This document shows, one piece after another, positions 1 to 64,000 of a stretch of 64,000 nt of DNA (positions within the stretch are counted from its first letter, which is position 1; the number at the start of each line of letters is the position of its first letter). Source of the DNA: Nitrospirota bacterium (GTDB lineage: Bacteria; Nitrospirota; Nitrospiria; Nitrospirales; Nitrospiraceae). A model generated the notes under the pieces. That model had not been told where the DNA came from. It was given only the letters and a program-made list of their open reading frames with translations, and searched no databases. The translations under genes were made by a program, and so were the position numbers. The DNA lies in contig SCVN01000003.1 of assembly GCA_004296885.1 (NCBI GenBank), positions 124,001 through 188,000 on the forward strand. The letters are read 5' to 3'.

Positions 1-1
1 C

Positions 2-256
2 ACCGAGCAGGCGGGCAAGATACTCATCGATGTGCGCCCGTTTCAGGGCCGCATGGGCGTGGCGGATACCTTCTTCCATGTGAGGCGCTACCCGCTTGAC
101 CTGAGACACGTGAGGACCGCGGTCATCGATTTGAAAGAACACAGCGCCTTTACTTCGTTTTTCGAGACGACCGCCTCGACCCTCGGGTTTTCCATCCGCT
201 ACTTCAACGAGATTCCCGACGCCCTCGCCTGGCTCCAATCCGAATCGTCGGCGTAG
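2..256 (+). CDS. SpoIIAA/STAS-like protein, 3' part (cut by window start)
   Basis: The frame is open from base 2 and ends at the TAG at 254-256, so the N-terminus lies outside the window; a GTG at 32 is internal and probably not the start. The visible 84 residues have alternating strands and amphipathic helices (for example KILIDVRPFQGRMG and TAVIDLKEHSAF) and end with IPDALAWLQ. This resembles the C-terminal half of SpoIIAA-like (STAS/SEC14 fold) proteins, which are small soluble proteins of mostly unknown role. The family call rests on overall pattern only, with no catalytic motif. It could instead be another small alpha/beta protein. Confidence 0.55.
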   Translation, partial: TEQAGKILIDVRPFQGRMGVADTFFHVRRYPLDLRHVRTAVIDLKEHSAFTSFFETTASTLGFSIRYFNEIPDALAWLQSESSA

Positions 257-325
257 ACTCCGACCCGTCCAGCACGGCGGCCCGAACTTGGCATCAGCCT
301 GGTTGCCGTAATTCGTCCTCCATAC

Positions 326-354
326 TTGCTGTCCAGGGTCGATGTGATTACAAT
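326..354 (+). promoter_or_regulatory. Putative sigma-70 promoter of the mazEF-like pair
   Basis: TTGCTG (326-331) and TACAAT (349-354) are separated by 17 bp and lie about 25 bp upstream of the antitoxin ATG at 380. The spacing is ideal and both hexamers are close to consensus. Antitoxins of this family usually repress their own promoter; TGCT/AGCA half-sites flanking the -10 (328-331, 356-360) could be part of an operator, which is inference. Confidence 0.5.
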
Positions 355-379
355 GTAGCAACCGTTCTGGAGGTTCGCC

Positions 380-631
380 ATGAAAGCACAGATCGTTCGG
401 ATCGGCAATTCACGAGGCATCCGTCTGCCCAAGGTCCTGATTGAGGAAGCGCAACTCGAAAACGAAGTCGAACTCCAGGCCGAGCCCGGCCGCATCGTGA
501 TTTGCAGGACGACCCAGCCGCGCGCCGGCTGGGCCGCGGCCGCCCGGCGCATGCGTGAGAAGGATGAAGACCGTCTTCTCGACAAGCCTACGGCGACGCG
601 ATTCGACCAGAAAGAGTGGACGTGGAGGTAG
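380..631 (+). CDS. mazE: MazE-like antitoxin (AbrB/SpoVT DNA-binding fold)
   Basis: This 83-aa protein begins MKAQIVRIGNSRGIRLPK, the typical swapped-hairpin AbrB/MazE start with the GNSxGIRLPK pattern, followed by short strands (EVELQAEPGRIVI). The charged C-terminal tail (about residues 55-83) is expected to wrap around and block the toxin. The start has a strong ribosome site (GGAGG about 6 bp upstream). It is followed immediately by a MazF/PemK-type toxin gene whose ribosome site lies inside its last codons, the usual coupled toxin-antitoxin layout. By family knowledge the protein neutralises the toxin and binds its own promoter. Confidence 0.88.
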   Translation: MKAQIVRIGNSRGIRLPKVLIEEAQLENEVELQAEPGRIVICRTTQPRAGWAAAARRMREKDEDRLLDKPTATRFDQKEWTWR

Positions 632-636
632 CGCAG

Positions 637-960
637 ATGGCTCTGGCACGGGGCGACGTGTACTTGATGGATCTGGACCCGACGCGCGGAAGTGAGATCC
701 GCAAGACCAGGCCCTGCCTGGTCGTTTCCCCGGATGAGTTGAACCACCATCTGCGAACCGTGATCGTGGCCCCGATGACGACCGGAGGGCAGGCCTATCC
801 CTGGCGCGTCCGGTGCCGCTTTCGCGGTCGAGCCGGATTCGTGGCTATGGACCAGCTTCGCACCGTCGATACGGAACGACTGGTGAAACGGCTTGGACGG
901 CTGGCCCCCGGCCCGTTCGCGTCCGTGCTCGCGGTGTTGCAAGAGATGTTCGCCCCGTAA
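637..960 (+). CDS. mazF: MazF/PemK-type endoribonuclease toxin
   Basis: This is a 107-aa toxin of the PemK/MazF family, which cleaves mRNA when released from its antitoxin. The N-terminal ALARGDVYLMDLDPTRGSE and the KTRPCLVVSPDELN stretch match the family's beta-barrel core; the conserved Arg-Pro-Cys region and VIVAPMTT strand are both present. I chose the ATG at 637, not the GTG at 616, because GGAGG at 624-628 sits 8 bp upstream of it. The ribosome site overlaps the end of the antitoxin gene, so translation is probably coupled. There is no sign of truncation. Confidence 0.88.
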   Translation: MALARGDVYLMDLDPTRGSEIRKTRPCLVVSPDELNHHLRTVIVAPMTTGGQAYPWRVRCRFRGRAGFVAMDQLRTVDTERLVKRLGRLAPGPFASVLAVLQEMFAP

Positions 961-1096
961 GTTGAGCCATGGAGATGGGCTACGGCGGTTGGCCGCCACC
1001 TTGATCGGGACGTGTTCCCCCACGCCGTCTGAGCCAAGCTCATGATGGATGATCACAAGACCTGATCCCCATAACCTTCATTTTCTACTCTGAATC

Positions 1097-2071
1097 GTGA
1101 TCACACCAAAACTGCCCGACATCTGCAGTTGTGACGTTGAGGATAAGGAGCAATTGGCGCTGTATCGTCGATGTCGCGAGCGCTGGCTTTCTTGGATACT
1201 TGGAGACGATGAGCACGCCATCGGTAAACAGATAACACAAATTATTTGGGATGACGCGATCTTCAGAACTCTGAACGAGGCTCGTCGTATAGCTGCCGAG
1301 TCCCCGGGAAGGCACTTCAATTCGGACTTGCTAAGCCTCCTTGATCGCGGGTTTGTCACAGCACAAGTAATGGCCTTACGTCGTCTGACTGACCCAGGAT
1401 TTCATGACCCCAAAAAAGAAGTGGTTTCCCTTGTACGCCTCTTGAAGGATATCGACTCTAACCGAGACCTCCTGACGCGTGAGCATTACATCTGCTATGA
1501 CGGCACTCCTTTCTGCCCTTCGGAGGGCGAGCTAGACATGCGTTCTGACCGGGAGCGTATGAACAAAAGGTTCGATCAACTGTCAGGAACCTCCAGGGAA
1601 TGCAGGTCCCGGAAAGATTGCGTGAAGGAGAACATCATCAACAAAGTTATTCAATCACTGAAGGTCTGTGACGACTTTCGCGATTATGCAAACAAGTTCG
1701 TTGCACATGCTGCAGCGCCTTCACCTTCACGAGAACGAATTCGCGAGGAGAGCCGAATTACGCTGGATAAGTTTAACCAAGCTCACCGCGCGGTTATACG
1801 TGCAGCCTCGTTCGTCGGAGCGGACATACTCTTCGAGAGCACACTAGGCCGAGTTCCCGCCCCTCTATACAATCATCTTGAGCACCTTGATAAACCGCTG
1901 GTCCTGTCCTCAGATTCTAAGCGGCTGAAAGAGTTTTGGCATGCTCGCGTGAAAGAAGTTGATGGATGGTCAGAGGATCGCTTATCAGAGTATATAGATG
2001 AACCTGGGTCTAGTTTGAAAGAGATTGACCGGGGTGGCCTTGGTTCTCTTCCCCCTCTTTCTACTCTCTGA
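1097..2071 (+). CDS. AbiU2/HEPN-like protein, putative
   Basis: This 324-aa protein starts at a GTG; an in-frame stop lies directly upstream, so no longer form exists. An almost all-helical composition, the block MALRRLTDPGFHDPKKEVVS with KDIDSNRDLLTRE following, and RDYANKFVAHAA (about residues 196-207) resemble the AbiU2-type HEPN domain, known from abortive-infection proteins. A clean RX4-6H ribonuclease motif is not visible; the AH after KFV is the nearest match. Base composition is visibly lower in G+C than neighbouring genes and codon use differs, suggesting transfer. It follows the mazEF pair by 136 bp, so this may be a small defence or stress island. Function is not established. Confidence 0.5.
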   Translation: MITPKLPDICSCDVEDKEQLALYRRCRERWLSWILGDDEHAIGKQITQIIWDDAIFRTLNEARRIAAESPGRHFNSDLLSLLDRGFVTAQVMALRRLTDPGFHDPKKEVVSLVRLLKDIDSNRDLLTREHYICYDGTPFCPSEGELDMRSDRERMNKRFDQLSGTSRECRSRKDCVKENIINKVIQSLKVCDDFRDYANKFVAHAAAPSPSRERIREESRITLDKFNQAHRAVIRAASFVGADILFESTLGRVPAPLYNHLEHLDKPLVLSSDSKRLKEFWHARVKEVDGWSEDRLSEYIDEPGSSLKEIDRGGLGSLPPLSTL

Positions 2072-2099
2072 GCAGGGAGTTCCTGTTTTTAAGGCGGCT

Positions 2100-2240
2100 C
2101 GTTGATATATCCTTCGCTGGGTACGCTCGTCTCCGGGATTCTTATCTGCGCGGGAACGGGTCCAGCGGCGACGCGTTCCCGCCACCCCCTTCTCCCTTTA
2201 GGGCAACCGTAAAGAGGTAGCAGGGGCATGAGCGAAATTC
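2100..2240. repeat. Interspersed hairpin repeat, copy 1 (reverse orientation)
   Basis: A perfect 9-bp stem GCGGGAACG (2150-2158) / CGTTCCCGC (2174-2182) encloses a 15-nt loop. It is followed by a conserved CTAAAGGGAGA-type module (reverse strand) and by a module shared with 36.73 kb. The same hairpin recurs at 30.97, 36.80 and 38.37 kb, with a weaker version at 31.08 kb. The element lies between genes and has no coding content. Confidence 0.75.
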
Positions 2241-2265
2241 GCCGGAGGAACGGGGCACCCATCGA

Positions 2266-2340
2266 GACTTTGCCAGGAAGGAAAGCGGAAACTGACTGAG
2301 TCCGCGAGGGAATTTCCGAAGGTTTCCACCTGGCAAAGTC
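2266..2340. repeat. 75-bp imperfect palindrome in the intergenic gap
   Basis: The outer arms are a perfect 12-bp inverted repeat, GACTTTGCCAGG (2266-2277) and CCTGGCAAAGTC (2329-2340). The interior holds further partly complementary GGAAA/TTTCC words. The gap between the AbiU2-like gene and the DciA-like gene (2072-2453) consists essentially of this palindrome plus the hairpin repeat. It could be a transcript-end structure or a short non-autonomous element; no flanking duplication is obvious. Confidence 0.6.
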
Positions 2341-2453
2341 CGAAAGGGCCGCTCCGGGAGGCGTTGAAGCGAAGGGCCCTGCTACCCCGCCTCTATTCCT
2401 TAACCGCTCTCTTCGCTCTTGACCGCTCCTTCCTTCCCGCCTACTATCCGTCC

Positions 2454-2990
2454 ATGCGCAAGCCCTCGCCCTTTTCCTCCGTGTCCGCGGTCCTGGCCAC
2501 GGTTGCCAAACGCCTCGGGTTGGAAACCAAGCTCCTGGAGTTCCAGCTCCGCCGGGACTGGCCGCGCATCGTGGGGCAGCCGATCGCCGCCCACACGCGG
2601 CCCGATCAAATCCGGTTCAAAAAACTCTACCTGCTCGTGGAAAATTCGGTCTGGATGCAGCAGTTGACGTTCTTGAAACCGACGCTGCTGGCGAAGATCA
2701 ATGAAGCGGCCGGCACCGAACTGGTCACGGAGATCGTCTTGCGAATCGCGGACCTCGGCATGGCGTCCATCCGGCAGAAAGAGACCCAGGGCGACGAGGG
2801 CCCGCCACCGGAACCCACGGCGGAGGCCCTGGCGGCGGCAGCGGCCCATGCAGATTCGATCCGGGACCCGGAGCTGCGGACACACCTGACCAAGGTAATG
2901 GCTGTGGCAATTGCGCGCGAAGGTAAAACAGAGGCGGGGACGCAGACTCCCGCTACTAAGGAGCTTCCGGACCGGCAGACTCTTTCGTGA
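2454..2990 (+). CDS. DUF721 / DciA-like protein
   Basis: A 178-aa protein of the DUF721 family. In many bacteria lacking DnaC or DnaI the family member DciA helps load the replicative helicase. The core lies at about residues 10-105: LLEFQLRRDWPRIVGQPIAAH followed by KLYLLVENSVWMQQLTFLKP, both hallmark stretches. The C-terminal third is Ala/Glu/Thr-rich and probably disordered. I prefer the ATG at 2454 because the frame upstream (to a TTG at 2364) runs through repeat DNA; no clear ribosome site supports either. It lies next to gyrA, gyrB, dnaN and dnaA, which fits a replication role. The last 35 bp overlap the convergent gene on the other strand. Confidence 0.75.
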   Translation: MRKPSPFSSVSAVLATVAKRLGLETKLLEFQLRRDWPRIVGQPIAAHTRPDQIRFKKLYLLVENSVWMQQLTFLKPTLLAKINEAAGTELVTEIVLRIADLGMASIRQKETQGDEGPPPEPTAEALAAAAAHADSIRDPELRTHLTKVMAVAIAREGKTEAGTQTPATKELPDRQTLS

Positions 2991-3522
2991 TGGACCCCTT
3001 GAACAGGACCCGCGAATAGGCGGCCGTCGCGGCCGTGTCCGCTCCTTTCAGAATCGGCCCGATCCGCCCTTCCTCTTCGTTCTCCTCCAGCCGGTAGAAG
3101 CCGCGCACCGCATTTTCGAAGGCGTCGTGAAGCGCCTTGTCCTCGCCGGCCACATATTTATGCAGAATTTCCGGCTCGGCCCAGGAATCGTGGGTGAAGA
3201 TGTAGATCGTGAGGCGGCGGTACCGGCCGGCCGGATCGTCCGGCGTGGTCGGCCGGACTTTCATCTTCCCGAAGTCGTGCGTCTCGCGCCCGACTTTCCG
3301 GAACCGCTCGATGAGGGTTTCGATCTCCGGATCGCTGGTCCAGCTTGGGACGTGGACCGCCACCGCCTGCTCCTCCTGCGAACCGATGCTGTAGGGAGGG
3401 ATGGACCGGTCGGGGCGGCTCAGGAACATGCCGCCCCAGATCAGCGCGAACGAGGTACAGAAGACGCCAAGCGCCAGCTTGACGAGCACGTCGAGTTTTT
3501 TCTTCGGCTGTGGCTGTGGCAT
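2956..3522 (-). CDS. Membrane-anchored hypothetical protein
   Basis: 188 aa. A Lys-rich start (QPKKKLDVLVK) is followed by one hydrophobic segment at about residues 13-35 (LALGVFCTSFALIWGGMFL), so the protein is probably anchored in the inner membrane with its C-terminal domain outside. The rest is soluble and charged, with a strand-helix pattern (RRLTIYIFTHDSWAEPEILHK, then an acidic helix). I recognise no family. It lies downstream of gyrA on the same strand across a 180-bp gap, and its 3' end overlaps the DciA-like gene tail to tail by 35 bp. Confidence 0.6.
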   Translation of the reverse strand: MPQPQPKKKLDVLVKLALGVFCTSFALIWGGMFLSRPDRSIPPYSIGSQEEQAVAVHVPSWTSDPEIETLIERFRKVGRETHDFGKMKVRPTTPDDPAGRYRRLTIYIFTHDSWAEPEILHKYVAGEDKALHDAFENAVRGFYRLEENEEEGRIGPILKGADTAATAAYSRVLFKGSITKESAGPEAP

Positions 3523-3574
3523 GTCGGAAGTACTGTGCCGCGCGGTATCTGGCAGGTCACTGCCCGATGGCTGG

Positions 3575-3700
3575 GAAGCTCTCAGCCTTCAGCCGTCAGC
3601 GCCTCTTGATTCGACGCGGAGAAGGGGCGATGGGGGACGCGGCGATCCCTGCTTCGCCCCGTCTCTCTGTCTCCGCGTCCCCGCGTCGCTTGCAGGAGAA
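3575..3700. repeat. Word-type intergenic element W1
   Basis: Two vocabularies lie side by side. 3577-3600 holds CTCAGCC/TTCAGCCGTCAGC words, the same class as at 14.30, 49.0 and 49.72 kb. 3612-3690 is built from GACGCGGAG-type words that reappear as the reverse complement (CTCCGCGTC, CCCGCGTC), giving a long imperfect hairpin downstream of gyrA. It may act as a transcript-end structure. Confidence 0.6.
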
Positions 3701-3706
3701 AAGCTG

Positions 3707-6184
3707 CTACCCCCCGTCGTTGTCCGCCGCATCGCCGTTTCCGGCGTCGGCGGAGCCTTCGGCCAGCCGCGCCACGCCCACGACCCGGTCATCCGGCGCG
3801 TCCAGATCGAGGATGCGGACCCCCTGGGTGTTCCGCCCGATCTCGCGGATGTCGTCCACCTTGCAGCGGAGGATCTTTCCCTGCGAGGCGATGAGCATGA
3901 TCTCGTCGTCGTCGCGCACCTGGAGAAAGCCGACGGCGAGCCCGTTCTTTTCCGTCGTCTTGATGCTGATGATGCCTTTGCCGGCCCGCCCTTGGATGCG
4001 ATATTCGCTCACCGGCGTCCGCTTGCCGTACCCGCCTTCGGTGACGGTCAGGATGGCGGCGGTGGAGTCCGGGGTGATCGTCTCCATCCCGATCACTTCG
4101 TTGCCCTCTTCCAGCGTGATGCCGCGCACGCCGTGGGCGGTGCGGCCCATGGGCCGGGCTTCCTCTTCCTTGAAGCGGATGACGATGCCCTGCTTCGTGC
4201 CGAGCAGGATTTCCCGCTGGCCGTCGGTGATCTCCACGGCGATCAGTTTGTCCCCTTCGTCCAACGTGAGCGCGATGATCCCGCCGGCGCGCGGGTTGCC
4301 GTAGGCCGAGAGCTCCGTCTTCTTGATGACGCCCTGCTTCGTGGCCATGACCACGAAGCGGTCGTCGCGGAACTCCTTCACCGGCAGCGTGGCCGTGACT
4401 TTCTCCTCGCCGGCCAAAGCCAGCAGGTTCACCATGGCCTTGCCCTTGGCGGCGCGGCCGGCCTCCGGAATCTCGTGCACCTTGAGCCAGTAGACCTTGC
4501 CCGCGTCGGTGAAGAACAGCAGGTAGTCGTGCGTGGAGGCGGTGAAGAGGGTCGCCACGAAGTCCTCGTCGCGGATGCCCATGCCGATCTTGCCCTTCCC
4601 GCCGCGCCGCTGCGCCCGATACAGGGACACGGGGTTGCGCTTGATGTAGCCGGAATGGGAGATCGTGACGACCACCTCTTCCTGGGCGATCAGGTCCTCG
4701 ATGTTGATCTCGGCTTCTTCCTTGACGATCTGGGTGCGCCGCTCGTCCTTGTAGGCCTCCTTGATCGCCAGCAGCTCGTCCTTGATGATCTTGCGGACCA
4801 GCGCTTCGCTGGCGAGCACGGACTTGAGGTACTCCATCCGCTTGAGCACCTCCTGATATTCCTCGATCAGCTTGTTGCGCTCGAGCTGGGTCAGGCGCTG
4901 CAGCTTCATGTCCAGGATCGCGTTCGCCTGAAGCTCCGTCAGCCGGAACTGCCGCATCAAGCCGGTCCGCGCCACCTCGGGAGACTGGGATTTCCGGATC
5001 AGCTGGATCACCGCGTCCAGGTGATCGATGGCGATCTTGAGCCCTTCCAGGATATGAGCCCGCTCCTCGGCCTTGCGCAGTTCGTAGGCTGTACGGCGGA
5101 TGACCACCTCGCGCCGGTGCTCGATGAAGGCTTCCAGGATCTGCTTGAGGGTCAGCACCTCCGGCCGGTTGTGGACCAGGGCCAGCATGATCACGCCGAA
5201 GGTGGTCTGGAGCTGCGTGTGCTTGTAAAGATTGTTGAGGACAACCAGCGGGATGTCGCCCTTCTTGATCTCGATGACGACGCGTACCCCGTCCCGGTCG
5301 GACTCGTCGCGCAGGTCGGAGATGCCCTCGATCTTCTTGTCCTGGATCAGTTCCGCGATCTTCTCGATCAGCCGCGCCTTGTTTACCTGGTAGGGGATCT
5401 CGGTGACGATGAGCCGGTCCCGGTCGGTCCGCTCGTCCGTCTCGATGTTCACCTTGGCGCGCAGTGTGAGCAGGCCGCGGCCGGTCGTGTACGCGTCCTT
5501 GATGCCCTGGGTGCCGTAGATGAAGCCGGCGGTGGGGAAGTCCGGCCCGGGAATGGCCTTCATGAGTTGCGGGATCGTGATCTCGGGATTGTCCAGCAGC
5601 AGGACCAGGCCGGCCACCACTTCGCCGATGTTGTGGGTGGGAATGTTGGTCGCATAGCCCACCGCGATGCCGCCCGCCCCGTTGACGAGCAGGTTCGGCA
5701 CCTTGGCGGGGAGCACCCGCGGCTCGGTGCGCGACTCGTCGTAGTTCGGGACGAAATCGACCGTTTCCTTGTCGATGTCGGCCAGCATCTCCTCGGCCAG
5801 CTTGGTCAGCCGCGCCTCGGTGTACCGCATGGCGGCCGGCGGATCGCCGTCCACCGACCCGTAGTTGCCCTGACCGTCCACCAGCGGATAGCGCATGTTG
5901 AAGTCCTGCGCCATCCGGACCAGCGTGTCGTAAATCGCCGAGTCGCCATGGGGATGGTAGTTGCCCATGATCTCGCCGACGATCTTGGCCGACTTGCGGT
6001 AGGCCCGGTTGTGGACCAGGCCCATCTCGTTCATGCCGTAGAGAATCCGCCGGTGCACCGGCTTCATGCCGTCCCGCACGTCCGGCAGGGCGCGGCCCAC
6101 GATCACGCTCATCGCGTAATCCAGGTAGGACGAGCGCATCTCGTCTTCGATGGCGATCTGGGTCAAGCGTTCGTCAACGGGCAT
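3707..6184 (-). CDS. gyrA: DNA gyrase subunit A
   Basis: 825 aa, close to full family length. GyrA cuts and rejoins DNA in the A2B2 gyrase that introduces negative supercoils. The catalytic tyrosine is Tyr121 in [13 protein letters not shown]. The quinolone-resistance region reads [17 protein letters not shown] with Ser82 and Asp86, the ancestral drug-sensitive residues. The GyrA box QRRGGKG (about residues 526-532) begins the C-terminal DNA-wrapping propeller and separates gyrase from topoisomerase IV. The start has GGGAG upstream. It lies 102 bp after gyrB on the same strand, in the dnaA-dnaN-gyrB-gyrA order, and the gap between the two holds a word-type element. Confidence 0.98.
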
Positions 6185-6191
6185 GTCTTCT

Positions 6192-6286
6192 CCCTATCAA
6201 CAAATGATGAACGCGGAAGGCTGAATGATGAATGGAAGATGGCTTCCCCTGCTCATCATTCCACATTCATCGTTCAGCGTTCTGTT
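6192..6286. repeat. Word-type intergenic element W2 (gyrB-gyrA gap)
   Basis: The gap is made of GATGAATG/GAATGATG words on one arm (GGCTGAATGATGAATGG, about 6219-6235) and their imperfect reverse complement on the other (CATCATTCCACATTCATC, about 6253-6270), then CGTTCAGCGTTC. A transcript would fold into a long imperfect hairpin between gyrB and gyrA. Confidence 0.6.
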
Positions 6287-8867
<2,581 letters not shown>

Positions 8868-10010
8868 TCAAACCTTGATCGGCATCACCACGCAGGTGAA
8901 GCCCGCGTTGCCCGGTTCGCGGATCAGGCAGGGACTCAGCGGGTTGTCCATCTGCATGGAGATCGCGTCTCCGTCCATCACCGCCAGCACGTCCAGCAGG
9001 TACCGGGCGTTGAAGCCGGTCGTGAGGGTCTCGCCCTTGTACTGCGCGGCCAACTCCTCGGTCGCTTCGCCAAAATCCGGGTTGCTGGTGTAGAGCGTCA
9101 TCTTGCCCACCGAAAGGGTCACCTTCACCGCGTTGGTCTTGTCGCGGGAGAGGACCGCGACCCGGCGCAAGGCCCCTTCCAGCTCGGTCCGGGCCACGCT
9201 GACTTTCTTGTCCTGGTCTTTTTCCTTGGGAATCACCTGCTGGTAGTTCGGGTAATTGCCCTCCATCAGGCGGGAGGTCAGCAGGAGCCCGCTCTTGCGG
9301 AAGACCATGAGGTTTTTGGTGAAGCCGATGAGCGGCTCGCCGTCCCCCTCTTCCAGCAGTCGCTTCATTTCATGGGCCGCCTTCTTGGGGATGATGGCTT
9401 TGATTTCCTTCGGGCCGTCTTTGGCCGCGTCCTTGCCGCCGGCCGCCGCCGTCTCCTGCTCGGCCATCGCCAAGCGGTGGCCGTCCGTGCCGACCAGGCG
9501 AAGCGTCGTCGTCTTCTCCGAGGTGATGAGCGTGACCAGGAGCCCGTTTAAAATGTAGCGGGCGTCGTTGTCGCCCACCGCGAAGAGAGTCTTGCGGATC
9601 AGCTCGAGGAGCCCCGCGCCCGTCACCGGCGTGAGCCCCTCGCGTTCGATCGAGGGGAGGGCCGGGTATTCGCTGCTGGGCAGCCCGACGACCTTGAACT
9701 GGCTCTTGCCGGAGCGGATGGTCGCCCAGTTGTTCTCCGTGACGCTCAGTTCGATTTCGCCGTCGGGCAGCTCCTTGAGAATCTCGAAGAGCTTGCGGGC
9801 CGACAGGGTGATCGCGCCCGGCTCCTGCACCGTGGCCTTGTAGAGGGCCCGCATGCCGATTTCCAAATCGGTGGCGATGACGTCCACCCCCTCCGGCTTG
9901 GCCTCCAGCAGGATGTTGGAGAGTTGCGGCATGGTGTTGCGCTTCTCCACCACGCCCTGGACCCGCTGCAGGGCCATCAACATTTCGTCGCGCGCGATTC
10001 GTAGCTTCAT
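8868..10010 (-). CDS. dnaN: DNA polymerase III beta sliding clamp
   Basis: 380 aa, normal for the clamp. It forms the ring that tethers DNA polymerase III to DNA. The start MKLRIARDEMLMALQRVQGVVE and the end VVMPIKV are typical of DnaN, as are LSNILLEA, ATDLEIGMR, YILNGLL and TDGHRLAMAE. One Ala/Lys-rich loop (about residues 204-216, AAAGGKDAAKDGPK) is a small lineage-specific insertion in the middle domain. The frame is open far upstream into dnaA, but the ATG at 10010 gives the conserved N-terminus. It lies 35 bp downstream of dnaA and is probably co-transcribed with it. Confidence 0.97.
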   Translation of the reverse strand: MKLRIARDEMLMALQRVQGVVEKRNTMPQLSNILLEAKPEGVDVIATDLEIGMRALYKATVQEPGAITLSARKLFEILKELPDGEIELSVTENNWATIRSGKSQFKVVGLPSSEYPALPSIEREGLTPVTGAGLLELIRKTLFAVGDNDARYILNGLLVTLITSEKTTTLRLVGTDGHRLAMAEQETAAAGGKDAAKDGPKEIKAIIPKKAAHEMKRLLEEGDGEPLIGFTKNLMVFRKSGLLLTSRLMEGNYPNYQQVIPKEKDQDKKVSVARTELEGALRRVAVLSRDKTNAVKVTLSVGKMTLYTSNPDFGEATEELAAQYKGETLTTGFNARYLLDVLAVMDGDAISMQMDNPLSPCLIREPGNAGFTCVVMPIKV

Positions 10011-10045
10011 CGGGTGTCTCCCGGGTTCGGTCCCGCTCGTCGCTG

Positions 10046-11386
10046 CTAGCCCTTGGTGATCTGCTCCTTCAAGCTTTCCAGCGTGGCCCGTAACGTGCCG
10101 TCCGCTTCCTTGGCCTTGGCGATCTGCTTGCAGGCGTGGATGATCGTCGTGTGGTCCTTGCCCCCGAAGTGCCGGCCGATCTCCGGGAACGAGGAGTCCG
10201 TCATTTCGCGGCAGAGGTACATGGCGATCTGCCGCGGGTAGACCAGCGTCTTGCTCCGCCGTCGGCTCTTCAGCTCGGCGATCTTCACATGGAAGCGGTT
10301 CGCCACGGCCTCCTCGATGTCGTCCATCGCGATGATCTTCTTCTTCTCGCCGATGATGTCGCGCAAGACCGTCTTGGCCATGTCCATCGTAATGGCCTGG
10401 CCGGTCAACGAACAGTAGGCCCCCAGGCGGACAAGGGAGCCTTCCAGTTCCCGGATGTTGCTTTTCATGTTCGCGGCCAGGAACTGCACCACGTCCTCGG
10501 GAAGCCCGATGCCTTCGTCGTCCGACTTCTTGCGCAGGATCGCGATGCGCGTTTCCACATCCGGCGGCTGGAGGTCCGCGATCAGGCCCCACTCGAAGCG
10601 GGAGCGCAGCCGCTCCTCCATGTCCGGCATTTCCTTCGGGAACCGGTCGCTGGACAGGACGATCTGCTTGTGGGCCTCGTAGAGCGTGTTGAAGGTGTGA
10701 AAGAACTCCTCCTGGGTCCGCTCTTTTCCGGCCAGGAACTGCACGTCGTCCACCAGCAGCATGTCGATGTTCCGGTACTTCTTGCGAAGGTCCATCATCT
10801 TGTCGTAACGGATCGAGTTGATGACCTCGTTCGTGAACTGTTCCGTCGTCACATATGCGATCCTCACATCGGCCTTTTCGGCGACGTGGTTCCCGATCGC
10901 GTTCAAGAGGTGCGTCTTTCCGAGCCCGACCCCGCCGTAAATAAACAGGGGGTTATAGGCTTCCGCCGGGCGGTCCGCCACAGCCATGCTGGCGGCGTGG
11001 GCAAACTGGTTGCTGGCTCCGACGACGAAGGTTTTAAAGGTGTACTTGGGATTGAGAGGATTCGCGCGCCTGGTTCGTCCGGCAGGTGAGGTCTTCGTCC
11101 CCGCCGACGGACCGGTTCCCCCCGGGGATCTCGCCTGCTTCTCCGTCGGTACAAACACCACATCGGCTTTCGCTCCCCCTCGGGCCTCCGCGAGCGCCTC
11201 AGCCAGGAGTCCCGGGTGCGATTTTTCGACCCGTTCACCAAAGAACTTGTTCGGGACCTCAATCCTCGCCCCCACATCATCAATGCTCAACAGGCGCATT
11301 GGTGTGAACCAAGTGTCGAAGTCCATCTTCGAGACTCTGGACTCGATATAAGCCAGAGCTGATTCCCATACCGTACTACCGGACAT
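10046..11386 (-). CDS. dnaA: Chromosomal replication initiator DnaA
   Basis: 446 aa. DnaA binds DnaA boxes at oriC, melts the origin and recruits the helicase. Domain I lies at about residues 1-80 (WESALAYIESRVSKMDFDTWF), then a short linker, then the AAA+ domain with Walker A GGVGLGKTHLLNAIGN and Walker B MLLVDDVQFLAGK. The C-terminal DNA-binding domain carries the signature FGGKDHTTIIHACKQI. The start ATG at 11384-11386 gives the expected N-terminus. The 360-bp upstream gap contains DnaA-box-like sites, so autoregulation is likely. It heads the dnaA-dnaN-gyrB-gyrA series. Confidence 0.97.
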   Translation of the reverse strand: MSGSTVWESALAYIESRVSKMDFDTWFTPMRLLSIDDVGARIEVPNKFFGERVEKSHPGLLAEALAEARGGAKADVVFVPTEKQARSPGGTGPSAGTKTSPAGRTRRANPLNPKYTFKTFVVGASNQFAHAASMAVADRPAEAYNPLFIYGGVGLGKTHLLNAIGNHVAEKADVRIAYVTTEQFTNEVINSIRYDKMMDLRKKYRNIDMLLVDDVQFLAGKERTQEEFFHTFNTLYEAHKQIVLSSDRFPKEMPDMEERLRSRFEWGLIADLQPPDVETRIAILRKKSDDEGIGLPEDVVQFLAANMKSNIRELEGSLVRLGAYCSLTGQAITMDMAKTVLRDIIGEKKKIIAMDDIEEAVANRFHVKIAELKSRRRSKTLVYPRQIAMYLCREMTDSSFPEIGRHFGGKDHTTIIHACKQIAKAKEADGTLRATLESLKEQITKG

Positions 11387-11748
11387 AAATTCCTAAAATC
11401 TCCAATTATTCACAGCTTTATTAACAGCTGTGGATACTATTTCGCTGTCATTTCATGCTCTTGCGATGATCTTGTCCGTTCTTCATCTTGTTGCCTAATA
11501 CGCAAACCTATAAATTTACCGGGCCTCATCTGTCTTGCGTATCCCTATTCCCTGCACAGGTTATATTCATGAAGTTCACGACCTATAAGACGGTTGCCAC
11601 CTGTTCTTCGAGTAAGCGTATCACCGAGTATCCATTCAAGATCAACGTCTTTCCGTCTATCCCCCCTATCCACTCCCTCTACTCCGACTCCGGCTCCGAC
11701 GGATCTTCTTTCTTCACACGGTAAACGAGGAATAAGAGCCCTTGTGAA
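11387..11748. other. dnaA upstream region with paired DnaA-box-like sites (oriC candidate A)
   Basis: TTATTCACA (11406-11414) fits the DnaA-box consensus TTATNCACA. TGTGGATAC (11429-11437) is a box in the opposite orientation with one mismatch. The two flank a short palindrome (CACAGCT / AGCTGTG) directly upstream of dnaA. The rest of the gap, to the TusB-like gene, is moderately AT-rich, with weaker CTATCCACT- and GTATCCATT-like matches; I see no gene there. It may be part of oriC or the dnaA autoregulatory region. Confidence 0.5.
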
Positions 11749-12003
11749 TTAGAGAGCCACGATGTTGTCCGCCTCGAAAATCAGACGCAAGAAGTCGCCG
11801 TAGGAGATCACCGGAAACGAGGGTGATGCCTTGCGGGACGTAACATCGTCGGCCAAGGCATACACGCGTGCTGCCGGGACTTGGGAGAGTCCTACCGCGT
11901 CATGAATAAGCACAACCGATGTCTGATTCCCTGTTGATGGGGAAGACGGAAGCAGGGAGCCGGATGCGCGGGTGTCACCGAGGATGTACAGAACGTTGCG
12001 CAA
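11749..12003 (-). CDS. DsrH/TusB-like sulfur-relay protein
   Basis: 84 aa. By length, pattern and position it is the third member of a DsrE/TusBCD-like set. TusB/DsrH proteins are small alpha/beta subunits of the heterohexamer that passes persulfide sulfur, for tRNA 2-thiouridine (Tus) or dissimilatory sulfur oxidation (Dsr). Visible: MRNVLYILGD, TSVVLIHDAVGL, ARVYALADDV and the C-terminal YGDFLRLIFEADNIVAL, which matches the typical TusB ending. The conserved Cys of the family is absent, so this copy is unlikely to carry persulfide itself. It lies 12 bp after the TusC-like gene on the same strand. Assignment to Tus or Dsr is not possible from sequence alone. Confidence 0.6.
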   Translation of the reverse strand: MRNVLYILGDTRASGSLLPSSPSTGNQTSVVLIHDAVGLSQVPAARVYALADDVTSRKASPSFPVISYGDFLRLIFEADNIVAL

Positions 12004-12015
12004 TCAGGCCTCCGC

Positions 12016-12360
12016 TTAAAATACCAACGTTCGATCGGCTGCCGCCACCAGGTCCGCGATTTCTTCTGGTGGGGCCTCCCGAGCCGTAAATTCGTCGTCC
12101 AGAGAGTATGTGGATCGGGTGCCGAGTGGAACGATAAAAGGAATCTTCAGGTGCTTAAAGGAAGGGAGATATTTTTCAAGAATTTCTATGTCTTGGATGT
12201 CATCGATGTCTTCCGAGAGAAGCAGCGGAGCCCGACCGAGGAGAATGACCGTCAACGGATTCTCCCCGGTGCTGAGACCGAGCGCGATACGGAGAGCTTC
12301 CACGGCACGAGGTGTGTCACGAGGATCTTCCCGAATCACCGTGACGATACTGGGGGCCAT
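12016..12360 (-). CDS. DsrF/TusC-like sulfur-relay protein
   Basis: 114 aa from the ATG at 12360, which has a strong ribosome site (GGGGAGG, about 3 bp); a longer frame to 12384 exists but is less likely. APSIVTVIREDP, then AVEALRIALGLSTGENPLTVILLGRA, then a LEKYLPSFKHLKIPFIVP stretch match the DsrE/DsrF fold, in which the second segment carries the family's conserved helix and strand. It sits between the TusD-like and TusB-like genes, apparently as one operon. By analogy it is a structural subunit of a sulfur-transfer complex. Confidence 0.6.
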   Translation of the reverse strand: MAPSIVTVIREDPRDTPRAVEALRIALGLSTGENPLTVILLGRAPLLLSEDIDDIQDIEILEKYLPSFKHLKIPFIVPLGTRSTYSLDDEFTAREAPPEEIADLVAAADRTLVF

Positions 12361-12380
12361 AGACCTCCCCGAAGGGCGAT

Positions 12381-12701
12381 TCAATTAAAGGCGACGAACC
12401 GGTCACACCCGTTGATCATATTGGAGAGGACTACGAGACCACAGAGCGTGACGTCGTTCCCCAAGTTGTCCGTCGAAACCTTGTGCTGTTGGCACCCATA
12501 CGCACAGACGAAGAATTTAACCCCTGCTGCAGAAAGGCCCAACAGCCGAGGGTCACGAAGATTCAACACACCCTCATCAATCAAGTACAAATAAACGTCA
12601 ATGTTTGATCGTAACGCCTCTTCGCAGAGACGTGAAACGGTCGTGACATTGGGATGAGTCGGACCTGTGGACAGCAATACAGCAAGCCTCTTTTTATCCA
12701 T
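12381..12701 (-). CDS. DsrE/TusD-like sulfur-relay protein
   Basis: 106 aa. MDKKRLAVLLSTGPTHPNVTTVSRLCEEAL, IDVYLYLIDEGVLNL and GVKFFVCAYGCQQHKV follow the DsrE/TusD layout. The Cys-x3-Cys pair in FVCAYGCQQH lies where the persulfide-carrying cysteine of TusD/DsrE sits. It is the first gene of a three-gene set (TusD-, TusC-, TusB-like) on the minus strand between hisS and dnaA. Because the set adjoins hisS, a tRNA thiolation role is attractive, but that is inference; no tusE or mnmA is visible here. Confidence 0.65.
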   Translation of the reverse strand: MDKKRLAVLLSTGPTHPNVTTVSRLCEEALRSNIDVYLYLIDEGVLNLRDPRLLGLSAAGVKFFVCAYGCQQHKVSTDNLGNDVTLCGLVVLSNMINGCDRFVAFN

Positions 12702-12810
12702 CGTAATCCACAGGGCTCAATATAAATAAAAAACAAACAATTTCAATACCTTACAGATATTAAAACGATCATGAAAATGTACCCGTTTTAAGACCTAAAA
12801 GTCAAATGAA
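12665..12810. other. DnaA-box-like cluster next to an AT-rich stretch (oriC candidate B)
   Basis: Three sites resemble TTATCCACA: TGTGGACAG (12666-12674, reverse), TTATCCATC (12694-12702) and TAATCCACA (12704-12712, one mismatch). They are followed at once by about 90 bp that is strongly AT-rich (ATAAATAAAAAACAAACAA and onward), like a DNA-unwinding element. It lies between hisS and the TusD-like gene, 1.3 kb from dnaA. Part of the cluster overlaps the start of the TusD-like gene. Confidence 0.45.
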
Positions 12811-12835
12811 AAATAAGGCAAATTCGGAGAGGGGA

Positions 12836-14095
12836 TTACTGTGGTTTCAGGAAGAGGGACGCGATTGTAGGGGCAGCCTTTCCGAGCGGGATCAACTGTT
12901 GTTCCTTGGTCTGCATATCGCGAAGGATCAGAGATCCCTTGCCCACTTCATCATCGCCGAGAATCGCACAATAAGAAGCCTGGAGGCGGTCGGCTTGCCG
13001 CAAGAGCGCTTTTAGCGAAGAGGCTCGAAAATCCGTATCGGCTGGGACACCCAGGAAGCGCAGCTCGTCCAGGAGCCTGACACCGGCCTCCAGTCCTTGA
13101 GATCCGAACCCGGCGACAAAGACCGTCTTGGCCGCCGCGGGGAGTGACCCCTCCGGAAGCATCAGCGAGACCCGCTCGAGGCCGACCGCGAACCCGACCG
13201 CAGGGGTTTTGGGACCCCCCAACACCTCCACAAGGCCGTCATACCGCCCTCCGGCCCCGACCGCGTTCTGCGCGCCCAGGTGCGTGGTGGTCACCTCGAA
13301 CGTCGTGAGGGTGTAATAGTCGAGCCCGCGCACGAGCCGAGGGTTCAGCAGATAGGGAATGCGCAAGCCATCGAGGGTGGCCCGCACTGTCTCGAAGTGT
13401 TGCCGTGCGAAGGGTGAGAGATGGTCCGTCAGCTTCGGGGCCGAATCGGTGGCCGTCCTGCAGGCGGGCACCTTACAGTCGAGCACCCGCAGCGGGTTGG
13501 TCTCGATCCGGCGCCGGCAATTCTGGCAGAGCTTGTCCTCCAGCGGCTTCAGAAACGCAACGAGCGCCGCTTTGTATGCGGGCCGGTCGCCGGCCTCGCC
13601 GAGGCTGTTGAGTTCGAGCGTGAGGCCGGGCAGGCCCAAGCTGGAGAGGAACCGCCAGAGGAGCGAAATGACCTCGACGTCCGCCTGGGGCGCGGCACTG
13701 CCGAAGGACTCGACCCCGTATTGATGGAATTGGCGCAAGCGTCCGGCCTGCGGCCGCTCATGGCGGAACATCGGGCCGAGGTAATAGAACTTCTGTGCGG
13801 TGGGGGCGGCGGTCAGATTGTGTTCGATGTAGGCGCGCACCACGCCGGCCGTGGCTTCCGGCCGCAAGGTGAGCGAGGAGCCGTCCCGGTCCTGGAACGT
13901 GTACATCTCTTTTTCGACGATATCCGTGCTGGCTCCGATGCTCCGGGCGAACAGCTCGGTCACCTCGAAGACCGGCACGCGGATTTCACGGAAGCCGTAC
14001 AGGTGGGAAAACCGGCGGGCCGCTCCCTCGATCACCTGCCAGCGGGGCATCTCGTCCGGCAGGGTGTCCTTGACGCCTTTGATCCCGCGAATCAT
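12836..14095 (-). CDS. hisS: Histidine--tRNA ligase
   Basis: 419 aa, normal bacterial length. A class II synthetase that charges tRNA-His. Motif 2 region TLRPEATAGVVRAYIEHN and the histidine-binding RGLDYYTLTTFEV (histidyl motif A) are present, as is the start IRGIKGVKDTLPDEMPRWQ. The C-terminal anticodon-binding domain begins near residue 325 (KTVFVAGFGSQGLEAGVRLL). The ATG at 14095 gives the standard N-terminus. Word-type DNA lies directly upstream. It is the last minus-strand gene before the change to plus-strand genes at 14.35 kb. Confidence 0.96.
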   Translation of the reverse strand: MIRGIKGVKDTLPDEMPRWQVIEGAARRFSHLYGFREIRVPVFEVTELFARSIGASTDIVEKEMYTFQDRDGSSLTLRPEATAGVVRAYIEHNLTAAPTAQKFYYLGPMFRHERPQAGRLRQFHQYGVESFGSAAPQADVEVISLLWRFLSSLGLPGLTLELNSLGEAGDRPAYKAALVAFLKPLEDKLCQNCRRRIETNPLRVLDCKVPACRTATDSAPKLTDHLSPFARQHFETVRATLDGLRIPYLLNPRLVRGLDYYTLTTFEVTTTHLGAQNAVGAGGRYDGLVEVLGGPKTPAVGFAVGLERVSLMLPEGSLPAAAKTVFVAGFGSQGLEAGVRLLDELRFLGVPADTDFRASSLKALLRQADRLQASYCAILGDDEVGKGSLILRDMQTKEQQLIPLGKAAPTIASLFLKPQ

Positions 14096-14111
14096 GAGGT
14101 TCCCGTTAGGA

Positions 14112-14153
14112 GTGAGGCGTCAGACGTGAGGAGAGCAGAGCCGTACGCCTCAC
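14112..14153. repeat. Word-type intergenic element W4 (hairpin)
   Basis: A perfect 9-bp inverted repeat GTGAGGCGT (14112-14120) / ACGCCTCAC (14145-14153), with internal CAGACGTGAG words. It lies in the divergent gap between hisS and the ThyX-like gene (14096-14353). The GTGAG/ACGTGA vocabulary reappears at 55.25-55.36 kb. Confidence 0.6.
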
Positions 14154-14295
14154 AGGTTGAGCGGCACTATACTGGCGCCCCTGCGGCAAGTCAACGAACG
14201 TTGCGCGAACGATGAACGCGCATGCCGGGCCATGATCGCGGAGCACGAAGCGATATTCTTGCGAAGGCCGGCAGCTAGGGGTATAGTGCGGCGCG

Positions 14296-14338
14296 GTCGA
14301 AAGCTGATAGCCGACAGCTCTCAGCCGTCAGCTAAATC
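14296..14338. repeat. Word-type intergenic element W5
   Basis: Words of the form AGCTGATAGC / CGACAGCT / CTCAGCC / GTCAGCT are repeated on both strands immediately before the start of the ThyX-like gene. The same vocabulary occurs at 3.58, 49.0 and 49.72 kb. Confidence 0.6.
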
Positions 14339-14353
14339 AAAGAAGAGTAAAAC

Positions 14354-15841
14354 ATGACGACCGACGGCCCCACCAGACGCGTCATCGCCCTTGCCCCGAT
14401 GCCTCCGGAGAAGTCCGCCTACGCGCTGGCCCGCTACAGCCGCTCCGCCGATGCGATTGAAGAAAGTCTCCGCTGGGTGCACGGCCATTCCTCGGAGAAG
14501 TTCTGGGAGCAGTTTTACTTCGCCTACGGCCATGCGTCCATCGCCGACTTGGGCCACGTCATCATCTGCTTCGAACATATCTCCGAGCTGGCCGCCATTC
14601 GCCTGGAAGACGAACCGCTCTGGGACGGGCAGGCCAAGTCCAGCCGGTACCAGAATTTCGGTCCCAGCGGCTGCTACGTGCCGGATTCCATCCACGGGAC
14701 CGAGACGGAAGGGACCTACCGCGGCATCATCGGCAGCCTCTTCAACTGCTATACGCTGCTTCATGATCCGCTGAAGCGGTTCCTCGCGAACCGGACTCCG
14801 CGGCCGGACGATATGAAGCCTGCGGATTACGACCGCACGATCGCCGCCCGGGCTTTCGACGTCACCCGGTACCTGCTGCCGCTCGCCGTGCGCACGAACG
14901 TCGGGCAGGTGGTGAGCATCCGGACCCTGGAGAAGCAGATTTCGCGGCTTTTGTCCGCTCAGCTTCCGGAGCTCAAGGCCGTCGGGGAAGATTTAAAAGA
15001 AGCCTGTCAACGCCCGCCGGTCAACGTGTGGGGCGAGCTGTCGGGCCAGTCGGCCGGCACCGCCGAACCGCTGGCTCCCACGCTGGCCCGCTATGCCCAA
15101 TCCAGCGCCTATCAGGCCGAGGTGTACCAAGATCTGGGCCGTCACGCGCGGGAGGTGCTCAAAGCGGCCGGGCTCGATCAGTCTGCGTCCTGGACCCGCA
15201 CAGAGCCGGTCGATCTGATCGAACCGCACCATCCGCTGGACGAACTGGCCGCGACCCTGCTGTATCGGGGCGGGCAGGCGCCCTATCGGCAGATCCTGGC
15301 GTTGGTCCAGGGCTGGACCGAGAAACAAAAGCAGGAAACGATCGAGCTCGCGCTCAAGAAGCGGGGCCCGCACGACGAGCTGATCAAGGAATTCCGCAGC
15401 GGGTATGCGTTCCTGTTCGACGTATTGATGGATATCGGCGGCTGGCGCGACATGCACCGGCACCGGCGCTGCCAGCAGATCCAGCAGAACTTCACCACCG
15501 TGCACGGCTACGACGTGCCGCCGGCCCTCGTCGAGGCGGGCCTGGAGGCCGATTACCGGGCGGCGATGGAGGCGGTGAAGACGGACATCGAACAGCTGCG
15601 CAAATCCAGCCAGGAAGCGGCGCTCTATGCGATTCCGTTCGGCTTCAAAGTCCGCTGCCTCTTCAAGATGGATTACGCCGAGGTGGAGTACATCTCCCGC
15701 CTGCGCTCCGGCGTGAAGGGCCACTGGTCCTATCGCACGATCGCCTGGCTCATGAAGCAGAAGCTGGCCGAGCGGCACCCCTTTCTGGCCGACCAGATCC
15801 AGGCAACGCCGCCGGACGTCGAAGACAGTCTCGCGCGTTAA
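14354..15841 (+). CDS. Double-domain ThyX-like protein (FAD-dependent thymidylate synthase family)
   Basis: 495 aa, about twice a normal ThyX subunit. The N-terminal half has GHASIADLGHVIICFEHIS and a degenerate GQAKSSRYQNFG; the C-terminal half has DIGGWRDMHRHRRCQQIQQN followed by VKGHWSYRTIAWLMKQKL. Both halves look like ThyX folds, so this is probably a fused pseudo-dimer. The ThyX signature is RHR-x7-S; here the RHR is present but the serine position is occupied by other residues, so thymidylate synthase activity is uncertain. ATG start with a weak AAGAAG upstream. It faces away from hisS. It could be a true thymidylate synthase variant or a flavoprotein of other function. Confidence 0.75.
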   Translation: MTTDGPTRRVIALAPMPPEKSAYALARYSRSADAIEESLRWVHGHSSEKFWEQFYFAYGHASIADLGHVIICFEHISELAAIRLEDEPLWDGQAKSSRYQNFGPSGCYVPDSIHGTETEGTYRGIIGSLFNCYTLLHDPLKRFLANRTPRPDDMKPADYDRTIAARAFDVTRYLLPLAVRTNVGQVVSIRTLEKQISRLLSAQLPELKAVGEDLKEACQRPPVNVWGELSGQSAGTAEPLAPTLARYAQSSAYQAEVYQDLGRHAREVLKAAGLDQSASWTRTEPVDLIEPHHPLDELAATLLYRGGQAPYRQILALVQGWTEKQKQETIELALKKRGPHDELIKEFRSGYAFLFDVLMDIGGWRDMHRHRRCQQIQQNFTTVHGYDVPPALVEAGLEADYRAAMEAVKTDIEQLRKSSQEAALYAIPFGFKVRCLFKMDYAEVEYISRLRSGVKGHWSYRTIAWLMKQKLAERHPFLADQIQATPPDVEDSLAR

Positions 15842-16210
15842 TCGACCGCTGAAAATCGCCCCCAACTTTGTTCTCAGTCGCTCGAACCCTTCAGCGTACG
15901 AAAAGCAAAAGGCTAAAAACCTATCCGCTCGCAGGTGATCGAAGCGAGCGGTTCAAGCAAAGCTTGGTATGTACCTCCTCAGAGGCCTCGCTCCTTGCGG
16001 CCTTGCTCGTGGACAGGGCGCGTCTCGGCGCGCCGGGGCGGGCGGGTGTGAACTTGACGATTTTGAGCAGTCGGTAAAGGTAAGGGCAAAGAGACGAGAG
16101 GCGTGAAAGGACGTCACCGTCTCTTTCTTGAATTTCTCCGCCGATGGGACTAGCATTTGGCGTGAGGATCGTCTGATGTTCCCGCGGCCAGGGAACCACA
16201 GGAGAGCGCC
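15842..16210. other. 369-bp gap holding a degenerate long repeat
   Basis: I see no gene. 15945-16065 contains GCGAGCGGTTCAAGC, GCGGCCTTGCTCGTGGAC and GTGTGAACTTGACG, in an arrangement like the interior of long inverted repeats whose ends read CAGGATGTTCAAAAAG (as at 19.31 kb). Here the ends are eroded. The final 60 bp before 16211 carry AGGAGAG, a ribosome site for the DUF2231 gene. Confidence 0.4.
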
Positions 16211-16726
16211 ATGAAAAGTCGGCTCGAAGTCGCCGGGCATCCGGTCCATGCGATGCTGGTGGGGCTCCCCATCGGGCTCTACAGCGCCGCCTTGGTCTGT
16301 GACGGGCTGTATCTCCTCCTGCACGAACCCTTCTGGTTCCGGATGGCCTATTGGGTCCTCGTCTTCGGCCTTGTCGGACACCTGGGCGCGGCGATGACGG
16401 GGATGCCGGATTTCCTGGCCGTCATGCGCGAAAAAACCGAGGCGCGTCGACCGGCCACCTCGCATCTGATCTTCGGGCTCGGCCTGCTGATCGTCCAGGT
16501 GCTGAACCTGGCGGTGCGGAACGGAGGGGACGTGCCCGCGGGGGTCTCGGTGGGCATCCCCGTGATCATGAACGTGATCGGAGCCACGCTGACCGGCATC
16601 CAGGGCTGGTATGGGGGCGAATTGGTCTTCCGCCATCATATCGGGGTGGACGTGCCTGGGCCGTCGTCCGAACCGGCGCACGGGAAGCACAAAGACCACA
16701 AAGCCAACAAGCCGTTCCACTATTGA
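16211..16726 (+). CDS. DUF2231 membrane protein
   Basis: 171 aa with four hydrophobic segments (about residues 15-35, 45-65, 85-105 and 115-135). The start LEVAGHPVHAMLVGLPIGLY, with its conserved HPxHxxLVxxPIG pattern, is characteristic of DUF2231, an inner-membrane family of unknown role whose histidines may bind haem or metal. The C-terminal tail is His/Lys-rich (HGKHKDHKANKPFHY). The ribosome site AGGAG lies 7 bp upstream. Its stop codon overlaps a possible TTG start of the following TPR gene, so the two are probably one operon. Confidence 0.8.
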   Translation: MKSRLEVAGHPVHAMLVGLPIGLYSAALVCDGLYLLLHEPFWFRMAYWVLVFGLVGHLGAAMTGMPDFLAVMREKTEARRPATSHLIFGLGLLIVQVLNLAVRNGGDVPAGVSVGIPVIMNVIGATLTGIQGWYGGELVFRHHIGVDVPGPSSEPAHGKHKDHKANKPFHY

Positions 16727-16734
16727 GTCACAAT

Positions 16735-17775
16735 GTGAGCGAGTACATCAACCGGATTACCGACGCCGTCCTGACGGGGAGCTGGGACACAGTCCGGGTT
16801 GAGGCGACGGCGTGGACGCGGGAGCTGGAGGCGCAGACGCAGCGGGACCCGCGGCCCTATTTTGCCCTGAACGTCGTCCACCTGCTCTACGGCGAGTTCA
16901 AGGAAGCGTGGAAGGCCCATGCCAAATCGCTGGAGGCGGCGGAGGACATCGAGCAAGTCCGGGCCTGGGTCGAGGCGTTGCAGAAAGATCATCCCGAGCA
17001 GGCGCAAGCCCAGTTAGTGGGGGGTCTCTTCCTGGCGCAGTCGGGCCGGTCCGAAGAGTCGGTCGCCCGGTACAAGGAGTCCGCCCGGCTCGACCCCCGA
17101 TCGGCCTACCCCCATTATTTCCTCGCGCAGATCCACGAGCGGGCGGGCCGCCCGGAGATGGCGATCAAGGCCTATCGCGAGGCGATCAAGCTGAATCCGG
17201 CCTTCGCGGCGGCCAGGATCAACTTGGGGGCCGCGTATCAGGATCAGGGCCAGATGGAGATGGCCATCCCTCAGTATCGCGAGGTCCTCAAGCTGAACCC
17301 CAATGATGCGGTCGCGCACGCCAACCTGGCCTGCGCCCTGGCGGAACAAGGCAAAATCGAGGCGGCCATCGTGGAGTATAAAGAAGCCATCCGCCTCAAC
17401 TCCCGCGACGCAGAGGTTCATTTTTCACTCGGCGGGCTCTACGAGACCAAAGGCCGCATGGACCTGGCGTTGCAAGAATATGAGGAGGCCCTCAGGGCGG
17501 ACCCGACCTTCGGTCCGGCCGAGACCGCGATGGGCTGGATCCGGTTGAACAAGGGTTGGCGGGAGGAGGCGATGGAGTCCTTCGGCCGGGCGCTGAAATC
17601 GAATCCGGAAGATGCGCGAGCCTACCTGGGGATCGCCCGTGTCTACTTGCTGAAGGGTAAGCAGCAGACGGCGATGGAGAATTACGCCCTGGCCCTGAAG
17701 CACGAGCAGGACCCGGAAAAAAAGAGCAAGATCATGAACGACCTGTTCCGCGAGGGCAATACGTGGGATGTGTAG
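16735..17775 (+). CDS. TPR-repeat protein
   Basis: About 346 aa from the GTG at 16735; a TTG at 16723 overlapping the DUF2231 stop is the alternative start. From about residue 85 onward there are seven or more tetratricopeptide repeats, recognisable by periodic LNPAFAAARINLGAAYQDQG, LNPNDAVAHANLACALAEQG and similar units. It has no signal peptide or membrane segment, so it is a soluble scaffold. TPR arrays bind partner proteins; the partner is not indicated, although the upstream DUF2231 membrane protein is probably co-transcribed. Nothing suggests an enzyme domain. Confidence 0.8.
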   Translation: MSEYINRITDAVLTGSWDTVRVEATAWTRELEAQTQRDPRPYFALNVVHLLYGEFKEAWKAHAKSLEAAEDIEQVRAWVEALQKDHPEQAQAQLVGGLFLAQSGRSEESVARYKESARLDPRSAYPHYFLAQIHERAGRPEMAIKAYREAIKLNPAFAAARINLGAAYQDQGQMEMAIPQYREVLKLNPNDAVAHANLACALAEQGKIEAAIVEYKEAIRLNSRDAEVHFSLGGLYETKGRMDLALQEYEEALRADPTFGPAETAMGWIRLNKGWREEAMESFGRALKSNPEDARAYLGIARVYLLKGKQQTAMENYALALKHEQDPEKKSKIMNDLFREGNTWDV

Positions 17776-17875
17776 TGGTGGCCAAAGACTAACTTCTCTC
17801 TTATCGGAGGAAGATTGGCGGGGACGGGTCGTTGAAGGATCTGCCCCCGTTTTTCTTGGAGTTGATGGAGCGACC

Positions 17876-19297
17876 ATGAGACCACCGAATCGGCTCGTGA
17901 CCGGAATGCTGCTGGGCTTGGCGCTGGTCGCGAGCGGCTGCATGACCCCGTTGCAGGATGCAGTGGAGCGGGGAGACCTTCAGGCTGTCCGCTCTTTGGT
18001 AGAACAGGGGGCGCCGATCAACGAGCGATCAATCCTCCTCGGGCCGCCTTTGCTACGGGCCGCCACCCAGGGCCGTGCGGATATTGTGAAGGTTCTTCTG
18101 GACCACGGGGCTGATATCAATGCGGGGCAAGGTAATTTTATCCCCTTGTCTGCGGCTGCATCAAAGGGCCACCTGGAAGTCGTCAAGCTTCTGCTTGACC
18201 GCGGGGCCGACATCGACGCGAAGAGTCCCAACTTCGGATATACCGCATTATGGTGGGCTGCCTGGACCGGCAAGACGAACATCGCACAACTGCTATTGGA
18301 ACGAGGCGCCAATTGCTGCGTAGCGAGCCGAGACCTTGGGGCCAACACTCCGCTCGAAGCGGCTCAAGCGAGGGGACATGACGTGATCGGTACGCTGATT
18401 CAACAAGCCGCAGCCGGGCAGCTTGGGACCGCATCGCCGGTTGCCGCATCTCCCGCACCGACCTCGCCCGTTCCGGCGAGCGACGTGGACGTGCCGTCCG
18501 TTGCGAGAGCCGCCAAACCCAATCGCTACGCCATCGTCATCGGCATTGAGCAATACCGCAACAAGTTGCCGAAGGCGGACTTCGCGGCCCGCGACGCGCA
18601 GACGATGAAGGATTACCTGACAAAGACGATGGGCTTTTCCGACGAGAACGTCGCCCTGTTGGTGAACGAGAACGCCACGGGGAGGGATTTGGAAAAGTAT
18701 ATCGAGCACTGGCTGCCCAATCGGGTGGAGAAGGACGGCACGGTCTTCGTCTATTACTCCGGCCACGGGGCGCCCAATCCCAAGACCGGCGACGCGTTCC
18801 TCGTGCCCTACGACGGCGACCCGGCCTTTGTGGATGCGACCGGCTATCCGCTGAAGCGACTCTATGAAAACCTGGGCAAGCTGCCGGCCAAGGAAGTCGT
18901 GGTCCTGCTGGATTCCTGTTTCTCCGGCGCGGGCGGCCGGTCGGTGATCGGGAAGGGCATGAGGCCGATGGTGCTGTCGGTGGAAAATCCGGTCCTGGCC
19001 GGCGGCAAGACGGTGGTGCTGGCGGCGAGCAAGGGCGATCAAGTCTCCAGCACCTATGACCAGAAAGGTCACGGCCTGCTGACCTATTTCTTCCTGAAGG
19101 GGCTCCGCGGCGAAGCGGATGCCAACAAGGATGGGTCCGTGGACTTGGCGGAAGTCTATGACTACCTCAAGCCGCAAGTCGAGCGGACGGCCAGGCGGGA
19201 ATACAACAACGACCAGCAGCCGCAACTGCTCGGCAATCCCACGATCCCTGCGAAAAGCGTCCGCCTGGTGGAGTGGGCCGACATCCAGAAGCCTTGA
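17876..19297 (+). CDS. Ankyrin-repeat caspase-like (C14) lipoprotein
   Basis: 473 aa from the ATG at 17876 (GGAG 6 bp upstream). The signal peptide ends in a lipobox LVASGC with lipid-carrying Cys22. Ankyrin repeats fill about residues 24-185 (DIVKVLLDHGADINAG, LEVVKLLLDRGADIDAK, IAQLLLERGANC), then a Pro/Ala/Ser linker, then a C14 caspase-like domain from about 212. The catalytic dyad is visible: His near 297 in YYSGHGAPNP and Cys near 347 in LLDSCFSGAGG. A calcium-type DANKDGSVDLAEV stretch occurs near residue 420. It is probably tethered to the outer membrane in the periplasm. Bacterial C14 proteins act in proteolytic signalling and sometimes in cell death; the target is unknown. Confidence 0.88.
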   Translation: MRPPNRLVTGMLLGLALVASGCMTPLQDAVERGDLQAVRSLVEQGAPINERSILLGPPLLRAATQGRADIVKVLLDHGADINAGQGNFIPLSAAASKGHLEVVKLLLDRGADIDAKSPNFGYTALWWAAWTGKTNIAQLLLERGANCCVASRDLGANTPLEAAQARGHDVIGTLIQQAAAGQLGTASPVAASPAPTSPVPASDVDVPSVARAAKPNRYAIVIGIEQYRNKLPKADFAARDAQTMKDYLTKTMGFSDENVALLVNENATGRDLEKYIEHWLPNRVEKDGTVFVYYSGHGAPNPKTGDAFLVPYDGDPAFVDATGYPLKRLYENLGKLPAKEVVVLLDSCFSGAGGRSVIGKGMRPMVLSVENPVLAGGKTVVLAASKGDQVSSTYDQKGHGLLTYFFLKGLRGEADANKDGSVDLAEVYDYLKPQVERTARREYNNDQQPQLLGNPTIPAKSVRLVEWADIQKP

Positions 19298-19304
19298 TTT
19301 CCAA

Positions 19305-19376
19305 CAGGATGTTCAAAAAGTCCGTGAGGCTTTGAGCGAAGCGAGAACAAAGCCGGGGGGCTTTTTCAACATCCTG
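19305..19376. terminator. Long inverted repeat between convergent genes, likely bidirectional terminator
   Basis: CAGGATGTTCAAAAAG (19305-19320) pairs with CTTTTTCAACATCCTG (19361-19376) at 15 of 16 positions. The interior has GAGGCTTTGAGCGAAGC and AAAGCC words. It fills the gap between the caspase gene (+) and the small minus-strand gene, ending at the latter's stop. A half copy (CAGGATGTTGCAAACGG) lies at about 55.86 kb. Confidence 0.6.
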
Positions 19377-19646
19377 CTACAGGTCGCGGATGATGCCCTG
19401 CAGGACCGTGACCTGCGTGATCGGGTCGCCGGTGCTCTTGAGTTCGGCGCGGAGCTGCTCTTTGAGATAGGAGGAATAGCCGACCTTCTCGACCAGCAGC
19501 TCGAGGAACCGTTCGGCCGGCAGCAGGCTGTGGGACTTGAGATCGGCCAGCGTGTCGTCGGCGACCGGAACGTAGGTGCTGCCGATGTGCAGCACCACCT
19601 TATAGTATTGGCCGTGAGCCAGCCGCTCGAACCTCAGTCCCTTCAC
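19377..19646 (-). CDS. Small hypothetical protein
   Basis: 89 aa, soluble, with GLRFERLAHGQYYKVVLHIG at the start and an alternating helix pattern (LPAERFLELLVEKVGYSSYLKEQL) in the middle. It has no cysteines and no signal peptide. I do not recognise a family. It is convergent with the caspase gene and divergent from the hpnJ gene 294 bp away. Codon use matches the neighbours, which favours a real gene. Confidence 0.5.
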   Translation of the reverse strand: MKGLRFERLAHGQYYKVVLHIGSTYVPVADDTLADLKSHSLLPAERFLELLVEKVGYSSYLKEQLRAELKSTGDPITQVTVLQGIIRDL

Positions 19647-19940
19647 TCGTTCCTCGCCTGTTCCGGTTCAGCCTGAAAGCGGCCCCATTGTAGTCAAAGA
19701 GGGTCAGGAAGACAAGAGAGACGGGTTTTGTCGCCATCCCTCCGCATCCCGTCCGGCGCAGGATTGCTGCGGGTGGCTGAGCCCATGCTCGGGGATACTT
19801 TCACTTTTTCCTTCCCAAACAGGCCTGGTTTAGGGTATATAAACAGGCTTCACGTATAAGTTAACGGGACTACGGAAGAATTTGTCCTGCGGAGAGCGGG
19901 CGAATATCGAATAGATTGTTGTGACAAGGAGGCGATAGAC

Positions 19941-21377
19941 ATGAAGACCCTGCTCCTGAACCCGCCCTCGTTCGAGGGCTTCGACGGGGGAGCCAGTGCC
20001 CGATACCAGGCCACGCGCGAAGTGCGCTCGTTCTGGTACCCGGTGTGGCTGGCCTACCCGGCCGGGCTCATCAAAGACAGCCGGCTCCTGGATGGACCGG
20101 CTCAGGGCGTCTCTCCGGAGGAAACGATCAAGATTTCCGGGGACTACGAGTTCGTGGTGATCTTCACCAGCACAGCCGGGTTCAAGAACGACGCAAAGCT
20201 GGCCGAGGGCATGAAGGCCAACAAGCCGACGATCAAGATCGCCATGGTCGGGCCGCATGTCACGGTGCAGACGGAGGAGAGCCTCAAGGCCTGTCGCGCG
20301 CTGGACTTCGTCTGTCGCCGGGAGTTCGATTATTCGGTGGCCGAGTTCGCCTGGGGCCACAAGCTGGAGACCATCGCCGGGATCAGCTATTGGAAGGACG
20401 GCAAGATCGTCCACAATCCGGACCGGCCGGCGATCGAGGACCTGGACGCGCTGCCCTTCGCCACGGACATCTACGCGCGGGACCTGGATTACAAGAAATA
20501 CAACATCCCCTACCTGCTTCATCCTTACGTGTCCTTCTACGCCTCGCGCGGCTGCCCGGCTCTCTGTACCTTCTGCCTCTGGCCCCAGACCATGAGCGGC
20601 CATCCTTGGCGGACGCGCAGTGCGGCCAACCTGGTCGCGGAGGTCAAGGGGGTGCGCGAGAAGTTCCCCGAAGCGAAGGAAATTTTCTTCGACGACGACA
20701 CCTTTCCCTGGGCCAAGGCCCACGTGCTGGAGGTCTGCGAAGCCCTCAAGCCGTTGAAGATCACCTGGTCCTGCAACGCCCGGGTGCACACGGACCTGGA
20801 AACGCTCCAGGCCATGAAGGACGCGGGCTGCCGCCTGATGGTCGTGGGCTTCGAGTCGGGCGACGACACGATTCTGAAGAACATCAAGAAGGGCGCGACG
20901 ACCGAACAGGCCATCGCCTTCATGAAGGACGTCAAGAAAGTCGGGATCGTCGTACACGGAGACTTCCAGATCGGCCTGCCGGGCGAGACGCCGGAAACGA
21001 TCGAGAAGACCATCGAGTTCGCCAAGTTGCTGGACCCGCAGACCATCCAGGTGTCCATGTCCCATCCCTATCCCGGGACCGAATTCGACAGCTATGTGCG
21101 CAAGCACGGGTATCTGAATGACGACGAGATGACGGATGAACTCGGGCATCAGCTGCCGAGCATCCAGTATCCGGGCTTGGACCGGCGCTACATGGTGGAG
21201 ATGGTCGAGCGGTTCTACGACCGCTTCTACTTCCGCCCCAAGGTGATTTTGCGGTTCCTGCGCGTCATGGCCACTGATTCCCACGAGCGCGCCCGGCTGC
21301 TCGAAGAGGCGAGGGACTATTTTGCGACGCGCGCCAAGCGCCATCGCTTCGCCCGGGCCGAAGAAGTCAGCGCGTAA
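19941..21377 (+). CDS. hpnJ: Hopanoid biosynthesis radical SAM protein HpnJ
   Basis: 478 aa. HpnJ makes the cyclitol ether head group of bacteriohopanepolyols by radical ring contraction. The start MKTLLLNPPSFEGFDGGASA and the iron-sulfur motif CPALCTFCLWPQTMSGH (Cys-x3-Cys-x2-Cys) are distinctive, as are IFFDDDTFPWAK and HGDFQIGLPGETPETIE. The N-terminal B12-binding-like region lies at about residues 1-150. The start has AAGGAGG, spaced 9 bp. It heads a plus-strand run that includes a membrane protein, hpnI, a small transporter, an aminotransferase and a flavoprotein. Enzymes for the squalene-hopene part of the pathway are not in this window. Confidence 0.93.
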   Translation: MKTLLLNPPSFEGFDGGASARYQATREVRSFWYPVWLAYPAGLIKDSRLLDGPAQGVSPEETIKISGDYEFVVIFTSTAGFKNDAKLAEGMKANKPTIKIAMVGPHVTVQTEESLKACRALDFVCRREFDYSVAEFAWGHKLETIAGISYWKDGKIVHNPDRPAIEDLDALPFATDIYARDLDYKKYNIPYLLHPYVSFYASRGCPALCTFCLWPQTMSGHPWRTRSAANLVAEVKGVREKFPEAKEIFFDDDTFPWAKAHVLEVCEALKPLKITWSCNARVHTDLETLQAMKDAGCRLMVVGFESGDDTILKNIKKGATTEQAIAFMKDVKKVGIVVHGDFQIGLPGETPETIEKTIEFAKLLDPQTIQVSMSHPYPGTEFDSYVRKHGYLNDDEMTDELGHQLPSIQYPGLDRRYMVEMVERFYDRFYFRPKVILRFLRVMATDSHERARLLEEARDYFATRAKRHRFARAEEVSA

Positions 21378-21544
21378 CGATCAGCCGGTTTTTTCCTCCG
21401 ACCGGGGGTCCAAATCCCCCGGAGGAGGATCCGGTTGCAATGGCCCGGTCGGCACGACCCCCGATATTGCTCACACCTCAACCCGATAGACGTTCTTGGT
21501 GGCATCAGGCCGACGCTCCTGCGAAAAGCAGTTCGCACCATCGT

Positions 21545-22438
21545 ATGAATCAGACCCGACGACAGACCAGACCCCTGGCCCTCTGGACCTTCGCCTCGAC
21601 CCTCTGTTTGGCCGTGGCCATCGGCTGGACCTGGGTTGCCCGGGCCGACCAGGCTGCGCACGAGGGGCACGAGTCTGCTCCCCAGCACGAAGGTCATGCC
21701 GGCACGCCGGCCCAGCCGGAGCCGGCCGTGATGGATCACAGCGCACATCAGGCGGCTTCATCCGAGCACAGCCACGCCGACAGCCATGAGGGCCACGGAG
21801 CGCATGCGACCGGCCCGGTGGACGAGACCACGACCATCGTCCGGGGCGGCGTCACGCGTGAGGAGGAGAGGACCTACTCGTTGTTCATGCACCGGTCCTG
21901 CGGGACCATCGTCGCGCTCCTGGGCCTGTTGGTCCTGGCGGATCGGCTGACCCAGCGGCGCCATGGAGCCTTGCGCAAGGGCATGGGGGCGATCTGGTTG
22001 CTCATGGGCATCCATATTTTTCTGAACGCGGACCCGACCGACTGGCCGCTGGCCGCCACGTTCATGGAGAGCTACAACCGCCCCGGTTCCAGCGAATGGC
22101 TCCAGCACAAGGTCCTCTGTCTGATTCCCGTGGCCATCGGCCTCTACACGATGTTCGTGGCGCGGCGCGAGCGGTCGAATCCCTTGTCGGGGTATGCGCT
22201 GGCCGCAGTGCTGGCCTTCGGCGGGGTCGCGCTTCTCTATCACGAGCACGAGCACAGTCCGGGGATGGACATGGGGCTGATCGTCCGGCAACATAACCTC
22301 ATGGCCTTCACCTCGATCTTCATCGCGGCCGGCTGGCTGGCGGACACCTTGGACCGGCTGGCCTGGAAGCCCAAGTTCGTCATGGTTCCGCTCGGGCTGA
22401 TCTTGCTGGGGCTGGAACTGGCCGTGTACACCGAATAG
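21545..22438 (+). CDS. Histidine-rich polytopic membrane protein
   Basis: 297 aa from the ATG at 21545, chosen because it gives a standard signal segment (LALWTFASTLCLAVAIGW); an upstream ATG at 21440 in the same frame has a GGAGGAGG site but would add 35 unlikely residues. A His-rich stretch (HEGHESAPQHEGHAG and HSHADSHEGHGAH, about residues 38-80) could bind copper, nickel or zinc, and further His motifs occur in YHEHEHSPGMDMG. At least five membrane segments follow. I know no family name. It sits between hpnJ and hpnI with no terminator visible, so a link to envelope lipid synthesis or metal handling is possible but unproven. Confidence 0.7.
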   Translation: MNQTRRQTRPLALWTFASTLCLAVAIGWTWVARADQAAHEGHESAPQHEGHAGTPAQPEPAVMDHSAHQAASSEHSHADSHEGHGAHATGPVDETTTIVRGGVTREEERTYSLFMHRSCGTIVALLGLLVLADRLTQRRHGALRKGMGAIWLLMGIHIFLNADPTDWPLAATFMESYNRPGSSEWLQHKVLCLIPVAIGLYTMFVARRERSNPLSGYALAAVLAFGGVALLYHEHEHSPGMDMGLIVRQHNLMAFTSIFIAAGWLADTLDRLAWKPKFVMVPLGLILLGLELAVYTE

Positions 22439-22453
22439 CCGACGCGATTGACT

Positions 22454-23620
22454 ATGATCGAATGGCTTCAATGGTTCTGCCTGATTCCGGTCGTCGGAGG
22501 CTCGTTGTTCGGGCTGCTCTGCCTGCCCGCGGCCCTCTGGTTCTGCCGCGACCGGGCTGCCTCGGCAGCCTCGGGATTTTCGGAGGGACAATGGCCGCCG
22601 GTCACGGTCCTGAAGCCGGTCTATGGATTGGAGAAGGACCTCAAGGCCAACCTGCGGACCATGTGTTTGCAGGACTATCCGGACTACCAGGTCGTCTTCT
22701 CCGCGCAGCGATCGGATGACCCGGCGATCCCGATTCTCCACGAGCTGCAACGGGAGTTCGGCGCGGGCCGCGTGACGGTGGTGGTGAAGAACCTCCAGGC
22801 GGGCATGAACGGGAAAGTGAACAACCTGATCGGCGGGCTCACCGAGGCCAAGCATGAGATCCTGGTCATCAGCGACAGTGACATCCGCGTCCGGCCCGAT
22901 TATCTCAAGGCGGTCGTGGCGCCGCTCGCCGATCCGGCGGTCGGCTGCGTCTGCACCCCGTTCAAAGCGGTCAACGCCGGATGCTGGTACGAGAAGCTGG
23001 AGCTCTTGAGCATGAACGCGGACTTCATTCCCAGCGTTATGTTCGCCCTGACCACCGGCGCCTCGAACTACAGCAACGGCCAGTCCATCACGCTCCGGCG
23101 CGAGGCGCTGGCGAAAATCGGCGGGCTGGAAAGCCTGGCCGAATACCTGGTGGAGGATTACGAGATCGGCCGGCGCATCTGGGAATCGGGGAAGCGCATG
23201 GCCGTGCCGCCCTATTTCATCGAAGCCACGGTGGATCTGAAATCCGTCGCGCAATGGTGGAGCCATCAGGTCTATTGGGACCAGAACACGCGGTTCGCGC
23301 AGCCGGGCGGCTTTGCCGCTACCGTGCTGACCCGCTCGGTGCCCTTTGCGCTGCTCTATGCGTGCCTGCGGCTCATGGATCCGGTCGGGCTGACGGTGCT
23401 GGGCGGCGCCGTCTCGATCCGTCTCGTCACGACGGCCCTCATCCTCGGCCGGATCGGGGATCGGGAAGGGCTCCGCAGTCTGTGGCTCCTGCCCTTGCGC
23501 GATGTGACCGGCCTGGCCTCCTGGGCGCTCGCCTTCACACAGCGGACCGTGGTCTGGCGGGGCGTGGAATTCGTCCTGACCCGCAACGGGCGGCTGGTCC
23601 CGCGGGAGGCCCGGTCATGA
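22454..23620 (+). CDS. hpnI: Hopanoid glycosyltransferase HpnI
   Basis: 388 aa. HpnI is a GT2 (ceramide-glucosyltransferase-like) enzyme that adds N-acetylglucosamine to bacteriohopanetetrol. An N-terminal membrane segment (FCLIPVVGGSLFGLLCLPA) is followed by VTVLKPVYGLEKDLKANLR, the acidic ISDSDIRVRPDYL (D-x-D metal/nucleotide site), DYEIGRRI (late acidic motif) and an RxxRW-like WWSHQVYWDQNTRF region, then C-terminal membrane helices. The ATG at 22454 is the first plausible start; a TTG lies 6 bp upstream. It follows the His-rich membrane gene by 15 bp. The deacetylase HpnK, which would act next, is not visible here. Confidence 0.88.
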   Translation: MIEWLQWFCLIPVVGGSLFGLLCLPAALWFCRDRAASAASGFSEGQWPPVTVLKPVYGLEKDLKANLRTMCLQDYPDYQVVFSAQRSDDPAIPILHELQREFGAGRVTVVVKNLQAGMNGKVNNLIGGLTEAKHEILVISDSDIRVRPDYLKAVVAPLADPAVGCVCTPFKAVNAGCWYEKLELLSMNADFIPSVMFALTTGASNYSNGQSITLRREALAKIGGLESLAEYLVEDYEIGRRIWESGKRMAVPPYFIEATVDLKSVAQWWSHQVYWDQNTRFAQPGGFAATVLTRSVPFALLYACLRLMDPVGLTVLGGAVSIRLVTTALILGRIGDREGLRSLWLLPLRDVTGLASWALAFTQRTVVWRGVEFVLTRNGRLVPREARS

Positions 23621-23688
23621 CCGCCGCGTCCCGGCCGGCCGGCACATCCAAACATTCTTGCGAATCCACGTTGACGAGGAGACTCACC

Positions 23689-24081
23689 ATGTTACGAGTG
23701 ATTATTGCCATGATCGTGGCCTCCGCCGCCACGGCCGGCGGGCAAATCCTGATCAAGAAGGGGATGCAGACCGTCGGCTCCCTGGAGACCTATCAGCCGA
23801 TGGCGCTCCTGTCCTATTTCGGCCAGGCCCTCTCCAATCCGTACGTGATCCTGGGCACGATTCTGAACGGCGTCTTTTATTTTCTGCTGATCGCCTCCCT
23901 CTCCTGGGCGGACGTCACGGTGGCCGTGCCCTTCACGGCCATCGAGTACGTCTTCGCGGCGGTTCTCGCCGTGACCATTCTGCAGGAGGTGGTATCGCCG
24001 GTGCGGTGGGCCGGGATCGTGCTCGTCATTGTCGGCGTGGTCCTGGTCTCGGTGAGCGGAGAAGCGACGTCTCATCCCTAA
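23689..24081 (+). CDS. Small EamA/SMR-type membrane transporter
   Basis: 130 aa with four membrane helices, starting at the ATG at 23689 (GAGGAG 9 bp upstream). AGGQILIKKGMQ, VPFTAIEYVFAAVLAV and the C-terminal AGIVLVIVGVVLVS match half-size EamA/small multidrug resistance proteins, which function as dimers. Such proteins are found in lipid and glycolipid clusters, where some act as flippases. Position 68 bp after hpnI suggests a role in moving hopanoid or its precursor; that is inference. Confidence 0.75.
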   Translation: MLRVIIAMIVASAATAGGQILIKKGMQTVGSLETYQPMALLSYFGQALSNPYVILGTILNGVFYFLLIASLSWADVTVAVPFTAIEYVFAAVLAVTILQEVVSPVRWAGIVLVIVGVVLVSVSGEATSHP

Positions 24082-24114
24082 CGAGGATCGCGGCAGAAAT
24101 AAAGGAGACCCAGT

Positions 24115-25251
24115 ATGCGGCAGGTGAAGCCGTTTTATTTCGACATCACGGACGACGAGATCGCCTATTACCAGCAGGAGTCGGCCAAGATCCTGAAATC
24201 GGCGACACTGATTTTGGGGGAGTATACGACCCGCTTCGAGAAGGCCTTCGCCGAGTACATCGGCGTGAAGCATGCGATCTCCTGCAACAGCGGCTCGACG
24301 GCGCTGGAGTTCCTGTTGCGGATCAAGAAGGTCGAAGGCAAGGCCGTGCTGGTCCCGACGAACACGAATTTCGCGACCGTCGCGGCGATCATCCGCGCGG
24401 GCGGCGAAGCCGTCTATCTCGACATGGACAAGCAGACCTTCGCGCCGAGTCTCGCAATGGTCCAGGCGGCCCTCAAGAAGCACCGGGCCAAGGGTAAGAC
24501 GCCGGTGGCCGGCGTCATGTGGGTCCACATCGGCGGCGTCGTTTCGCCGGAGTTTCCGCAGGTGGTGGCCGACTGCCGCCAGCAGGGCCTCTTCGTGATG
24601 GAAGATGCGGCCCATGCGCACGGAAGCCAGCTCAAGGGCGTCAAGTCCGGGAACCTGGCCGATGCTGCGGCCTTCTCCTTCTTTCCGACGAAGGTCATGA
24701 CCACTTGCGAAGGGGGCATCATCACGACCAACAACGACGAGGAAGATTACCTGGCCCGGTCTTTTCGCAACCAGGGCAAGCGGGGCATGAACTTCGGCGG
24801 TCTGCACCACGATTTCGGCAACAGCGCGCGGATCACGGAGCCGGGCGCCCTGTTGGGCCTGATCCAGTTGAAAAAACTCCCGCAGATGCTGGCGAAGCGG
24901 CAGAAGGGCTACGAGATCATCGCCAAGGCGCTGGACAAGGCCGGGCTCAGCTACGTGTCCACCAAGCACATGGATGCAGCCAGCCAGTACAAACTGATCG
25001 TCCACGTGCCGGAAGGCCGGACGACGGAGGATCTGAAAAAGCGCCTGAACGAGGTGGGTGTCATCTGCGGCGGCGGGGTGTATGATCTGCCCTGCCACAA
25101 GCAGCCGGTGTTCGAAGGGGTCTGTCCGGGCGAAACCTATCCGGGGGCGGACCGGTGGTGCCCGAACCATGTGTGCCCGCCGCTGACTTCCGGCATGACG
25201 GACGACGACGCGGCCTATGTCGCCGAGATGCTCGTGAAGCATCTCGCATAA
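24115..25251 (+). CDS. DegT/DnrJ/EryC1/StrS-family PLP aminotransferase
   Basis: 378 aa. Members transaminate keto-sugars or similar substrates with pyridoxal phosphate. Visible: SCNSGSTALEFLLRI (phosphate-binding turn), VMWVHIGGVVSPEFPQVV, EDAAHAHGSQLKG (Asp for the ring nitrogen) and the SFFPTKVMTTCEGG stretch that carries the PLP lysine. The C-terminal part (CHKQPVFEG, CPNHVCPPLTSGM) resembles sugar aminotransferases. The start has AAAGGAG about 8 bp upstream. It is 11 bp ahead of the FAD oxidoreductase gene. Together they could modify a head group after HpnJ and HpnI, but the substrate is unknown. Confidence 0.85.
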   Translation: MRQVKPFYFDITDDEIAYYQQESAKILKSATLILGEYTTRFEKAFAEYIGVKHAISCNSGSTALEFLLRIKKVEGKAVLVPTNTNFATVAAIIRAGGEAVYLDMDKQTFAPSLAMVQAALKKHRAKGKTPVAGVMWVHIGGVVSPEFPQVVADCRQQGLFVMEDAAHAHGSQLKGVKSGNLADAAAFSFFPTKVMTTCEGGIITTNNDEEDYLARSFRNQGKRGMNFGGLHHDFGNSARITEPGALLGLIQLKKLPQMLAKRQKGYEIIAKALDKAGLSYVSTKHMDAASQYKLIVHVPEGRTTEDLKKRLNEVGVICGGGVYDLPCHKQPVFEGVCPGETYPGADRWCPNHVCPPLTSGMTDDDAAYVAEMLVKHLA

Positions 25252-25262
25252 TCGAAAGCACG

Positions 25263-26561
25263 ATGGCGAACGGGAGACCGGGCAAAGACTTTGCAGTGGT
25301 CGGCGGCGGCATCGCCGGGCTGGCGATCGCGGAGATGCTCCAGCGGTCCGGCGCCTCGGTCGTCCTGCTCGAGAAAAACGCGCTCCTCTGCGCCGAGGCC
25401 TCGGCCGAGCAGCAGGGCTGGTTCCACACCGGCGCCCTCTACACGGCGTTGCCGAACAACTTCTTCTGCCGCACGATGGTCGGGAACCTGGACGACCTGG
25501 TGGATTACTACGGCGGGTTCCCCCAGATGAACCTGCGCGTGGACAAGCACATCTCCACGACAAATGCCGACGGCTGGTTCTCCAACCGGACCAACTTCTA
25601 CGTCTATACGAGCACGGAGGGCGTGAGCTGGCCCTGGAAACTGCCCTGGGCCGTGGCGCTGCGCCGGGCCAAGCAGCGCATGTCCTGGTTCGAGACCCTG
25701 GACGCCTCGCGCAGTCTCAGCCACCAGTTGGGGTTCGGGGCCAAGCCCCTCAAATACGTGATGCACAGCTCCGCCCTGGGGCTCAACCTGGATCACGTGG
25801 CCTTCGCGCTCAAGTCCCGCGACCGGGCGATGAACACGCGGCTCATCGCCACGGACCTGCTCCGGTCGTTCCTCGCCTCGGGCGGGGAGGTGAAGACCCA
25901 GGCCCGGGTGCAGAGCCTGGACAAGGGCTCGGTGACGGTCAAGCTGGACGGCAGCGAGACACCGACCCGGATCGCCGCGCGCCATACGATCCTGGCGACC
26001 GGCAAGGACACGACGGCCTTCGAAGCCAATACCAAGGTTTTCATCAGCCCGCTCCTCGTCGTCTATCCCGCGCTGACCGACCTCAACTTCGTGCGGATGT
26101 CGCCGCACATGGACCAGACGATCAACCACATCTGCCACCGCAACAACGGGCTGGAATATTCCCTGATCGGGAACGCGGTCTATCACGACGCCCGGCACAC
26201 CAGCCAGGACGTGCAGGACAAGGTCCGGGCCAACATGCTGGCGATGGCCAAAAAAGTGTTCGGCGAGTTCGACGCCAAGAGCACCGATTTGTTCTTCGGC
26301 TACAAGACCGAAGTCTCCTCCTCCTCCTTCATCCGGAACTACCTCTACCACATCATCGACCGGGGCCATTATACGCTGACCCTGCCGGGCAAGTTTTCCC
26401 TCTGCTTCAGTCTCGCCGCGAACGTCTGCCGGCACTTCGGCATCGAGCCGGTGAAGGCCGTGCGCCTCACGGACGACGCCTCCGTCGAAGCCCTGCTGCA
26501 GGAGCCCATGCACTCCCGCATGGCCAAGCGCCTCGCCGAAAAATTCCAGCCCCGCTCCTAA
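25263..26561 (+). CDS. FAD-dependent oxidoreductase (DAO-like)
   Basis: 432 aa from the ATG at 25263. The N-terminal FAD site FAVVGGGIAGLAIAEML (GxGxxG), followed by VVLLEKNALLCAEASAEQQG, is typical of D-amino-acid-oxidase-like flavoproteins. HTILATGKDTTAF is the second dinucleotide-region motif. The middle (RMSPHMDQTINHICHRNNGLE) and the C-terminal GHYTLTLPGKFSLCFSLAANV are less familiar. It follows the aminotransferase by 11 bp, so they are co-transcribed. By context it may oxidise an amine or hydroxyl group in an envelope-lipid pathway. Specific activity cannot be assigned. Confidence 0.78.
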   Translation: MANGRPGKDFAVVGGGIAGLAIAEMLQRSGASVVLLEKNALLCAEASAEQQGWFHTGALYTALPNNFFCRTMVGNLDDLVDYYGGFPQMNLRVDKHISTTNADGWFSNRTNFYVYTSTEGVSWPWKLPWAVALRRAKQRMSWFETLDASRSLSHQLGFGAKPLKYVMHSSALGLNLDHVAFALKSRDRAMNTRLIATDLLRSFLASGGEVKTQARVQSLDKGSVTVKLDGSETPTRIAARHTILATGKDTTAFEANTKVFISPLLVVYPALTDLNFVRMSPHMDQTINHICHRNNGLEYSLIGNAVYHDARHTSQDVQDKVRANMLAMAKKVFGEFDAKSTDLFFGYKTEVSSSSFIRNYLYHIIDRGHYTLTLPGKFSLCFSLAANVCRHFGIEPVKAVRLTDDASVEALLQEPMHSRMAKRLAEKFQPRS

Positions 26562-26579
26562 GCCGCTCGCCGGCCGCTC

Positions 26580-27569
26580 CTAGAATTTGTATTCCAGGCC
26601 CAGCCACGCGTTGTTATCCGGCACGGATCGCGCCGGGATGTTGGACACCCGCTCGGAACGCTGGAAGCCGGCGGTGAGGACCGCGGTTGCGCTCAGGGTC
26701 CGCCAGTATTCGAGCTCCCACTGATAGATGTCCTCCTTCTGGCCTTGGCGCTCGTCGCCCACGATCGTGCTCGTAAAGATATTGTGTTCGTAGTCCCCGC
26801 CGAGAAAGATCGCGTGGTTCTCGATCGGTTTGAACATCAGCCCGAGGGCCAGGTAGTGGTTGATGTAGGAGACGTCGTCCTTGGACTGGGGCTGATTGCG
26901 CCCGTCGGCCAGACCCCGCTCGTAATGATAACCGGCGGTCACGTCCAGCCACCGGGCGGCGGCCCATTCGACGTGCGGCCCGATGGTCCAGAGCGTGGTG
27001 TCGCGGTTCGAAAACGCCGCGTTGTAGTCGCGGCTCCCATAGCGGGTCAACAACCGCAGAGTCAGGTCCTCGGTCGGGCGGCCCTCCAGGTGGGCGCTGT
27101 AGATGTGCGCGGTGACCCGTTCATCCGCCTTGATACCGGTCGACCGCTGGGTATTGCGAGCCAGGAAGAGATCGGGGGCGTAATAGTAATTGAGGCGCAG
27201 CATCAGGGAACGGGTCAGGTCCTGTTCGATCTCGAAGCGGAAGGTCCCGTGGTCGTACAGGGGACTGGTGGCGAAGATGAAGCCCTGGGCCTTCACCGAC
27301 AACTCCGTGCGCCCGAGCCCAGTGGAAAAGGTACGCGTGAGTTCCGCCTGGGGCTCGACGACCATGTCCGATCCCTGACCGGTCACGTCCACGACCGGCT
27401 GGGTCGGGTCTTCCATCAGGGCCAGCCGGCGGGAGGCGGAGAAGAGCGACACGTCGTCCGTATAGAAGAGGTTGGCCTCCGTGTCGAGGGACCATTGCGC
27501 GCCGACCGGATCGGCCAGCGCGAAGAAGGCGGCACAGAAACAGAGCAGGGTGTGACGGGAAACCGTCAC
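26580..27569 (-). CDS. Outer-membrane beta-barrel protein
   Basis: 329 aa from a GTG. A signal peptide (about residues 1-24, LCFCAAFFALADPVGA before QW) is followed by many alternating aromatic-rich strands (LTRSLMLRLNYYYAPDLF, ITAGYHYERGL-like units, AIFLGGDYEHNIF). The protein ends in NAWLGLEYKF, the C-terminal aromatic signal read by the BAM machinery. I see no TonB box or ligand motif. It resembles Nitrospira-type surface beta-barrel proteins of unknown cargo. It is convergent with the flavoprotein gene, 18 bp away. Confidence 0.78.
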   Translation of the reverse strand: MTVSRHTLLCFCAAFFALADPVGAQWSLDTEANLFYTDDVSLFSASRRLALMEDPTQPVVDVTGQGSDMVVEPQAELTRTFSTGLGRTELSVKAQGFIFATSPLYDHGTFRFEIEQDLTRSLMLRLNYYYAPDLFLARNTQRSTGIKADERVTAHIYSAHLEGRPTEDLTLRLLTRYGSRDYNAAFSNRDTTLWTIGPHVEWAAARWLDVTAGYHYERGLADGRNQPQSKDDVSYINHYLALGLMFKPIENHAIFLGGDYEHNIFTSTIVGDERQGQKEDIYQWELEYWRTLSATAVLTAGFQRSERVSNIPARSVPDNNAWLGLEYKF

Positions 27570-27744
27570 CGCAAGAACCGGGTCCCGCGCGGGTCGGTGA
27601 GGCGCCGTCGGAGGAGCATCGGAATCAGGCCGGGCCGGCCATCACCACGTTCCCAGCCAGCCCCGGCAGCCGGCATGGTAGGAGAGGCCGGCGACACACG
27701 GAATGATCACCGCATGGATGAGGTGTTCGACCATGGCCCCCGAA

Positions 27745-28464
27745 TCAGAAGATCCAGTGCCAAATGGTCGAGAGCCAATGCTTGATCGTGGCGATCAGGC
27801 CCAGGTCTTCTTGGGTGGGCACCGGCTCCCCCGCCTTCCCCTGCGTGGACGACGGGCCTCCCTGCGCGTCCTGCGCTTTGGCGCCGGCCACCTGGCCCGG
27901 AGGGGCGGACGTGGCGCCGCCGGGGGCGGCTTGCGAACCGGGAGCGGTCCCCGCCGGCTTGACTTGCGATCCTCCCTGGGGTCCCGATGCGGGGCCGTTG
28001 GGGCGGGAGCTTGAGCCGGGGCCGCCCATCGCGGCCGCGGCTCGCTGCTGCTCCTTCAGATTGGATTGCGACTTGGCGACCATGGCCTCGAGCGACGCGT
28101 TGCGCTTCTTGAGATCGTGCGTCTGGCTCTGCAACGTCTTGTTCTGCGCCGCCAGCTCCTTCAGTTTGTGATCGAGTTCCTTGACGCGTCCGTCGACGCC
28201 GGACAATTCCTTGTCGCCGCTGTCCCGCAACCGCTGCACTTCGGCCGCGGCCAGCTTGGCTTCGTCACGCAGCTGGTTGGTGTGCTCGTCCATGCTCTTG
28301 ATCTGCTGCTCCAGGGCCTTCATTTGGGCCTGTTCACGGTCCAGGTCCACCCGGACTTGCTCGGTTTCCTGCACCGCGAGATCGTATGTTTCCTTGGTGA
28401 CGCACCCGGCGGTGGCCACGGCGAGCGTCAGGGCTACCGACAGTGCCTGCCCATGTCTCATCAT
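27745..28464 (-). CDS. Coiled-coil lipoprotein
   Basis: 239 aa. The signal ends at a lipobox (AVATAGC, Cys about residue 22). A long charged coiled coil spans about residues 30-150 (LDREQAQMKALEQQIKSMDE and on), then a Gly/Pro/Ser/Gln-rich linker (about 155-215), then the hydrophobic end ATIKHWLSTIWHWIF. GGAGG lies just upstream; ATG at 28464 and ATG at 28461 are both possible. Such proteins sit on the outer membrane facing the periplasm. The family is not recognised. Confidence 0.65.
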   Translation of the reverse strand: MMRHGQALSVALTLAVATAGCVTKETYDLAVQETEQVRVDLDREQAQMKALEQQIKSMDEHTNQLRDEAKLAAAEVQRLRDSGDKELSGVDGRVKELDHKLKELAAQNKTLQSQTHDLKKRNASLEAMVAKSQSNLKEQQRAAAAMGGPGSSSRPNGPASGPQGGSQVKPAGTAPGSQAAPGGATSAPPGQVAGAKAQDAQGGPSSTQGKAGEPVPTQEDLGLIATIKHWLSTIWHWIF

Positions 28465-28537
28465 CTTCCTCCTTGCCGCATGAATGACGCGATTCCTCTG
28501 TGCCCGGCCGGCCAGCCGGCAGCCCTCGGCCGGTGGG

Positions 28538-29038
28538 CTAGAAGCAGCCTGCCATCGGCCCCAGCATGTCGCAGGGGTTGCCCTTTTTCGGGTCATGCTC
28601 GGCCGGCTTCCTGACCCGCAGACTGAGCAACGACGGCCAGCCTACCCCCGTGAGCACATCGTCCGTAAAAATGTACGGCGTAAAGTTGTCGTCCGGCGGG
28701 AGTCCCCTGGCGTCGGGCGCCTCGTCGGCATGGCGCGCCGACCGGAAGAAGTGCACGACGACCACGTGGTCCCCCGTGGAACCGATCTCGCCCTCCAAGG
28801 CCACCGGGGCCTTGATCTCGTTGCTTTCCAGCTCGAACTGCGTCGGCTCCAGCAGCGCCAGGACTTTGTCCCGCGAATCGCCGAGTTTGACCTTGGCGGA
28901 CTCGGCCTTGTACCGGGCGATGGCTTCGTCGATCCGGCTGACCGCATAGTCCTTCGAGGCTTCCTGCAGCGCGCACCCGGCGAGCAGGCTGGCCGCCAGC
29001 CAGCAGGCGAGCGGAGCCCGCATCCGTCTTCGCTTCAT
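28538..29038 (-). CDS. BamE/SmpA-like small lipoprotein
   Basis: 166 aa with a lipobox LLAGCALQ (Cys about residue 22). SAKVKLGDSRDKVLALLEP recalls the BamE/SmpA pattern in which G-x-S-x3-V precedes a helix, and the C-terminal portion has strands (HVVVVHFFRSARHA, FTPYIFTDDVLTGVG). It could be a DUF3192-like relative. It lies 73 bp upstream of the coiled-coil lipoprotein on the same strand, so both may be co-expressed envelope proteins. The ATG at 29038 fits the signal peptide. Confidence 0.62.
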   Translation of the reverse strand: MKRRRMRAPLACWLAASLLAGCALQEASKDYAVSRIDEAIARYKAESAKVKLGDSRDKVLALLEPTQFELESNEIKAPVALEGEIGSTGDHVVVVHFFRSARHADEAPDARGLPPDDNFTPYIFTDDVLTGVGWPSLLSLRVRKPAEHDPKKGNPCDMLGPMAGCF

Positions 29039-29408
29039 CGGTGCCTCACGATCCTGAAGCCCTCATGGTGGATCTGGTACCTTGCGTAGAATTCAGGCTG
29101 AAGGCTAGGCTTTCCGCGCTTGCCTGTCAAGCCTTTGCCCTGATTCACGACGGCATTGACTGCAACCGACGAGGCGTCGCTGCGACAAGTCTTCTGATGA
29201 GGGGCGGCAAACAACCTCTCCCCCCGTTTGATCGAAGGGGGCGGTTCAAAGAAGACCGGAAGAGAGACTACTTGAGGCGCTTCTCCGGCGGCATCAATTA
29301 CGATACTTCGCAAAAGAGCCGCCGGTTCAACCGAAGGTCGGTATGATGATAGGATGGCTCAGGTGTGGAGCGGGACGGCCGGGGCCACCGGGGAAGGACG
29401 ACGGAACC

Positions 29409-29858
29409 ATGACGCAAGAAGCCAACCGGGTCAAATCCTCCTTGCTGGTCGGCATTCAGTTCGGGTGCCTGGGTCTCCTGTTCTTCACAGGCCCCCTGCT
29501 GCCGGCCGGCCTCGCGGCACAGGCGTTGATGGTGCTGGGTTTGAGTATGGGGGCCTGGGCCCTGGCGACCATGCCGCTTGGCACCCTCAACGCCTTGCCC
29601 GACGTTCGGGCCGAGGCGACGCTGGTGACCCGGGGCCCCTACCGGTATGTCCGGCATCCCATGTATACGGCGGTCTTGCTGCTCACGCTGGGCTTGGTGC
29701 TGGAGCACCCGTCTCTGGTTCGCATCACGATCTGGCTGGTCCTTGTGATAGACCTCTGGATGAAGCTGACCTACGAGGAAGAGCTCCTCGCCCGGCGCTT
29801 CGCCGACTATTCCGGATACAGGGCCGGCACCAAGCGGCTGATCCCCTTCCTGCTGTGA
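29409..29858 (+). CDS. Isoprenylcysteine/phospholipid methyltransferase-like membrane protein
   Basis: 149 aa with four or five hydrophobic segments. The stretch LVTRGPYRYVRHPMYTAVLL is the ICMT/PEMT-type signature (GPYRYVRHPxY), and TYEEELLARRFADYSGYRAGTKRLIPF is the family's usual C-terminal signature with its E-E-L pattern. Members methylate lipid or protein targets using SAM. The ATG at 29409 lies 46 bp into a longer open frame. It is followed by the DUF3565 gene 16 bp on, so they may be co-transcribed. Confidence 0.78.
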   Translation: MTQEANRVKSSLLVGIQFGCLGLLFFTGPLLPAGLAAQALMVLGLSMGAWALATMPLGTLNALPDVRAEATLVTRGPYRYVRHPMYTAVLLLTLGLVLEHPSLVRITIWLVLVIDLWMKLTYEEELLARRFADYSGYRAGTKRLIPFLL

Positions 29859-29874
29859 TCGGCATCGGAGTATC

Positions 29875-30066
29875 ATGAAACGCAGGATACAGGGCTTCCA
29901 TCAGGACGAGCAGGGGGATTGGGTGGCCGATCTGGACTGCGGCCACGGGCAGCACGTGCGGCACAATCCGCCGTGGATCAAACGGCCCTGGGTGAGCACC
30001 CAGGAGGGCCGGACCGGTCGCCTCGGGACCGAGTTGGACTGCAAGCGTTGCGACGAGCCGGCCTGA
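29875..30066 (+). CDS. DUF3565 protein
   Basis: 63 aa. The protein is close to the DUF3565 consensus: MKRRIQGFHQDEQGDWVADL, CGHGQHVRHNPPW and the C-terminal LDCKRCDEPA with two Cys-x2-Cys-like sites, so zinc binding is likely. Function unknown. It follows the methyltransferase gene by 16 bp on the same strand. Confidence 0.85.
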   Translation: MKRRIQGFHQDEQGDWVADLDCGHGQHVRHNPPWIKRPWVSTQEGRTGRLGTELDCKRCDEPA

Positions 30067-30154
30067 CGCAAGAAGCTGGCGAAACCCGATGCGCTTCGGT
30101 AGACTAGCGGGGCTCGGATGGCGACAGGGTTGCCTCAGTGAGAGGAGACGACAG

Positions 30155-30652
30155 ATGAACGGCCACCGGTTGAGTCTCGGTTTGTGCTGGCTGCTGCTGG
30201 GCGGCTGTGTCTCGTTCGGGAATGCCGGTCTGGCCGACCGCGAGGCGATGACCCAGATCAAGGCGGGGGAGACGACCAGGGAACAAGTGGCGGCCCTGTT
30301 GGGCGAGCCGGACAGCAAACGAGTGATCGACCTGTCCGGCGCGACCTTCGAGCGCTGGTCGTACCGCCGTTCCTCCTCGATCATCAATATCTGGGAGTAC
30401 ATTCCGGTCCCCTTCTACGGACTCTTCTTCCACGGCCTCGGCACGCCCGACGTCCAGCACGATCTGGATGTCTTCTATGGCTCCACCGGCCTGGTCACGA
30501 CCAGGTTTTACACGGAGACCGCATACGAAACCGGGGGCCTCTTCACCCCCATGACCCTCGTCACCAACACCAGCGTGGACAGCCTGCCGGGACAGGGCGG
30601 GAAGCCGGTGCATTGGGAAGACAAGGTGGTGGGGACCAAGCCGGCCTACTGA
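30155..30652 (+). CDS. SmpA/BamE-like lipoprotein
   Basis: 165 aa from the ATG at 30155 (GAGAGGAGA upstream). The lipobox is LLLGGCVSF (Cys about residue 18). AMTQIKAGETTREQVAALLGEPDS is the SmpA/OmlA (BamE-like) signature. The remainder (WEYIPVPFYGLFFHGL, DVFYGSTGLVTT) is strand-rich. Probably an outer-membrane lipoprotein. The other lipoprotein of similar pattern at 28.5 kb suggests family expansion. Confidence 0.75.
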   Translation: MNGHRLSLGLCWLLLGGCVSFGNAGLADREAMTQIKAGETTREQVAALLGEPDSKRVIDLSGATFERWSYRRSSSIINIWEYIPVPFYGLFFHGLGTPDVQHDLDVFYGSTGLVTTRFYTETAYETGGLFTPMTLVTNTSVDSLPGQGGKPVHWEDKVVGTKPAY

Positions 30653-31221
30653 TCTAATGCGACGTGCCTTCGTCGCATGCGACAAATCGAACTACGCAAT
30701 CAGAAATCCGAAAAGCAGCGGCCGAGGAACGGCAGAGAGTGACGGCCGGGTCGATCCCCTGTACTCGCAGAAGGGGAGGGGTTGGAAGAACACCCCTGTT
30801 TGGTCCTGTGCTCCCGGAGCGCGCGCCCTCAGAAGGGCCTCGCTCGACGGCCGCAGTTGGACCAAACAGGGGCATCCTTCCAAAGGAATGAAGGATGCAA
30901 AGAACTGCGCGCAGTGAGGGATCAACCAAGCCGCCCTAGAGGAAGGCCGTCGGCTATGAGAAGACAAGGGGGGGCGGGAACGCGTCGCTCGTGGACCCGT
31001 TCCCGCTCGGAAATATCCGCCGTGCCTCAGCCTCCATGCCCATCTGTTCCTTCCGCGGCTTGAAGAAAAGAAGAGAATGGCGAGGACAGGCAACCGATAG
31101 ACCTGTCCCCGCTAGAACCGGCATGGCCAGAAAACTTCGCGCGAATTCTTCTATACTTGCCGGCGATATCTCACAACGGCCACGGCGGACCGACTCAAGG
31201 GCCTGCCTGGAAACGGATGAC
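30653..31221. repeat. Repeat-filled gap: modular composite repeat plus hairpin repeat
   Basis: Two elements occur. 30786-30873 is an 88-bp hairpin with arms CCCCTGTTTGGTCC and GGACCAAACAGGGG, matching 40.63-40.71 kb in reverse orientation. The GCGCGCAGTGAGGGATCAACC module (about 30907-30927) and the GCGGGAACG/CGTTCCCGC hairpin (30974-31006) also occur together at 38.30-38.40 kb. A weaker hairpin, GGACAGG/CCTGTCC, follows at 31084-31108. I see no protein gene. Confidence 0.65.
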
Positions 31222-31536
31222 ATGACAAGGACATGCTTGTGGTTGATAGTTGTGTCGGTCGTCAGCGGTAGCCTCTCCGGCTGCGCGGGGTCCGGAGAGC
31301 AACCGTCACCCCCTTCCCTCAATCGACCGACAAGCCAGGTACAGCAGGACCGCCGGCCGCCGAGAAACGTTGAGGAGCAGGTGAAGGAACTGGAGAAGGA
31401 AGTGGACGACGCGCTCAAGGAGGAAGCGCGAACCATCTGCGCACAGCGGGCGCCCTACTTTGCCAACGTGCAAGCGGCCTGTGAACGACATGAGTACCAA
31501 CAGCTCAAGCAACTATCCAAAGAGCGGACACCGTAG
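31222..31536 (+). CDS. Small lipoprotein
   Basis: 104 aa. The N-terminal LWLIVVSVVSGSLSGCAGSG has a lipobox (SLSGC, Cys about residue 21); the rest is a Pro/Arg/Gln-rich linker and an acidic coil (VEEQVKELEKEVDDALKEEA). The ending has two cysteines (ICAQRAPYFANVQAACE). It starts at 31222 after a stretch of repeat DNA, with no strong ribosome site. No family recognised. Confidence 0.6.
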   Translation: MTRTCLWLIVVSVVSGSLSGCAGSGEQPSPPSLNRPTSQVQQDRRPPRNVEEQVKELEKEVDDALKEEARTICAQRAPYFANVQAACERHEYQQLKQLSKERTP

Positions 31537-31590
31537 AACGGTTGTCTCCGTTCCCCATGGAACGGGTATGTCCTCTGACAGTGAACCGGA

Positions 31591-31652
31591 ATCGACAGAG
31601 CAACTGATTCGTAATCAGCAGGTCGGTGGTTCAATTCCACTCGCCGGCGCCA
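31591..31652 (+). pseudogene. tRNA-Thr(CGT) 3' fragment
   Basis: The stretch holds the anticodon arm (anticodon CGT at 31610-31612), variable loop, T-arm (GGTGG-TTCAATT-CCACT), acceptor strand CGCCGGC (31642-31648), discriminator G and encoded CCA (31650-31652). The matching 5' acceptor strand GCCGGCG and the D-stem GCTC are not found upstream; homology fades in the D-loop. A tRNA 3' end without its 5' half is typical of an attachment-site remnant left by an integrated element. The other strand's nonsense frames here give the classical mis-annotated antisense-tRNA peptide pattern, which supports the identification. Confidence 0.65.
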
Positions 31653-31771
31653 GGAAATCAACGATGCCCGCTTCCTCCACAGGTACCTTCCTGACATTGG
31701 TTGCGTGGGGGTTGCGGATTCCGATATAAATCAATCCCAAGAGAAGCCTCACGCAGGCACAGGCTTTCACC

Positions 31772-31945
31772 ATGGCAAGGAATATTCCTGGAGTCCGGTG
31801 CCCGAAATGTGGCAAACGAGCCCACCGTGTGGCTCGTGAGAGCTGGCGAGACTTCCTCTATCTCGTCCGTCGGCTGTATCCCTATCGATGCCCTGATTGC
31901 CGTACCCGCTTTTATGACTCCAGCCGTCACAGTGGCACCTACTAG
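31772..31945 (+). CDS. Small zinc-ribbon protein
   Basis: 57 aa, ATG at 31772 to TAG at 31943. Sequence begins MARNIPGVRCPKCGKRAHRV and later has YPYRCPDCRTRFYDSS: two Cys-x2-Cys pairs, a plain zinc ribbon with a basic, aromatic-rich spacer. It is the first gene after the tRNA fragment. There is no clear ribosome site, so confidence is moderate. Function unknown; such ribbons often bind nucleic acid or protein. Confidence 0.55.
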   Translation: MARNIPGVRCPKCGKRAHRVARESWRDFLYLVRRLYPYRCPDCRTRFYDSSRHSGTY

Positions 31946-32036
31946 TTTCTTGAGAAAGTTCCCTTCAGTCACGAGATGGTGCGTGGGGGAGGCCACTTTT
32001 AAGGCCCACCCCACCCGCCAGCGACTTGGTTCAGAA

Positions 32037-33443
32037 CTATTGGCCGTGTTTTAGAGCAGCAATTTCCTTTTGCAGTTCCCGGATCTCTGCCTGTTGCTCT
32101 TTGATCGCCTCGACGAGAACTCCTGCCAGTCTCCCATAGTCAATGGCTCGATAGCCTTGTTCGCCCCACGTTGTGACCAGTTCCGGGAAGACCACTTCCA
32201 CTTCTTGAGCGATGAGTCCGACCTCACGATGTCCGGTTGCTCGTCCCATGGCCTGATAGGTGCTGTTCCAATCAAATGCGACCCCCTTGATCTTCTCTAG
32301 CTTCGGCAACACGCTCGTTAATTGAACGACATTTTTCTTGAGTCGGATATCGGACGAGGTTGGGAAACTAGATGCATGGGCAGAACCAGCCACATCGAGC
32401 AAGTAAGCAGGACTGGTTGTCCCGATACCGATACTACCTCCGCTCGGTTGGAAGATAAGATTTCCTGGCCCTTGGGCATACCTGTTTGCTTCGATCGTCA
32501 TGTCCCCGTTATTAACTGCGCTTCGGCTGATCCGCAGTTCCGTATCTGCGGTTGTTGTTTCCCGCCCAATAAGCACATCAAAACCAGTACCGGAGCCAAC
32601 GACTTGGAGTGGAGCATTAGGGCTTGTCGTTCCAATGCCGACATTGCCACTCGATGCGATTCGGACCGCTTCCGTAATCGATCCTCCCCGTCGTGTGTTA
32701 AGAGTCAAATATCCATCAGTAGTTGCTGACCCATTCCAAGCTGCGTAAATAGAAGCAATGTTGGGGCCAGCACCAGAACCTGCACCGCCTACAAAAGTTA
32801 GTTCTGGACCTTCTCCTGCTGCACCACCGGAAGTATTTCTGTTTGCAAGCTGCAGAGCTGTCTGAATGCCTGTACCGTCAACACGGAACTGACCAGCGGG
32901 CGTGTTTGCAGATTGTCGAGCATCGAGCTGAAAATCGGGTGCTGTAGTTCCAATACCCACTCTGCCCGTTGAGAAAACTGCCGCATAGTTATTGGTTGCG
33001 CCGGTCGGGGCATCAACGTAGAGGGCATAGGCATTGGTGGTGTTGGCCACGGTTCCTCCAGCAATGCGGAGGGCTGAGCCTGTGGTGATGGTGGCCGGCC
33101 CGGAACCGCTCGCTGTCGGAGGGCCAGCAATATGCAGGGTCGTCCCGTTCGTGACGGTCTGGGCCGATGCCGCGCTGAGTGTGTATTGGTTGAAGAGATT
33201 GAACCGGGCATTGGTCAGGCCGCTGGAGATCGTTTGCGTGAATCCATTGGCTCGGATATCAAATAGTTCCGTGTTGGAGGTGGTATTGGGTCGGGCCACG
33301 TCCAGGAGTGCTCCGGCGGATGCGGTACCGATCCCCACATTTCCACCATCGGAGACATCGAAGAAATTGCCCGCCCAACTTGCCGGAGCGATGGCAAGCA
33401 ACAAAAGGACTCCAATCGTTACACTAGCCATGATGTATCTCAC
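32037..33443 (-). CDS. Secreted repeat protein with C-terminal S74 intramolecular chaperone domain
   Basis: About 468 aa from the GTG at 33443 (AAGGAGG 7 bp upstream), giving a signal peptide that ends near SWAG. Four units of the form NVGIGT(T/A)SP/A mark a beta-helical, tail-fibre-like stalk. The C-terminal domain SSDIRLKKNVVQLTSVLPKL and later GLIAQEVEVVFPELV match peptidase S74, whose Ser-Lys dyad self-cleaves after helping trimer folding. S74 is best known from phage tail fibres, but a signal peptide points to a cell-surface protein. Lower G+C than neighbours suggests transfer. It pairs with the tail-collar protein upstream on the same strand. Confidence 0.75.
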   Translation of the reverse strand: MRYIMASVTIGVLLLLAIAPASWAGNFFDVSDGGNVGIGTASAGALLDVARPNTTSNTELFDIRANGFTQTISSGLTNARFNLFNQYTLSAASAQTVTNGTTLHIAGPPTASGSGPATITTGSALRIAGGTVANTTNAYALYVDAPTGATNNYAAVFSTGRVGIGTTAPDFQLDARQSANTPAGQFRVDGTGIQTALQLANRNTSGGAAGEGPELTFVGGAGSGAGPNIASIYAAWNGSATTDGYLTLNTRRGGSITEAVRIASSGNVGIGTTSPNAPLQVVGSGTGFDVLIGRETTTADTELRISRSAVNNGDMTIEANRYAQGPGNLIFQPSGGSIGIGTTSPAYLLDVAGSAHASSFPTSSDIRLKKNVVQLTSVLPKLEKIKGVAFDWNSTYQAMGRATGHREVGLIAQEVEVVFPELVTTWGEQGYRAIDYGRLAGVLVEAIKEQQAEIRELQKEIAALKHGQ

Positions 33444-33527
33444 CTCATTCCTCCTTGGTTGAAATGTGGGAGTGCGCAAGTACCACTATATTCCTGACAT
33501 GACGAGAATCTCTCGGGTCTCTTCCCT

Positions 33528-34175
33528 TTATGTTTTGATGATGAAGTTGGTCACGATGAAGGGATTCATGATGTTGTGTGCCGTGCCACCGCCAGTACTG
33601 CTCGTATTAATAGTATATGTGGTGCCGCTGGTATTATCTGCTGCCAAGACGGATACTCCCGTAGATCCAGTAAAGGCAGATGTTCGAATATCGCGGTTGA
33701 TCGGGTCATGACTGTGTGAGGCAAGCTCTGACACTGTCAAAGTATGGGATTGTTCTCCACCCCAGTCCCCCTGACTTCTGGCCGTTAGCGACGATCCACC
33801 CGACGGCGCACCCGATCCGCTGACTCCTCCACCCGTTCCCGTGCCTGATCCCAACGGATATCGTCCACGCAGGTCTGGTAAATTAAATGTTGTACTCCCA
33901 TCACCAGCCCCGTAAGTGGTCCCGATCGTCGAAAAGAGCGTTGCATAGGTCGATCGGGAGACGGCCGACCCGTCACACAACAAATACCCTGATGGAGCCG
34001 ATGAACCACCGTAGGCGAGCAGGCCCCCCGTTGGAATAATCCCGATGGATGGGGAGAGTGTGCCGCCATCATCGGAGTCCACATGCCCATGTTGCAATTT
34101 ATTGCCCGCGCTAGTCGTCATCACCAACGCCAGTACGAACGTTCCTGTTAACAAAGCCATCAGCCGTGCCTTCAT
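33528..34175 (-). CDS. Secreted phage-tail-collar-domain protein
   Basis: 215 aa with an N-terminal signal peptide (MALLTGTFVLALVMTTSAG). IPTGGLLAYGGSSAPSGYLLCDGSAVSR and FNLPDLRGRYPLG are the tail-collar signature (microcystin-dependent-protein family), followed by Gly/Ser-rich linkers and SHSHDPINRD. It is probably a surface-exposed fibre tip. The ATG at 34175 has GGGAGG 7 bp upstream, and a near-consensus promoter lies at 34217-34245. It precedes the S74 protein gene on the same strand by 84 bp. Like it, it has low G+C. Confidence 0.78.
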   Translation of the reverse strand: MKARLMALLTGTFVLALVMTTSAGNKLQHGHVDSDDGGTLSPSIGIIPTGGLLAYGGSSAPSGYLLCDGSAVSRSTYATLFSTIGTTYGAGDGSTTFNLPDLRGRYPLGSGTGTGGGVSGSGAPSGGSSLTARSQGDWGGEQSHTLTVSELASHSHDPINRDIRTSAFTGSTGVSVLAADNTSGTTYTINTSSTGGGTAHNIMNPFIVTNFIIKT

Positions 34176-34216
34176 CGAGTGCCTCCCTGGTTAGAGCTTG
34201 GCGCAGTGCATGGTCA

Positions 34217-34245
34217 TACGTATCTTGACCCAATCCTCCTGTCAA
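34217..34245 (-). promoter_or_regulatory. Sigma-70 promoter for the tail-collar gene
   Basis: On the minus strand TTGACA (34240-34245) is a perfect -35; 17 bp further is TACGTA (34217-34222), an acceptable -10. It lies about 42 bp upstream of the tail-collar ATG. Confidence 0.6.
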
Positions 34246-34792
34246 GGCGAATTAAACAAGTATCATTACTCAACATGACCAGTATTGGTACGGCGGCGGA
34301 TGCTGTCAGTATCTAGACTGGAAGTGAACCGCAGGCAATCCAGGAGACGGAGGAAACGTGATGGATTATGAGGTTAAGAGCAGTGAGATGATAACCGTTA
34401 TGTAAGCTCGCCCGCTCTAGTCAATGAGCAGGGTAGGTCCTAGCCTCCGTTTGCCGTTGTCGCTCCATTGGTTTAACCCCCATCAGTCGAGCAGACCCCG
34501 CATCCCGCCCATCCCGCAACTTTTCCCGGCTCCGATGGATCTACGGTCAAGCCCGAGTGGTCGTACCCGGTTCTTCCCCAAAATCGGCGCCGGCAGATCG
34601 GCAAGTCGATGCTTTCCATCAATTAATATTATGTGATGGGGCGCTCGGTCCGCTCCGATCCGTGAGCCGAACGCTGGACGGTTAAGTCCGCAGCCGTCCT
34701 GACCGATGAGAGTATGACGATATAATTTATAAGGACTGCGGGGCCTCCCCCGTGGCCGTGACGATCCCGCCCGAATTCATGGAGAACTCATC
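34246..34792. other. Gap of about 547 bp without a convincing gene
   Basis: The region upstream of the tail-collar promoter to the HDOD ATG holds only short frames with poor codon use. 34640-34740 has some inverted words (GCGCTCGGTCCGCTCC, GACGGTTAAGTCCGC) but no hairpin I would call. It probably holds the HDOD promoter; no riboswitch identified. Confidence 0.35.
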
Positions 34793-35665
34793 ATGCTGAA
34801 CGTGACGATGGAGGAGCCAACCGAAGAGTCGTTGAAAGGAATCATCCTGCCCCCGATGCCCGCGACCCTGACGGGCATCAACAGCGAACGCGCCAAGGCC
34901 GAGCCGAGTCTTGGCGAGATCGCCCGTCTAATCGAGCGGGACATCAGTGTCGCGGGAGCCGTGATCAAGGCCGTCAACTCGCCCCTCTTCGGCCTCCGGC
35001 GAAAGCTGGAGTCCATCTCGCAGGCGGTGTTTTTGCTGGGGCTCGATAATGTGGTGAATCTCGTGACGGCGTTGTCGCTCCGGTCGGCGATGCAGGCGGC
35101 AAAATTCCCCGACCTGGATCGGTTTTTTGACTCAGCCCAAAATGTGGCCATCATAATGTCTTCACTCGCCGGGGAACTATGTGCGATGCCGCACGGACAG
35201 GCCTATCTGCTGGGCTTGTTCCATGATTGCGGCATTCCGTTGCTGTTTCAGAAGCATCCGGAATATCTGGAGGTCATGCGGACGGCCAAGACGACCATCA
35301 ATCGTTCGATCACGGCCGTGGAAGATGAGCGTATCGGCACGGACCATGCGCTTGTGGGGTATTTCGTCGCCAGGAGTTGGAAGCTGCCCAATGCCATCTG
35401 CCTCAGCATCCGCTATCATCATAGCGCCTACGATCTGCTTGCGGCGAGCAAGCGGACGGACCAGCGGGACGAGGACATCGAGGCCCTCACGAACGCGGCC
35501 GCGCTCCTGGCGATGGCGGAAATCATCAATTATCGCCTCGGCCACCGGGAGGAATTCCATGACTGGGACCTTGCCGGGCCGTCGGTCCTCGCCCACTTTG
35601 ATTTAACGCCACAGGCATTCGAACTCCTGGAGAAGGACACCTGCGAGAAACTCGCCGACGCATGA
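34793..35665 (+). CDS. HDOD-domain protein
   Basis: 290 aa. The HDOD domain fills most of the protein: LPPMPATLTGINSERAKAEPS at the start, SVAGAVIKAVNSPLFGLRRK, AVFLLGLDNVVNLVTALSL and GLFHDCGIPLLF. HDOD proteins act in signalling to stress and motility systems. The His-Asp pair in LFHDCG survives, although many HDOD proteins have lost catalysis. The downstream IRYHHSAYDLLAAS recalls the HD metal region. A GGAGA site lies about 6 bp upstream. It is expressed separately from its neighbours. Confidence 0.85.
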   Translation: MLNVTMEEPTEESLKGIILPPMPATLTGINSERAKAEPSLGEIARLIERDISVAGAVIKAVNSPLFGLRRKLESISQAVFLLGLDNVVNLVTALSLRSAMQAAKFPDLDRFFDSAQNVAIIMSSLAGELCAMPHGQAYLLGLFHDCGIPLLFQKHPEYLEVMRTAKTTINRSITAVEDERIGTDHALVGYFVARSWKLPNAICLSIRYHHSAYDLLAASKRTDQRDEDIEALTNAAALLAMAEIINYRLGHREEFHDWDLAGPSVLAHFDLTPQAFELLEKDTCEKLADA

Positions 35666-35993
35666 GCGTGCGGGCACGCGGCTTCAACCGCGCACGAATC
35701 CCACCTCACGGCACGGCTTGTCGGCTTCTGTGGGCAGGAGCCCCGCAGAGCTCTTGCGCGTCGGTTACGTCGAGGTTGCAGATCGCGGCCATATCCTCCG
35801 GTCCTCCGGCTAAGCCCCCTTAAAGGCGCTCCCTCTCGCAAAGGCCATCCTGCGTTTCAGGGGGGTCTTATTGAGCCCCGACTCTTTCCTTGCAGCGGCC
35901 CGCCTCAACTCGCGACCGGCTCTGTACCAGCTCGGAGCAGTTCAGGTACACTGGGCCGTCACGCCTCCGAACCATGTGTGGGAGAATAAACAG
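35666..35993. other. Gap of 328 bp without gene
   Basis: No convincing coding region. The stretch contains GGTCCTCCGGCTAAGCC and CTCCCTCTCGCAAAGGCC, a mild hairpin-like area, and a GGGAGAATAAACAG ribosome site for the pyrophosphatase gene at its end. Confidence 0.35.
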
Positions 35994-36680
35994 ATGAGCG
36001 GGAAAGACGGTGCCCAGCAGCGCGATCAACGATTGATGAACTTGATGTATCGAGCCCACCCCTGGCACGGGGTCTCCATCGGAGACGAGGCGCCGGAGGT
36101 GGTGACGGCCTACATCGAAATCGTGCCGACCGACACGGTCAAATACGAAGTGGACAAGGTGAGCGGCTTCCTCAAGGTCGATCGTCCGCAGCGCTTCTCC
36201 AACCTCTGTCCCGCCTATTATGGGCTGGTGCCGCAAACCTTCTGCGGCGAGCGGGTCGCCGCCATGTTCGCCGCGCGGGCGAGTAAGCAGGGCGTGGTCG
36301 GCGACGGAGATCCCCTCGACATCTGCGTCCTCACGGAGAAGACCATTCCCCACAGCGACATTCTTCTCACGGCCCTGCCCATCGGCGGCCTCAGCATGTT
36401 GGACGGAGGTGAAGCGGACGACAAGATCATCGCCGTCATGAAAGACGACGCGGTCTACGGCGGCTATACCGATATCGCCAATTGCCCGCCGACCTTGATC
36501 GACCGCCTCCAGCACTACTTCCTCACCTACAAGCACGCGCCGGGGACCACGCAACACAAGGTCCAGATTACGAGCGTCTATGGCAGGGGGGAAGCGTTGA
36601 AAGTGATCCGCGCCAGCCATGCCGATTACCGGGCGCATTTTCCGGAACTGGAATCGCGCTGGCCGAAGAATCTGGCTTGA
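35994..36680 (+). CDS. ppa: Inorganic pyrophosphatase, family I
   Basis: 228 aa from the ATG at 35994 (GGGAG about 9 bp upstream). It hydrolyses pyrophosphate. The metal-binding signature GDGDPLDICVL is present, along with KYEVDKVSGFLKVDR and YGLVPQTFCGE. The C-terminus (FLTYKHAPGTTQHKVQITSV) extends beyond the E. coli enzyme. It stands alone between repeat-rich gaps. Confidence 0.92.
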   Translation: MSGKDGAQQRDQRLMNLMYRAHPWHGVSIGDEAPEVVTAYIEIVPTDTVKYEVDKVSGFLKVDRPQRFSNLCPAYYGLVPQTFCGERVAAMFAARASKQGVVGDGDPLDICVLTEKTIPHSDILLTALPIGGLSMLDGGEADDKIIAVMKDDAVYGGYTDIANCPPTLIDRLQHYFLTYKHAPGTTQHKVQITSVYGRGEALKVIRASHADYRAHFPELESRWPKNLA

Positions 36681-36699
36681 AGAAAAGCCGCGACTGAAG

Positions 36700-36840
36700 A
36701 ACAGAGGCGGGGGTAGCAGGGCGCCCCGCTTCTCCGGCGAATTTCGCTCAGGGCCCTGCTACCCCTTCATGACTGCGCTAAAGGGAGAGAGGGTGGCGGG
36801 GACAAGCCGCTCGTAGACTTGTCCCCGCTCGGAGGTATCA
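36700..36840. repeat. Interspersed hairpin repeat, copy 2
   Basis: The stem is GCGGGGACAAG (36796-36806) / CTTGTCCCCGC (36818-36828). Compared with other copies (GCGGGAACG / CGTTCCCGC) both arms have changed together, so pairing is preserved. The upstream module CTCCGGCGAATTTCGCTCA (about 36732-36750) also occurs at 2.23 kb in reverse orientation. Confidence 0.75.
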
Positions 36841-36930
36841 GCCACCCGGTCGGATTGACAGGACTCCCCATACCACGTAGCCTATCTCATCTCCAGCCGG
36901 CAGGTTCCTGAATCCAGGACGGGCCGCTCC

Positions 36931-37515
36931 ATGTCCAGACGCATCACCATCGTCCAGGGCCATCCCGATGCCCAGGCACGCCATTTCGGCCATGCGCTGG
37001 CGGACGAGTATACGAAGGGCGGCGAAGACGGGGGCCACGAAGTCAAACGCCTCGAGGTCGCCAAGATGGAGTTTCCCCTCCTGCGGACCAAGGAGGAGTT
37101 TGAGCAAGGCCGGCCGCCGGACTCAATCCGGCTGGCCCAGGAGGCGATCGCCTGGGCGGACCATCTCGTCATCCTTTATCCGCTCTGGCTGGGCGACATG
37201 CCCGCCCTCCTCAAAGCGTTCTTTGAACAAGTCTTTCGCCCCGGCTTCGCGTTCACCCCGGGGGAGCGGAGGCGCTTCCCGAAGAAGCGCCTCACCGGCA
37301 AGTCGGCCCGCATTGTCGTCACCATGGGCATGCCGGCCTTCGTCTACCGATGGTTATTGCTCACCCGTAGCCTCAAGAGCCTGGATCACATTCTCCGATT
37401 CTCCGGCATCGGTCCCATCAACAGCACCGTGATCGGGACGATAGAAGGGATGACCGACAAGCAGCGCGCGGGATGGCTCGACCGCCTGCGGGCGTTGGGG
37501 GAGCAAGGGAAATAG
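36931..37515 (+). CDS. Flavodoxin-fold NAD(P)H dehydrogenase (quinone)/KefF-like reductase
   Basis: 194 aa. Opens with ITIVQGHPDAQARHFGHALADEY, the FMN-binding start of the MdaB/KefF family, followed by AWADHLVILYPLWLGDMPALLKAFFEQVFRPGFAF, the hallmark strand and helix. Members reduce quinones or support K+ efflux systems. C-terminal part is short (ILRFSGIGPINST). Start is preceded by ACGGGCC, with no clear ribosome site. It lies 21 bp before the coiled-coil gene on the same strand. Confidence 0.85.
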   Translation: MSRRITIVQGHPDAQARHFGHALADEYTKGGEDGGHEVKRLEVAKMEFPLLRTKEEFEQGRPPDSIRLAQEAIAWADHLVILYPLWLGDMPALLKAFFEQVFRPGFAFTPGERRRFPKKRLTGKSARIVVTMGMPAFVYRWLLLTRSLKSLDHILRFSGIGPINSTVIGTIEGMTDKQRAGWLDRLRALGEQGK

Positions 37516-37536
37516 GCTGTCACAGAGGAGGGGCCC

Positions 37537-38172
37537 ATGTCGCGAATCAAGGCACTCAGAGCGTCGCTCGACAAGAAGTTGGATGCGTTGGAGCACCAGG
37601 CGCTGGCGCTGGAAGCCCAGCTGACGCAGACGAAGGAACAGGGGTTGCAGCGGCTGGAGGAGCGCAAGCAGCAGCTGCGGGACGTCTTGAAGCAGGTCCA
37701 GGCCGAGGTGCAGAAGTCGAAAGGGGTGGCGGAGCAGGCGAAGGGCGAGGTGCAGGCCAAGCTCGAACACCTGCAAGTGCAGTTGGCGCTCGGCAAGGCG
37801 GACGCCCGTGACACGTTCGAGGAGCAGCGGACGAAGATTCTGAAAGCCCTGCGCGAGTTCGAAGCCGCGGCGGACCAGAAACTGATCGGGGCCGCGTTCG
37901 AAGTGGGCTGGCTGTGGGAGGATCTGGTGGGCCGGGCCAGTACCCTGGAGGCGGAGCTGGACGCGCTGAAGGGCCGGTTTGAGGTCGAGAAGGCCAAGCA
38001 GCAGGCCACGCTGGAATCCAAGAAGCAGGAGCTGCTCGCCAAGCTACAAACGTTCAAGACCCAGCTCAAGGAGAAGCGTAAGGTGGCGCAGGCGAAAGCC
38101 GACACCTTTGAGATCGACATGCGCGAGGGGCTGGACCAAATCAAGGCAGGCTTTAAGAGACTCTTCGAATAA
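37537..38172 (+). CDS. Long coiled-coil protein
   Basis: 211 aa, almost wholly coiled coil with high Lys/Glu/Gln (KKLDALEHQALALEAQLTQT, KEQGLQRLEERKQQLRDV, FEVEKAKQQATLESKKQEL). It has no signal peptide or hydrophobic segment. One interruption at about 110-150 (FEAAADQKLIGAAFEVGWLW) could be a hinge. Start ATG has AGGAGG upstream. It resembles phasin/Apolipo-type or stress-associated coiled-coil proteins, but I cannot name a family. It follows the flavodoxin-fold gene by 21 bp. Confidence 0.65.
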   Translation: MSRIKALRASLDKKLDALEHQALALEAQLTQTKEQGLQRLEERKQQLRDVLKQVQAEVQKSKGVAEQAKGEVQAKLEHLQVQLALGKADARDTFEEQRTKILKALREFEAAADQKLIGAAFEVGWLWEDLVGRASTLEAELDALKGRFEVEKAKQQATLESKKQELLAKLQTFKTQLKEKRKVAQAKADTFEIDMREGLDQIKAGFKRLFE

Positions 38173-38468
38173 TAGCTGGACGCCTCGTGCGTCTTGTTGG
38201 CACTTTAAGAATCGCGGATGACGAACGGCAGGAATGGCGGCCTGGTTACTCCCCTTGCTCGCGCAACGCGCGGCCTCAGAAGGCCCTCGTTGGACGCGCG
38301 CAGTGAGGGATCAACCAGACCGCCTTAGAGAAAGGACTTCAGCCTTTGGAGGGAAAGAGGGGTGGCGGGAACGCGTCGCTGATGGACCCGTTCCCGCTCG
38401 GAACATTAAGGAGACCCTGTGTACTCATTTACCATATAGGGTTATAATTCCTGTCCAGCGGAGGCTAT
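38173..38468. repeat. Interspersed modular repeat and putative promoter before the DUF5131 gene
   Basis: Shared modules: GCGCGCAGTGAGGGATCAACC (about 38297-38317) and the hairpin GCGGGAACG (38365-38373) / CGTTCCCGC (38389-38397), both also at 30.9-31.0 kb. A perfect TATAAT lies at 38443-38448 with only a weak -35, about 20 bp before the GTG at 38469; it could be the promoter of the three-Cys-motif operon. Confidence 0.6.
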
Positions 38469-39209
38469 GTGGGCGACAAATCAGCTATAGAGTGGACCGA
38501 CGCTACCTGGAACCCTGTGACTGGTTGCTCAAAGGTCAGTCCGGGCTGCAAGAATTGCTATGCCGAGAGGCTGGCTGCTCGTCTCAAAGCGATGGGCAAT
38601 CCACGCTACGCCAATGGCTTTGATGTCACCCTCCACGGGGATCAATTAACGCTCCCTCTGCGATGGAAGCAACCCAAGAAGATATTCGTCAATAGTATGA
38701 GCGATCTCTTCCATGAAGAGGTTCCGGACGACTTCATAGTAAAAGCATTTGAGATCATGGAGCAAGCTCATTGGCATCGCTTTCAAATTCTCACTAAGCG
38801 GGCAGAGCGATTGGCGGAGCTTGCGCCGAAACTTCCTTGGCCAAAGAACGTATGGCAGGGAGTGTCAGTGGAGAATGACGATTACACGTGGAGGATCAAA
38901 TATCTATTGCAGGCTCCAGCTGTTGTACGCTTCCTCTCAATTGAACCCTTGCTAGGTCCAATTTCTAACCTGCCGTTGAAGGGAATATCCTGGGTGATTG
39001 TCGGAGGTGAAAGCGGGCCAAATTATCGCCATGTTGAAGCCGACTGGGTTCGCGAGATACGGGACCAGTGTGTCCATGCCCAGGTGCCATTCTTTTTTAA
39101 GCAGTGGGGTGGAATTACCTCAAAGGCAGGAGGCCGACGGCTAGATCGCAGAGTTTGGAGTGAAATGCCAGAGACAGAGATTAGTTTGCAACAAACAAGT
39201 CTGGTTTAA
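38469..39209 (+). CDS. DUF5131 (phage Gp37/Gp68-type) three-Cys-motif protein
   Basis: 246 aa from the GTG at 38469 (GGAGG 4 bp upstream). The N-terminal motif [19 protein letters not shown] has Cys-x6-Cys-x2-Cys, the 'three-Cys motif' that names this family (DUF5131), likely a radical-SAM-like iron-sulfur site. [40 protein letters not shown] and [15 protein letters not shown] are highly characteristic family blocks, consistent with a TIM-barrel. It is followed 9 bp on by TcmP, its usual partner. Lower G+C than neighbours. The substrate is unknown; a role in phage or mobile-element biology is likely. Confidence 0.88.
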
Positions 39210-39218
39210 TCTCACCGA

Positions 39219-40349
39219 ATGCCACCTCGCACTACTCGCTGGCCCATTGAGCCACACACTCAGGCAAAACATCTTATTCTTGAGAGGTATCTGAAGGCAT
39301 GGTTGCCAATAATGGCAAGCTTCAATGGACGTATTGTGTACATTGATGCCTTTGCAGGTCCTGGAAGGTATAGCAAAGGAGAAGAAGGGTCACCGATTAT
39401 TGCATTGAAGACCCTTCTCGGTAATCCCCTTTTTCAGTCGCCAAAAAGACGATGCGATGTAGGCTTCTTCTTCATCGAAGAGGATCAAGAGAGAGCGGCG
39501 GCCTTAACAGAAGAACTGAACCAATTAGAAGCACAATTTCCGATCCCCAAGTGGGTTAGTTACGAAGTCATAAACGGAGAGTTTGCTTCCGAGATGACAA
39601 AGCTTCTTGATGCAATTGAGCGCAGAGGAAAACTGCTTGCCCCAACCTTTGCTTTTATCGATCCGTTTGGGTATAGCGGCGTACCCCTCGACGTCATAGC
39701 ACGTATGGCTCGTAATCCGAGTTGCGAGTGTCTCATAACGTTTGTATACGAATCGATTGTTAGACACGGGGGCAAACCAGAAGACTGGATCCAAGCGCAC
39801 ATCGATAAACTCTTTGATACAAACGAGTGGAAATCTCTGCTTGCTGGGCCTGATCCCAAAGAACGCATGGTCAAGATGATTGAACTTTATCGTAAGCAGC
39901 TTACGGACAAAGCAAAATTTAGATTTGTTCGAACTTTTTCCATGTTTGATCGAAGCAATCAAGCCGAGTACGTTCTGTTTTTTGGAACAAATAACCGAAA
40001 AGGGCTAAGCGTGATGAAGCAAGCAATGTGGAAGGCTGATCCGCTAAGTGGGCAGATATTCTCTGATAAAACGGATGCCGGGCAGATGGTACTATTGCAA
40101 TCCGGTGAGGATCTTGGACTTCGTTATCAATTGCAAGAAAAGTTTAGAGGACAAGGTTTTGTAGCCATTGGAGAAATCGAGAGATTTGTACTGGAAGAAA
40201 CCGCTTATTCAGAAGCGATGCATCTTAAACAAAAAACTCTCGCTCCAATGGAGAGAGAATCCATACCGCTTATCAAAGTACAAAGGCCACTTGGCAAACA
40301 GAACCGAAAAGGGACTTACCCAGAAGGCACAACAGTCATGTTTCTATGA
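39219..40349 (+). CDS. tcmP: Three-Cys-motif partner protein TcmP
   Basis: 376 aa. TcmP is defined by its co-occurrence with DUF5131 proteins. Visible: QAKHLILERYLKAWLPIMAS, FNGRIVYIDAFAGPGRYSKG (a methyltransferase-like DxFxGxG motif I), DVGFFFIEEDQERAAAL (acidic end of motif II) and APTFAFIDPFGYSGVPL (a DPFG motif, like the D/NPPY site of DNA methyltransferases). This suggests a Rossmann-type SAM enzyme, but I know of no proven activity. The ATG lies 9 bp after the DUF5131 stop and there is no strong ribosome site, so translation may be coupled. Clear codon difference from the surrounding chromosome. Confidence 0.88.
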   Translation: MPPRTTRWPIEPHTQAKHLILERYLKAWLPIMASFNGRIVYIDAFAGPGRYSKGEEGSPIIALKTLLGNPLFQSPKRRCDVGFFFIEEDQERAAALTEELNQLEAQFPIPKWVSYEVINGEFASEMTKLLDAIERRGKLLAPTFAFIDPFGYSGVPLDVIARMARNPSCECLITFVYESIVRHGGKPEDWIQAHIDKLFDTNEWKSLLAGPDPKERMVKMIELYRKQLTDKAKFRFVRTFSMFDRSNQAEYVLFFGTNNRKGLSVMKQAMWKADPLSGQIFSDKTDAGQMVLLQSGEDLGLRYQLQEKFRGQGFVAIGEIERFVLEETAYSEAMHLKQKTLAPMERESIPLIKVQRPLGKQNRKGTYPEGTTVMFL

Positions 40350-40496
40350 GACGGAGATAAAGTATCAGGAGCCATTTCCTGAAACCACTGTCTGTTCATC
40401 CTGCCAGGAATCTGATCGTCACTTCTCCTCCCACTAAACGTCGATCACCCTCGATGCGGCGTAGTTAGCGACACATGGAACGGGGCGAAGCGTTAA

Positions 40497-40543
40497 AGGC
40501 GATGGGTTTGCAAGCGGCCCATCGCCTTTCTGTTTTTTTCTTC
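40497..40543 (+). terminator. Strong intrinsic terminator
   Basis: The perfect 12-bp stem AAAGGCGATGGG (40497-40508) / CCCATCGCCTTT (40520-40531) with an 11-nt loop is followed by CTGTTTTTTT. It lies about 150 bp after the TcmP stop and would end the two-gene transcript, or a short RNA starting in 40438-40496. Confidence 0.85.
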
Positions 40544-40910
40544 TCGGCGGCGTCTCTACACTTTTAGGCGAGGTCGTTGGGGGCGGCCTCAACTGCGCGC
40601 ATCCTAATCAGCCTCTTTCACCTAAAAGGATGCCCTGTTGGTCCAACTGCGGCCGTCGAGCGAGGCCCTTCTGAGGGCGCGCGCTCCGGGAGCACAGGAC
40701 CAATAGGGCGTCCTCCTCCCACCTTCTGCGAGCACAGAGATCGCCCCCAAATGGCCTCGCCCCCCTTCCTCCTTCGTCAGCCGACGCTCTTAGAAACTTT
40801 GGAAACGAGAGGCCGCATGCCTCCGTCCATTTCTTCGTCAGCCGCAGTTCTGATAAGACTGAAGGTAAGAGGTCGCAGACCCCGGCTCTCCAATGCCATC
40901 GCTTCAGCCG
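40544..40910. repeat. Modular composite repeat, reverse copy, in the gap before the Spy-like gene
   Basis: From about 40590 to 40735 the sequence is the reverse complement of 30735-30905, including CTCCGGGAGCACAGGACC, GGGCGCGCGCTCC and TCCAACTGCGGCCGTCGAG. The arms CCCTGTTGGTCC (40630-40641) and GGACCAATAGGG form the hairpin ends. No gene is visible before 40911. Confidence 0.6.
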
Positions 40911-41342
40911 TCACTTCGCGGGCGGATTCCTGTCCTGGATGATCTTCAGGTAGTCCTGCGATGCCTGCCAGCGTCGGTGTAATTTCTTTTCGAATTCGTC
41001 GAGCTTCTGCTGCTGCTCCGGTTGAAGCCCCGGCTTGACGGCGGCGAGGGTCCGGTTCCAGATGGCCTCGACTTGGGGTTGCTGCTGCGCCCGCAGCGCC
41101 AGCAAATCGTCCTGCGCCTGGCTCACGATCGGTCCCAGGCTGGTTTGCTGGTCGGCGGTCAGGTCCAAGTGGCGCGTCAGCCGCTGCATCATCCATGGCT
41201 TCTTGGCCTTGGGTCCTGCTTCCCACCGGCTCTCGAGCTGGGACTGCAGGTAGCAGTGGGTGGCGACCCCGCCGATCAGCGTGCCGGACAGGAAGAGGAG
41301 GGTGAGGCCTCCCCAGACTTTCCAAGGATTCAGGCGATTCAT
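40911..41342 (-). CDS. Spy/CpxP-like periplasmic protein (heavy-metal-resistance fold)
   Basis: 143 aa. An N-terminal hydrophobic segment (WGGLTLLFLSGTLIGGVATH) acts as signal or anchor. LTRHLDLTADQQTSLGPIV and LQPEQQQKLDEFEKKLHRRW are the LTxxQ helices typical of Spy/CpxP/CnrX-like chaperone and sensor proteins. It lies 25 bp downstream of the anti-sigma-like gene, so it is in the ECF operon. Probably acts in metal or misfolded-protein sensing, by family. Confidence 0.75.
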   Translation of the reverse strand: MNRLNPWKVWGGLTLLFLSGTLIGGVATHCYLQSQLESRWEAGPKAKKPWMMQRLTRHLDLTADQQTSLGPIVSQAQDDLLALRAQQQPQVEAIWNRTLAAVKPGLQPEQQQKLDEFEKKLHRRWQASQDYLKIIQDRNPPAK

Positions 41343-41367
41343 GGCGTCTCCTTTTTCTCCTGTTGGC

Positions 41368-41700
41368 TCACAGATCGGACAGCGAAGCCACGAGCGTCTC
41401 GGCCGGATCGTCGAACAAGAGCGAGGCGACGAGGTCCGCGCTTGCCGGCTGGGCGAGCAGATAGCCGACCAGCAGGGCGGCGACGAGGCTTGCGGCCATG
41501 GCGGTCCGCCACACGAGACGATCCAGGGGGAACGAGCCGGGCGCCGGCCGTCCGGGCGACCGGCTCAGGGAGACGGCCCGCATGACCCCGGCCCGCCAGT
41601 CGGCTCCCGCGGCCGGCTCCGGCCCGGAGCGGTGGGCCGCCTGCAGGTGTTCGAACAGTTTCCGGATCTTGTCTTCGCGCGCCGGGTTCGAAGGTTTCAT
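41368..41700 (-). CDS. Anti-sigma-factor-like membrane protein
   Basis: 110 aa. A soluble basic N-terminal region (residues 1-66), one membrane segment (WRTAMAASLVAALLVGYLLA, about 65-84) and a short outside tail (LLFDDPAETLVASLSDL). It overlaps the upstream ECF sigma gene by 4 bp (ATGA at 41697-41700), the standard coupling for a sigma and its regulator. No zinc-binding HxxxCxxC motif is visible, so it would be a non-ZAS type. Function inferred from position and topology. Confidence 0.6.
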   Translation of the reverse strand: MKPSNPAREDKIRKLFEHLQAAHRSGPEPAAGADWRAGVMRAVSLSRSPGRPAPGSFPLDRLVWRTAMAASLVAALLVGYLLAQPASADLVASLLFDDPAETLVASLSDL

Positions 41701-42299
41701 GGATTTCCTCGCTCCTCCACCAGCCCGAGCAGCAGGGTGCGCAGGCGCAGGCGCGCGCGATGCGCGCGCACTTTCACGTTGACCTGGCTCCAGCCCAACA
41801 GGGCTGCGGCCTCACGGACGGACAAGCCGTCGAGGTACACCAGCGTGAGCACCGTCCGATTTTCGGGGGACAACTGATCCAGCGCCCAGTGCAGCACCGC
41901 CTTGGCCTCCTGCGCGGCGGTCTGTTGATGGAACGACCGGCCGGCCTGTTCCGTCAACACGTGCTCCACCCACATCTGGCCCTCTTCGGAGAGGGCACTC
42001 ATCGACGTTTCGCGCGACCGGTAGGCCTCGCGCCAGTAGCCGTAACAGGTCCGCACGGCGAGCGACGCCAGCCAGTGGTGAAACGGCGCCTGCTCCGCAA
42101 ACGTCGCCAGCGAGGTGAAGGCGCGCACGAACACCTCCTGCGCGACCTCGTCGACCTGCGCGCGCGGCACGTGCCGGCCCACGATCTTGAACACCTGGGC
42201 TTGATGGCGCGCGATCAGGGTCTCGAAGGCGTCGGTCTTTCCCCCCACGACGAGCCGGATGATCTCGGCATCCGTGAGCGCCTGTTCCGCCTGTGCCAT
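41697..42299 (-). CDS. ECF RNA polymerase sigma factor
   Basis: 200 aa from the ATG at 42299 (a longer upstream frame exists; no strong ribosome site). Region 2: AFETLIARHQAQVFKIVGRH and VDEVAQEVFVRAFTSLATF; region 4: LSPENRTVLTLVYLDGLSVREAAALLGWSQVNVKVRAHRAR-type, with helix-turn-helix GLSVREAAALLG. It directs transcription of a small regulon, probably including the downstream operon and the Spy-like gene upstream. Followed by anti-sigma-like and Spy/CpxP-like genes, indicating envelope or metal stress control. Confidence 0.88.
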   Translation of the reverse strand: MAQAEQALTDAEIIRLVVGGKTDAFETLIARHQAQVFKIVGRHVPRAQVDEVAQEVFVRAFTSLATFAEQAPFHHWLASLAVRTCYGYWREAYRSRETSMSALSEEGQMWVEHVLTEQAGRSFHQQTAAQEAKAVLHWALDQLSPENRTVLTLVYLDGLSVREAAALLGWSQVNVKVRAHRARLRLRTLLLGLVEERGNP

Positions 42300-42441
42300 G
42301 GAGCCAGTCACGTCCTCTCGGCTGCTCGACCGCTCGGATGGGGAAACCGGCAAACCGGCCGCCCCGGCTTCCACCCGGAAAGAAACGGAGGCGGGGGTGC
42401 GGCTAGCATAGCCGAAGCCCCGCCTCTCCGCCACCGCCAGG

Positions 42442-42975
42442 CTATCCTTCCTGATGATGGCGCATCCGCTTCTCGCGCTCCGCCTTGACCTTCTCACGCT
42501 GTTCCGGCGTCAGCAGGGACCAGGCTTCCCGCTTGGCCTTGATGGCCGCCACGCGGAGCCCGATCTCGAACGTCTCGCTCTCCTTGACCTTGGCCTCGAT
42601 GGCGGCCATGTCGGCGTTCTCCTCGTGCACCAGGGAAGTGAGCTCCCGCTCGGCCACGAGAATGTTGGCTTCGGTTCGGATCTTGGTCCGGTCGAAGTCC
42701 AGGCTCAGTTGCTTCACTTTGGACGCTTGCTCGTCCGTCAACCCGAGTTCCTTCTGATGCTTGATGAGGTGGTGGAGAAAGTGCCCGGCTCGGCCGTGCC
42801 GGCCGCCCATATCGTGCCCATGTCCGCCGCGATCGTGCCCGCCACATTCCATCTTATGTTCCATCTTATGGTGCCCGGACTCGGACCGGCCTGACGGCTC
42901 ATCCGCCCGGGCGACTCCGGAGAACGTCAGGGCCAACACCATCGCGTACAACAGAGGTTTCATCGTCCGCATCAT
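42442..42975 (-). CDS. Spy/CpxP-like His-rich periplasmic protein
   Basis: 177 aa from the ATG at 42975 (GGAGGAGG 5 bp upstream). Signal peptide MKPLLYAMVLALTFSGVARA, then a His-rich stretch (HKMEHKMECGGHDRGGHGH, about 35-65) and Spy-like helices (KELGLTDEQASKVKQLSLDF and AWSLLTPEQREKVKAEREKR). The His-rich region suggests Cu/Zn/Ni binding. It is upstream of the ECF gene on the same strand, with its own promoter region shared divergently with murJ. Together with the second Spy-like protein at 40.9 kb it makes a metal- or envelope-stress set. Confidence 0.78.
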   Translation of the reverse strand: MMRTMKPLLYAMVLALTFSGVARADEPSGRSESGHHKMEHKMECGGHDRGGHGHDMGGRHGRAGHFLHHLIKHQKELGLTDEQASKVKQLSLDFDRTKIRTEANILVAERELTSLVHEENADMAAIEAKVKESETFEIGLRVAAIKAKREAWSLLTPEQREKVKAEREKRMRHHQEG

Positions 42976-43195
42976 CCTGTCCTCCTCCGGCCATCGCGAG
43001 GCCGATGGCGCTGCTCTTGTTTGTGTGTGGACCGGTCGCCTTGCCGCGCAGTCTTCTTATGGAGCCAAGTCGTCATCGGGGCGGGGAAGGTTACACGGGC
43101 CGGGGCTCCACACATGGAGACGAGGGGGGCGCGTCTTTGTCGGGGGCGCGCAACTCAGTGGATTCGCTCAGCCGGTTCGGTTAGAATCCGCCGCA

Positions 43196-44806
43196 ATGCC
43201 CGATCCGACCGGCTCTCAAGCAGCATCGGTTCCCGCCCAGGATGAAAACCATACGGTGGTCCGAGCCGCCGGGATGATCGGCGTCGCCACCCTGTCCAGC
43301 CGCATCCTCGGCTTCATCCGCGACATGGTTCTGGCCCGCCTGTTCGGCGCGACGCCGGCGGCCGACGCCTTTTTCGTCGCTTACCGGATTCCGAACCTGC
43401 TGCGCGAACTCTTTGCCGAAGGCTCCATGTCCTCCGCCTTCATCCCGGTCTTCACCGAATACCACGCCAAACGGGAGCAGCGCGACGCCTGGGAGCTGGC
43501 CAGCGCGGTCTTCACGACGCTGCTGACGATCCTGACCGGCATCACGCTGCTCGGCATCCTGGCCTCGCCCGCGATCGTGTGGCTGCTGGCGCCGGGGTTC
43601 CACCAGGACCCGGCCCGTCTGGCCATGACCACGCTGCTCACCCAAATCATGTTTCCCTACCTCCTGTTCATCAGCCTGGCGGCCCTGGCCATGGGCGTGC
43701 TGAACTCGCTGCGCGCCTTTGCGGCGCCGGCCTTTTCCCCGGTGCTGTTCAACGTCTGCACGATCGCCGCGGCCCTGTTCCTCTCGCCGCTGCTGAGTGA
43801 GCCGATTTTGGGCGTGGCCGTCGGGGTGGTGGTCGGGGGCGCCGCGCAGTTCGTGATGCAGCTTCCGGGGCTCAAGCGGCGCGGGTTTCTGTTCGGCTGG
43901 CGGTTCGAACCGGGCCATCCCGGCGTCAAACGGATCGGCGCGCTGCTGGTGCCGTCGCTCCTGGGCATGTCGGTGACGCAAATCAACATCACGGTCAGCA
44001 CGGTCTTGGCCTCGTTCTTCGCCGGGGCGCCGACCTATTTGTTTTACGGGATGCGGCTGATCCAGTTTCCGCTGGGCATCTTCGGCGTGGCCCTGGCCAC
44101 GGCCATCCTGCCGACCCTCTCCCAGCAGGCGGCCCGGGGCTCGCTCACGGAGCTGCGCGACACCCTGGGCTTCGGCTTGCGCATGATCCTGTTCATCATT
44201 CTGCCGGCGATGGCGGGGCTGATCCTGTTGCGGGTACCGATCGTCCACCTGTTTTTCGAGCACGGGACCTTCACCGCGGCGGACACGGATGCGACGGCGA
44301 CGGCGCTCTTGTGTTATGCCGTGGGCCTGTGGGCCTTCGCCGGGGTGCGGATCGTCGTGACGGCCTTCTATTCGATGCAGGATACGAGGACGCCGGCCCT
44401 GGCGGCCGTGGCGGGGGTCGTCGGGAACCTGGTCCTCTCGCTGCTGCTGATGGGACCGCTGCAACATGCTGGGCTGGCCCTGGCTACGGCCCTGGCCTCC
44501 ATGCTGAACGGGGCCATCCTGGTGACGGTCTTGAACAAGCGGCTGGGCGGGATCGACTGGGCCTCCGTGGGCCGCTCGGCTGGACGCAGCCTGGTCGCAC
44601 TGGCGCCGGTGGTACTGGCTTCCGCCTGGGTGGCCGGGGCCTCGGTCTGGACCCATGAGGGTAATTGGATCGCCAAGACGGTGATGCTGCTGGTGGGCGT
44701 CGGCTTGAGCATGACCGGCTACTTCGGCGCCCATGCGCTGATGCGCTCGCCGGAGCTGGATGTCGTCTGGAATATCGTGAAACGACGGATAGGCGTGAAG
44801 CGTTGA
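43196..44806 (+). CDS. murJ: Lipid II flippase MurJ
   Basis: 536 aa, full-length. MurJ moves lipid II across the inner membrane for cell-wall synthesis. The start has a soluble tail of 25 residues, then GVATLSSRILGFIRDMVLARLFG and AFFVAYRIPNLLRELFAEGSMSSAFIPVF, both diagnostic, and about 14 membrane segments. FYGMRLIQFPLGIFGVALATAILPTLS and AFYSMQDTRTP are the conserved MurJ motifs. The ATG at 43196 is the first good start after the divergent Spy-like gene. It overlaps the following alkyltransferase start. Confidence 0.95.
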   Translation: MPDPTGSQAASVPAQDENHTVVRAAGMIGVATLSSRILGFIRDMVLARLFGATPAADAFFVAYRIPNLLRELFAEGSMSSAFIPVFTEYHAKREQRDAWELASAVFTTLLTILTGITLLGILASPAIVWLLAPGFHQDPARLAMTTLLTQIMFPYLLFISLAALAMGVLNSLRAFAAPAFSPVLFNVCTIAAALFLSPLLSEPILGVAVGVVVGGAAQFVMQLPGLKRRGFLFGWRFEPGHPGVKRIGALLVPSLLGMSVTQINITVSTVLASFFAGAPTYLFYGMRLIQFPLGIFGVALATAILPTLSQQAARGSLTELRDTLGFGLRMILFIILPAMAGLILLRVPIVHLFFEHGTFTAADTDATATALLCYAVGLWAFAGVRIVVTAFYSMQDTRTPALAAVAGVVGNLVLSLLLMGPLQHAGLALATALASMLNGAILVTVLNKRLGGIDWASVGRSAGRSLVALAPVVLASAWVAGASVWTHEGNWIAKTVMLLVGVGLSMTGYFGAHALMRSPELDVVWNIVKRRIGVKR

Positions 44807-45375
44807 GCACAGAACGAAGGACGAGATACGAACGACGAGCGACGAACCACGCGGCAGGCCTCGCGACGTCGGTTTTTCAGACGGCGCTGGGTTGGATGGG
44901 TGTCGCTGTCTCTCCGCTTGGAGTGGCGAGAATCGTCCTGCCGCAGGTGTCGCGCGCGAAGGCGGAGCGAGACCTGCTGTCGGTGAACTCGGCGCCCCTC
45001 CGAGAGCATGAGGCCCTGGCCCTGTTGGCTCAGGCGCAGGCACAGCTGGTGGAATTTCTCGCGGGGAAGAGGCGGACGTTGGACTTGCCGCCGGACCTCT
45101 CGCTTGGAACCCCCTTCCAACGCAAAGTCTGGCGGGCGGCGCTCCGCATTCCCTATGGCCGGGTCCGTTCCTACAAGTGGATCGCCGTCCGGGTCGGGGG
45201 CGGTCGCTATGCGCGGGCGGTGGGCCTGGCGCTGGGCGCGAATCCCGTGCCGATCCTGGTGCCCTGCCATCGCGTCGTGGCGCAGGACGGGTCGCTGGGC
45301 GGGTTCTCCTGCGGCCTGCCGGCCAAGCGGAAGCTCCTGACGCTGGAAGGCACGCTGAAACAACTCAAGAGCTGA
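44803..45375 (+). CDS. ogt: Methylated-DNA--protein-cysteine S-methyltransferase (Ogt-type)
   Basis: About 190 aa. It removes alkyl groups from O6-alkylguanine. The active-site Cys lies in ILVPCHRVVAQDG, preceded by GTPFQRKVWRAALRIPYGRVRSY, the DNA-binding part. I use the TTG at 44803, which overlaps the murJ stop, because FQTALGWMGVAVSPLGV is needed for the N-terminal domain and no ATG precedes it. The first 25 residues (STERRTRYERRATNHAAG) come from a word-type repeat (44811-44862), so the true start could be further in, and the N-terminus may have been altered. Confidence 0.8.
   Translation: MSTERRTRYERRATNHAAGLATSVFQTALGWMGVAVSPLGVARIVLPQVSRAKAERDLLSVNSAPLREHEALALLAQAQAQLVEFLAGKRRTLDLPPDLSLGTPFQRKVWRAALRIPYGRVRSYKWIAVRVGGGRYARAVGLALGANPVPILVPCHRVVAQDGSLGGFSCGLPAKRKLLTLEGTLKQLKS
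44811..44862. repeat. Word-type element W6 inside the start of the ogt-type gene
   Basis: GAACGAAGGACGAGATACG and ACGAACGACGAGCGACGAACC: the word ACGAACGACGAG is repeated imperfectly five times. It encodes the unusual Arg-rich N-terminus of the Ogt-type protein. Confidence 0.5.
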
Positions 45376-45573
45376 CAAGAGCATATGGCGTATAGCGGAT
45401 GGCAGGAGAAGAAAAGAGAAGAGCTGATGGCTTATGGCCGGAGGAGTTGGAGATGGTGTTCTTAATTTCTGGCCATACACTCTTATTTTCCTCCGGCCAT
45501 GGGCCATAAGCCATATGCTCTTGCTTTCTTCCGGCTATCAGCCATATGCCATCAGCCATATGCTCTTAATCCC
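45376..45573. repeat. Word-type intergenic element W7
   Basis: Nearly the whole gap is made of ATATGGC / CCATAAGCC / TATGGCCGG words in both orientations: GCATATGGCGTATAGCGG-like at the left, GGCCATAAGCCATATGCTC and AGCCATATGCCATCAGCC at the right. It could fold into long alternative hairpins. The same vocabulary reappears at 61.96 kb, 16 kb away. Confidence 0.75.
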
Positions 45574-46038
45574 ATGAAGGCCGTCATCCAACGCGTGTTG
45601 TGCGCGACGGTGCTTGTGGATGGCGCGACGGTCGGGGCGATCGGCCCTGGGCTGCTCGTGCTGCTCGGCGTGGCCAAGGGAGACGGGGAGGACGAGGTCC
45701 GCTACATGGTCGAGAAACTCTCGACGCTCCGCATCTTCAGCGACCAGGCGGGCAAGATGAACCTGGCGGTGAGCGAGGCCGGCGGCTCGTTGTTGGTCGT
45801 CTCGCAGTTCACGTTGCTGGGCGACACGGCCAAGGGCCGCCGTCCCGGCTTCGATCAGGCCGCGCCGCCGGAGCTGGCCCGGGCCCTCTACGAGCAAGTG
45901 GTCAACGGGCTCAAGCTCCTGGGCCTCCACGTCGCCACCGGCCGTTTCGGCGCCCACATGGCGGTTGAGCTCGTCAACGACGGCCCGGTGACATTGATCG
46001 TGGACAGTGGCAAGGGCCGCTCGTCCGAGTCGGGCTAG
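45574..46038 (+). CDS. dtd: D-aminoacyl-tRNA deacylase
   Basis: 154 aa. It hydrolyses D-aminoacyl-tRNA and misacylated Gly-tRNA-Ala. Motifs: MKAVIQRVLCATVLVDGATVG at the start, VVSQFTLLGDTAKGRRPGFD (SQFTL, with catalytic Thr) and the cross-dimer NDGPVTLIVDS. The ATG at 45574 follows the word-type element directly. Its stop overlaps a terminator-like hairpin. Confidence 0.94.
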   Translation: MKAVIQRVLCATVLVDGATVGAIGPGLLVLLGVAKGDGEDEVRYMVEKLSTLRIFSDQAGKMNLAVSEAGGSLLVVSQFTLLGDTAKGRRPGFDQAAPPELARALYEQVVNGLKLLGLHVATGRFGAHMAVELVNDGPVTLIVDSGKGRSSESG

Positions 46039-46060
46039 CCCGCATGATTCATGCGGGCTA
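46036..46060 (+). terminator. Hairpin at the dtd stop
   Basis: TAGCCCGCAT (46036-46045) pairs perfectly with ATGCGGGCTA (46051-46060), loop GATTC. The TAG is also the dtd stop codon. There is no U-run, so it may terminate or just protect the mRNA end. Confidence 0.5.
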
Positions 46061-46180
46061 AAGTCCCGGCCCGGTCTGCCGATACAGGAGACAGGCAGGG
46101 CAGTCAGGCGCGGAACCGCTCGAATCGCTTGCGGACGACGAGGGAGCTTGGTATAGAAGGGACAGCACAGGGAGGTGGCC

Positions 46181-46747
46181 ATGGCGACGTGCATACCTGA
46201 GCATCACCCGTTGCGCCGGCTCTTCGGAGCCTTGACCGAGAAGAGCTTCGCCGAGCACCTCGGCTGGCCCGACCTGAACGTCACGGACTACGTCTCCAAT
46301 CTCCTCGTCGAATTCACCCACATCGACCGTCTGTACCAGGTTCGCAAGCAGCAGGGGGAACAAGTCGAGGCGGTGGTGGACCTCCTGTATGAATCCGAAG
46401 TGCTGCAAGGGGCCCAGTCCCTCGAGCAGGAACGGGACGTTCACCGCCATATCGGCGACTTCACCCTCTTCATGGCCGGGATTTTTCCGGAATACCTGCG
46501 CCGGCTGAAGACCTCCGGCATGATCTACCACAAGGATTTTCTGGTGGACTACGTGAAGACCGGCAAGCGCTCCTACGGCATCGTGGCGCAACTGGAAGAC
46601 CGGCCCGATACGGGCGGGCCCCCCTTGTACCGGAAGCTGTCCGAGAACTTCGAGCTCTGCGTCACCGGCCTGGGCTTCGTCCGCAGCGACCTCGACCGGA
46701 TGCAGGACCCGGCCTATCGCAACGCGAAAAACATCCTCCTGAACTAA
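46181..46747 (+). CDS. Conserved hypothetical soluble protein
   Basis: 188 aa from the ATG at 46181 (GGGAGG 5 bp upstream). Entirely helical by pattern, with FGALTEKSFAEHLGWPDLNV, YVSNLLVEFTHIDRLYQVR, ERDVHRHIGDFTLFMAGIFP and HKDFLVDYVKTGKRSYGIV. It has no signal peptide or metal motif, although His pairs recur. I do not recognise the family; its consistent codon use and strong start suggest a real, possibly conserved, gene. It stands between dtd and the asparaginase-like gene. Confidence 0.65.
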   Translation: MATCIPEHHPLRRLFGALTEKSFAEHLGWPDLNVTDYVSNLLVEFTHIDRLYQVRKQQGEQVEAVVDLLYESEVLQGAQSLEQERDVHRHIGDFTLFMAGIFPEYLRRLKTSGMIYHKDFLVDYVKTGKRSYGIVAQLEDRPDTGGPPLYRKLSENFELCVTGLGFVRSDLDRMQDPAYRNAKNILLN

Positions 46748-46782
46748 CAAGACGCGTGGAACGTCAGACCCCGCCGGTAGGT

Positions 46783-46899
46783 CCCAAAGTCCGAAAGTCA
46801 TAAAGTCTATCAAGTCATGGGCGCGCAATCTTTGACTTGAAGACTTTTAGACTGTATGACTTGTTGCCCCCCAACCCGATCCTTCGACCTTCGGACTTT
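46783..46899. repeat. Word-type intergenic element W8
   Basis: Words AAAGTCNGA / AAAGTCATA / TCAAGTCATG in one orientation and GACTTGAAGACTTTTAGAC / GGACTTTATGAC in the other. Nearly all of the gap before the asparaginase-like gene is covered. Confidence 0.75.
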
Positions 46900-47733
46900 A
46901 TGACGAAACGCCCCTTAATCCTGATTCACGGCGGCGCCGGGACCCGTCCGATGACGGGGGCCCAGCATGTCTGCCTCGCCGAATCGTTGCGCACCGGCTA
47001 TGAGCGGCTCCGCGAAGGCGCCGCGGCCCTCGACGCGGTGGAGGCGGCGATCCGCTTGCTGGAAGCCTCGGGACTCTTTAACGCCGGGGCCGGCGCCCGC
47101 TTGCAACTGGACGGGACCCGCCGGATGGACGCCTCGCTCATGGAAGGGCGGGGGCTCGGAGCCGGGGCCGTCGCCGGGATCGAATCGGTGCGCCATCCCA
47201 TCACTGCCGCCCGGCTGGTGATGGAGCGGACGGAACATGTCCTCCTGACCGGCCCGCCCGCCACCAGACTGGCCTTGCATTTCAAGCTGGCAAGACAGGC
47301 TCGTCCCACTCCCGAACAACGCAAGGCCCTGCAGGCGGACATCCGGAAGATCGGCCGGCCGGCCGGCGCCGCCGGCACCTCCACCGGAGGCGTCACGCTC
47401 ATGTTGCCCGGGCGCGTGGGTGACACGCCCTTGATCGGCTGCGGCTGCTATGCCGACGACGAGGCGGGGGCGGTCTCCATGACCGGCGTCGGCGAGGGCA
47501 TCATCCGTCTGGCCATGGCCAAGACGATCACCGACCGGATGGCCTCCGGCGCCACGCCGGTTGCGGCGGTCCGCTGGGTGCTGAGGCAGCTCGGCTCCCG
47601 CATACGGGGACAGGCGGGGGCATTGGTGCTGGCCCCCAACGGGCGATTCGCCATCCGGCACAATACGCCCTACATGGCCGCCGGCTCTTGGGATGGGCGG
47701 GGAAAGCCGGTGGTTAAAGACTGCTTCGGGTAG
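46900..47733 (+). CDS. Isoaspartyl peptidase/L-asparaginase-like protein lacking the nucleophile segment
   Basis: 277 aa, shorter than the usual 300-320. Family features are clear: ILIHGGAGTRP, AVEAAIRLLEASGLFNAGAGA, GTSTGGVTLMLPGRVGDTP, GCGCYADDEAGAVSMTGVGE. Normal members contain a segment with G-T-V-G whose threonine is the nucleophile and self-cleavage site. Here the linker goes from DIRKIGRPAG straight to AAGTSTGG, and the block holding that threonine is missing. The corresponding DNA is a GC run, CGGCCGGCCGGCCGGCGCC. Either a real deletion that abolished catalysis or an assembly collapse in a repetitive GC tract. The start ATG lies at the end of the word-type element. Confidence 0.8.
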   Translation: MTKRPLILIHGGAGTRPMTGAQHVCLAESLRTGYERLREGAAALDAVEAAIRLLEASGLFNAGAGARLQLDGTRRMDASLMEGRGLGAGAVAGIESVRHPITAARLVMERTEHVLLTGPPATRLALHFKLARQARPTPEQRKALQADIRKIGRPAGAAGTSTGGVTLMLPGRVGDTPLIGCGCYADDEAGAVSMTGVGEGIIRLAMAKTITDRMASGATPVAAVRWVLRQLGSRIRGQAGALVLAPNGRFAIRHNTPYMAAGSWDGRGKPVVKDCFG

Positions 47734-47805
47734 GTTAAGGCTAAGGTTGAGGTTGAGAGGTGCGCTCCGGTATTCTTAACCTGAACCTTGCCTTAGGCGG
47801 TGAAT
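47734..47805. repeat. Word-type intergenic element W9
   Basis: TAGGTTAAGGCTAAGG and TTGAGGTTGAGAGG on one arm and CTTAACCTGAACCTTGCC on the other: words AAGGTT(A/G)AGG in both orientations. It fills the gap between the asparaginase-like and VOC genes. Confidence 0.75.
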
Positions 47806-47808
47806 GAA

Positions 47809-48249
47809 ATGAGCCGAGCGATCTTCCATCTCGCCTTTCCGGTCACGAACCTTGCGGAAGCCAAACGCTTCTATGTCGAGGGGCTCGGTTGTTCGTTGGG
47901 GCGTGAGTCCCGCAGCGCCGTGATCCTCGACTTGCAGGGCCACCAGATCGTGGCGCAGCTCACCACCCAGCCGCTGGTTCCCCAACAAGGCATTTACCCG
48001 CGCCATTTCGGCCTGGTCTTCACCGCCGAAGCGGACTGGCAGGCCATCGCCGATCGGGCCAAGGCCCGGGGTCTGACGTTCTACCAGGAACCACGCCGTC
48101 GCTTCCCCGGCGCGAGGATCGAGCACGCGACCTTCTTTCTCGAAGACCCCTTCCACAATCTGCTGGAATTCAAGTGGTACCGACACGAGTCGGCCATCTT
48201 CGGCGAGCGGGATTCCACGGAGGTCGGCGACCTCACAGAACCCCGCTAG
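47809..48249 (+). CDS. VOC-superfamily (glyoxalase/dioxygenase-like) protein
   Basis: 146 aa. Two halves of VOC pattern: FHLAFPVTNLAEAKRFYVEGLGC, GHQIVAQLT and then RHFGLVFTAEADWQAIADRA, with FFLEDPFHNLLEFKWY as the metal-binding C-terminal motif (E in LLEFK, H earlier in the protein). VOC members have diverse metal-dependent reactions; the specific one cannot be read. ATG at 47809 follows a GGCGGTGA site. Confidence 0.85.
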   Translation: MSRAIFHLAFPVTNLAEAKRFYVEGLGCSLGRESRSAVILDLQGHQIVAQLTTQPLVPQQGIYPRHFGLVFTAEADWQAIADRAKARGLTFYQEPRRRFPGARIEHATFFLEDPFHNLLEFKWYRHESAIFGERDSTEVGDLTEPR

Positions 48250-48265
48250 CGGCGGTCCTTGGCCC

Positions 48266-48970
48266 TCAATGCATCCATCTGAGAATTTGGGCCTGGCGAT
48301 AGGCGAGGTAGGAGGTCATCTTCAGCGGGTCGTGGCGCAGGGGCGAGGGCAGGATCGCCGCCAACAGGGCCGCTTCCTCTTCGGTCAGTTGCGCCGCCGG
48401 CTTGCCGAAGTGGTGCTGCGCCGCGGCCTCCGCGCCATAGACGCCCTGTCCCCATTCGGCGACATTCAAATAGATTTCCAAGATTCGTTTCTTGCTCAGG
48501 TGCCGTTCCAGCGAGCGGGCGATCAGGGCCTCGTGGACTTTGCGCAAGAGGTTCTTCTCGGACGAGAGGTAGAGGTTCTTGGCCAGTTGCTGGGTAATGG
48601 TGCTGCCGCCGCGAGCGAGTTTCCCCGACTTGATGTTGCGGACGGTCGCCTCCTGGATGCCGCCCCAGTCGAACCCTTCGTGCTGGAAGAACGAGGCATC
48701 TTCGGACACGATCACCGCTTTCTGCAAATGGGGCGAGATGCGGGACAGGGGCACCCAGGTCCAGCGGGGCGTGACGGGCCGGTCCTCCCGCTGCGCGGCG
48801 GCGCGGGCCTCGAGCAGCGCGGTGGTGGTCGGATTGCCCTTGGCCAGAGCGGCGATGTCGGGAAAGGTGAGCCACCACCAGCCTGCGATCCCGCCCAGCG
48901 CCAGCGCCGCGAGCAACAGCAATCGAAGCAGAAGTCGCGTGAGCCGGCGGCGCAGATTTGACTTACTCAT
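48266..48970 (-). CDS. mtgA: Monofunctional peptidoglycan transglycosylase
   Basis: 234 aa from the ATG at 48970. It polymerises glycan strands from lipid II. One N-terminal membrane anchor (RLLLRLLLLAALALGGIAGWWW), then EDASFFQHEGFDWGGIQEA (catalytic Glu in the EDxxFxxHxGxD motif) and RGGSTITQQLAKNLYLS (the second signature), and the end with QILRWMH. No transpeptidase domain, so monofunctional. Convergent with the VOC gene, 16 bp apart. Confidence 0.94.
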   Translation of the reverse strand: MSKSNLRRRLTRLLLRLLLLAALALGGIAGWWWLTFPDIAALAKGNPTTTALLEARAAAQREDRPVTPRWTWVPLSRISPHLQKAVIVSEDASFFQHEGFDWGGIQEATVRNIKSGKLARGGSTITQQLAKNLYLSSEKNLLRKVHEALIARSLERHLSKKRILEIYLNVAEWGQGVYGAEAAAQHHFGKPAAQLTEEEAALLAAILPSPLRHDPLKMTSYLAYRQAQILRWMH

Positions 48971-48984
48971 GGGCGGATGATACA

Positions 48985-49107
48985 GGAGAAGCCGTCGGCT
49001 TTCAGCTATCAGCCCTCGGTTCAACAAGCCGGTCGGTCGCGCTCATCTTCTACCGGCAGCTCGTCGTTTCTTGGCTGACAGCTGACCGCTGAGAGCTGAG
49101 GGCCAGA
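48985..49107. repeat. Word-type intergenic element W10
   Basis: GTCGGCTTTCAGCTATCAGCC and then GACAGCTGACCGCTGAGAGCTGAGG: words (A/G)GCTGA(C/T)AGC in both orientations. It lies in the divergent gap between mtgA and engB. Confidence 0.7.
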
Positions 49108-49764
49108 ATGAAGATCCTGTCCGCGGAATTCCTGCGCAGCTGCGTCGGACCCGATGATTTTCCCAAGGACCAAACGCCCGAGATTGCCTTCGTCGGCCGG
49201 TCGAATGTGGGGAAGTCGTCCCTGATCAACTCCTTGCTCAACCGTAAAAAGCTGGTGAAGGTGAGCCGGACGCCGGGGAAAACCCGCGCCGTGAACTTTT
49301 TCCACGTGGCCACGGCCGACCCCCGGCTGAAGAGTTTTTACCTGGTGGACCTGCCGGGCTACGGCTACGCGAAAGCCTCCAAATCGGTGATCGCGGAGTG
49401 GGGGCCGATGATCGAGCACTACCTCACGGCCCGGCCGGAACTCCGCGCCGTGTTTTTGCTCCTGGATGCGCGGGGCACCGAGGACCACGACGTCTCCACC
49501 TATGCCTGGCTCTGCGACCACGTGCAACGGCCGGTGCTGGTGCTGACGAAAAGCGACAAACTGTCGCGCAGCGAGCGTGGCGCCAGCCTGGCGGCCGTCC
49601 GTGAAGCCTTCCGGCTGTCGGAGGCGGATCGGTGCGTCCCCTATTCCTCGGTCACGCACGAAGGGCGGGACGAACTCTGGCAGGCGATCCGCGCGGCGGC
49701 CAGTCCCGCGCATTCAGCTCTCAGCCTTCAACCGTCAGCTCATAAGCTGAAAGCTGATCGCTGA
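49108..49764 (+). CDS. engB: Ribosome biogenesis GTPase EngB/YsxC
   Basis: 218 aa. It helps assemble the 50S subunit. G1 EIAFVGRSNVGKSSLINSLL, G3 VDLPGYGYAKASKS, G4 VLTKSDKLSRSE. The start MKILSAEFLRSCVGPDDFP is usual. The last 18 or so residues (AHSALSLQPSAHKLKADR) are not part of the GTPase fold and are encoded by the following word-type element, so the C-terminus has been extended by repeat DNA. Confidence 0.94.
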   Translation: MKILSAEFLRSCVGPDDFPKDQTPEIAFVGRSNVGKSSLINSLLNRKKLVKVSRTPGKTRAVNFFHVATADPRLKSFYLVDLPGYGYAKASKSVIAEWGPMIEHYLTARPELRAVFLLLDARGTEDHDVSTYAWLCDHVQRPVLVLTKSDKLSRSERGASLAAVREAFRLSEADRCVPYSSVTHEGRDELWQAIRAAASPAHSALSLQPSAHKLKADR

Positions 49765-49766
49765 CC
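49708..49766. repeat. Word-type element W11 forming the engB tail
   Basis: CAGCTCTCAGCC, CAACCGTCAGCTCATAAGC and TGAAAGCTGATCGCTGACC: the AGCTGA/TCAGCT word repeated in both orientations. It runs across the last 18 codons of engB and its stop, and belongs to the same class as W1, W5 and W10. Confidence 0.7.
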
Positions 49767-49772
49767 GCTTCC

Positions 49773-50762
49773 CTAAAACTTCACCTCGATATACGCCTTG
49801 TTCTTCAGCTCCTTGAGCCAGGACTGGAACCCATCCTCGTTCTTTTGCCGGTAGACGAGTCCCTGGATCTCGGTCCGGACTTCGGCGAAGGGCCGGAAGC
49901 CGGTCGGACTCTTCTCGTCCAGGCGGAGGATGTGCAGCCCCTGCGGCGTCTCGACCGGCTCGCTGAGCTGCCCGACCTCCAGGGTCGCGAGGGCCCGCTC
50001 GATCGGGGGGAGGAGTTCCCCCTGGCGGACGAAGCCGAGCGCGCCGCCCTTCGTCGCTTCCGGGCCGTCCGAATAGCGCATGACCATGTCGGCGAACTCC
50101 GCCCCCTGCTTGAGCTCGGCATAGGCGGCCTGGGCCCTGGCACGGACCTGGGCCCGGTCCTCGCCGGCCCGCGGGACGAGCAGAATCTGGCTGATCCGGT
50201 ATTCGTCGGGCAGCAGGAACCGGCTCTGGTGCTGCATGTAATACCGCTGTAATTCGATTTCCGCCACCATCAGGTTGCTGCGGACCTCCCGGTCCACGAT
50301 TTTCAACAGGACGATCTGTTCCCGGACTCCGCGCTGGACGGCCGGATTGGACTCGTCGAGCTTTTCTCCCTGCCGCTGCATTTCCTTGATGGCGGACTTC
50401 ACCTCCTCATCCGGCGCCTCCACGCCGCGGACCTTGGCGGTTTGCAGCTGGAGCCTCGTCTCGATCATCTTGGTCAATGTGTCCAGCTCGGTCTGCCGGA
50501 TGCGGCGCTCCAGGTCGGCCCCACGGTACTGTGCGCGGAGACGGACCTCGACGGCTTCCGTTTCCGCCTTGAGTTCCGACAGCATGATGAGCTCGGTGTT
50601 GACGACCGCCACGATGCGGTCGGCGAGGACGGCGGCGTCGGCGGGCGGGGGCGTGGCGGGGGCGGTGCCCAGGAGCACGCACAGCACCACGGCCGCCGCC
50701 CGCAGGGCGACGCGGAGCAGGGGACGCGGAAGTCTGTGCGTTGACGCGATGCCTGGCAACAT
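49773..50762 (-). CDS. SurA/PpiC-like peptidyl-prolyl isomerase
   Basis: 329 aa from the ATG at 50762. Signal peptide (LLRVALRAAAVVLCVLLGTA), SurA-type N-terminal part (AVLADRIVAVVNTELIMLSEL, QTELDTLTKMIETRLQLQTA) and one parvulin domain (RISQILLVPRAGEDRAQVRA, AEFADMVMRYSDGPEATKGG, ALGFVRQGELLPPIERAL). Periplasmic chaperone for outer-membrane proteins. It is co-directional with the lipoprotein PpiC gene and mfd, and only one parvulin domain is present, unlike the two in E. coli SurA. Confidence 0.88.
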   Translation of the reverse strand: MLPGIASTHRLPRPLLRVALRAAAVVLCVLLGTAPATPPPADAAVLADRIVAVVNTELIMLSELKAETEAVEVRLRAQYRGADLERRIRQTELDTLTKMIETRLQLQTAKVRGVEAPDEEVKSAIKEMQRQGEKLDESNPAVQRGVREQIVLLKIVDREVRSNLMVAEIELQRYYMQHQSRFLLPDEYRISQILLVPRAGEDRAQVRARAQAAYAELKQGAEFADMVMRYSDGPEATKGGALGFVRQGELLPPIERALATLEVGQLSEPVETPQGLHILRLDEKSPTGFRPFAEVRTEIQGLVYRQKNEDGFQSWLKELKNKAYIEVKF

Positions 50763-50823
50763 GGAGCGAGAACGATCCGTCCGGCTGATCGGCCGGCCGT
50801 ATACCGAACCGAAACGGGATTGG

Positions 50824-51759
50824 CTAGGGAGCCGGCGCGGCGGGAGGCGGACCGGCATCCTCGGTGACGAAGCGGGAGGCTTCGACCATCCGGATCGCCG
50901 CCGTTCCCCGCAGCCTCGAGAGCAGGGCTTCAAACTGCTGGCGCTCTTTTTCCGCATAGAGTTCTTGTCGCAGCCGTTCCCGCACCGCGGCGACTTCCGC
51001 CGCGCTCTCCGGTTCGCGGCCGATCAGCTTGACCAGATGGAACCCCGAGGCGGTTTCCACCGGCTCGCTGACCATGCCGGGCTTCAGCGCCAGCAACGCG
51101 GTATCCACGGCCGGCTCCACCCATCCCGGACGGTAGGAGCCCAGATCGCCGCCCCTGTATTTCGTGGCCTGATCCAGCGAGAAACGCACCGCGAGCCTGG
51201 CGAAGTCCGCTCCGAGGTCCAGCTGCCGCTTCAGATCCCTGGCCTGTTCCTCGGATTTGACCAGGATGTGCGCCGCCCGCATCTGGTCCGCCGCGTGCAA
51301 CTCGGCCTGGTGGAGCGCGTAGTAGCCCTCCAGCTCTTCCTTGGAGAACGCCACCTGCGCCGTGACCGCCGCCTTCATGAGCTCGTCCAGCGCCAGCTGC
51401 TCCTTGACCCGCTCCAGCCGCTCGATCGCACGCGGGGTCCGGTCCAACCCGAGCTTGCGCGCCTCCTGCAGCAACAGCTCCCGCGAGATCAGATCGTCGA
51501 GAAACTTGCGTCGGCCTCCTTCGCTTTTGTAACGGGCCTGCACGGAGGCCGGCAGCTCCGACCAACGGTACTCGAATTCGTCCCGGGTGATGGGTTTGCT
51601 GTTGACGATCACCAGGACACGAGATTCGTCCTCGCCCGGGTCGCAGCCGGCGAGGCCGATCAGGGCCGCCACGCACGGGAGAAGCGCCCAGCGCAGGACC
51701 AGTCCTGTCGGCGTGACCCGTCTCCCCGTCGGATGACCGCTGCTCCGCTGTGCGTCCAT
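50824..51759 (-). CDS. PpiC/PrsA-like foldase lipoprotein
   Basis: 311 aa. Lipobox ALIGLAGCDPGE (Cys about residue 39). The N-terminal ILVIVNSKPITRDEF-like and FLDDLISRELLLQEARKLGL (SurA_N-like), then a parvulin domain with MRAAHILVKSEEQARDLKR, ADFARLAVRFSLDQATKYRG, GDLGSYRPGWVEPAVDTALL. Periplasmic, membrane-tethered. It precedes the second PpiC gene by 61 bp and follows mfd by 47 bp, all on the minus strand. Together they give two parvulin foldases in tandem. Confidence 0.88.
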   Translation of the reverse strand: MDAQRSSGHPTGRRVTPTGLVLRWALLPCVAALIGLAGCDPGEDESRVLVIVNSKPITRDEFEYRWSELPASVQARYKSEGGRRKFLDDLISRELLLQEARKLGLDRTPRAIERLERVKEQLALDELMKAAVTAQVAFSKEELEGYYALHQAELHAADQMRAAHILVKSEEQARDLKRQLDLGADFARLAVRFSLDQATKYRGGDLGSYRPGWVEPAVDTALLALKPGMVSEPVETASGFHLVKLIGREPESAAEVAAVRERLRQELYAEKERQQFEALLSRLRGTAAIRMVEASRFVTEDAGPPPAAPAP

Positions 51760-51806
51760 GCCCCTCTGTGCAGATCCCTTGTCCAGAGCCTCAATCGGCC
51801 GCTCAG

Positions 51807-54800
51807 CTAGGTATCACAGACGGTCAGGGTTTGCAAGGCTCTGTTCAGTTCGGGGAATTGCGTGAGCCAGTCTCCCGCCGGCAGTTGCAGCTCGAAGGCC
51901 TGGGGGGAGAGCAGCCGGAACCGCCGTTGATACCGGTCCATCAGCCGCCGGATGCCGGCCTCCGGCAGCGGGGCCTTCGGGTCGAAGGTCAGCACCGCCG
52001 CCGCCGTCTTCACCTCCACCGAGGCCAGGCGCAGGGCCTTGGCCTGCAGGCGGATCTGCATGACTTCGAACAGGCGCTCGACCGGGTCGGGCAGCGGTCC
52101 GTACCGGTCCTGCACTTCCCCGTGGAGCAGGGCGAGGTCGCCCACTTGCGCCGTGGACGACAGCCGTTTGTACAGCGAGAGGCGCTGGTGGGCGTCCGCC
52201 ACGTACTCGTCCGGAATGAAGGCCGAGACGTGCAGGTGCAGGGTCGGATCGAACTCCTCCTCGACCACCGTGCCCTTCAGGCGCTGCACGGCCTGCTCGA
52301 CCATTTGCAGGTACAGGTCCAGTCCCACGGCGGCGATGTGCCCCGATTGCTGCTTGCCGAGCAGGTTGCCGGCGCCGCGGATTTCCAGATCGGCCGCCGC
52401 GATGCGGAACCCCGCGCCGAGTTCCGTGAACTCCTGGATCGCCACGAGGCGCTTCTGCGCATCGCCGCTCAGGGTCCCTTCGTCGGGCACGAAGAAGTAG
52501 GCGTAGGCCTGGTGGCCGGCCCGGCCCACCCGGCCCCGCAATTGGTAGAGCTGCGCGAGCCCGAAGGTGTCCGCCCGGTTCACGAGGATCGTGTTCGCAT
52601 TGGGCACGTCCAGGCCCGACTGGATGATGGCCGAGGCGATGAGCACGTCCGCGTCCCGCTTGATGAACTTCAGCATGACCGCTTCCAGCAACCGTTCATC
52701 CATCTGCCCGTGGGCCATGACGATCCGCGCCTCCGGCACCAGTTGTTGCAGCCAGGCGCCGATCTTCTCCATGGTCTGGACCCGGTTGTGGACGAAGAAG
52801 GCCTGGCCGCCCCGGCCCAGCTCCCGGACGATCGCTTCCCGGATCGTCGCGTCGTTGAAGCGCAGAACCTGGCTTTTGATCGAGAGGCGGCCCATCGGCG
52901 GCGTTTCGATGACCGACAAGTCGCGGACGCCGGACATGGCCATTTGCAGGGTCCGGGGAATCGGCGTGGCGGTCAGGGTCAGCACGTCCACCTGCGTCCG
53001 CATCTGTTTGAGCCGCTCTTTGTGGCGGACCCCGAACCACTGTTCCTCGTCGATGATGACCAGCCCCAGGTCCCGGAACTGCACGTCCTTCTGGAGCAGC
53101 CGGTGCGTGCCGATCACGACGTCCACGGTGCCGGCCGCCACCTCCTTCAGCGCCGCCTTGATCTCCTTGGGGCTCTGGAACCGGGAGAGCATGGCGACTT
53201 TCGCCGGAAACGGCGCGAAGCGTTGCGAGAAGTTTTCGTAATGTTGCTGGGCCAGGAGGGTTGTGGGGACGAGCACGGCGACCTGCTTATTGTGCTCCAC
53301 CGCCTTGAAGGCCGCGCGCATGGCGACTTCCGTCTTGCCGTAGCCCACGTCCCCGCAGACCAGCCGGTCCATGGGCTTGGGCGCTTCCAGGTCGCGCTTG
53401 ATGTCCTCGATGGCGCGGAGCTGGTCCTGCGTCTCCTCGAACTCGAAGGCCGCCTCGAACTCGTGGGTCAGGGTGCTGTCGCCGCCGTACTCGCGGCGGT
53501 GGACCACCTCGCGGTTGGCATAGAGATCCACCAGCTCGTGGGCCATCTCCTCGATGTCCTTCTTGATCTTGGCCGTGGTCTTCGCCCAGCTGGTGCCGCC
53601 CAATCGGTCCATGCGGGGCCCCTGGCCCTCCGCCCCACGATACCGCTGGACTTGGTTGAGCCGGTCCAGCGGGACGTAGAGCGTATCGCCGCCGGCGAAC
53701 TCCAGGATCAGATAATCACTCTCGAAGTCCTGCACGGACAACCGCTTGAGACCCTGATACCGGCCGATGCCGTGCTGCACGTGCACGACGTAGTCGCCGA
53801 CGCTCAGGTCCTCCAGCGAGGACAGGAAGGTGGCGGTCTTGCTCTTGGGCGCCGGCCGGTGGCGCAGGCCCTTGGCGAACAATTCCTCTTCGGTGATGAT
53901 CGCGCAGCGGCCTTCGGCAGAGACGAAACCGCTCGACAGATCGCCCTGCAGCAGATAGAAGGGCTGCTTCTTCAGCGCGCCCTGGGACCAAAATTGCGGC
54001 TTCCAGGGCACGGCGGGCAGGTCGTGCTCCGCGAAGAGCGCCAGCAGACGATCCACCTGGCCGCGGCTGCGCGCAACAATCAGCACCATCCCCTGGGTCC
54101 GGAGGCGATCCAGCAGGGCCAGGGTCTCGGAGAAGGGCGTGCCGCGCTGGGCCAGCCCCACGCTGGCCGGAGACTGGGCGGGAAAGGGCAGGGCCGGCTC
54201 CCAGGACCCGTCGGGGGCTGCCAGCGGTTCCGTGGCGAGGGCGGGCCAGGGCTCCATCCGTTGCCGGAGTTCGTCCCACCGGAGGTAGAGCCGGTCCGGG
54301 GGCGGGTAGGGATGCGGGCCGTTCTGGCCTCCATGGCGGCCGTAGGCCTCCGCGATCTCCTGGTGGAACAGCGCGGCTTTCTCGCTCAGGCTCTTCGGCT
54401 GATCCAGGACCACCAGCGGCTGGCCGTGAAAATAATCCAGCAGCGAGGCCATGTGTGGGTAGACGTGCGGGCCGCGCCACTCCGCGTCGGGCGGCAGGGC
54501 CTCCAGGGCCTCGGGCTGCCCGTCGGCATGGATCAATTCACGCGCCGGAAGCAGCCAGGCCTGGTTCATCTTGGCCGTGGATTTTTGCGTGGCCGTGTCG
54601 AAGCAGCGGATGGACTCCACCGTGTCTCCCAGGAACTCGACGCGCAGCGGGTCGGGAAAGGCGGTGGAAAAAATATCCACGATGCCGCCGCGGATGCTGA
54701 ACTCGCCGGGGATTTCCACGACCGAGGCCCGGCGATAGCCGAGCCGCAGCAGGCGCGAGGTCAGCGCCTCGCGCTCGACGGTGTCCCCGGGCCTCAGCGG

Positions 54801-55241
54801 CAGGCAGGCCGAGCGGAAGACCTCCGGCGGGAGCAGGCGTTGCAGGAGCGCCGGCACGGAAGTGACGAGCAGCGTCGGGGCTTGGTCCGTCAGGCGGCGG
54901 AGGGTCCGCATCCGGCGCCCGATCAACTCCACGTGCGGCGGCGTGGCCTCGTAGGGCAACGTTTCCCATTCGGGAAAGAGAGTCAGCGGCTCGGGGGACC
55001 GACCGAGCAGGGCGAAAAAGAAACGGAGGTCCTCGTGGAACCGCTCGGCTCCGTCGTCCGTGGCGGCGACGATCAGCCAGGACGCCTCCTCGCTGGCTTG
55101 CGCGAGCAGGGTGAGGGCCAGGGCCGGCGTCGAACCCTGCAGACCGGTCAGGCAGGGCCGGCCCGCGATGCGTTCAAGCGCATCCAGGATCGGCTTGAGG
55201 ACGGTCTCCCAATGGGACGCGATGTGGCCGGCAGTGGGCAT
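51807..55241 (-). CDS. mfd: Transcription-repair coupling factor Mfd
   Basis: 1144 aa, full-length. Mfd removes stalled RNA polymerase and recruits UvrA. N-terminal UvrB-like region (LVTSVPALLQRLLPPEVF, GEFSIRGGIVDIFSTAFPDP), RNA-polymerase interaction region (VGDYVVHVQHGIGRYQGLK), helicase part with Walker A CGDVGYGKTEVAMRAAF, DEEQ box LVIIDEEQWFGVRHKERLK, TATPIPRTLQMAMSGVRDLS and the translocation motif QLRGRVGRAGHQAYAYFF. The C-terminal part is UvrA-binding. ATG at 55241. It leads a minus-strand group with the two foldases. Confidence 0.97.
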   Translation of the reverse strand: MPTAGHIASHWETVLKPILDALERIAGRPCLTGLQGSTPALALTLLAQASEEASWLIVAATDDGAERFHEDLRFFFALLGRSPEPLTLFPEWETLPYEATPPHVELIGRRMRTLRRLTDQAPTLLVTSVPALLQRLLPPEVFRSACLPLRPGDTVEREALTSRLLRLGYRRASVVEIPGEFSIRGGIVDIFSTAFPDPLRVEFLGDTVESIRCFDTATQKSTAKMNQAWLLPARELIHADGQPEALEALPPDAEWRGPHVYPHMASLLDYFHGQPLVVLDQPKSLSEKAALFHQEIAEAYGRHGGQNGPHPYPPPDRLYLRWDELRQRMEPWPALATEPLAAPDGSWEPALPFPAQSPASVGLAQRGTPFSETLALLDRLRTQGMVLIVARSRGQVDRLLALFAEHDLPAVPWKPQFWSQGALKKQPFYLLQGDLSSGFVSAEGRCAIITEEELFAKGLRHRPAPKSKTATFLSSLEDLSVGDYVVHVQHGIGRYQGLKRLSVQDFESDYLILEFAGGDTLYVPLDRLNQVQRYRGAEGQGPRMDRLGGTSWAKTTAKIKKDIEEMAHELVDLYANREVVHRREYGGDSTLTHEFEAAFEFEETQDQLRAIEDIKRDLEAPKPMDRLVCGDVGYGKTEVAMRAAFKAVEHNKQVAVLVPTTLLAQQHYENFSQRFAPFPAKVAMLSRFQSPKEIKAALKEVAAGTVDVVIGTHRLLQKDVQFRDLGLVIIDEEQWFGVRHKERLKQMRTQVDVLTLTATPIPRTLQMAMSGVRDLSVIETPPMGRLSIKSQVLRFNDATIREAIVRELGRGGQAFFVHNRVQTMEKIGAWLQQLVPEARIVMAHGQMDERLLEAVMLKFIKRDADVLIASAIIQSGLDVPNANTILVNRADTFGLAQLYQLRGRVGRAGHQAYAYFFVPDEGTLSGDAQKRLVAIQEFTELGAGFRIAAADLEIRGAGNLLGKQQSGHIAAVGLDLYLQMVEQAVQRLKGTVVEEEFDPTLHLHVSAFIPDEYVADAHQRLSLYKRLSSTAQVGDLALLHGEVQDRYGPLPDPVERLFEVMQIRLQAKALRLASVEVKTAAAVLTFDPKAPLPEAGIRRLMDRYQRRFRLLSPQAFELQLPAGDWLTQFPELNRALQTLTVCDT

Positions 55242-55254
55242 GGGAATGATGGTG

Positions 55255-55362
55255 CAACGTTAGACGTGAAACGTACGGGGTGGCCCGTCGGAAAGCGCGG
55301 AGCGCGCGGTCACTTTTTCATCACCCGTTCACGTCTCACTTTTCACGCTTCACGCCCTCACG
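55255..55362. repeat. Word-type intergenic element W12
   Basis: GTTAGACGTGAAACGTACG and CGTCTCACTTTTCACGCTTCACG words in opposite orientations; the middle holds CGCGGAGCGCGCGG. It fills the mfd-rfaE2 gap and slightly overlaps the end of rfaE2. Related to W4 (GTGAGGCGT class). Confidence 0.65.
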
Positions 55363-55827
55363 GATTTTGTTGATGAGGCTGGTGGTGGACGCGCCGGGAA
55401 CCAGGGGAATCGTCCGGACCGTCCCGCCCCGGGCCTCCACGGTCTCGCGGCCGACGATCTGCTCCGGGGTCCAGTCGCCGCCTTTCACGAGGACGTCGGG
55501 CTGGAGCTCGGCGATGAGGCGGCCCGGGTCCGGCTCGCCGAACAGGACGACGTAGTCGACGCAAGCCAGGGCCGCGAGAACCTCGGCCCGCTGGTCTTGC
55601 GGCACGATGGGACGGTCCGGACCTTTCTGCAGGACCCGGACGGACTCGTCGCTGTTCACGCCGACCACCAGTAAGTCGCCCAGCGCCCGCGCCGCTTCCA
55701 GGTACCGGACGTGGCCCACGTGCATTAAGTCGAAGCAGCCGTTGGTGAACACGATCCGCTCGCGTCGTGCCCGCCGGGTCGCCAGTTCCGCCGCCACCTC
55801 GCCGCGACTCTTGATCTTCTCCCGCAT
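55336..55827 (-). CDS. rfaE2: Heptose-1-phosphate adenylyltransferase (RfaE2/HldE C-domain)
   Basis: 163 aa. It makes ADP-heptose for lipopolysaccharide. VFTNGCFDLMHVGHVRYLEAA carries the HxGH nucleotidyltransferase motif; LVVGVNSDESVRVLQKG and the C-terminal PGASTTSLINKIRE complete the domain. The kinase domain is separate or elsewhere. It works with hldD (62.6 kb) and gmhA (63.6 kb) in the same pathway, though not in one operon. Confidence 0.92.
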   Translation of the reverse strand: MREKIKSRGEVAAELATRRARRERIVFTNGCFDLMHVGHVRYLEAARALGDLLVVGVNSDESVRVLQKGPDRPIVPQDQRAEVLAALACVDYVVLFGEPDPGRLIAELQPDVLVKGGDWTPEQIVGRETVEARGGTVRTIPLVPGASTTSLINKIREGVKREK

Positions 55828-55923
55828 GGGGACATCTTACTCAAACCCTCTGGGCAAATCCTAGCAGGATGTTGCAAACGGTCCCGGCTTGTCCTCGGCG
55901 CGGGGATTGACTACACTGGCGGC

Positions 55924-56073
55924 ATGGGCGATGGGGTCTGGGTCGGCGCGGCGCTCATCATCGGCCTGGTGGGCGCCGCCGGGTACCGGTGGTATCGTCA
56001 CCGCCGCGCGGGGCAGCTCGCCGATGAGTTGTTAGCCGCGGCCCTCAAAGACAAAGATTCGTTTCGACGATGA
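55924..56073 (+). CDS. Small single-membrane-segment protein
   Basis: 49 aa, ATG at 55924 to TGA at 56071. One hydrophobic helix (VWVGAALIIGLVGAAGYRW, about residues 5-23) followed by a basic YRHRR and an amphipathic helix (QLADELLAAALKDK). No strong ribosome site. It is 24 bp upstream of the next small gene; both look like one operon of small proteins. Family not known. Confidence 0.5.
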   Translation: MGDGVWVGAALIIGLVGAAGYRWYRHRRAGQLADELLAAALKDKDSFRR

Positions 56074-56097
56074 CGCAGGAGTAACAAAGGAACCGCT

Positions 56098-56274
56098 ATG
56101 GCCGACATGGGGAATGAACAGGGAGGCAAAGCGTATGCGCTCTATTCGTCGCTGCGGCGCTTCTTCGAGCCTCTGCGGGAACATTGGGACAAGCTGACGC
56201 CCCAGGAGCGGGACGTCGTCATCAAGGAGGTGGAAGGGTTCTTGAATTCTGTCCGTCCGCCTGAAAAGCACTAG
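56098..56274 (+). CDS. Small acidic helical protein
   Basis: 58 aa, ATG at 56098 (AAAGGAA 7 bp upstream) to TAG at 56272. AYALYSSLRRFFEPLREHWDKLTPQERDVVIKEVEGFLNSV is two amphipathic helices; the motif LTPQERDVVIKEVE is helix-capping. It overlaps the stop of the convergent hybrid kinase by 3 bases. Function unknown. Confidence 0.55.
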   Translation: MADMGNEQGGKAYALYSSLRRFFEPLREHWDKLTPQERDVVIKEVEGFLNSVRPPEKH

Positions 56275-58235
56275 CGGGGTTCGTCCAGGACCTCGCGGAC
56301 CTTGTGCTCCAGGGTATCGGGCATAAACGGTTTCGGGAGGAAGGAGGCGCCGGCCGGTACGGCGTGCGCCTGGGCGGTAAAGCTCCCCGTGTAGCCCGAG
56401 ATGAAGAGGAGCTTCATCTCGGGACGCAAGGGATTGAGGCGGGCGGCCAGTTCAAATCCGTTCATGCCCGGCATCACCACATCCGTGAGCAACAGATGGA
56501 TGGGGCCCTGGTGTTGGTCCGAAATCCTCATGGCTTCGGCGGCGGAGCCCGCCTCCAAGACGGTGTACCCCTGTTCTTCCAGCACCGTCCGAGCCAAGCT
56601 CCGGATGGATATCTCGTCTTCGACCAGCAGGATGGTGGCCACATTTTTCGGAAGGGCCGCCGGCGCGCGGAGCTGATCGATCGGACGTGTTTTCTCATCC
56701 ACGCGAGGCCAGTGAACGGTGAACGTCGTACCCTGCCCCGGGGCGCTGACGACGCTGATGACGCCCCCGCTCTGCGCCGCGATCCCGTAGACCATGGCCA
56801 ACCCCAACCCCAACCATTTGCCTTCCTTGGTGGTGAAGAACGGTTCGGCCAGGCGGGCCTGCGACTCGGGATCCATGCCGACCCCGGTATCGCTCACGGT
56901 CAGCCTGACGGCCGGGCCGGGTTGACGGGCGTCGACCTGGCGGCCGTCTTGGCCCTGTTCCCACTCGACCCGGTCGGTCGCAATCGTGAGCCGCCCGCCG
57001 TCCGGCATGGCCTCCACGGCGTTGACGGCCAGTTGATGCAACAGTTCGCGAATCTGCACCGGGGCGGCGTTGATGCGGCCAAGGCCCGGGGCCAGCGTCA
57101 ACGCCAGCCGGACATTCCGTCCGGTCAACTGCCGGAGCGTCGGCTCCATGTCGGCGATCACGACGTTGATGTCCAGGATCTCCTGCGGCGCATCGCGACG
57201 GCTGAAGGCCAGGAGCTGACGGGTCAAATCGGCGGCGCGCTCTCCCGCCTTCGCAATTTCTTCGATGCGATGGCGCTGGGGGTTGTCGGGCGCGATGGTG
57301 TTCAGGATGAGCTGGCTGTACCCTGTGACGATCGTCAGCATGTTGTTGAAGTCGTGCGCGATGCGCCCGGCCAACCGTCGTACCGTCTCGACCTTCTCCT
57401 GCCATGCCCCCTCGTCGAGCGGCCGCGCGTGGGCGTGCGTCGAGGGTCGTCCGTTCGTCCGGTGCGCCAAGACCCCGATCGTCCCCAGGAACCGCGGCTG
57501 TCTCGCGGCGCTGTAGAGCCCGGTCGCGCTGCACTCGACCGGCACGGCTTGCGTGTCGGGGCTCGCCTCGGTTTTGGCCATCAACCGGAGCGCGAGACGA
57601 TGGGTGGCTCTCGCGCCGGTGCGTCGCTCATTGACACGGCGTTCCCCTCGGTCCCGATCTTGGGGGGCGAGGACGGTCGAGTAGGGAGTGCCGAGGAGTT
57701 CCTCCGCGCTATGGCCCAGGAGCGCCGCTACGGCCGGACTCAACGCAACGAACCGCCCGTCGGGGTCCAACTCATAGATGACGTCTTTGATGGTCTCGAA
57801 GAGGAACTTCGCCCGCTTGTCCGCAAGATCCAACCGTGCAAGCCGGTCTCGGTGTTCCAGCATGGTGCCCGTCACGACGGGCAACTCCGCCAGGTACACA
57901 GGCGACTGCAGGGACAGGACGTGGTCGGCTCCGGCCTGTGTGAGGTGGGTCGAAACCTGGGCGTCATAGTGGTCGGTCAGCACAAGAATGGCGGCGTCAG
58001 CCGATCGTCTTCTGAGCTCGGACAGGATTTCGAGCCCGCTTCGTCCGGAGAGACGTTCATCCAGCAGGGCCGCGTCGCACGTCCGTCTCGAAACCCAGTC
58101 CAAGGCCTCCTCGGCCGTATACACGGCCTCGATGTGACAGCCAGGGTAAAACCCTCGCATCCTCTGCGTGATCCGCTTGATCTCTTCCGCGCGCTCGCTT
58201 ACCAACAGGAAGGAAAGGGGGGCGGTCTGTGGCAT
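56271..58235 (-). CDS. Hybrid sensor histidine kinase (REC-PAS-HK-REC)
   Basis: 654 aa from the ATG at 58235 (GGAGAAGG upstream). Order: N-terminal receiver-like (about 1-125) with DAALLDERLSGRSGLEIL retaining an Asp; PAS (about 145-220, DVIYELDPDGRFVALSPAV); HisKA with phosphoacceptor His in GRIAHDFNNMLTIVTGYSQ; HATPase with N-box VNAVEAMPDGG and G-box DTGVGMD; C-terminal receiver (LLTDVVMPGMNGFELA, Lys in FLPKPF). No membrane segments, so cytosolic. Probably passes phosphate to an outside regulator. It resembles the kinase at 58.5 kb in its second half but has its own N-terminus. Confidence 0.9.
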   Translation of the reverse strand: MPQTAPLSFLLVSERAEEIKRITQRMRGFYPGCHIEAVYTAEEALDWVSRRTCDAALLDERLSGRSGLEILSELRRRSADAAILVLTDHYDAQVSTHLTQAGADHVLSLQSPVYLAELPVVTGTMLEHRDRLARLDLADKRAKFLFETIKDVIYELDPDGRFVALSPAVAALLGHSAEELLGTPYSTVLAPQDRDRGERRVNERRTGARATHRLALRLMAKTEASPDTQAVPVECSATGLYSAARQPRFLGTIGVLAHRTNGRPSTHAHARPLDEGAWQEKVETVRRLAGRIAHDFNNMLTIVTGYSQLILNTIAPDNPQRHRIEEIAKAGERAADLTRQLLAFSRRDAPQEILDINVVIADMEPTLRQLTGRNVRLALTLAPGLGRINAAPVQIRELLHQLAVNAVEAMPDGGRLTIATDRVEWEQGQDGRQVDARQPGPAVRLTVSDTGVGMDPESQARLAEPFFTTKEGKWLGLGLAMVYGIAAQSGGVISVVSAPGQGTTFTVHWPRVDEKTRPIDQLRAPAALPKNVATILLVEDEISIRSLARTVLEEQGYTVLEAGSAAEAMRISDQHQGPIHLLLTDVVMPGMNGFELAARLNPLRPEMKLLFISGYTGSFTAQAHAVPAGASFLPKPFMPDTLEHKVREVLDEPR

Positions 58236-58475
58236 GACCTTCTCCAGCTTGGGCGTAAGAGGAGACAGCGTCCCCCTGCCCTGTACGGCATCCTTTCCCA
58301 AGAATCAAGCCTTTTTTAGGAGGAAGTACTTTCAAGGGTAGGTACCGGCAAGAACCGACAGCAATGGGAAGGAATATATCATCCCATGAACCGGCCTGAC
58401 GTCCGAATCATGTGCAAGCCATCGCGCCGCCTCCGGCATTGCGTTGTGGTCGTGGCCTGTCTGCCGGCGCGCGCC

Positions 58476-60688
58476 TCAGTGGGGCTCGTCCAGCACTTCG
58501 CGGACCCTGTGTCCCAGCTCGTCGGGCGTGAAGGGCTTGGTCAGGAGCGTGCCGATGCCTTTGAGGCCGCCTTCGAGGGGTGCCACGTCGGCCGTATAGC
58601 CGGACATGAACAGCACGCGTATCTGCGGCTGCAGGGTCAGGATCCGCTCCGCCAGTTCCCGCCCGTTCATCCCCGGCATAATCACGTCGGTCAGGAGCAG
58701 ATGCACCGGACCCCGCTGTTCGCGAACACGTCGCAGGGCCTCTTCCCCACCGCTCGTCTCCAGTACCTGATAGCCCAGGGCTTCAAGGCTGCTACGCGCC
58801 ACGTCCCGCACCAGCAAGTTGTCCTCCACCAGCAGGATCGTCTCCGAGCCCCCGGCCGGCTGCAACGGGAGGGCTTCCGAACGAGCCGTCGGCTCCGGGG
58901 GCGATACCTGGGGCAGATGGATCTCGAACCGGGCTCCTTTCCCCGGTTCGCTTTCCACCTCCACGAACCCGCCGCTCTGGGTCACGATCCCATAAACCGT
59001 GGCCAGTCCCAGTCCGATCCCCCAGCGCGGCCCCTTGGTCGTGAAAAACGGCTCAAAGCAATGGTCCCGGGCATAATCGTCCATGCCCTCGCCGGTATCG
59101 CTCACGGCCAGCATCACGTGAGTTCCCGGCGTCGTGAGCGCGAGCCGCTCGGCCAGTCGCGGATTGCCCGCGACGTTTGCGGTCTCGATCGTCAGCCGAC
59201 CGCCGGCGGGCATGGCATCGCGCGCATTCAACGCCAGGTTCAGGAGCACTTGCTCCATTTGCCCGCGGTCGGCGTTGATCCACCCGAGCGCGGGATCCAG
59301 TCGCGTCACCAGCGCGATGGGTGCGCCCAGCAGGGACCGCAGCGAGGAGTCCATGGCCGTCACCACGGCATTCACGTTCAACTCGGTCGGCTGCAGCACC
59401 TGTTTGCGGCTGAGGGCCAGCAACTGGTGCGTCAGGCTGGAGGCCTTCTTTCCCGCCTCTTGGAGCTGGTGCACATGGCGGGCGTGGGGTTGGTCGTCGC
59501 CCAGGCTTGCCAGCAGCATGTGGCAGCGGCCCATGACGACCGTCAACAGGTTGTTGAACTCGTGGGCGATCCCGCCGGCGAGCCGCCCGATGGCTTCCAT
59601 CTTCTGCGATTGCCGTAAATGTTCCTCGCTGGCGCGCAGGGCCTCCTCCGTCCGCTTCCGCTCGCGGATGTCGCGCATGACGCAGACGATCCCGCCGCCT
59701 TCCAACGGCGTGAGGGACAGCTCCTGAGGGAAGACGGTCCTGTCACGCCGCATACCGAGCGCTTCGCCTTGCCAGTGCCGCTGCTCCTTCATCTGAGGAA
59801 GCGCGTCCCGTTCGAGTCGCTGCGCCTCGGCGTACCCGAGGACGGTCCGCCAGGGCTTGCCGATCAGCTCCTGGGCCTGCTCATACCCGTGCAGGCGGGC
59901 GAAGGCCCGGTTGACGTAGCTGAAGGTGCCCTGGGGGTCCCGCACCGCGATGCCGTCCCAGGAGGCTTCGATGGCGGCCAGCTGTTCGGAGTCGGTGATG
60001 TCCACGGAGAAGACGATGACTCCGACGACGGCCCCCTTTTCGTCGCGATACGGAACTTTGTCCGTCCGGATCCATCGTTTTTCGCCGGAACCGACCTGAT
60101 AGGGCTCGACGATGCCGAGTTTCGGCTGGCCGGTCCTGATGACCTCCAGGTCGTCTTGGTGGTACTGCTTCGCTTGGTGGGGATAGAGGTCGTAAATGGA
60201 CCGGCCTTCCAAGTCGCGGACCGGCATCCCGATCGAGTGAGCCGCCGTCCGGTTGACGCGCAGGATCCGATTGTCCGCGTCTTTGTACCAGATCATGGCC
60301 GGGACCGAATCGAAGATGGTCTGCCGCTCCTTCTGCGCCAGGAACAGCCGCTGCTCGGCCCGCTTGACGCGCAGCACGAGCATCGTCGCCAGCCATATGA
60401 TGGCGGCGACGATGGCGCGCATGGCGAGGCCGAGTTGTCGCGGGACGCCGGGCGGCGAAGCGATGGCGCCGATGACGATCAGCACCGTATAGGCGGCCGC
60501 CAGTGCGACGGCTGCGCCTTTATTCGGGGAGCGTAGCAGGAGCAGGAGGGGCACGAGATACAGGATCTCGACCTCGACGCCCGGCGGGCTTCTCAGGTCG
60601 AGTAGGAAGATGCCCGCGGTCAGGAGGAGGGCGACCGGGGTGACGAGGAAGCGGAACGCCTGGAGGAGCCTGTTCAGGGGTAGTCCAT
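58476..60688 (-). CDS. Membrane hybrid histidine kinase (PAS-PAS-HK-REC), start apparently frameshifted
   Basis: 733 aa from a CTG at 60677 in the open frame; a better start is ATG at 60688 (GGGAGGG upstream), which after four codons (MDYP) meets TGA. One extra C in the run of four at 60677-60680 would fuse the ATG to the main frame (MDYPLNRLLQAF). Five or six membrane helices (about 10-125), PAS at about 145-260 (VPAMIWYKDADNRILRVNR) and 265-375 (ASWDGIAVRDPQGTFSYVNR), HisKA (RLAGGIAHEFNNLLTVVMG), HATPase (LNLALNARDAMPAGG, DTGEGMD), receiver (LLTDVIMPGMNGREL). Function: signal sensing at membrane. It lies 97 bp downstream of dinB. Confidence 0.85.
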
Positions 60689-60784
60689 GGCTCCCTCCCG
60701 AGACAGATGGCGAACTCGATTCGTCCCCATGTGTAGCAAGTTGGAGCCGAGAAGGCAATAGGTAGATGCTACAGGGGGTGAGGC

Positions 60785-61939
60785 CTACGAAGTTTCCGGT
60801 GTCCCGCCAAGTCGAATCGCCTTCGGCCCGTGCTTCTCGATGATGGCGTCCATGGCGGCGAGGGCGTGGCGCCGCCGCTGGTCGAAGAGACCTCCCGCCG
60901 CGGGGAGGAGATCGCCGAAGGTGATCCCGGCAAGCCGGTACGAGGTGTGCGGCGACAGGAGTCCGCGCAGCGTCTCGCGGATCTCCCCCCACATGACCGC
61001 GTCATCGTTCAGCGGTTGGGGGAAGCGCTGCTGCTTGGCGGTGATCCGGTGCGCTGCGTCTTTGAGTTTCACGGTAAAGGAGCCGGCCGCGAGGCCCTCC
61101 ATCCGTAGCTCGTGCGTCAGCTCGCCGAGAAACCCGCGCAGCGTCCGTTCCAGGAACGCTACATCGTTCGTGTCGTGCTCGAACGTCGTCTCACGGCCAA
61201 GGCTCTTGCGTGCGCGATCCGGCACGACCGGATCATCGTCCCTCCCTTGCGCGAGCGCCTGGATGACCGGCAACCGTTTGCCCCAGGCCCGGCGCAACAG
61301 CGGCTCGAGACGGGGGTCCAGCAAGTCGCCGATCGCGCGTACGCCGAGCCGGTCCAGCGTTTCGGCGGTCTTCGGCCCGATGCCGGGCAGCGACTTCACG
61401 GGACGCGGGGCCAGGAAGGCCGCTTCGGTGCCCGGCTCGATCACCGCCAATCCGTCGGGCTTGTGCGCATCCGCGGCGACCTTGGCCACGGACTTGCCGG
61501 TGGCCAGGGCGATCGTGCACCGCAGGCCGGTCGCCTCGAGGATCGCGTCTTTGACGCGCTGCCCCAAGAACCTCGGATCGGGGTGGAGGGTTTGGAGGTC
61601 CGTCGCGTCCGCATAGAACTCGTCGATGCTGGTCCATTCGACGGCGGGAAAGAACCGGTCGGCCACCTGACGCATCTGCTCGTGCAGGCGCTGGTAGAGG
61701 GGCCGATCCGGCGGAACGAGGATCAGGTGAGGGCACAACGTGAGGGCTTGCGCCGTCGGCATGGCGGAGCGGACGCCGTACTGCCGCACCGCGTAGCTGG
61801 CGGCGGCGATGATCCCGCGCGGCGGCCGTCCTCCCACCGCGACCGGTTTCCCGGCCAGCGACGGATCGGCCAGGACGGCCGCGGACGCGAACATGGCGTC
61901 CACATCGCCGAAGAGAATCTGGCGGAACCACTTCGCCAT
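60785..61939 (-). CDS. dinB: DNA polymerase IV (Y-family)
   Basis: 384 aa. Translesion polymerase. The catalytic part begins ILFGDVDAMFASAAVLADPSLAGKPVAVGG where canonical DinB has DMDAFFASVE; the acidic residue is kept (GDVDA). SIDEFYADATDLQ holds the second acidic pair. The DNA-contacting KSLPGIGPKTAETLDRLGV (helix-hairpin-helix) and the little-finger domain (GRETTFEHDTNDVAFLERTL) are present. It is 97 bp from the kinase gene on the same strand. Slightly divergent from E. coli. Confidence 0.9.
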   Translation of the reverse strand: MAKWFRQILFGDVDAMFASAAVLADPSLAGKPVAVGGRPPRGIIAAASYAVRQYGVRSAMPTAQALTLCPHLILVPPDRPLYQRLHEQMRQVADRFFPAVEWTSIDEFYADATDLQTLHPDPRFLGQRVKDAILEATGLRCTIALATGKSVAKVAADAHKPDGLAVIEPGTEAAFLAPRPVKSLPGIGPKTAETLDRLGVRAIGDLLDPRLEPLLRRAWGKRLPVIQALAQGRDDDPVVPDRARKSLGRETTFEHDTNDVAFLERTLRGFLGELTHELRMEGLAAGSFTVKLKDAAHRITAKQQRFPQPLNDDAVMWGEIRETLRGLLSPHTSYRLAGITFGDLLPAAGGLFDQRRRHALAAMDAIIEKHGPKAIRLGGTPETS

Positions 61940-61956
61940 AGAACAGAACCCCGGAG

Positions 61957-62085
61957 CTTATGGCTTATGGCCGATGGCCCAGACAAGAGCAGATGGCGTA
62001 TAGCATATGGCTAAGAATCGGACGGAAATTTAATAGCCATGCGCTACGCTCTTGCCATAGGCTATCGGCTATAGGCTCTTCTCCG
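61957..62085. repeat. Word-type intergenic element W13
   Basis: GAGCTTATGGCTTATGGCCG and GATGGCGTATAGCATATGG on one arm, CATGCGCTACGCTCTTGCC and CATAGGCTATCGGCTATAGG on the other: the TATGGC/GCCATA vocabulary as in W7 at 45.4 kb. Between dinB and the SprT-like gene. Confidence 0.75.
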
Positions 62086-62599
62086 CGCTCAGCTCTTCTA
62101 AATTCCCCCGGCAACTCCCGCAGCGATGACGGCTTGGCCTGATGCTCCGCCGCTGCCGCTCGTAGGTTTGCCCGCAGTTCAGGCATCGCCAGGCGTACTT
62201 GGCCAGCCTTCGCACCGCCTCGGTCAGGTCATGACGGATGGTGATGCCCAACCCGCTCCGGTTCATGGCTTCCATCTTGCGGTGGAAGTCAGGCCCGTGG
62301 TTCGGGCGACGCTTGAGGATGTCGTATTGCCACTGGTGAATCATTTCATGGGCCAGGGTGGCGAAGATCTCCCGCTCGGCCTGGGCGGAAGAATCTCGGA
62401 GCAGCGGGGCCGAAAGACGGATCCGGCGCTGCCGTCCGCCGATCACCGGCAGGCGCGGGCCGCCCCGGCTCACGAACAGCCCGGCGGAGGCGGTCAGGCG
62501 CCGGCTCCAGACGATCTCGATGGGAGGCAGTCCCCCGTCGAACCAACGGAGGTTCAAGTCGGTCCAAAGGCGTTGCAGGTGCGCTGGGTCCACGGTCAA
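62069..62599 (-). CDS. SprT-like zinc metalloprotease-fold protein
   Basis: 176 aa from a TTG at 62599 (a GTG at 62593 is the alternative). IFATLAHEMIHQWQYD holds the HExxH-like motif (HEMIH) of zinc metalloproteases; a third His is in NHGPDFHRKMEAMNR. The C-terminus has a zinc-ribbon (CLNCGQTYERQRR and CGSCRGNLEEL). SprT-family proteins in eukaryotes act on DNA-protein crosslinks; bacterial ones are less defined. Its start lies 23 bp beyond the hldD stop, with no overlap. The last few codons come from the word-type element. Confidence 0.82.
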   Translation of the reverse strand: MTVDPAHLQRLWTDLNLRWFDGGLPPIEIVWSRRLTASAGLFVSRGGPRLPVIGGRQRRIRLSAPLLRDSSAQAEREIFATLAHEMIHQWQYDILKRRPNHGPDFHRKMEAMNRSGLGITIRHDLTEAVRRLAKYAWRCLNCGQTYERQRRSIRPSRHRCGSCRGNLEELSAEKSL

Positions 62600-62621
62600 T
62601 GTGCGGGGCAATCGGCGCGAG

Positions 62622-63608
62622 CTACGTCCGGGCCGCCTGCGCCAGCAGGCCCCGGACGTACAGCCGCACGCCCTCTTCCAGTGAGGTGAAGGGCGCCGTA
62701 TAGCCGGCGGCGCGGAGCCGGCCCATCTTGGCCTCGGTGAAATACTGGTACCGCTCACGAATCTCGATCGGCGTGTCGATGAACTCGATCGCCTCGGGCC
62801 GTCCCAGCTCGCGAAAGACGCAGCGGACCAGGTCCAGGAACGTCCTGGCCTGTCCCGTCCCCAGGTTGAAGATCCCGCGAGCCAGCGGCTTCTCCAGCGC
62901 GAAGCGGAGGACGTCCACGACGTCGCGCACATAGATGAAGTCTCGTTTCTGTTCTCCGTCGGCGATCCCGGCCTTGTGGCTCTTGAACAGGCGGACCTTC
63001 CCCTTCGTCCGGACCTGGTCGAAGGCGTGGAGCACCACGCTGGCCATCTTGTCCTTGTGGCGCTCGCCGAAGCCGTACACGTTGAAGAACTTGAAGGCCG
63101 ACCAGGCCGGCGGGGAGCTGCCGCGCCGCTCCTGGTCGAGGGCCCAACAGTCGAAGTCCTGCTTGGACTGACCGTAGGGGTTCAGCGGCTTCAGCCGGGG
63201 AATCAGGGTCTCGTCGTCGTCGTAGCCCAGCGATCCGTCGCCGTAGGTGGCCGCGCTGCTGGCGTAGACGAGGGGGAGGCGTTGTTGGACGCAGTAGGTC
63301 CAGAGGTGCTGCGAATAGTCCAGGTTGACAGATTTGAGATAGGCTTCGTTCATCTCCGTCGTGTCTGTGCAGGCGCCCAGGTGGACGACGGCCTTCAGCG
63401 CCGGCTGCTCCGTCTGGAGCCAGGACCGCAGCTCATGCAGGCTGACCCTGCTGCCGAAGTCGATCCCGGCCATCTCGGGCCTCGTCCCGAAGGATGCCAA
63501 CTCATCCACCGACACGACCGGCCAGCCCTGCTCGTTGCACGAGGCCACGAATCGTGAGCCGATGAAGCCGGCGGCGCCGGTGACGAGAATGGGGTGGAGA
63601 GGTTTCAT
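62622..63608 (-). CDS. hldD: ADP-L-glycero-D-manno-heptose 6-epimerase
   Basis: 328 aa from the ATG at 63608. It makes ADP-L-glycero-D-manno-heptose for LPS core. NAD site ILVTGAAGFIGSRFVAS, the short-chain dehydrogenase YxxxK in NPYGQSKQDFDCWA, VYASSAATYGDG, FKFFNVYGFGERHKDKMASVV and FNLGTGQARTFLDLV. It follows gmhA by 11 bp on the same strand. Confidence 0.94.
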   Translation of the reverse strand: MKPLHPILVTGAAGFIGSRFVASCNEQGWPVVSVDELASFGTRPEMAGIDFGSRVSLHELRSWLQTEQPALKAVVHLGACTDTTEMNEAYLKSVNLDYSQHLWTYCVQQRLPLVYASSAATYGDGSLGYDDDETLIPRLKPLNPYGQSKQDFDCWALDQERRGSSPPAWSAFKFFNVYGFGERHKDKMASVVLHAFDQVRTKGKVRLFKSHKAGIADGEQKRDFIYVRDVVDVLRFALEKPLARGIFNLGTGQARTFLDLVRCVFRELGRPEAIEFIDTPIEIRERYQYFTEAKMGRLRAAGYTAPFTSLEEGVRLYVRGLLAQAART

Positions 63609-63619
63609 GGCGGAACGTG

Positions 63620-64000
63620 TCAGCTCGGTTTGCCGATCAGTGCGGCATCGATCAGTTCGCAGAGGACATGGCCGAGCGTGATGTGGCTTTCCTGAATGCG
63701 CGCGGTCACGGTCGAGGGAACGATGAAGGCATGGTCCACGATTCCCGCCAGCTTGCCGCCCTTGCCGCCGGTCCAGCCGATGGTGACCAATCCACACTCG
63801 CGCGCGGCCGCGACGGCCTTCAGCACGTTGGGAGAGTTGCCGCTGGTGCTGATCGCGATGGCGACGTCGCCCTTGCGCCCATGGGCGCGGACCTGCCGGG
63901 CAAAAATTTCGTCATAGCCGTAGTCGTTGCCGATACAGGTGACGGCCGCCATGTCCGTCGCCAGGGCCATAGCGGGGTAGGGGGATCGATCCCGGTGGTA
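63620..64000 (-). CDS. gmhA: Sedoheptulose-7-phosphate isomerase, 3' part (cut by window end)
   Basis: The frame is open to the window edge at 64000, so the N-terminus lies beyond. The visible part has ALATDMAAVTCIGNDYGYDE, IAISTSGNSPNVLKAV (SIS phosphosugar-binding loop), QESHITLGHVLCELIDAAL (catalytic Glu/His helix). GmhA makes D-glycero-D-manno-heptose 7-phosphate, the first step of the pathway served by rfaE2 and hldD. ATG at 63970 is internal. Confidence 0.9.
   Translation of the reverse strand, partial: YHRDRSPYPAMALATDMAAVTCIGNDYGYDEIFARQVRAHGRKGDVAIAISTSGNSPNVLKAVAAARECGLVTIGWTGGKGGKLAGIVDHAFIVPSTVTARIQESHITLGHVLCELIDAALIGKPS

Follow-up and report, generated by a model that had tools for sequence, protein, structure and literature searches.

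Domain structure of the ankyrin-caspase gene

Within the analyzed 64,000-nucleotide stretch of a Nitrospirota bacterium contig (the window), positions 17876-19297 of the plus strand translate into 473 amino acids with no internal stops. An alternative ATG lies upstream in the same frame at 17768; the start at 17876 is preferred because a GGAG (17867-17870) stands 5 nt upstream of this ATG and the syntenic relatives begin their signal peptides at the same place. The predicted product is an ankyrin-caspase lipoprotein with the features listed below, where residue conservation is given for 66 relatives with cores at least 43% identical and A1 is a 36-row alignment.

17876-19297, plus strand: whole gene, ankyrin-caspase lipoprotein, 473 aa (open frame; RBS-like GGAG; syntenic orthologs in genomes G003, G001 and G014)
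17876-17938, plus strand: signal peptide, residues 1-21, basic n-region and hydrophobic core (translation; AlphaFold2 helix 6-22; feature present in 59/62 assessable relatives)
17939-17941, plus strand: lipobox Cys22, predicted lipid-attachment site, with Met at +2 (invariant in A1)
17945-18415, plus strand: ankyrin-repeat module, residues 24-180 (PF00023/PF12796; AlphaFold2 helix pairs 25-182; Foldseek DARPin matches)
18416-18511, plus strand: Pro/Ala-rich linker, residues 181-212, holding SDVDVPS, with the SDVDxxP-type motif at 202-207 (A1 consensus)
18524-19228, plus strand: Peptidase_C14 (caspase) domain, residues 217-451 (PF00656; core model; VIA-align to metacaspase 4)
18593-18595, plus strand: Asp240, putative acidic S1-pocket residue, equivalent of TbMC2 Asp95 (66/66; matches the Asp of metacaspase ND(A/V) in alignments)
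18764-18766, plus strand: catalytic His297 of SGHG (66/66)
18911-18913, plus strand: Asp346, second putative acidic S1-pocket residue, in DxC (66/66)
18917-18919, plus strand: catalytic Cys348 of DSCFSG (66/66; aligned with metacaspase-4 DSCHSG)
18926-18994, plus strand: flexible yet conserved loop that follows the catalytic Cys, residues 351-373, containing the invariant Arg355; a candidate self-cleavage loop (low pLDDT; R355 66/66)
19118-19153, plus strand: residues 415-426, DANKDGSVDLAE, an EF-hand-like loop of the putative p10-like half (residue conservation; sub-threshold EF-hand matches in relatives; CML18 match)

The preliminary description had placed a lipobox, an ankyrin array and a C14 domain with a His-Cys dyad on one chain, and the pattern, Pfam and alignment results confirm this arrangement in the 473-aa protein; as judged by sequence scores, the lipobox, Pfam and dyad matches are far beyond chance. 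Sequence comparison and structural models together demonstrate a predicted lipoprotein signal, an ankyrin module, a conserved linker, and a C14 domain that retains its dyad and has an apparent acidic pocket.

Lipoprotein signal and predicted localization

The family set was compiled from 111 loci, which gave 88 distinct core-bearing ORFs. The signal count used the 67 of these with core identity of at least 43% and at least 200 residues from the core start, and 62 of them were readable at the N-terminus; the other five were cut or broken (L026 first ORF, L079, L090, L104 second ORF) or masked (L092). The preliminary description had made its reading depend on the signal peptide, and a signal followed by a Cys is kept in 59 of the 62 assessable relatives by a liberal rule and in 51 by the strict lipoprotein pattern, which we take to be PROSITE PS51257. 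The window protein satisfies the strict pattern, its lipobox being MRPPNRLVTGMLLGLALVASG-CMTP with Ala, not Leu, at -3. Among the long ORFs of the window, used as a control, 3/44 pass the lipobox rule in its strict and 5/44 in its liberal form, counting the window protein itself and with spurious frames left in; a chance lipobox was set aside on the comparison of the five liberal passes with the 59 of 62 in the family.

The strict lipobox fails in 8 of the 59 signal-Cys relatives, and two of the three syntenic orthologs have a non-canonical lipobox (LPGC in G003 and LANGC in G001) that fails the strict pattern. Among the 62 assessable relatives, the Cys is absent after the hydrophobic N-terminus in L103, L104 and L105, and several relatives outside Nitrospiraceae (L116, L119 and L122) look plainly secreted. 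Thus, lipid anchoring appears to be common but not essential in the family.

By the rule derived from E. coli, an Asp at position +2 is the retention signal. None of the 59 signal-Cys relatives has Asp at this position, and the window protein has Met. The genome to which the window belongs (hereafter the own genome) encodes both LspA (PF01252, E=9.1e-41 in a profile search) and LolA. Of the proposed surface or periplasmic tethering, the envelope part is supported by the frequency of the signal Cys, the presence of LspA and LolA and the lack of a +2 Asp, whereas the surface part is not, since the sorting signal predicts the periplasm-facing outer membrane. We regard it as very probable that the protein is tethered in the envelope, and its predicted location is the outer membrane, facing the periplasm.

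Ankyrin module and caspase core

The ankyrin module is matched by PF00023 (E=2.1e-28) and PF12796 (E=2.5e-24). In the AlphaFold2 model of the whole protein (36-row alignment, mean pLDDT 85.3), paired helices occupy residues 25-182 and a caspase-like sheet begins at residue 217. The whole-model Foldseek list is dominated by designed ankyrin proteins, with a TMt of ~0.9 for DARPin matches, and as ankyrin proteins likewise crowded the PDB search results of the full-length protein, the core was searched alone. Ankyrin repeats of the own genome are almost exclusively caspase parts, since 19 of its 21 ankyrin matches fall in five lipid-signal caspase genes.

Residues 217-451 match PF00656 with 60.6 bits against a cut-off of 21.4 (E=2.3e-16), which places the protein in the C14 family; the best NCBIfam match to the caspase domain, NF047832 (caspase of EACC1-associated type), scores 99.4 bits, below its cut-off of 140, and the protein falls outside that family. 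The core-only AlphaFold2 model (52 rows) has a pLDDT of 89.5 and a pTM of 0.90. It has the caspase fold, as it aligns by VIA-align to metacaspases, MALT1 and caspases with Z 20-24 over ~195-220 residues; metacaspase 4 gives Z 23.6 and an rmsd of 2.2 over 219 residues, and MALT1, GSU0716, metacaspase 9 and caspases give Z ~21-23. The fold match reaches the end of the metacaspase chain (model 15-268, chain 2-423), which favors a p10-like half.

In the alignment, Cys348 of DSCFSG falls on the Cys of DSCHSG in Arabidopsis metacaspase 4. Six residues (H297, C348, D240, D346, R355 and E426) are each conserved in 66 of the 66 relatives. These were collected through their similarity to the window protein, which favors near relatives in the counts; among the 19 relatives more distant than 43% core identity, six keep both catalytic residues. 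Loss of the catalytic residues in all orthologs, which the preliminary description had named as fatal to its proposal, did not come about in the close relatives. A pseudoenzyme was set aside for the window protein on this conservation of the dyad, although more distant lipoprotein relatives, two of the own genome (L107 and L108) among them, have lost it.

Asp240 and Asp346 line up in the alignment with the acidic pocket of metacaspases; in TbMC2, the acidic S1-pocket residues are Asp95 and Asp211 according to section 17 of PMC6426788. The window caspase is predicted to be an Arg/Lys-specific homolog. The EF-hand-like loop has D415 in 63/66, N or D at 417 in 63/66, D419 in 63/66 and E426 in 66/66 relatives. 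Pfam EF-hand models match the relatives only below their cut-offs, and the core profile matches the calmodulin-like CML18 in the 415-426 stretch with E=0.0011. In the whole-protein model, pLDDT is below 50 at residues 351-364 and 366-373, although Arg355 in this loop is invariant.

Conservation and divergence at the locus

The gene order hisS, thyX-like, DUF2231, TPR, caspase gene, hpnJ and hpnI-like is common to G003, G001 and G014. No substrate gene was found beside the caspase gene, the neighbors conserved in synteny being thyX-like, DUF2231, TPR and hpnJ. An operon with the upstream TPR gene was considered and rejected: the two genes share a strand, but the gap between them is ~100, 200 and 315 bp in the own genome, G003 and G001, respectively. 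A promoter and terminator scan of the plus strand between the two genes gave nothing decisive.

The orthologs in G003, G001 and G014 are 96.5, 91.7 and 87.8% identical to the window protein in the caspase part and 70.7, 49.3 and 44.2% identical in the ankyrin part. As measured by sequence identity, the protease is held at the syntenic locus and the front changes. Gene conversion that equalizes the cores was set aside, as same-locus orthologs are nearer (96, 91 and 86%) than paralogs (~75% or less). In comparison with G003, the caspase part has dN 0.018 and dS 0.23 and the ankyrin part dN 0.19 and dS 0.63; the low caspase dN indicates that the protease is under strong constraint. In the ankyrin part, dN/dS is ~0.3 and positive selection was not seen. 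Changes are weakly enriched on the ankyrin binding face (64/191 vs 29/128, p=0.044), in a comparison of pairs that are not independent, one gene being used in two of them.

The caspase dS is below that of the flanking genes in the comparison with G003 (0.23 vs 0.32-0.88) and above it in the comparison with G001 (0.95 vs 0.24-0.58), the ankyrin part being saturated. The uneven synonymous divergence may be a hint of allele exchange; it falls short of proof, since the repeats could be aligned out of register.

Exchange of N-terminal modules in Nitrospirota

The window protein is matched at E<=0.001 in 60 of 61 genomes (own included) and at E<=1e-80 in 22 of 118 Nitrospiraceae genomes, and its core is matched at E<=1e-10 in 75 of 148 genomes of the phylum. 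PF00656 exceeds its cut-off at 15 places in the own genome (G000, where the window is C3:124001-188000), and a search with the protein itself gives three more (C23:44200, C8:47687 and C14:18827), for at least 18 caspase places. Twelve of these have a lipoprotein-type signal and a core at least 55% identical, and five of the twelve are ankyrin-fronted. The architecture had been called uncommon, which the twelve lipid-signal members and the Nitrospiraceae matches do not bear out within this genome and phylum, where the family is expanded; the apparently unusual feature is that a single protease core has exchanged its N-terminal modules.

The linker has the consensus VPxSDVDxxP in A1, with D203, D205 and P207 in at least 90% of the 36 rows. 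The N-modules of the 59 signal-Cys relatives form 12 BLAST clusters, ankyrin accounting for 18 relatives. Pfam matches in the sister fronts include PEGA, TPR, LptE and DUF2846 over the cut-off and TolB_N, LpoB, GNA1162 and BamE below it. On a core tree of the same 59 relatives, the module labels require 18 changes, against a minimum of 11 and a mean of 37.9 for shuffled labels. Because clusters C7, D7 and E4 resemble one another by eye and could share a fold, the figures of 12 modules and 18 changes are to be read as maxima. The ankyrin label needs four changes, at least three of them forced by starred branches, and this ankyrin-versus-rest count is independent of how C7, D7 and E4 are lumped.

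In individual genes, the exchange falls near the linker. A gene of a tandem array in G014 (L076_5675) has a module 60% identical to that of the C23 gene of the own genome vs 40% to that of the C2 gene, and a core 84% identical to C2 vs 71% to C23, with the switch around the SDVD linker; on these identities the gene is a chimera broken at the linker. Its neighbor L076_1990 shows the reverse pattern more weakly (module 55% to C2 vs 40% to the other; core 81% to C23 vs 77% to the other). The nearest core to that of the ankyrin-fronted L078 is L087 (87%), from another genus and with a different module. From the alignments and the tree, the family is a conserved SDVDxxP linker and protease core joined to apparently interchangeable N-modules (ankyrin, TPR, PEGA, LptE-like and others).

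Outside Nitrospiraceae, the linker and core were recognized by eye with ankyrin fronts in L116, L117, L119, L121, L122 and L127 and with a TPR-PDZ-like front in L118, and further relatives have other fronts. These relatives are in part lipid-type and in part plainly secreted, and tandem arrays occur among them.

Comparison with known caspases

The window protein shares PF00656, the His-Cys dyad, an acidic S1 pocket and the caspase fold with the bacterial C14 proteins (orthocaspases, metacaspases; MaOC1). It differs from these in its lipoprotein signal, N-terminal accessory module, EF-hand-like loop and apparently complete p10-like half; the accessory domains of orthocaspases are commonly C-terminal, as stated in PMC5756287. 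The top Foldseek match of the core is a solved bacterial structure, GSU0716 of Geobacter sulfurreducens (PDB 3bij; E=5.8e-14), which aligns with Z 22.1 and an rmsd of 3.0 over 213 residues at ~22% identity; its matched chain of 262 residues corresponds to about the caspase core alone. AtMC4 (6w8r), AtMC9, Yca1 and the MALT1 paracaspase are matched with profile E-values of ~1e-6 to 1e-4 and Z ~21-24 at ~20% identity, and their basic-residue pocket is alike. These proteins are eukaryotic and, to our knowledge, have neither an ankyrin module nor a lipid signal. Ankyrin repeats and Peptidase C14 also occur on one bacterial chain in Desti_1504 of Desulfomonile tiedjei, a protein named in a supplement legend of PMC3932732; the sections of that paper covered here describe no family or module exchange around it.

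A 2012 survey (PMC3501461) reports 1.11 caspase homologs per 1000 proteins in Nitrospirae, a high density per gene, with the dyad intact in 57%. According to the survey, many bacterial caspases have a likely signal peptide at the N-terminus; it speculates on surface roles, leaves localization open for most bacterial caspases and nowhere uses the word ankyrin. Both 'signal peptide' and 'ankyrin' are absent from PMC4933709. Exported bacterial caspases are therefore already known, and no lipid-anchored, module-swapping caspase family was found in the literature searched, most of it covered as passages. The family indicates a probable site, lipid-anchored in the envelope, for a large share of these caspases.

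Proposed mechanism and alternative explanations

We propose that the protein is an exported lipoprotein caspase whose module recruits or senses an envelope partner and which is probably activated with Ca2+ and self-cleavage, in a set of envelope sensors that share one protease; taken as a whole, the chances of this mechanism are about even. LspA would cut before Cys22, and the Lol route would carry the protein to the outer membrane, facing the periplasm. There, the ankyrin module may bind a particular envelope protein, and the modules of sister genes other partners. Binding, together with Ca2+ at the EF-hand-like loop, would bring the protease into its active state. It would cut after Arg or Lys, probably itself first, in the Arg355 loop or at basic linker residues, and self-cleavage could release the core from the lipid tether. 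The protease would then cut envelope proteins to a limited extent, so that the family may act as envelope sensors or substrate receptors with one protease output, possibly used in an envelope stress response, in protein turnover, or in regulated lysis or defense. According to PMC5756287, characterized C14 proteases other than animal caspases cleave after Arg or Lys, metacaspases are mostly Ca2+-dependent and the orthocaspase MaOC1 cleaves itself; the basic P1 preference and the Ca2+ dependence are also covered in PMC6426788, section 17. PMC5756287 further suggests that p10-less orthocaspases activate without Ca2+, which counts against the Ca2+ step.

A constant protease with swappable fronts is a testable design, and caspase triggers can be approached by module comparison and partner fishing. 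Nitrospira and its relatives are important in nitrogen cycling and water treatment, which gives an envelope stress or death protease set practical interest. More speculatively, and rather unlikely in so full a form, the Nitrospirota may possess a modular envelope receptor system: recombination at a fixed linker would join one lipid-anchored caspase core, gated by Ca2+, to a changing set of partner-binding modules, and each genome would have a private sensor repertoire with one proteolytic output. If true, its logic would be like that of receptor-executioner repertoires in the innate immunity of animals and plants, with the system located at the outer membrane on its periplasmic face.

A simpler explanation, possible yet in our estimate rather unlikely, is a constitutive degradative protease of the periplasm, in which the N-modules serve as substrate adaptors and misfolded or scavenged envelope proteins are turned over without a trigger. 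The many paralogs per genome with one conserved core and the variety of protein-binding modules would suit such an enzyme, and PMC4933709 puts forward extracellular protein degradation as a role of bacterial metacaspases. However, the flexible loop with its invariant Arg and the EF-hand-like site both have a regulatory appearance, and the subfamily is patchy (22/118 Nitrospiraceae at E<=1e-80). Caspase-type proteases are also known as specific, not bulk-degrading, enzymes, which argues in the same direction.

It is unlikely that the family serves primarily in envelope defense or programmed lysis, with the module sensing a phage or competitor signal and the protease killing or lysing the cell or disarming the attacker. 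Such a role would agree with exchanged, fast-evolving modules beside a conserved core, with a PADLOC caspase model match (E=1.9e-22) and with the surface cell-death action proposed for exported bacterial caspases in PMC3501461. The PADLOC matches, however, involve single-protein models (caspase, ankyrin-type and candidate) and make up no complete system; the gene lies in the conserved block from hisS to hpnI-like, not in a defense island, and the ankyrin dN/dS of ~0.3 gives no sign of positive selection.

An effector similar to polymorphic toxins, with the caspase delivered to or displayed against other cells, is very improbable: PMC3482391 counts caspase domains, signal peptides and ankyrin repeats among the parts of polymorphic toxin systems, but here the C-terminus is constant and the N-terminus variable, the reverse of those toxins, and no immunity-like gene lies downstream, where the next same-strand gene is hpnJ and the small conserved ORF 19377-19646 is on the opposite strand. 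Ankyrin domains are often cytoplasmic, and this, along with the failure of the strict lipobox in 8/59 relatives, would fit an uncleaved anchor with the caspase acting inside the cell; this last option is scarcely credible given the Cys immediately after the hydrophobic stretch in 59/62 relatives and the lipoprotein-type sister modules (LptE, PEGA and DUF2846 over cut-off; BamE, LpoB and GNA1162 below).

Neighboring genes and other caspase families

The minus-strand ORF at 19377-19646 (89 aa), convergent with the caspase gene, is 80-96% conserved in the three syntenic genomes and has no Pfam or NCBIfam match. It is followed at 19941-23620 by a hopanoid locus, hpnJ (NCBIfam equivalog, 716 bits; 99% identical in two congeners) and then a glycosyltransferase family 21 gene (hpnI-like). 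The dnaA gene lies at 10046-11386 on the minus strand, within ~7 kb of the caspase gene, and the replication origin is perhaps near.

Other caspase genes of the own genome differ in architecture. L020 (C6:13526) encodes a secreted-looking protein of 1081 aa with, by eye, many WD40-like repeats ahead of the caspase domain. L107 and L108 (C8:47687 and C14:18827), together with most of L039-L050, form a second lipoprotein-type family with ~34-39% core identity, in which mostly both catalytic residues are lost (pseudo-caspases); this second family occurs in several families of the order. The caspase genes L009:783-2534 (minus strand) and L013 (C7:83652 and C15:207522) have a C-terminal tail that looks FGE-sulfatase-like by eye; in cyanobacteria, this architecture has been connected with diversity-generating retroelements (PMC7517822). 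Variation driven by such elements was set aside, as PF00078 at E<=0.001 gives no reverse transcriptase match in the own genome.

In L156 (G183:C8), five caspase genes lie within ~15 kb, with a sixth in L157; their front modules mostly differ, and between them lie DUF4384 genes as well as genes that are PIN-like and, by eye, nucleotidyltransferase-like. Two arrays of other families have an exported-looking DUF4384 protein next to ankyrin-caspase genes; its relative in the own genome, at C23:15914, does not adjoin a lipid-signal caspase. DUF4384 is also present in cyanobacterial orthocaspases, as reported in PMC7475262. Other array neighbors match the CsgG and GNA1162 models over the cut-off and FlgT_N below it. 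By their domain matches, the array neighbors seem to point to envelope protein business, not to a known defense system.
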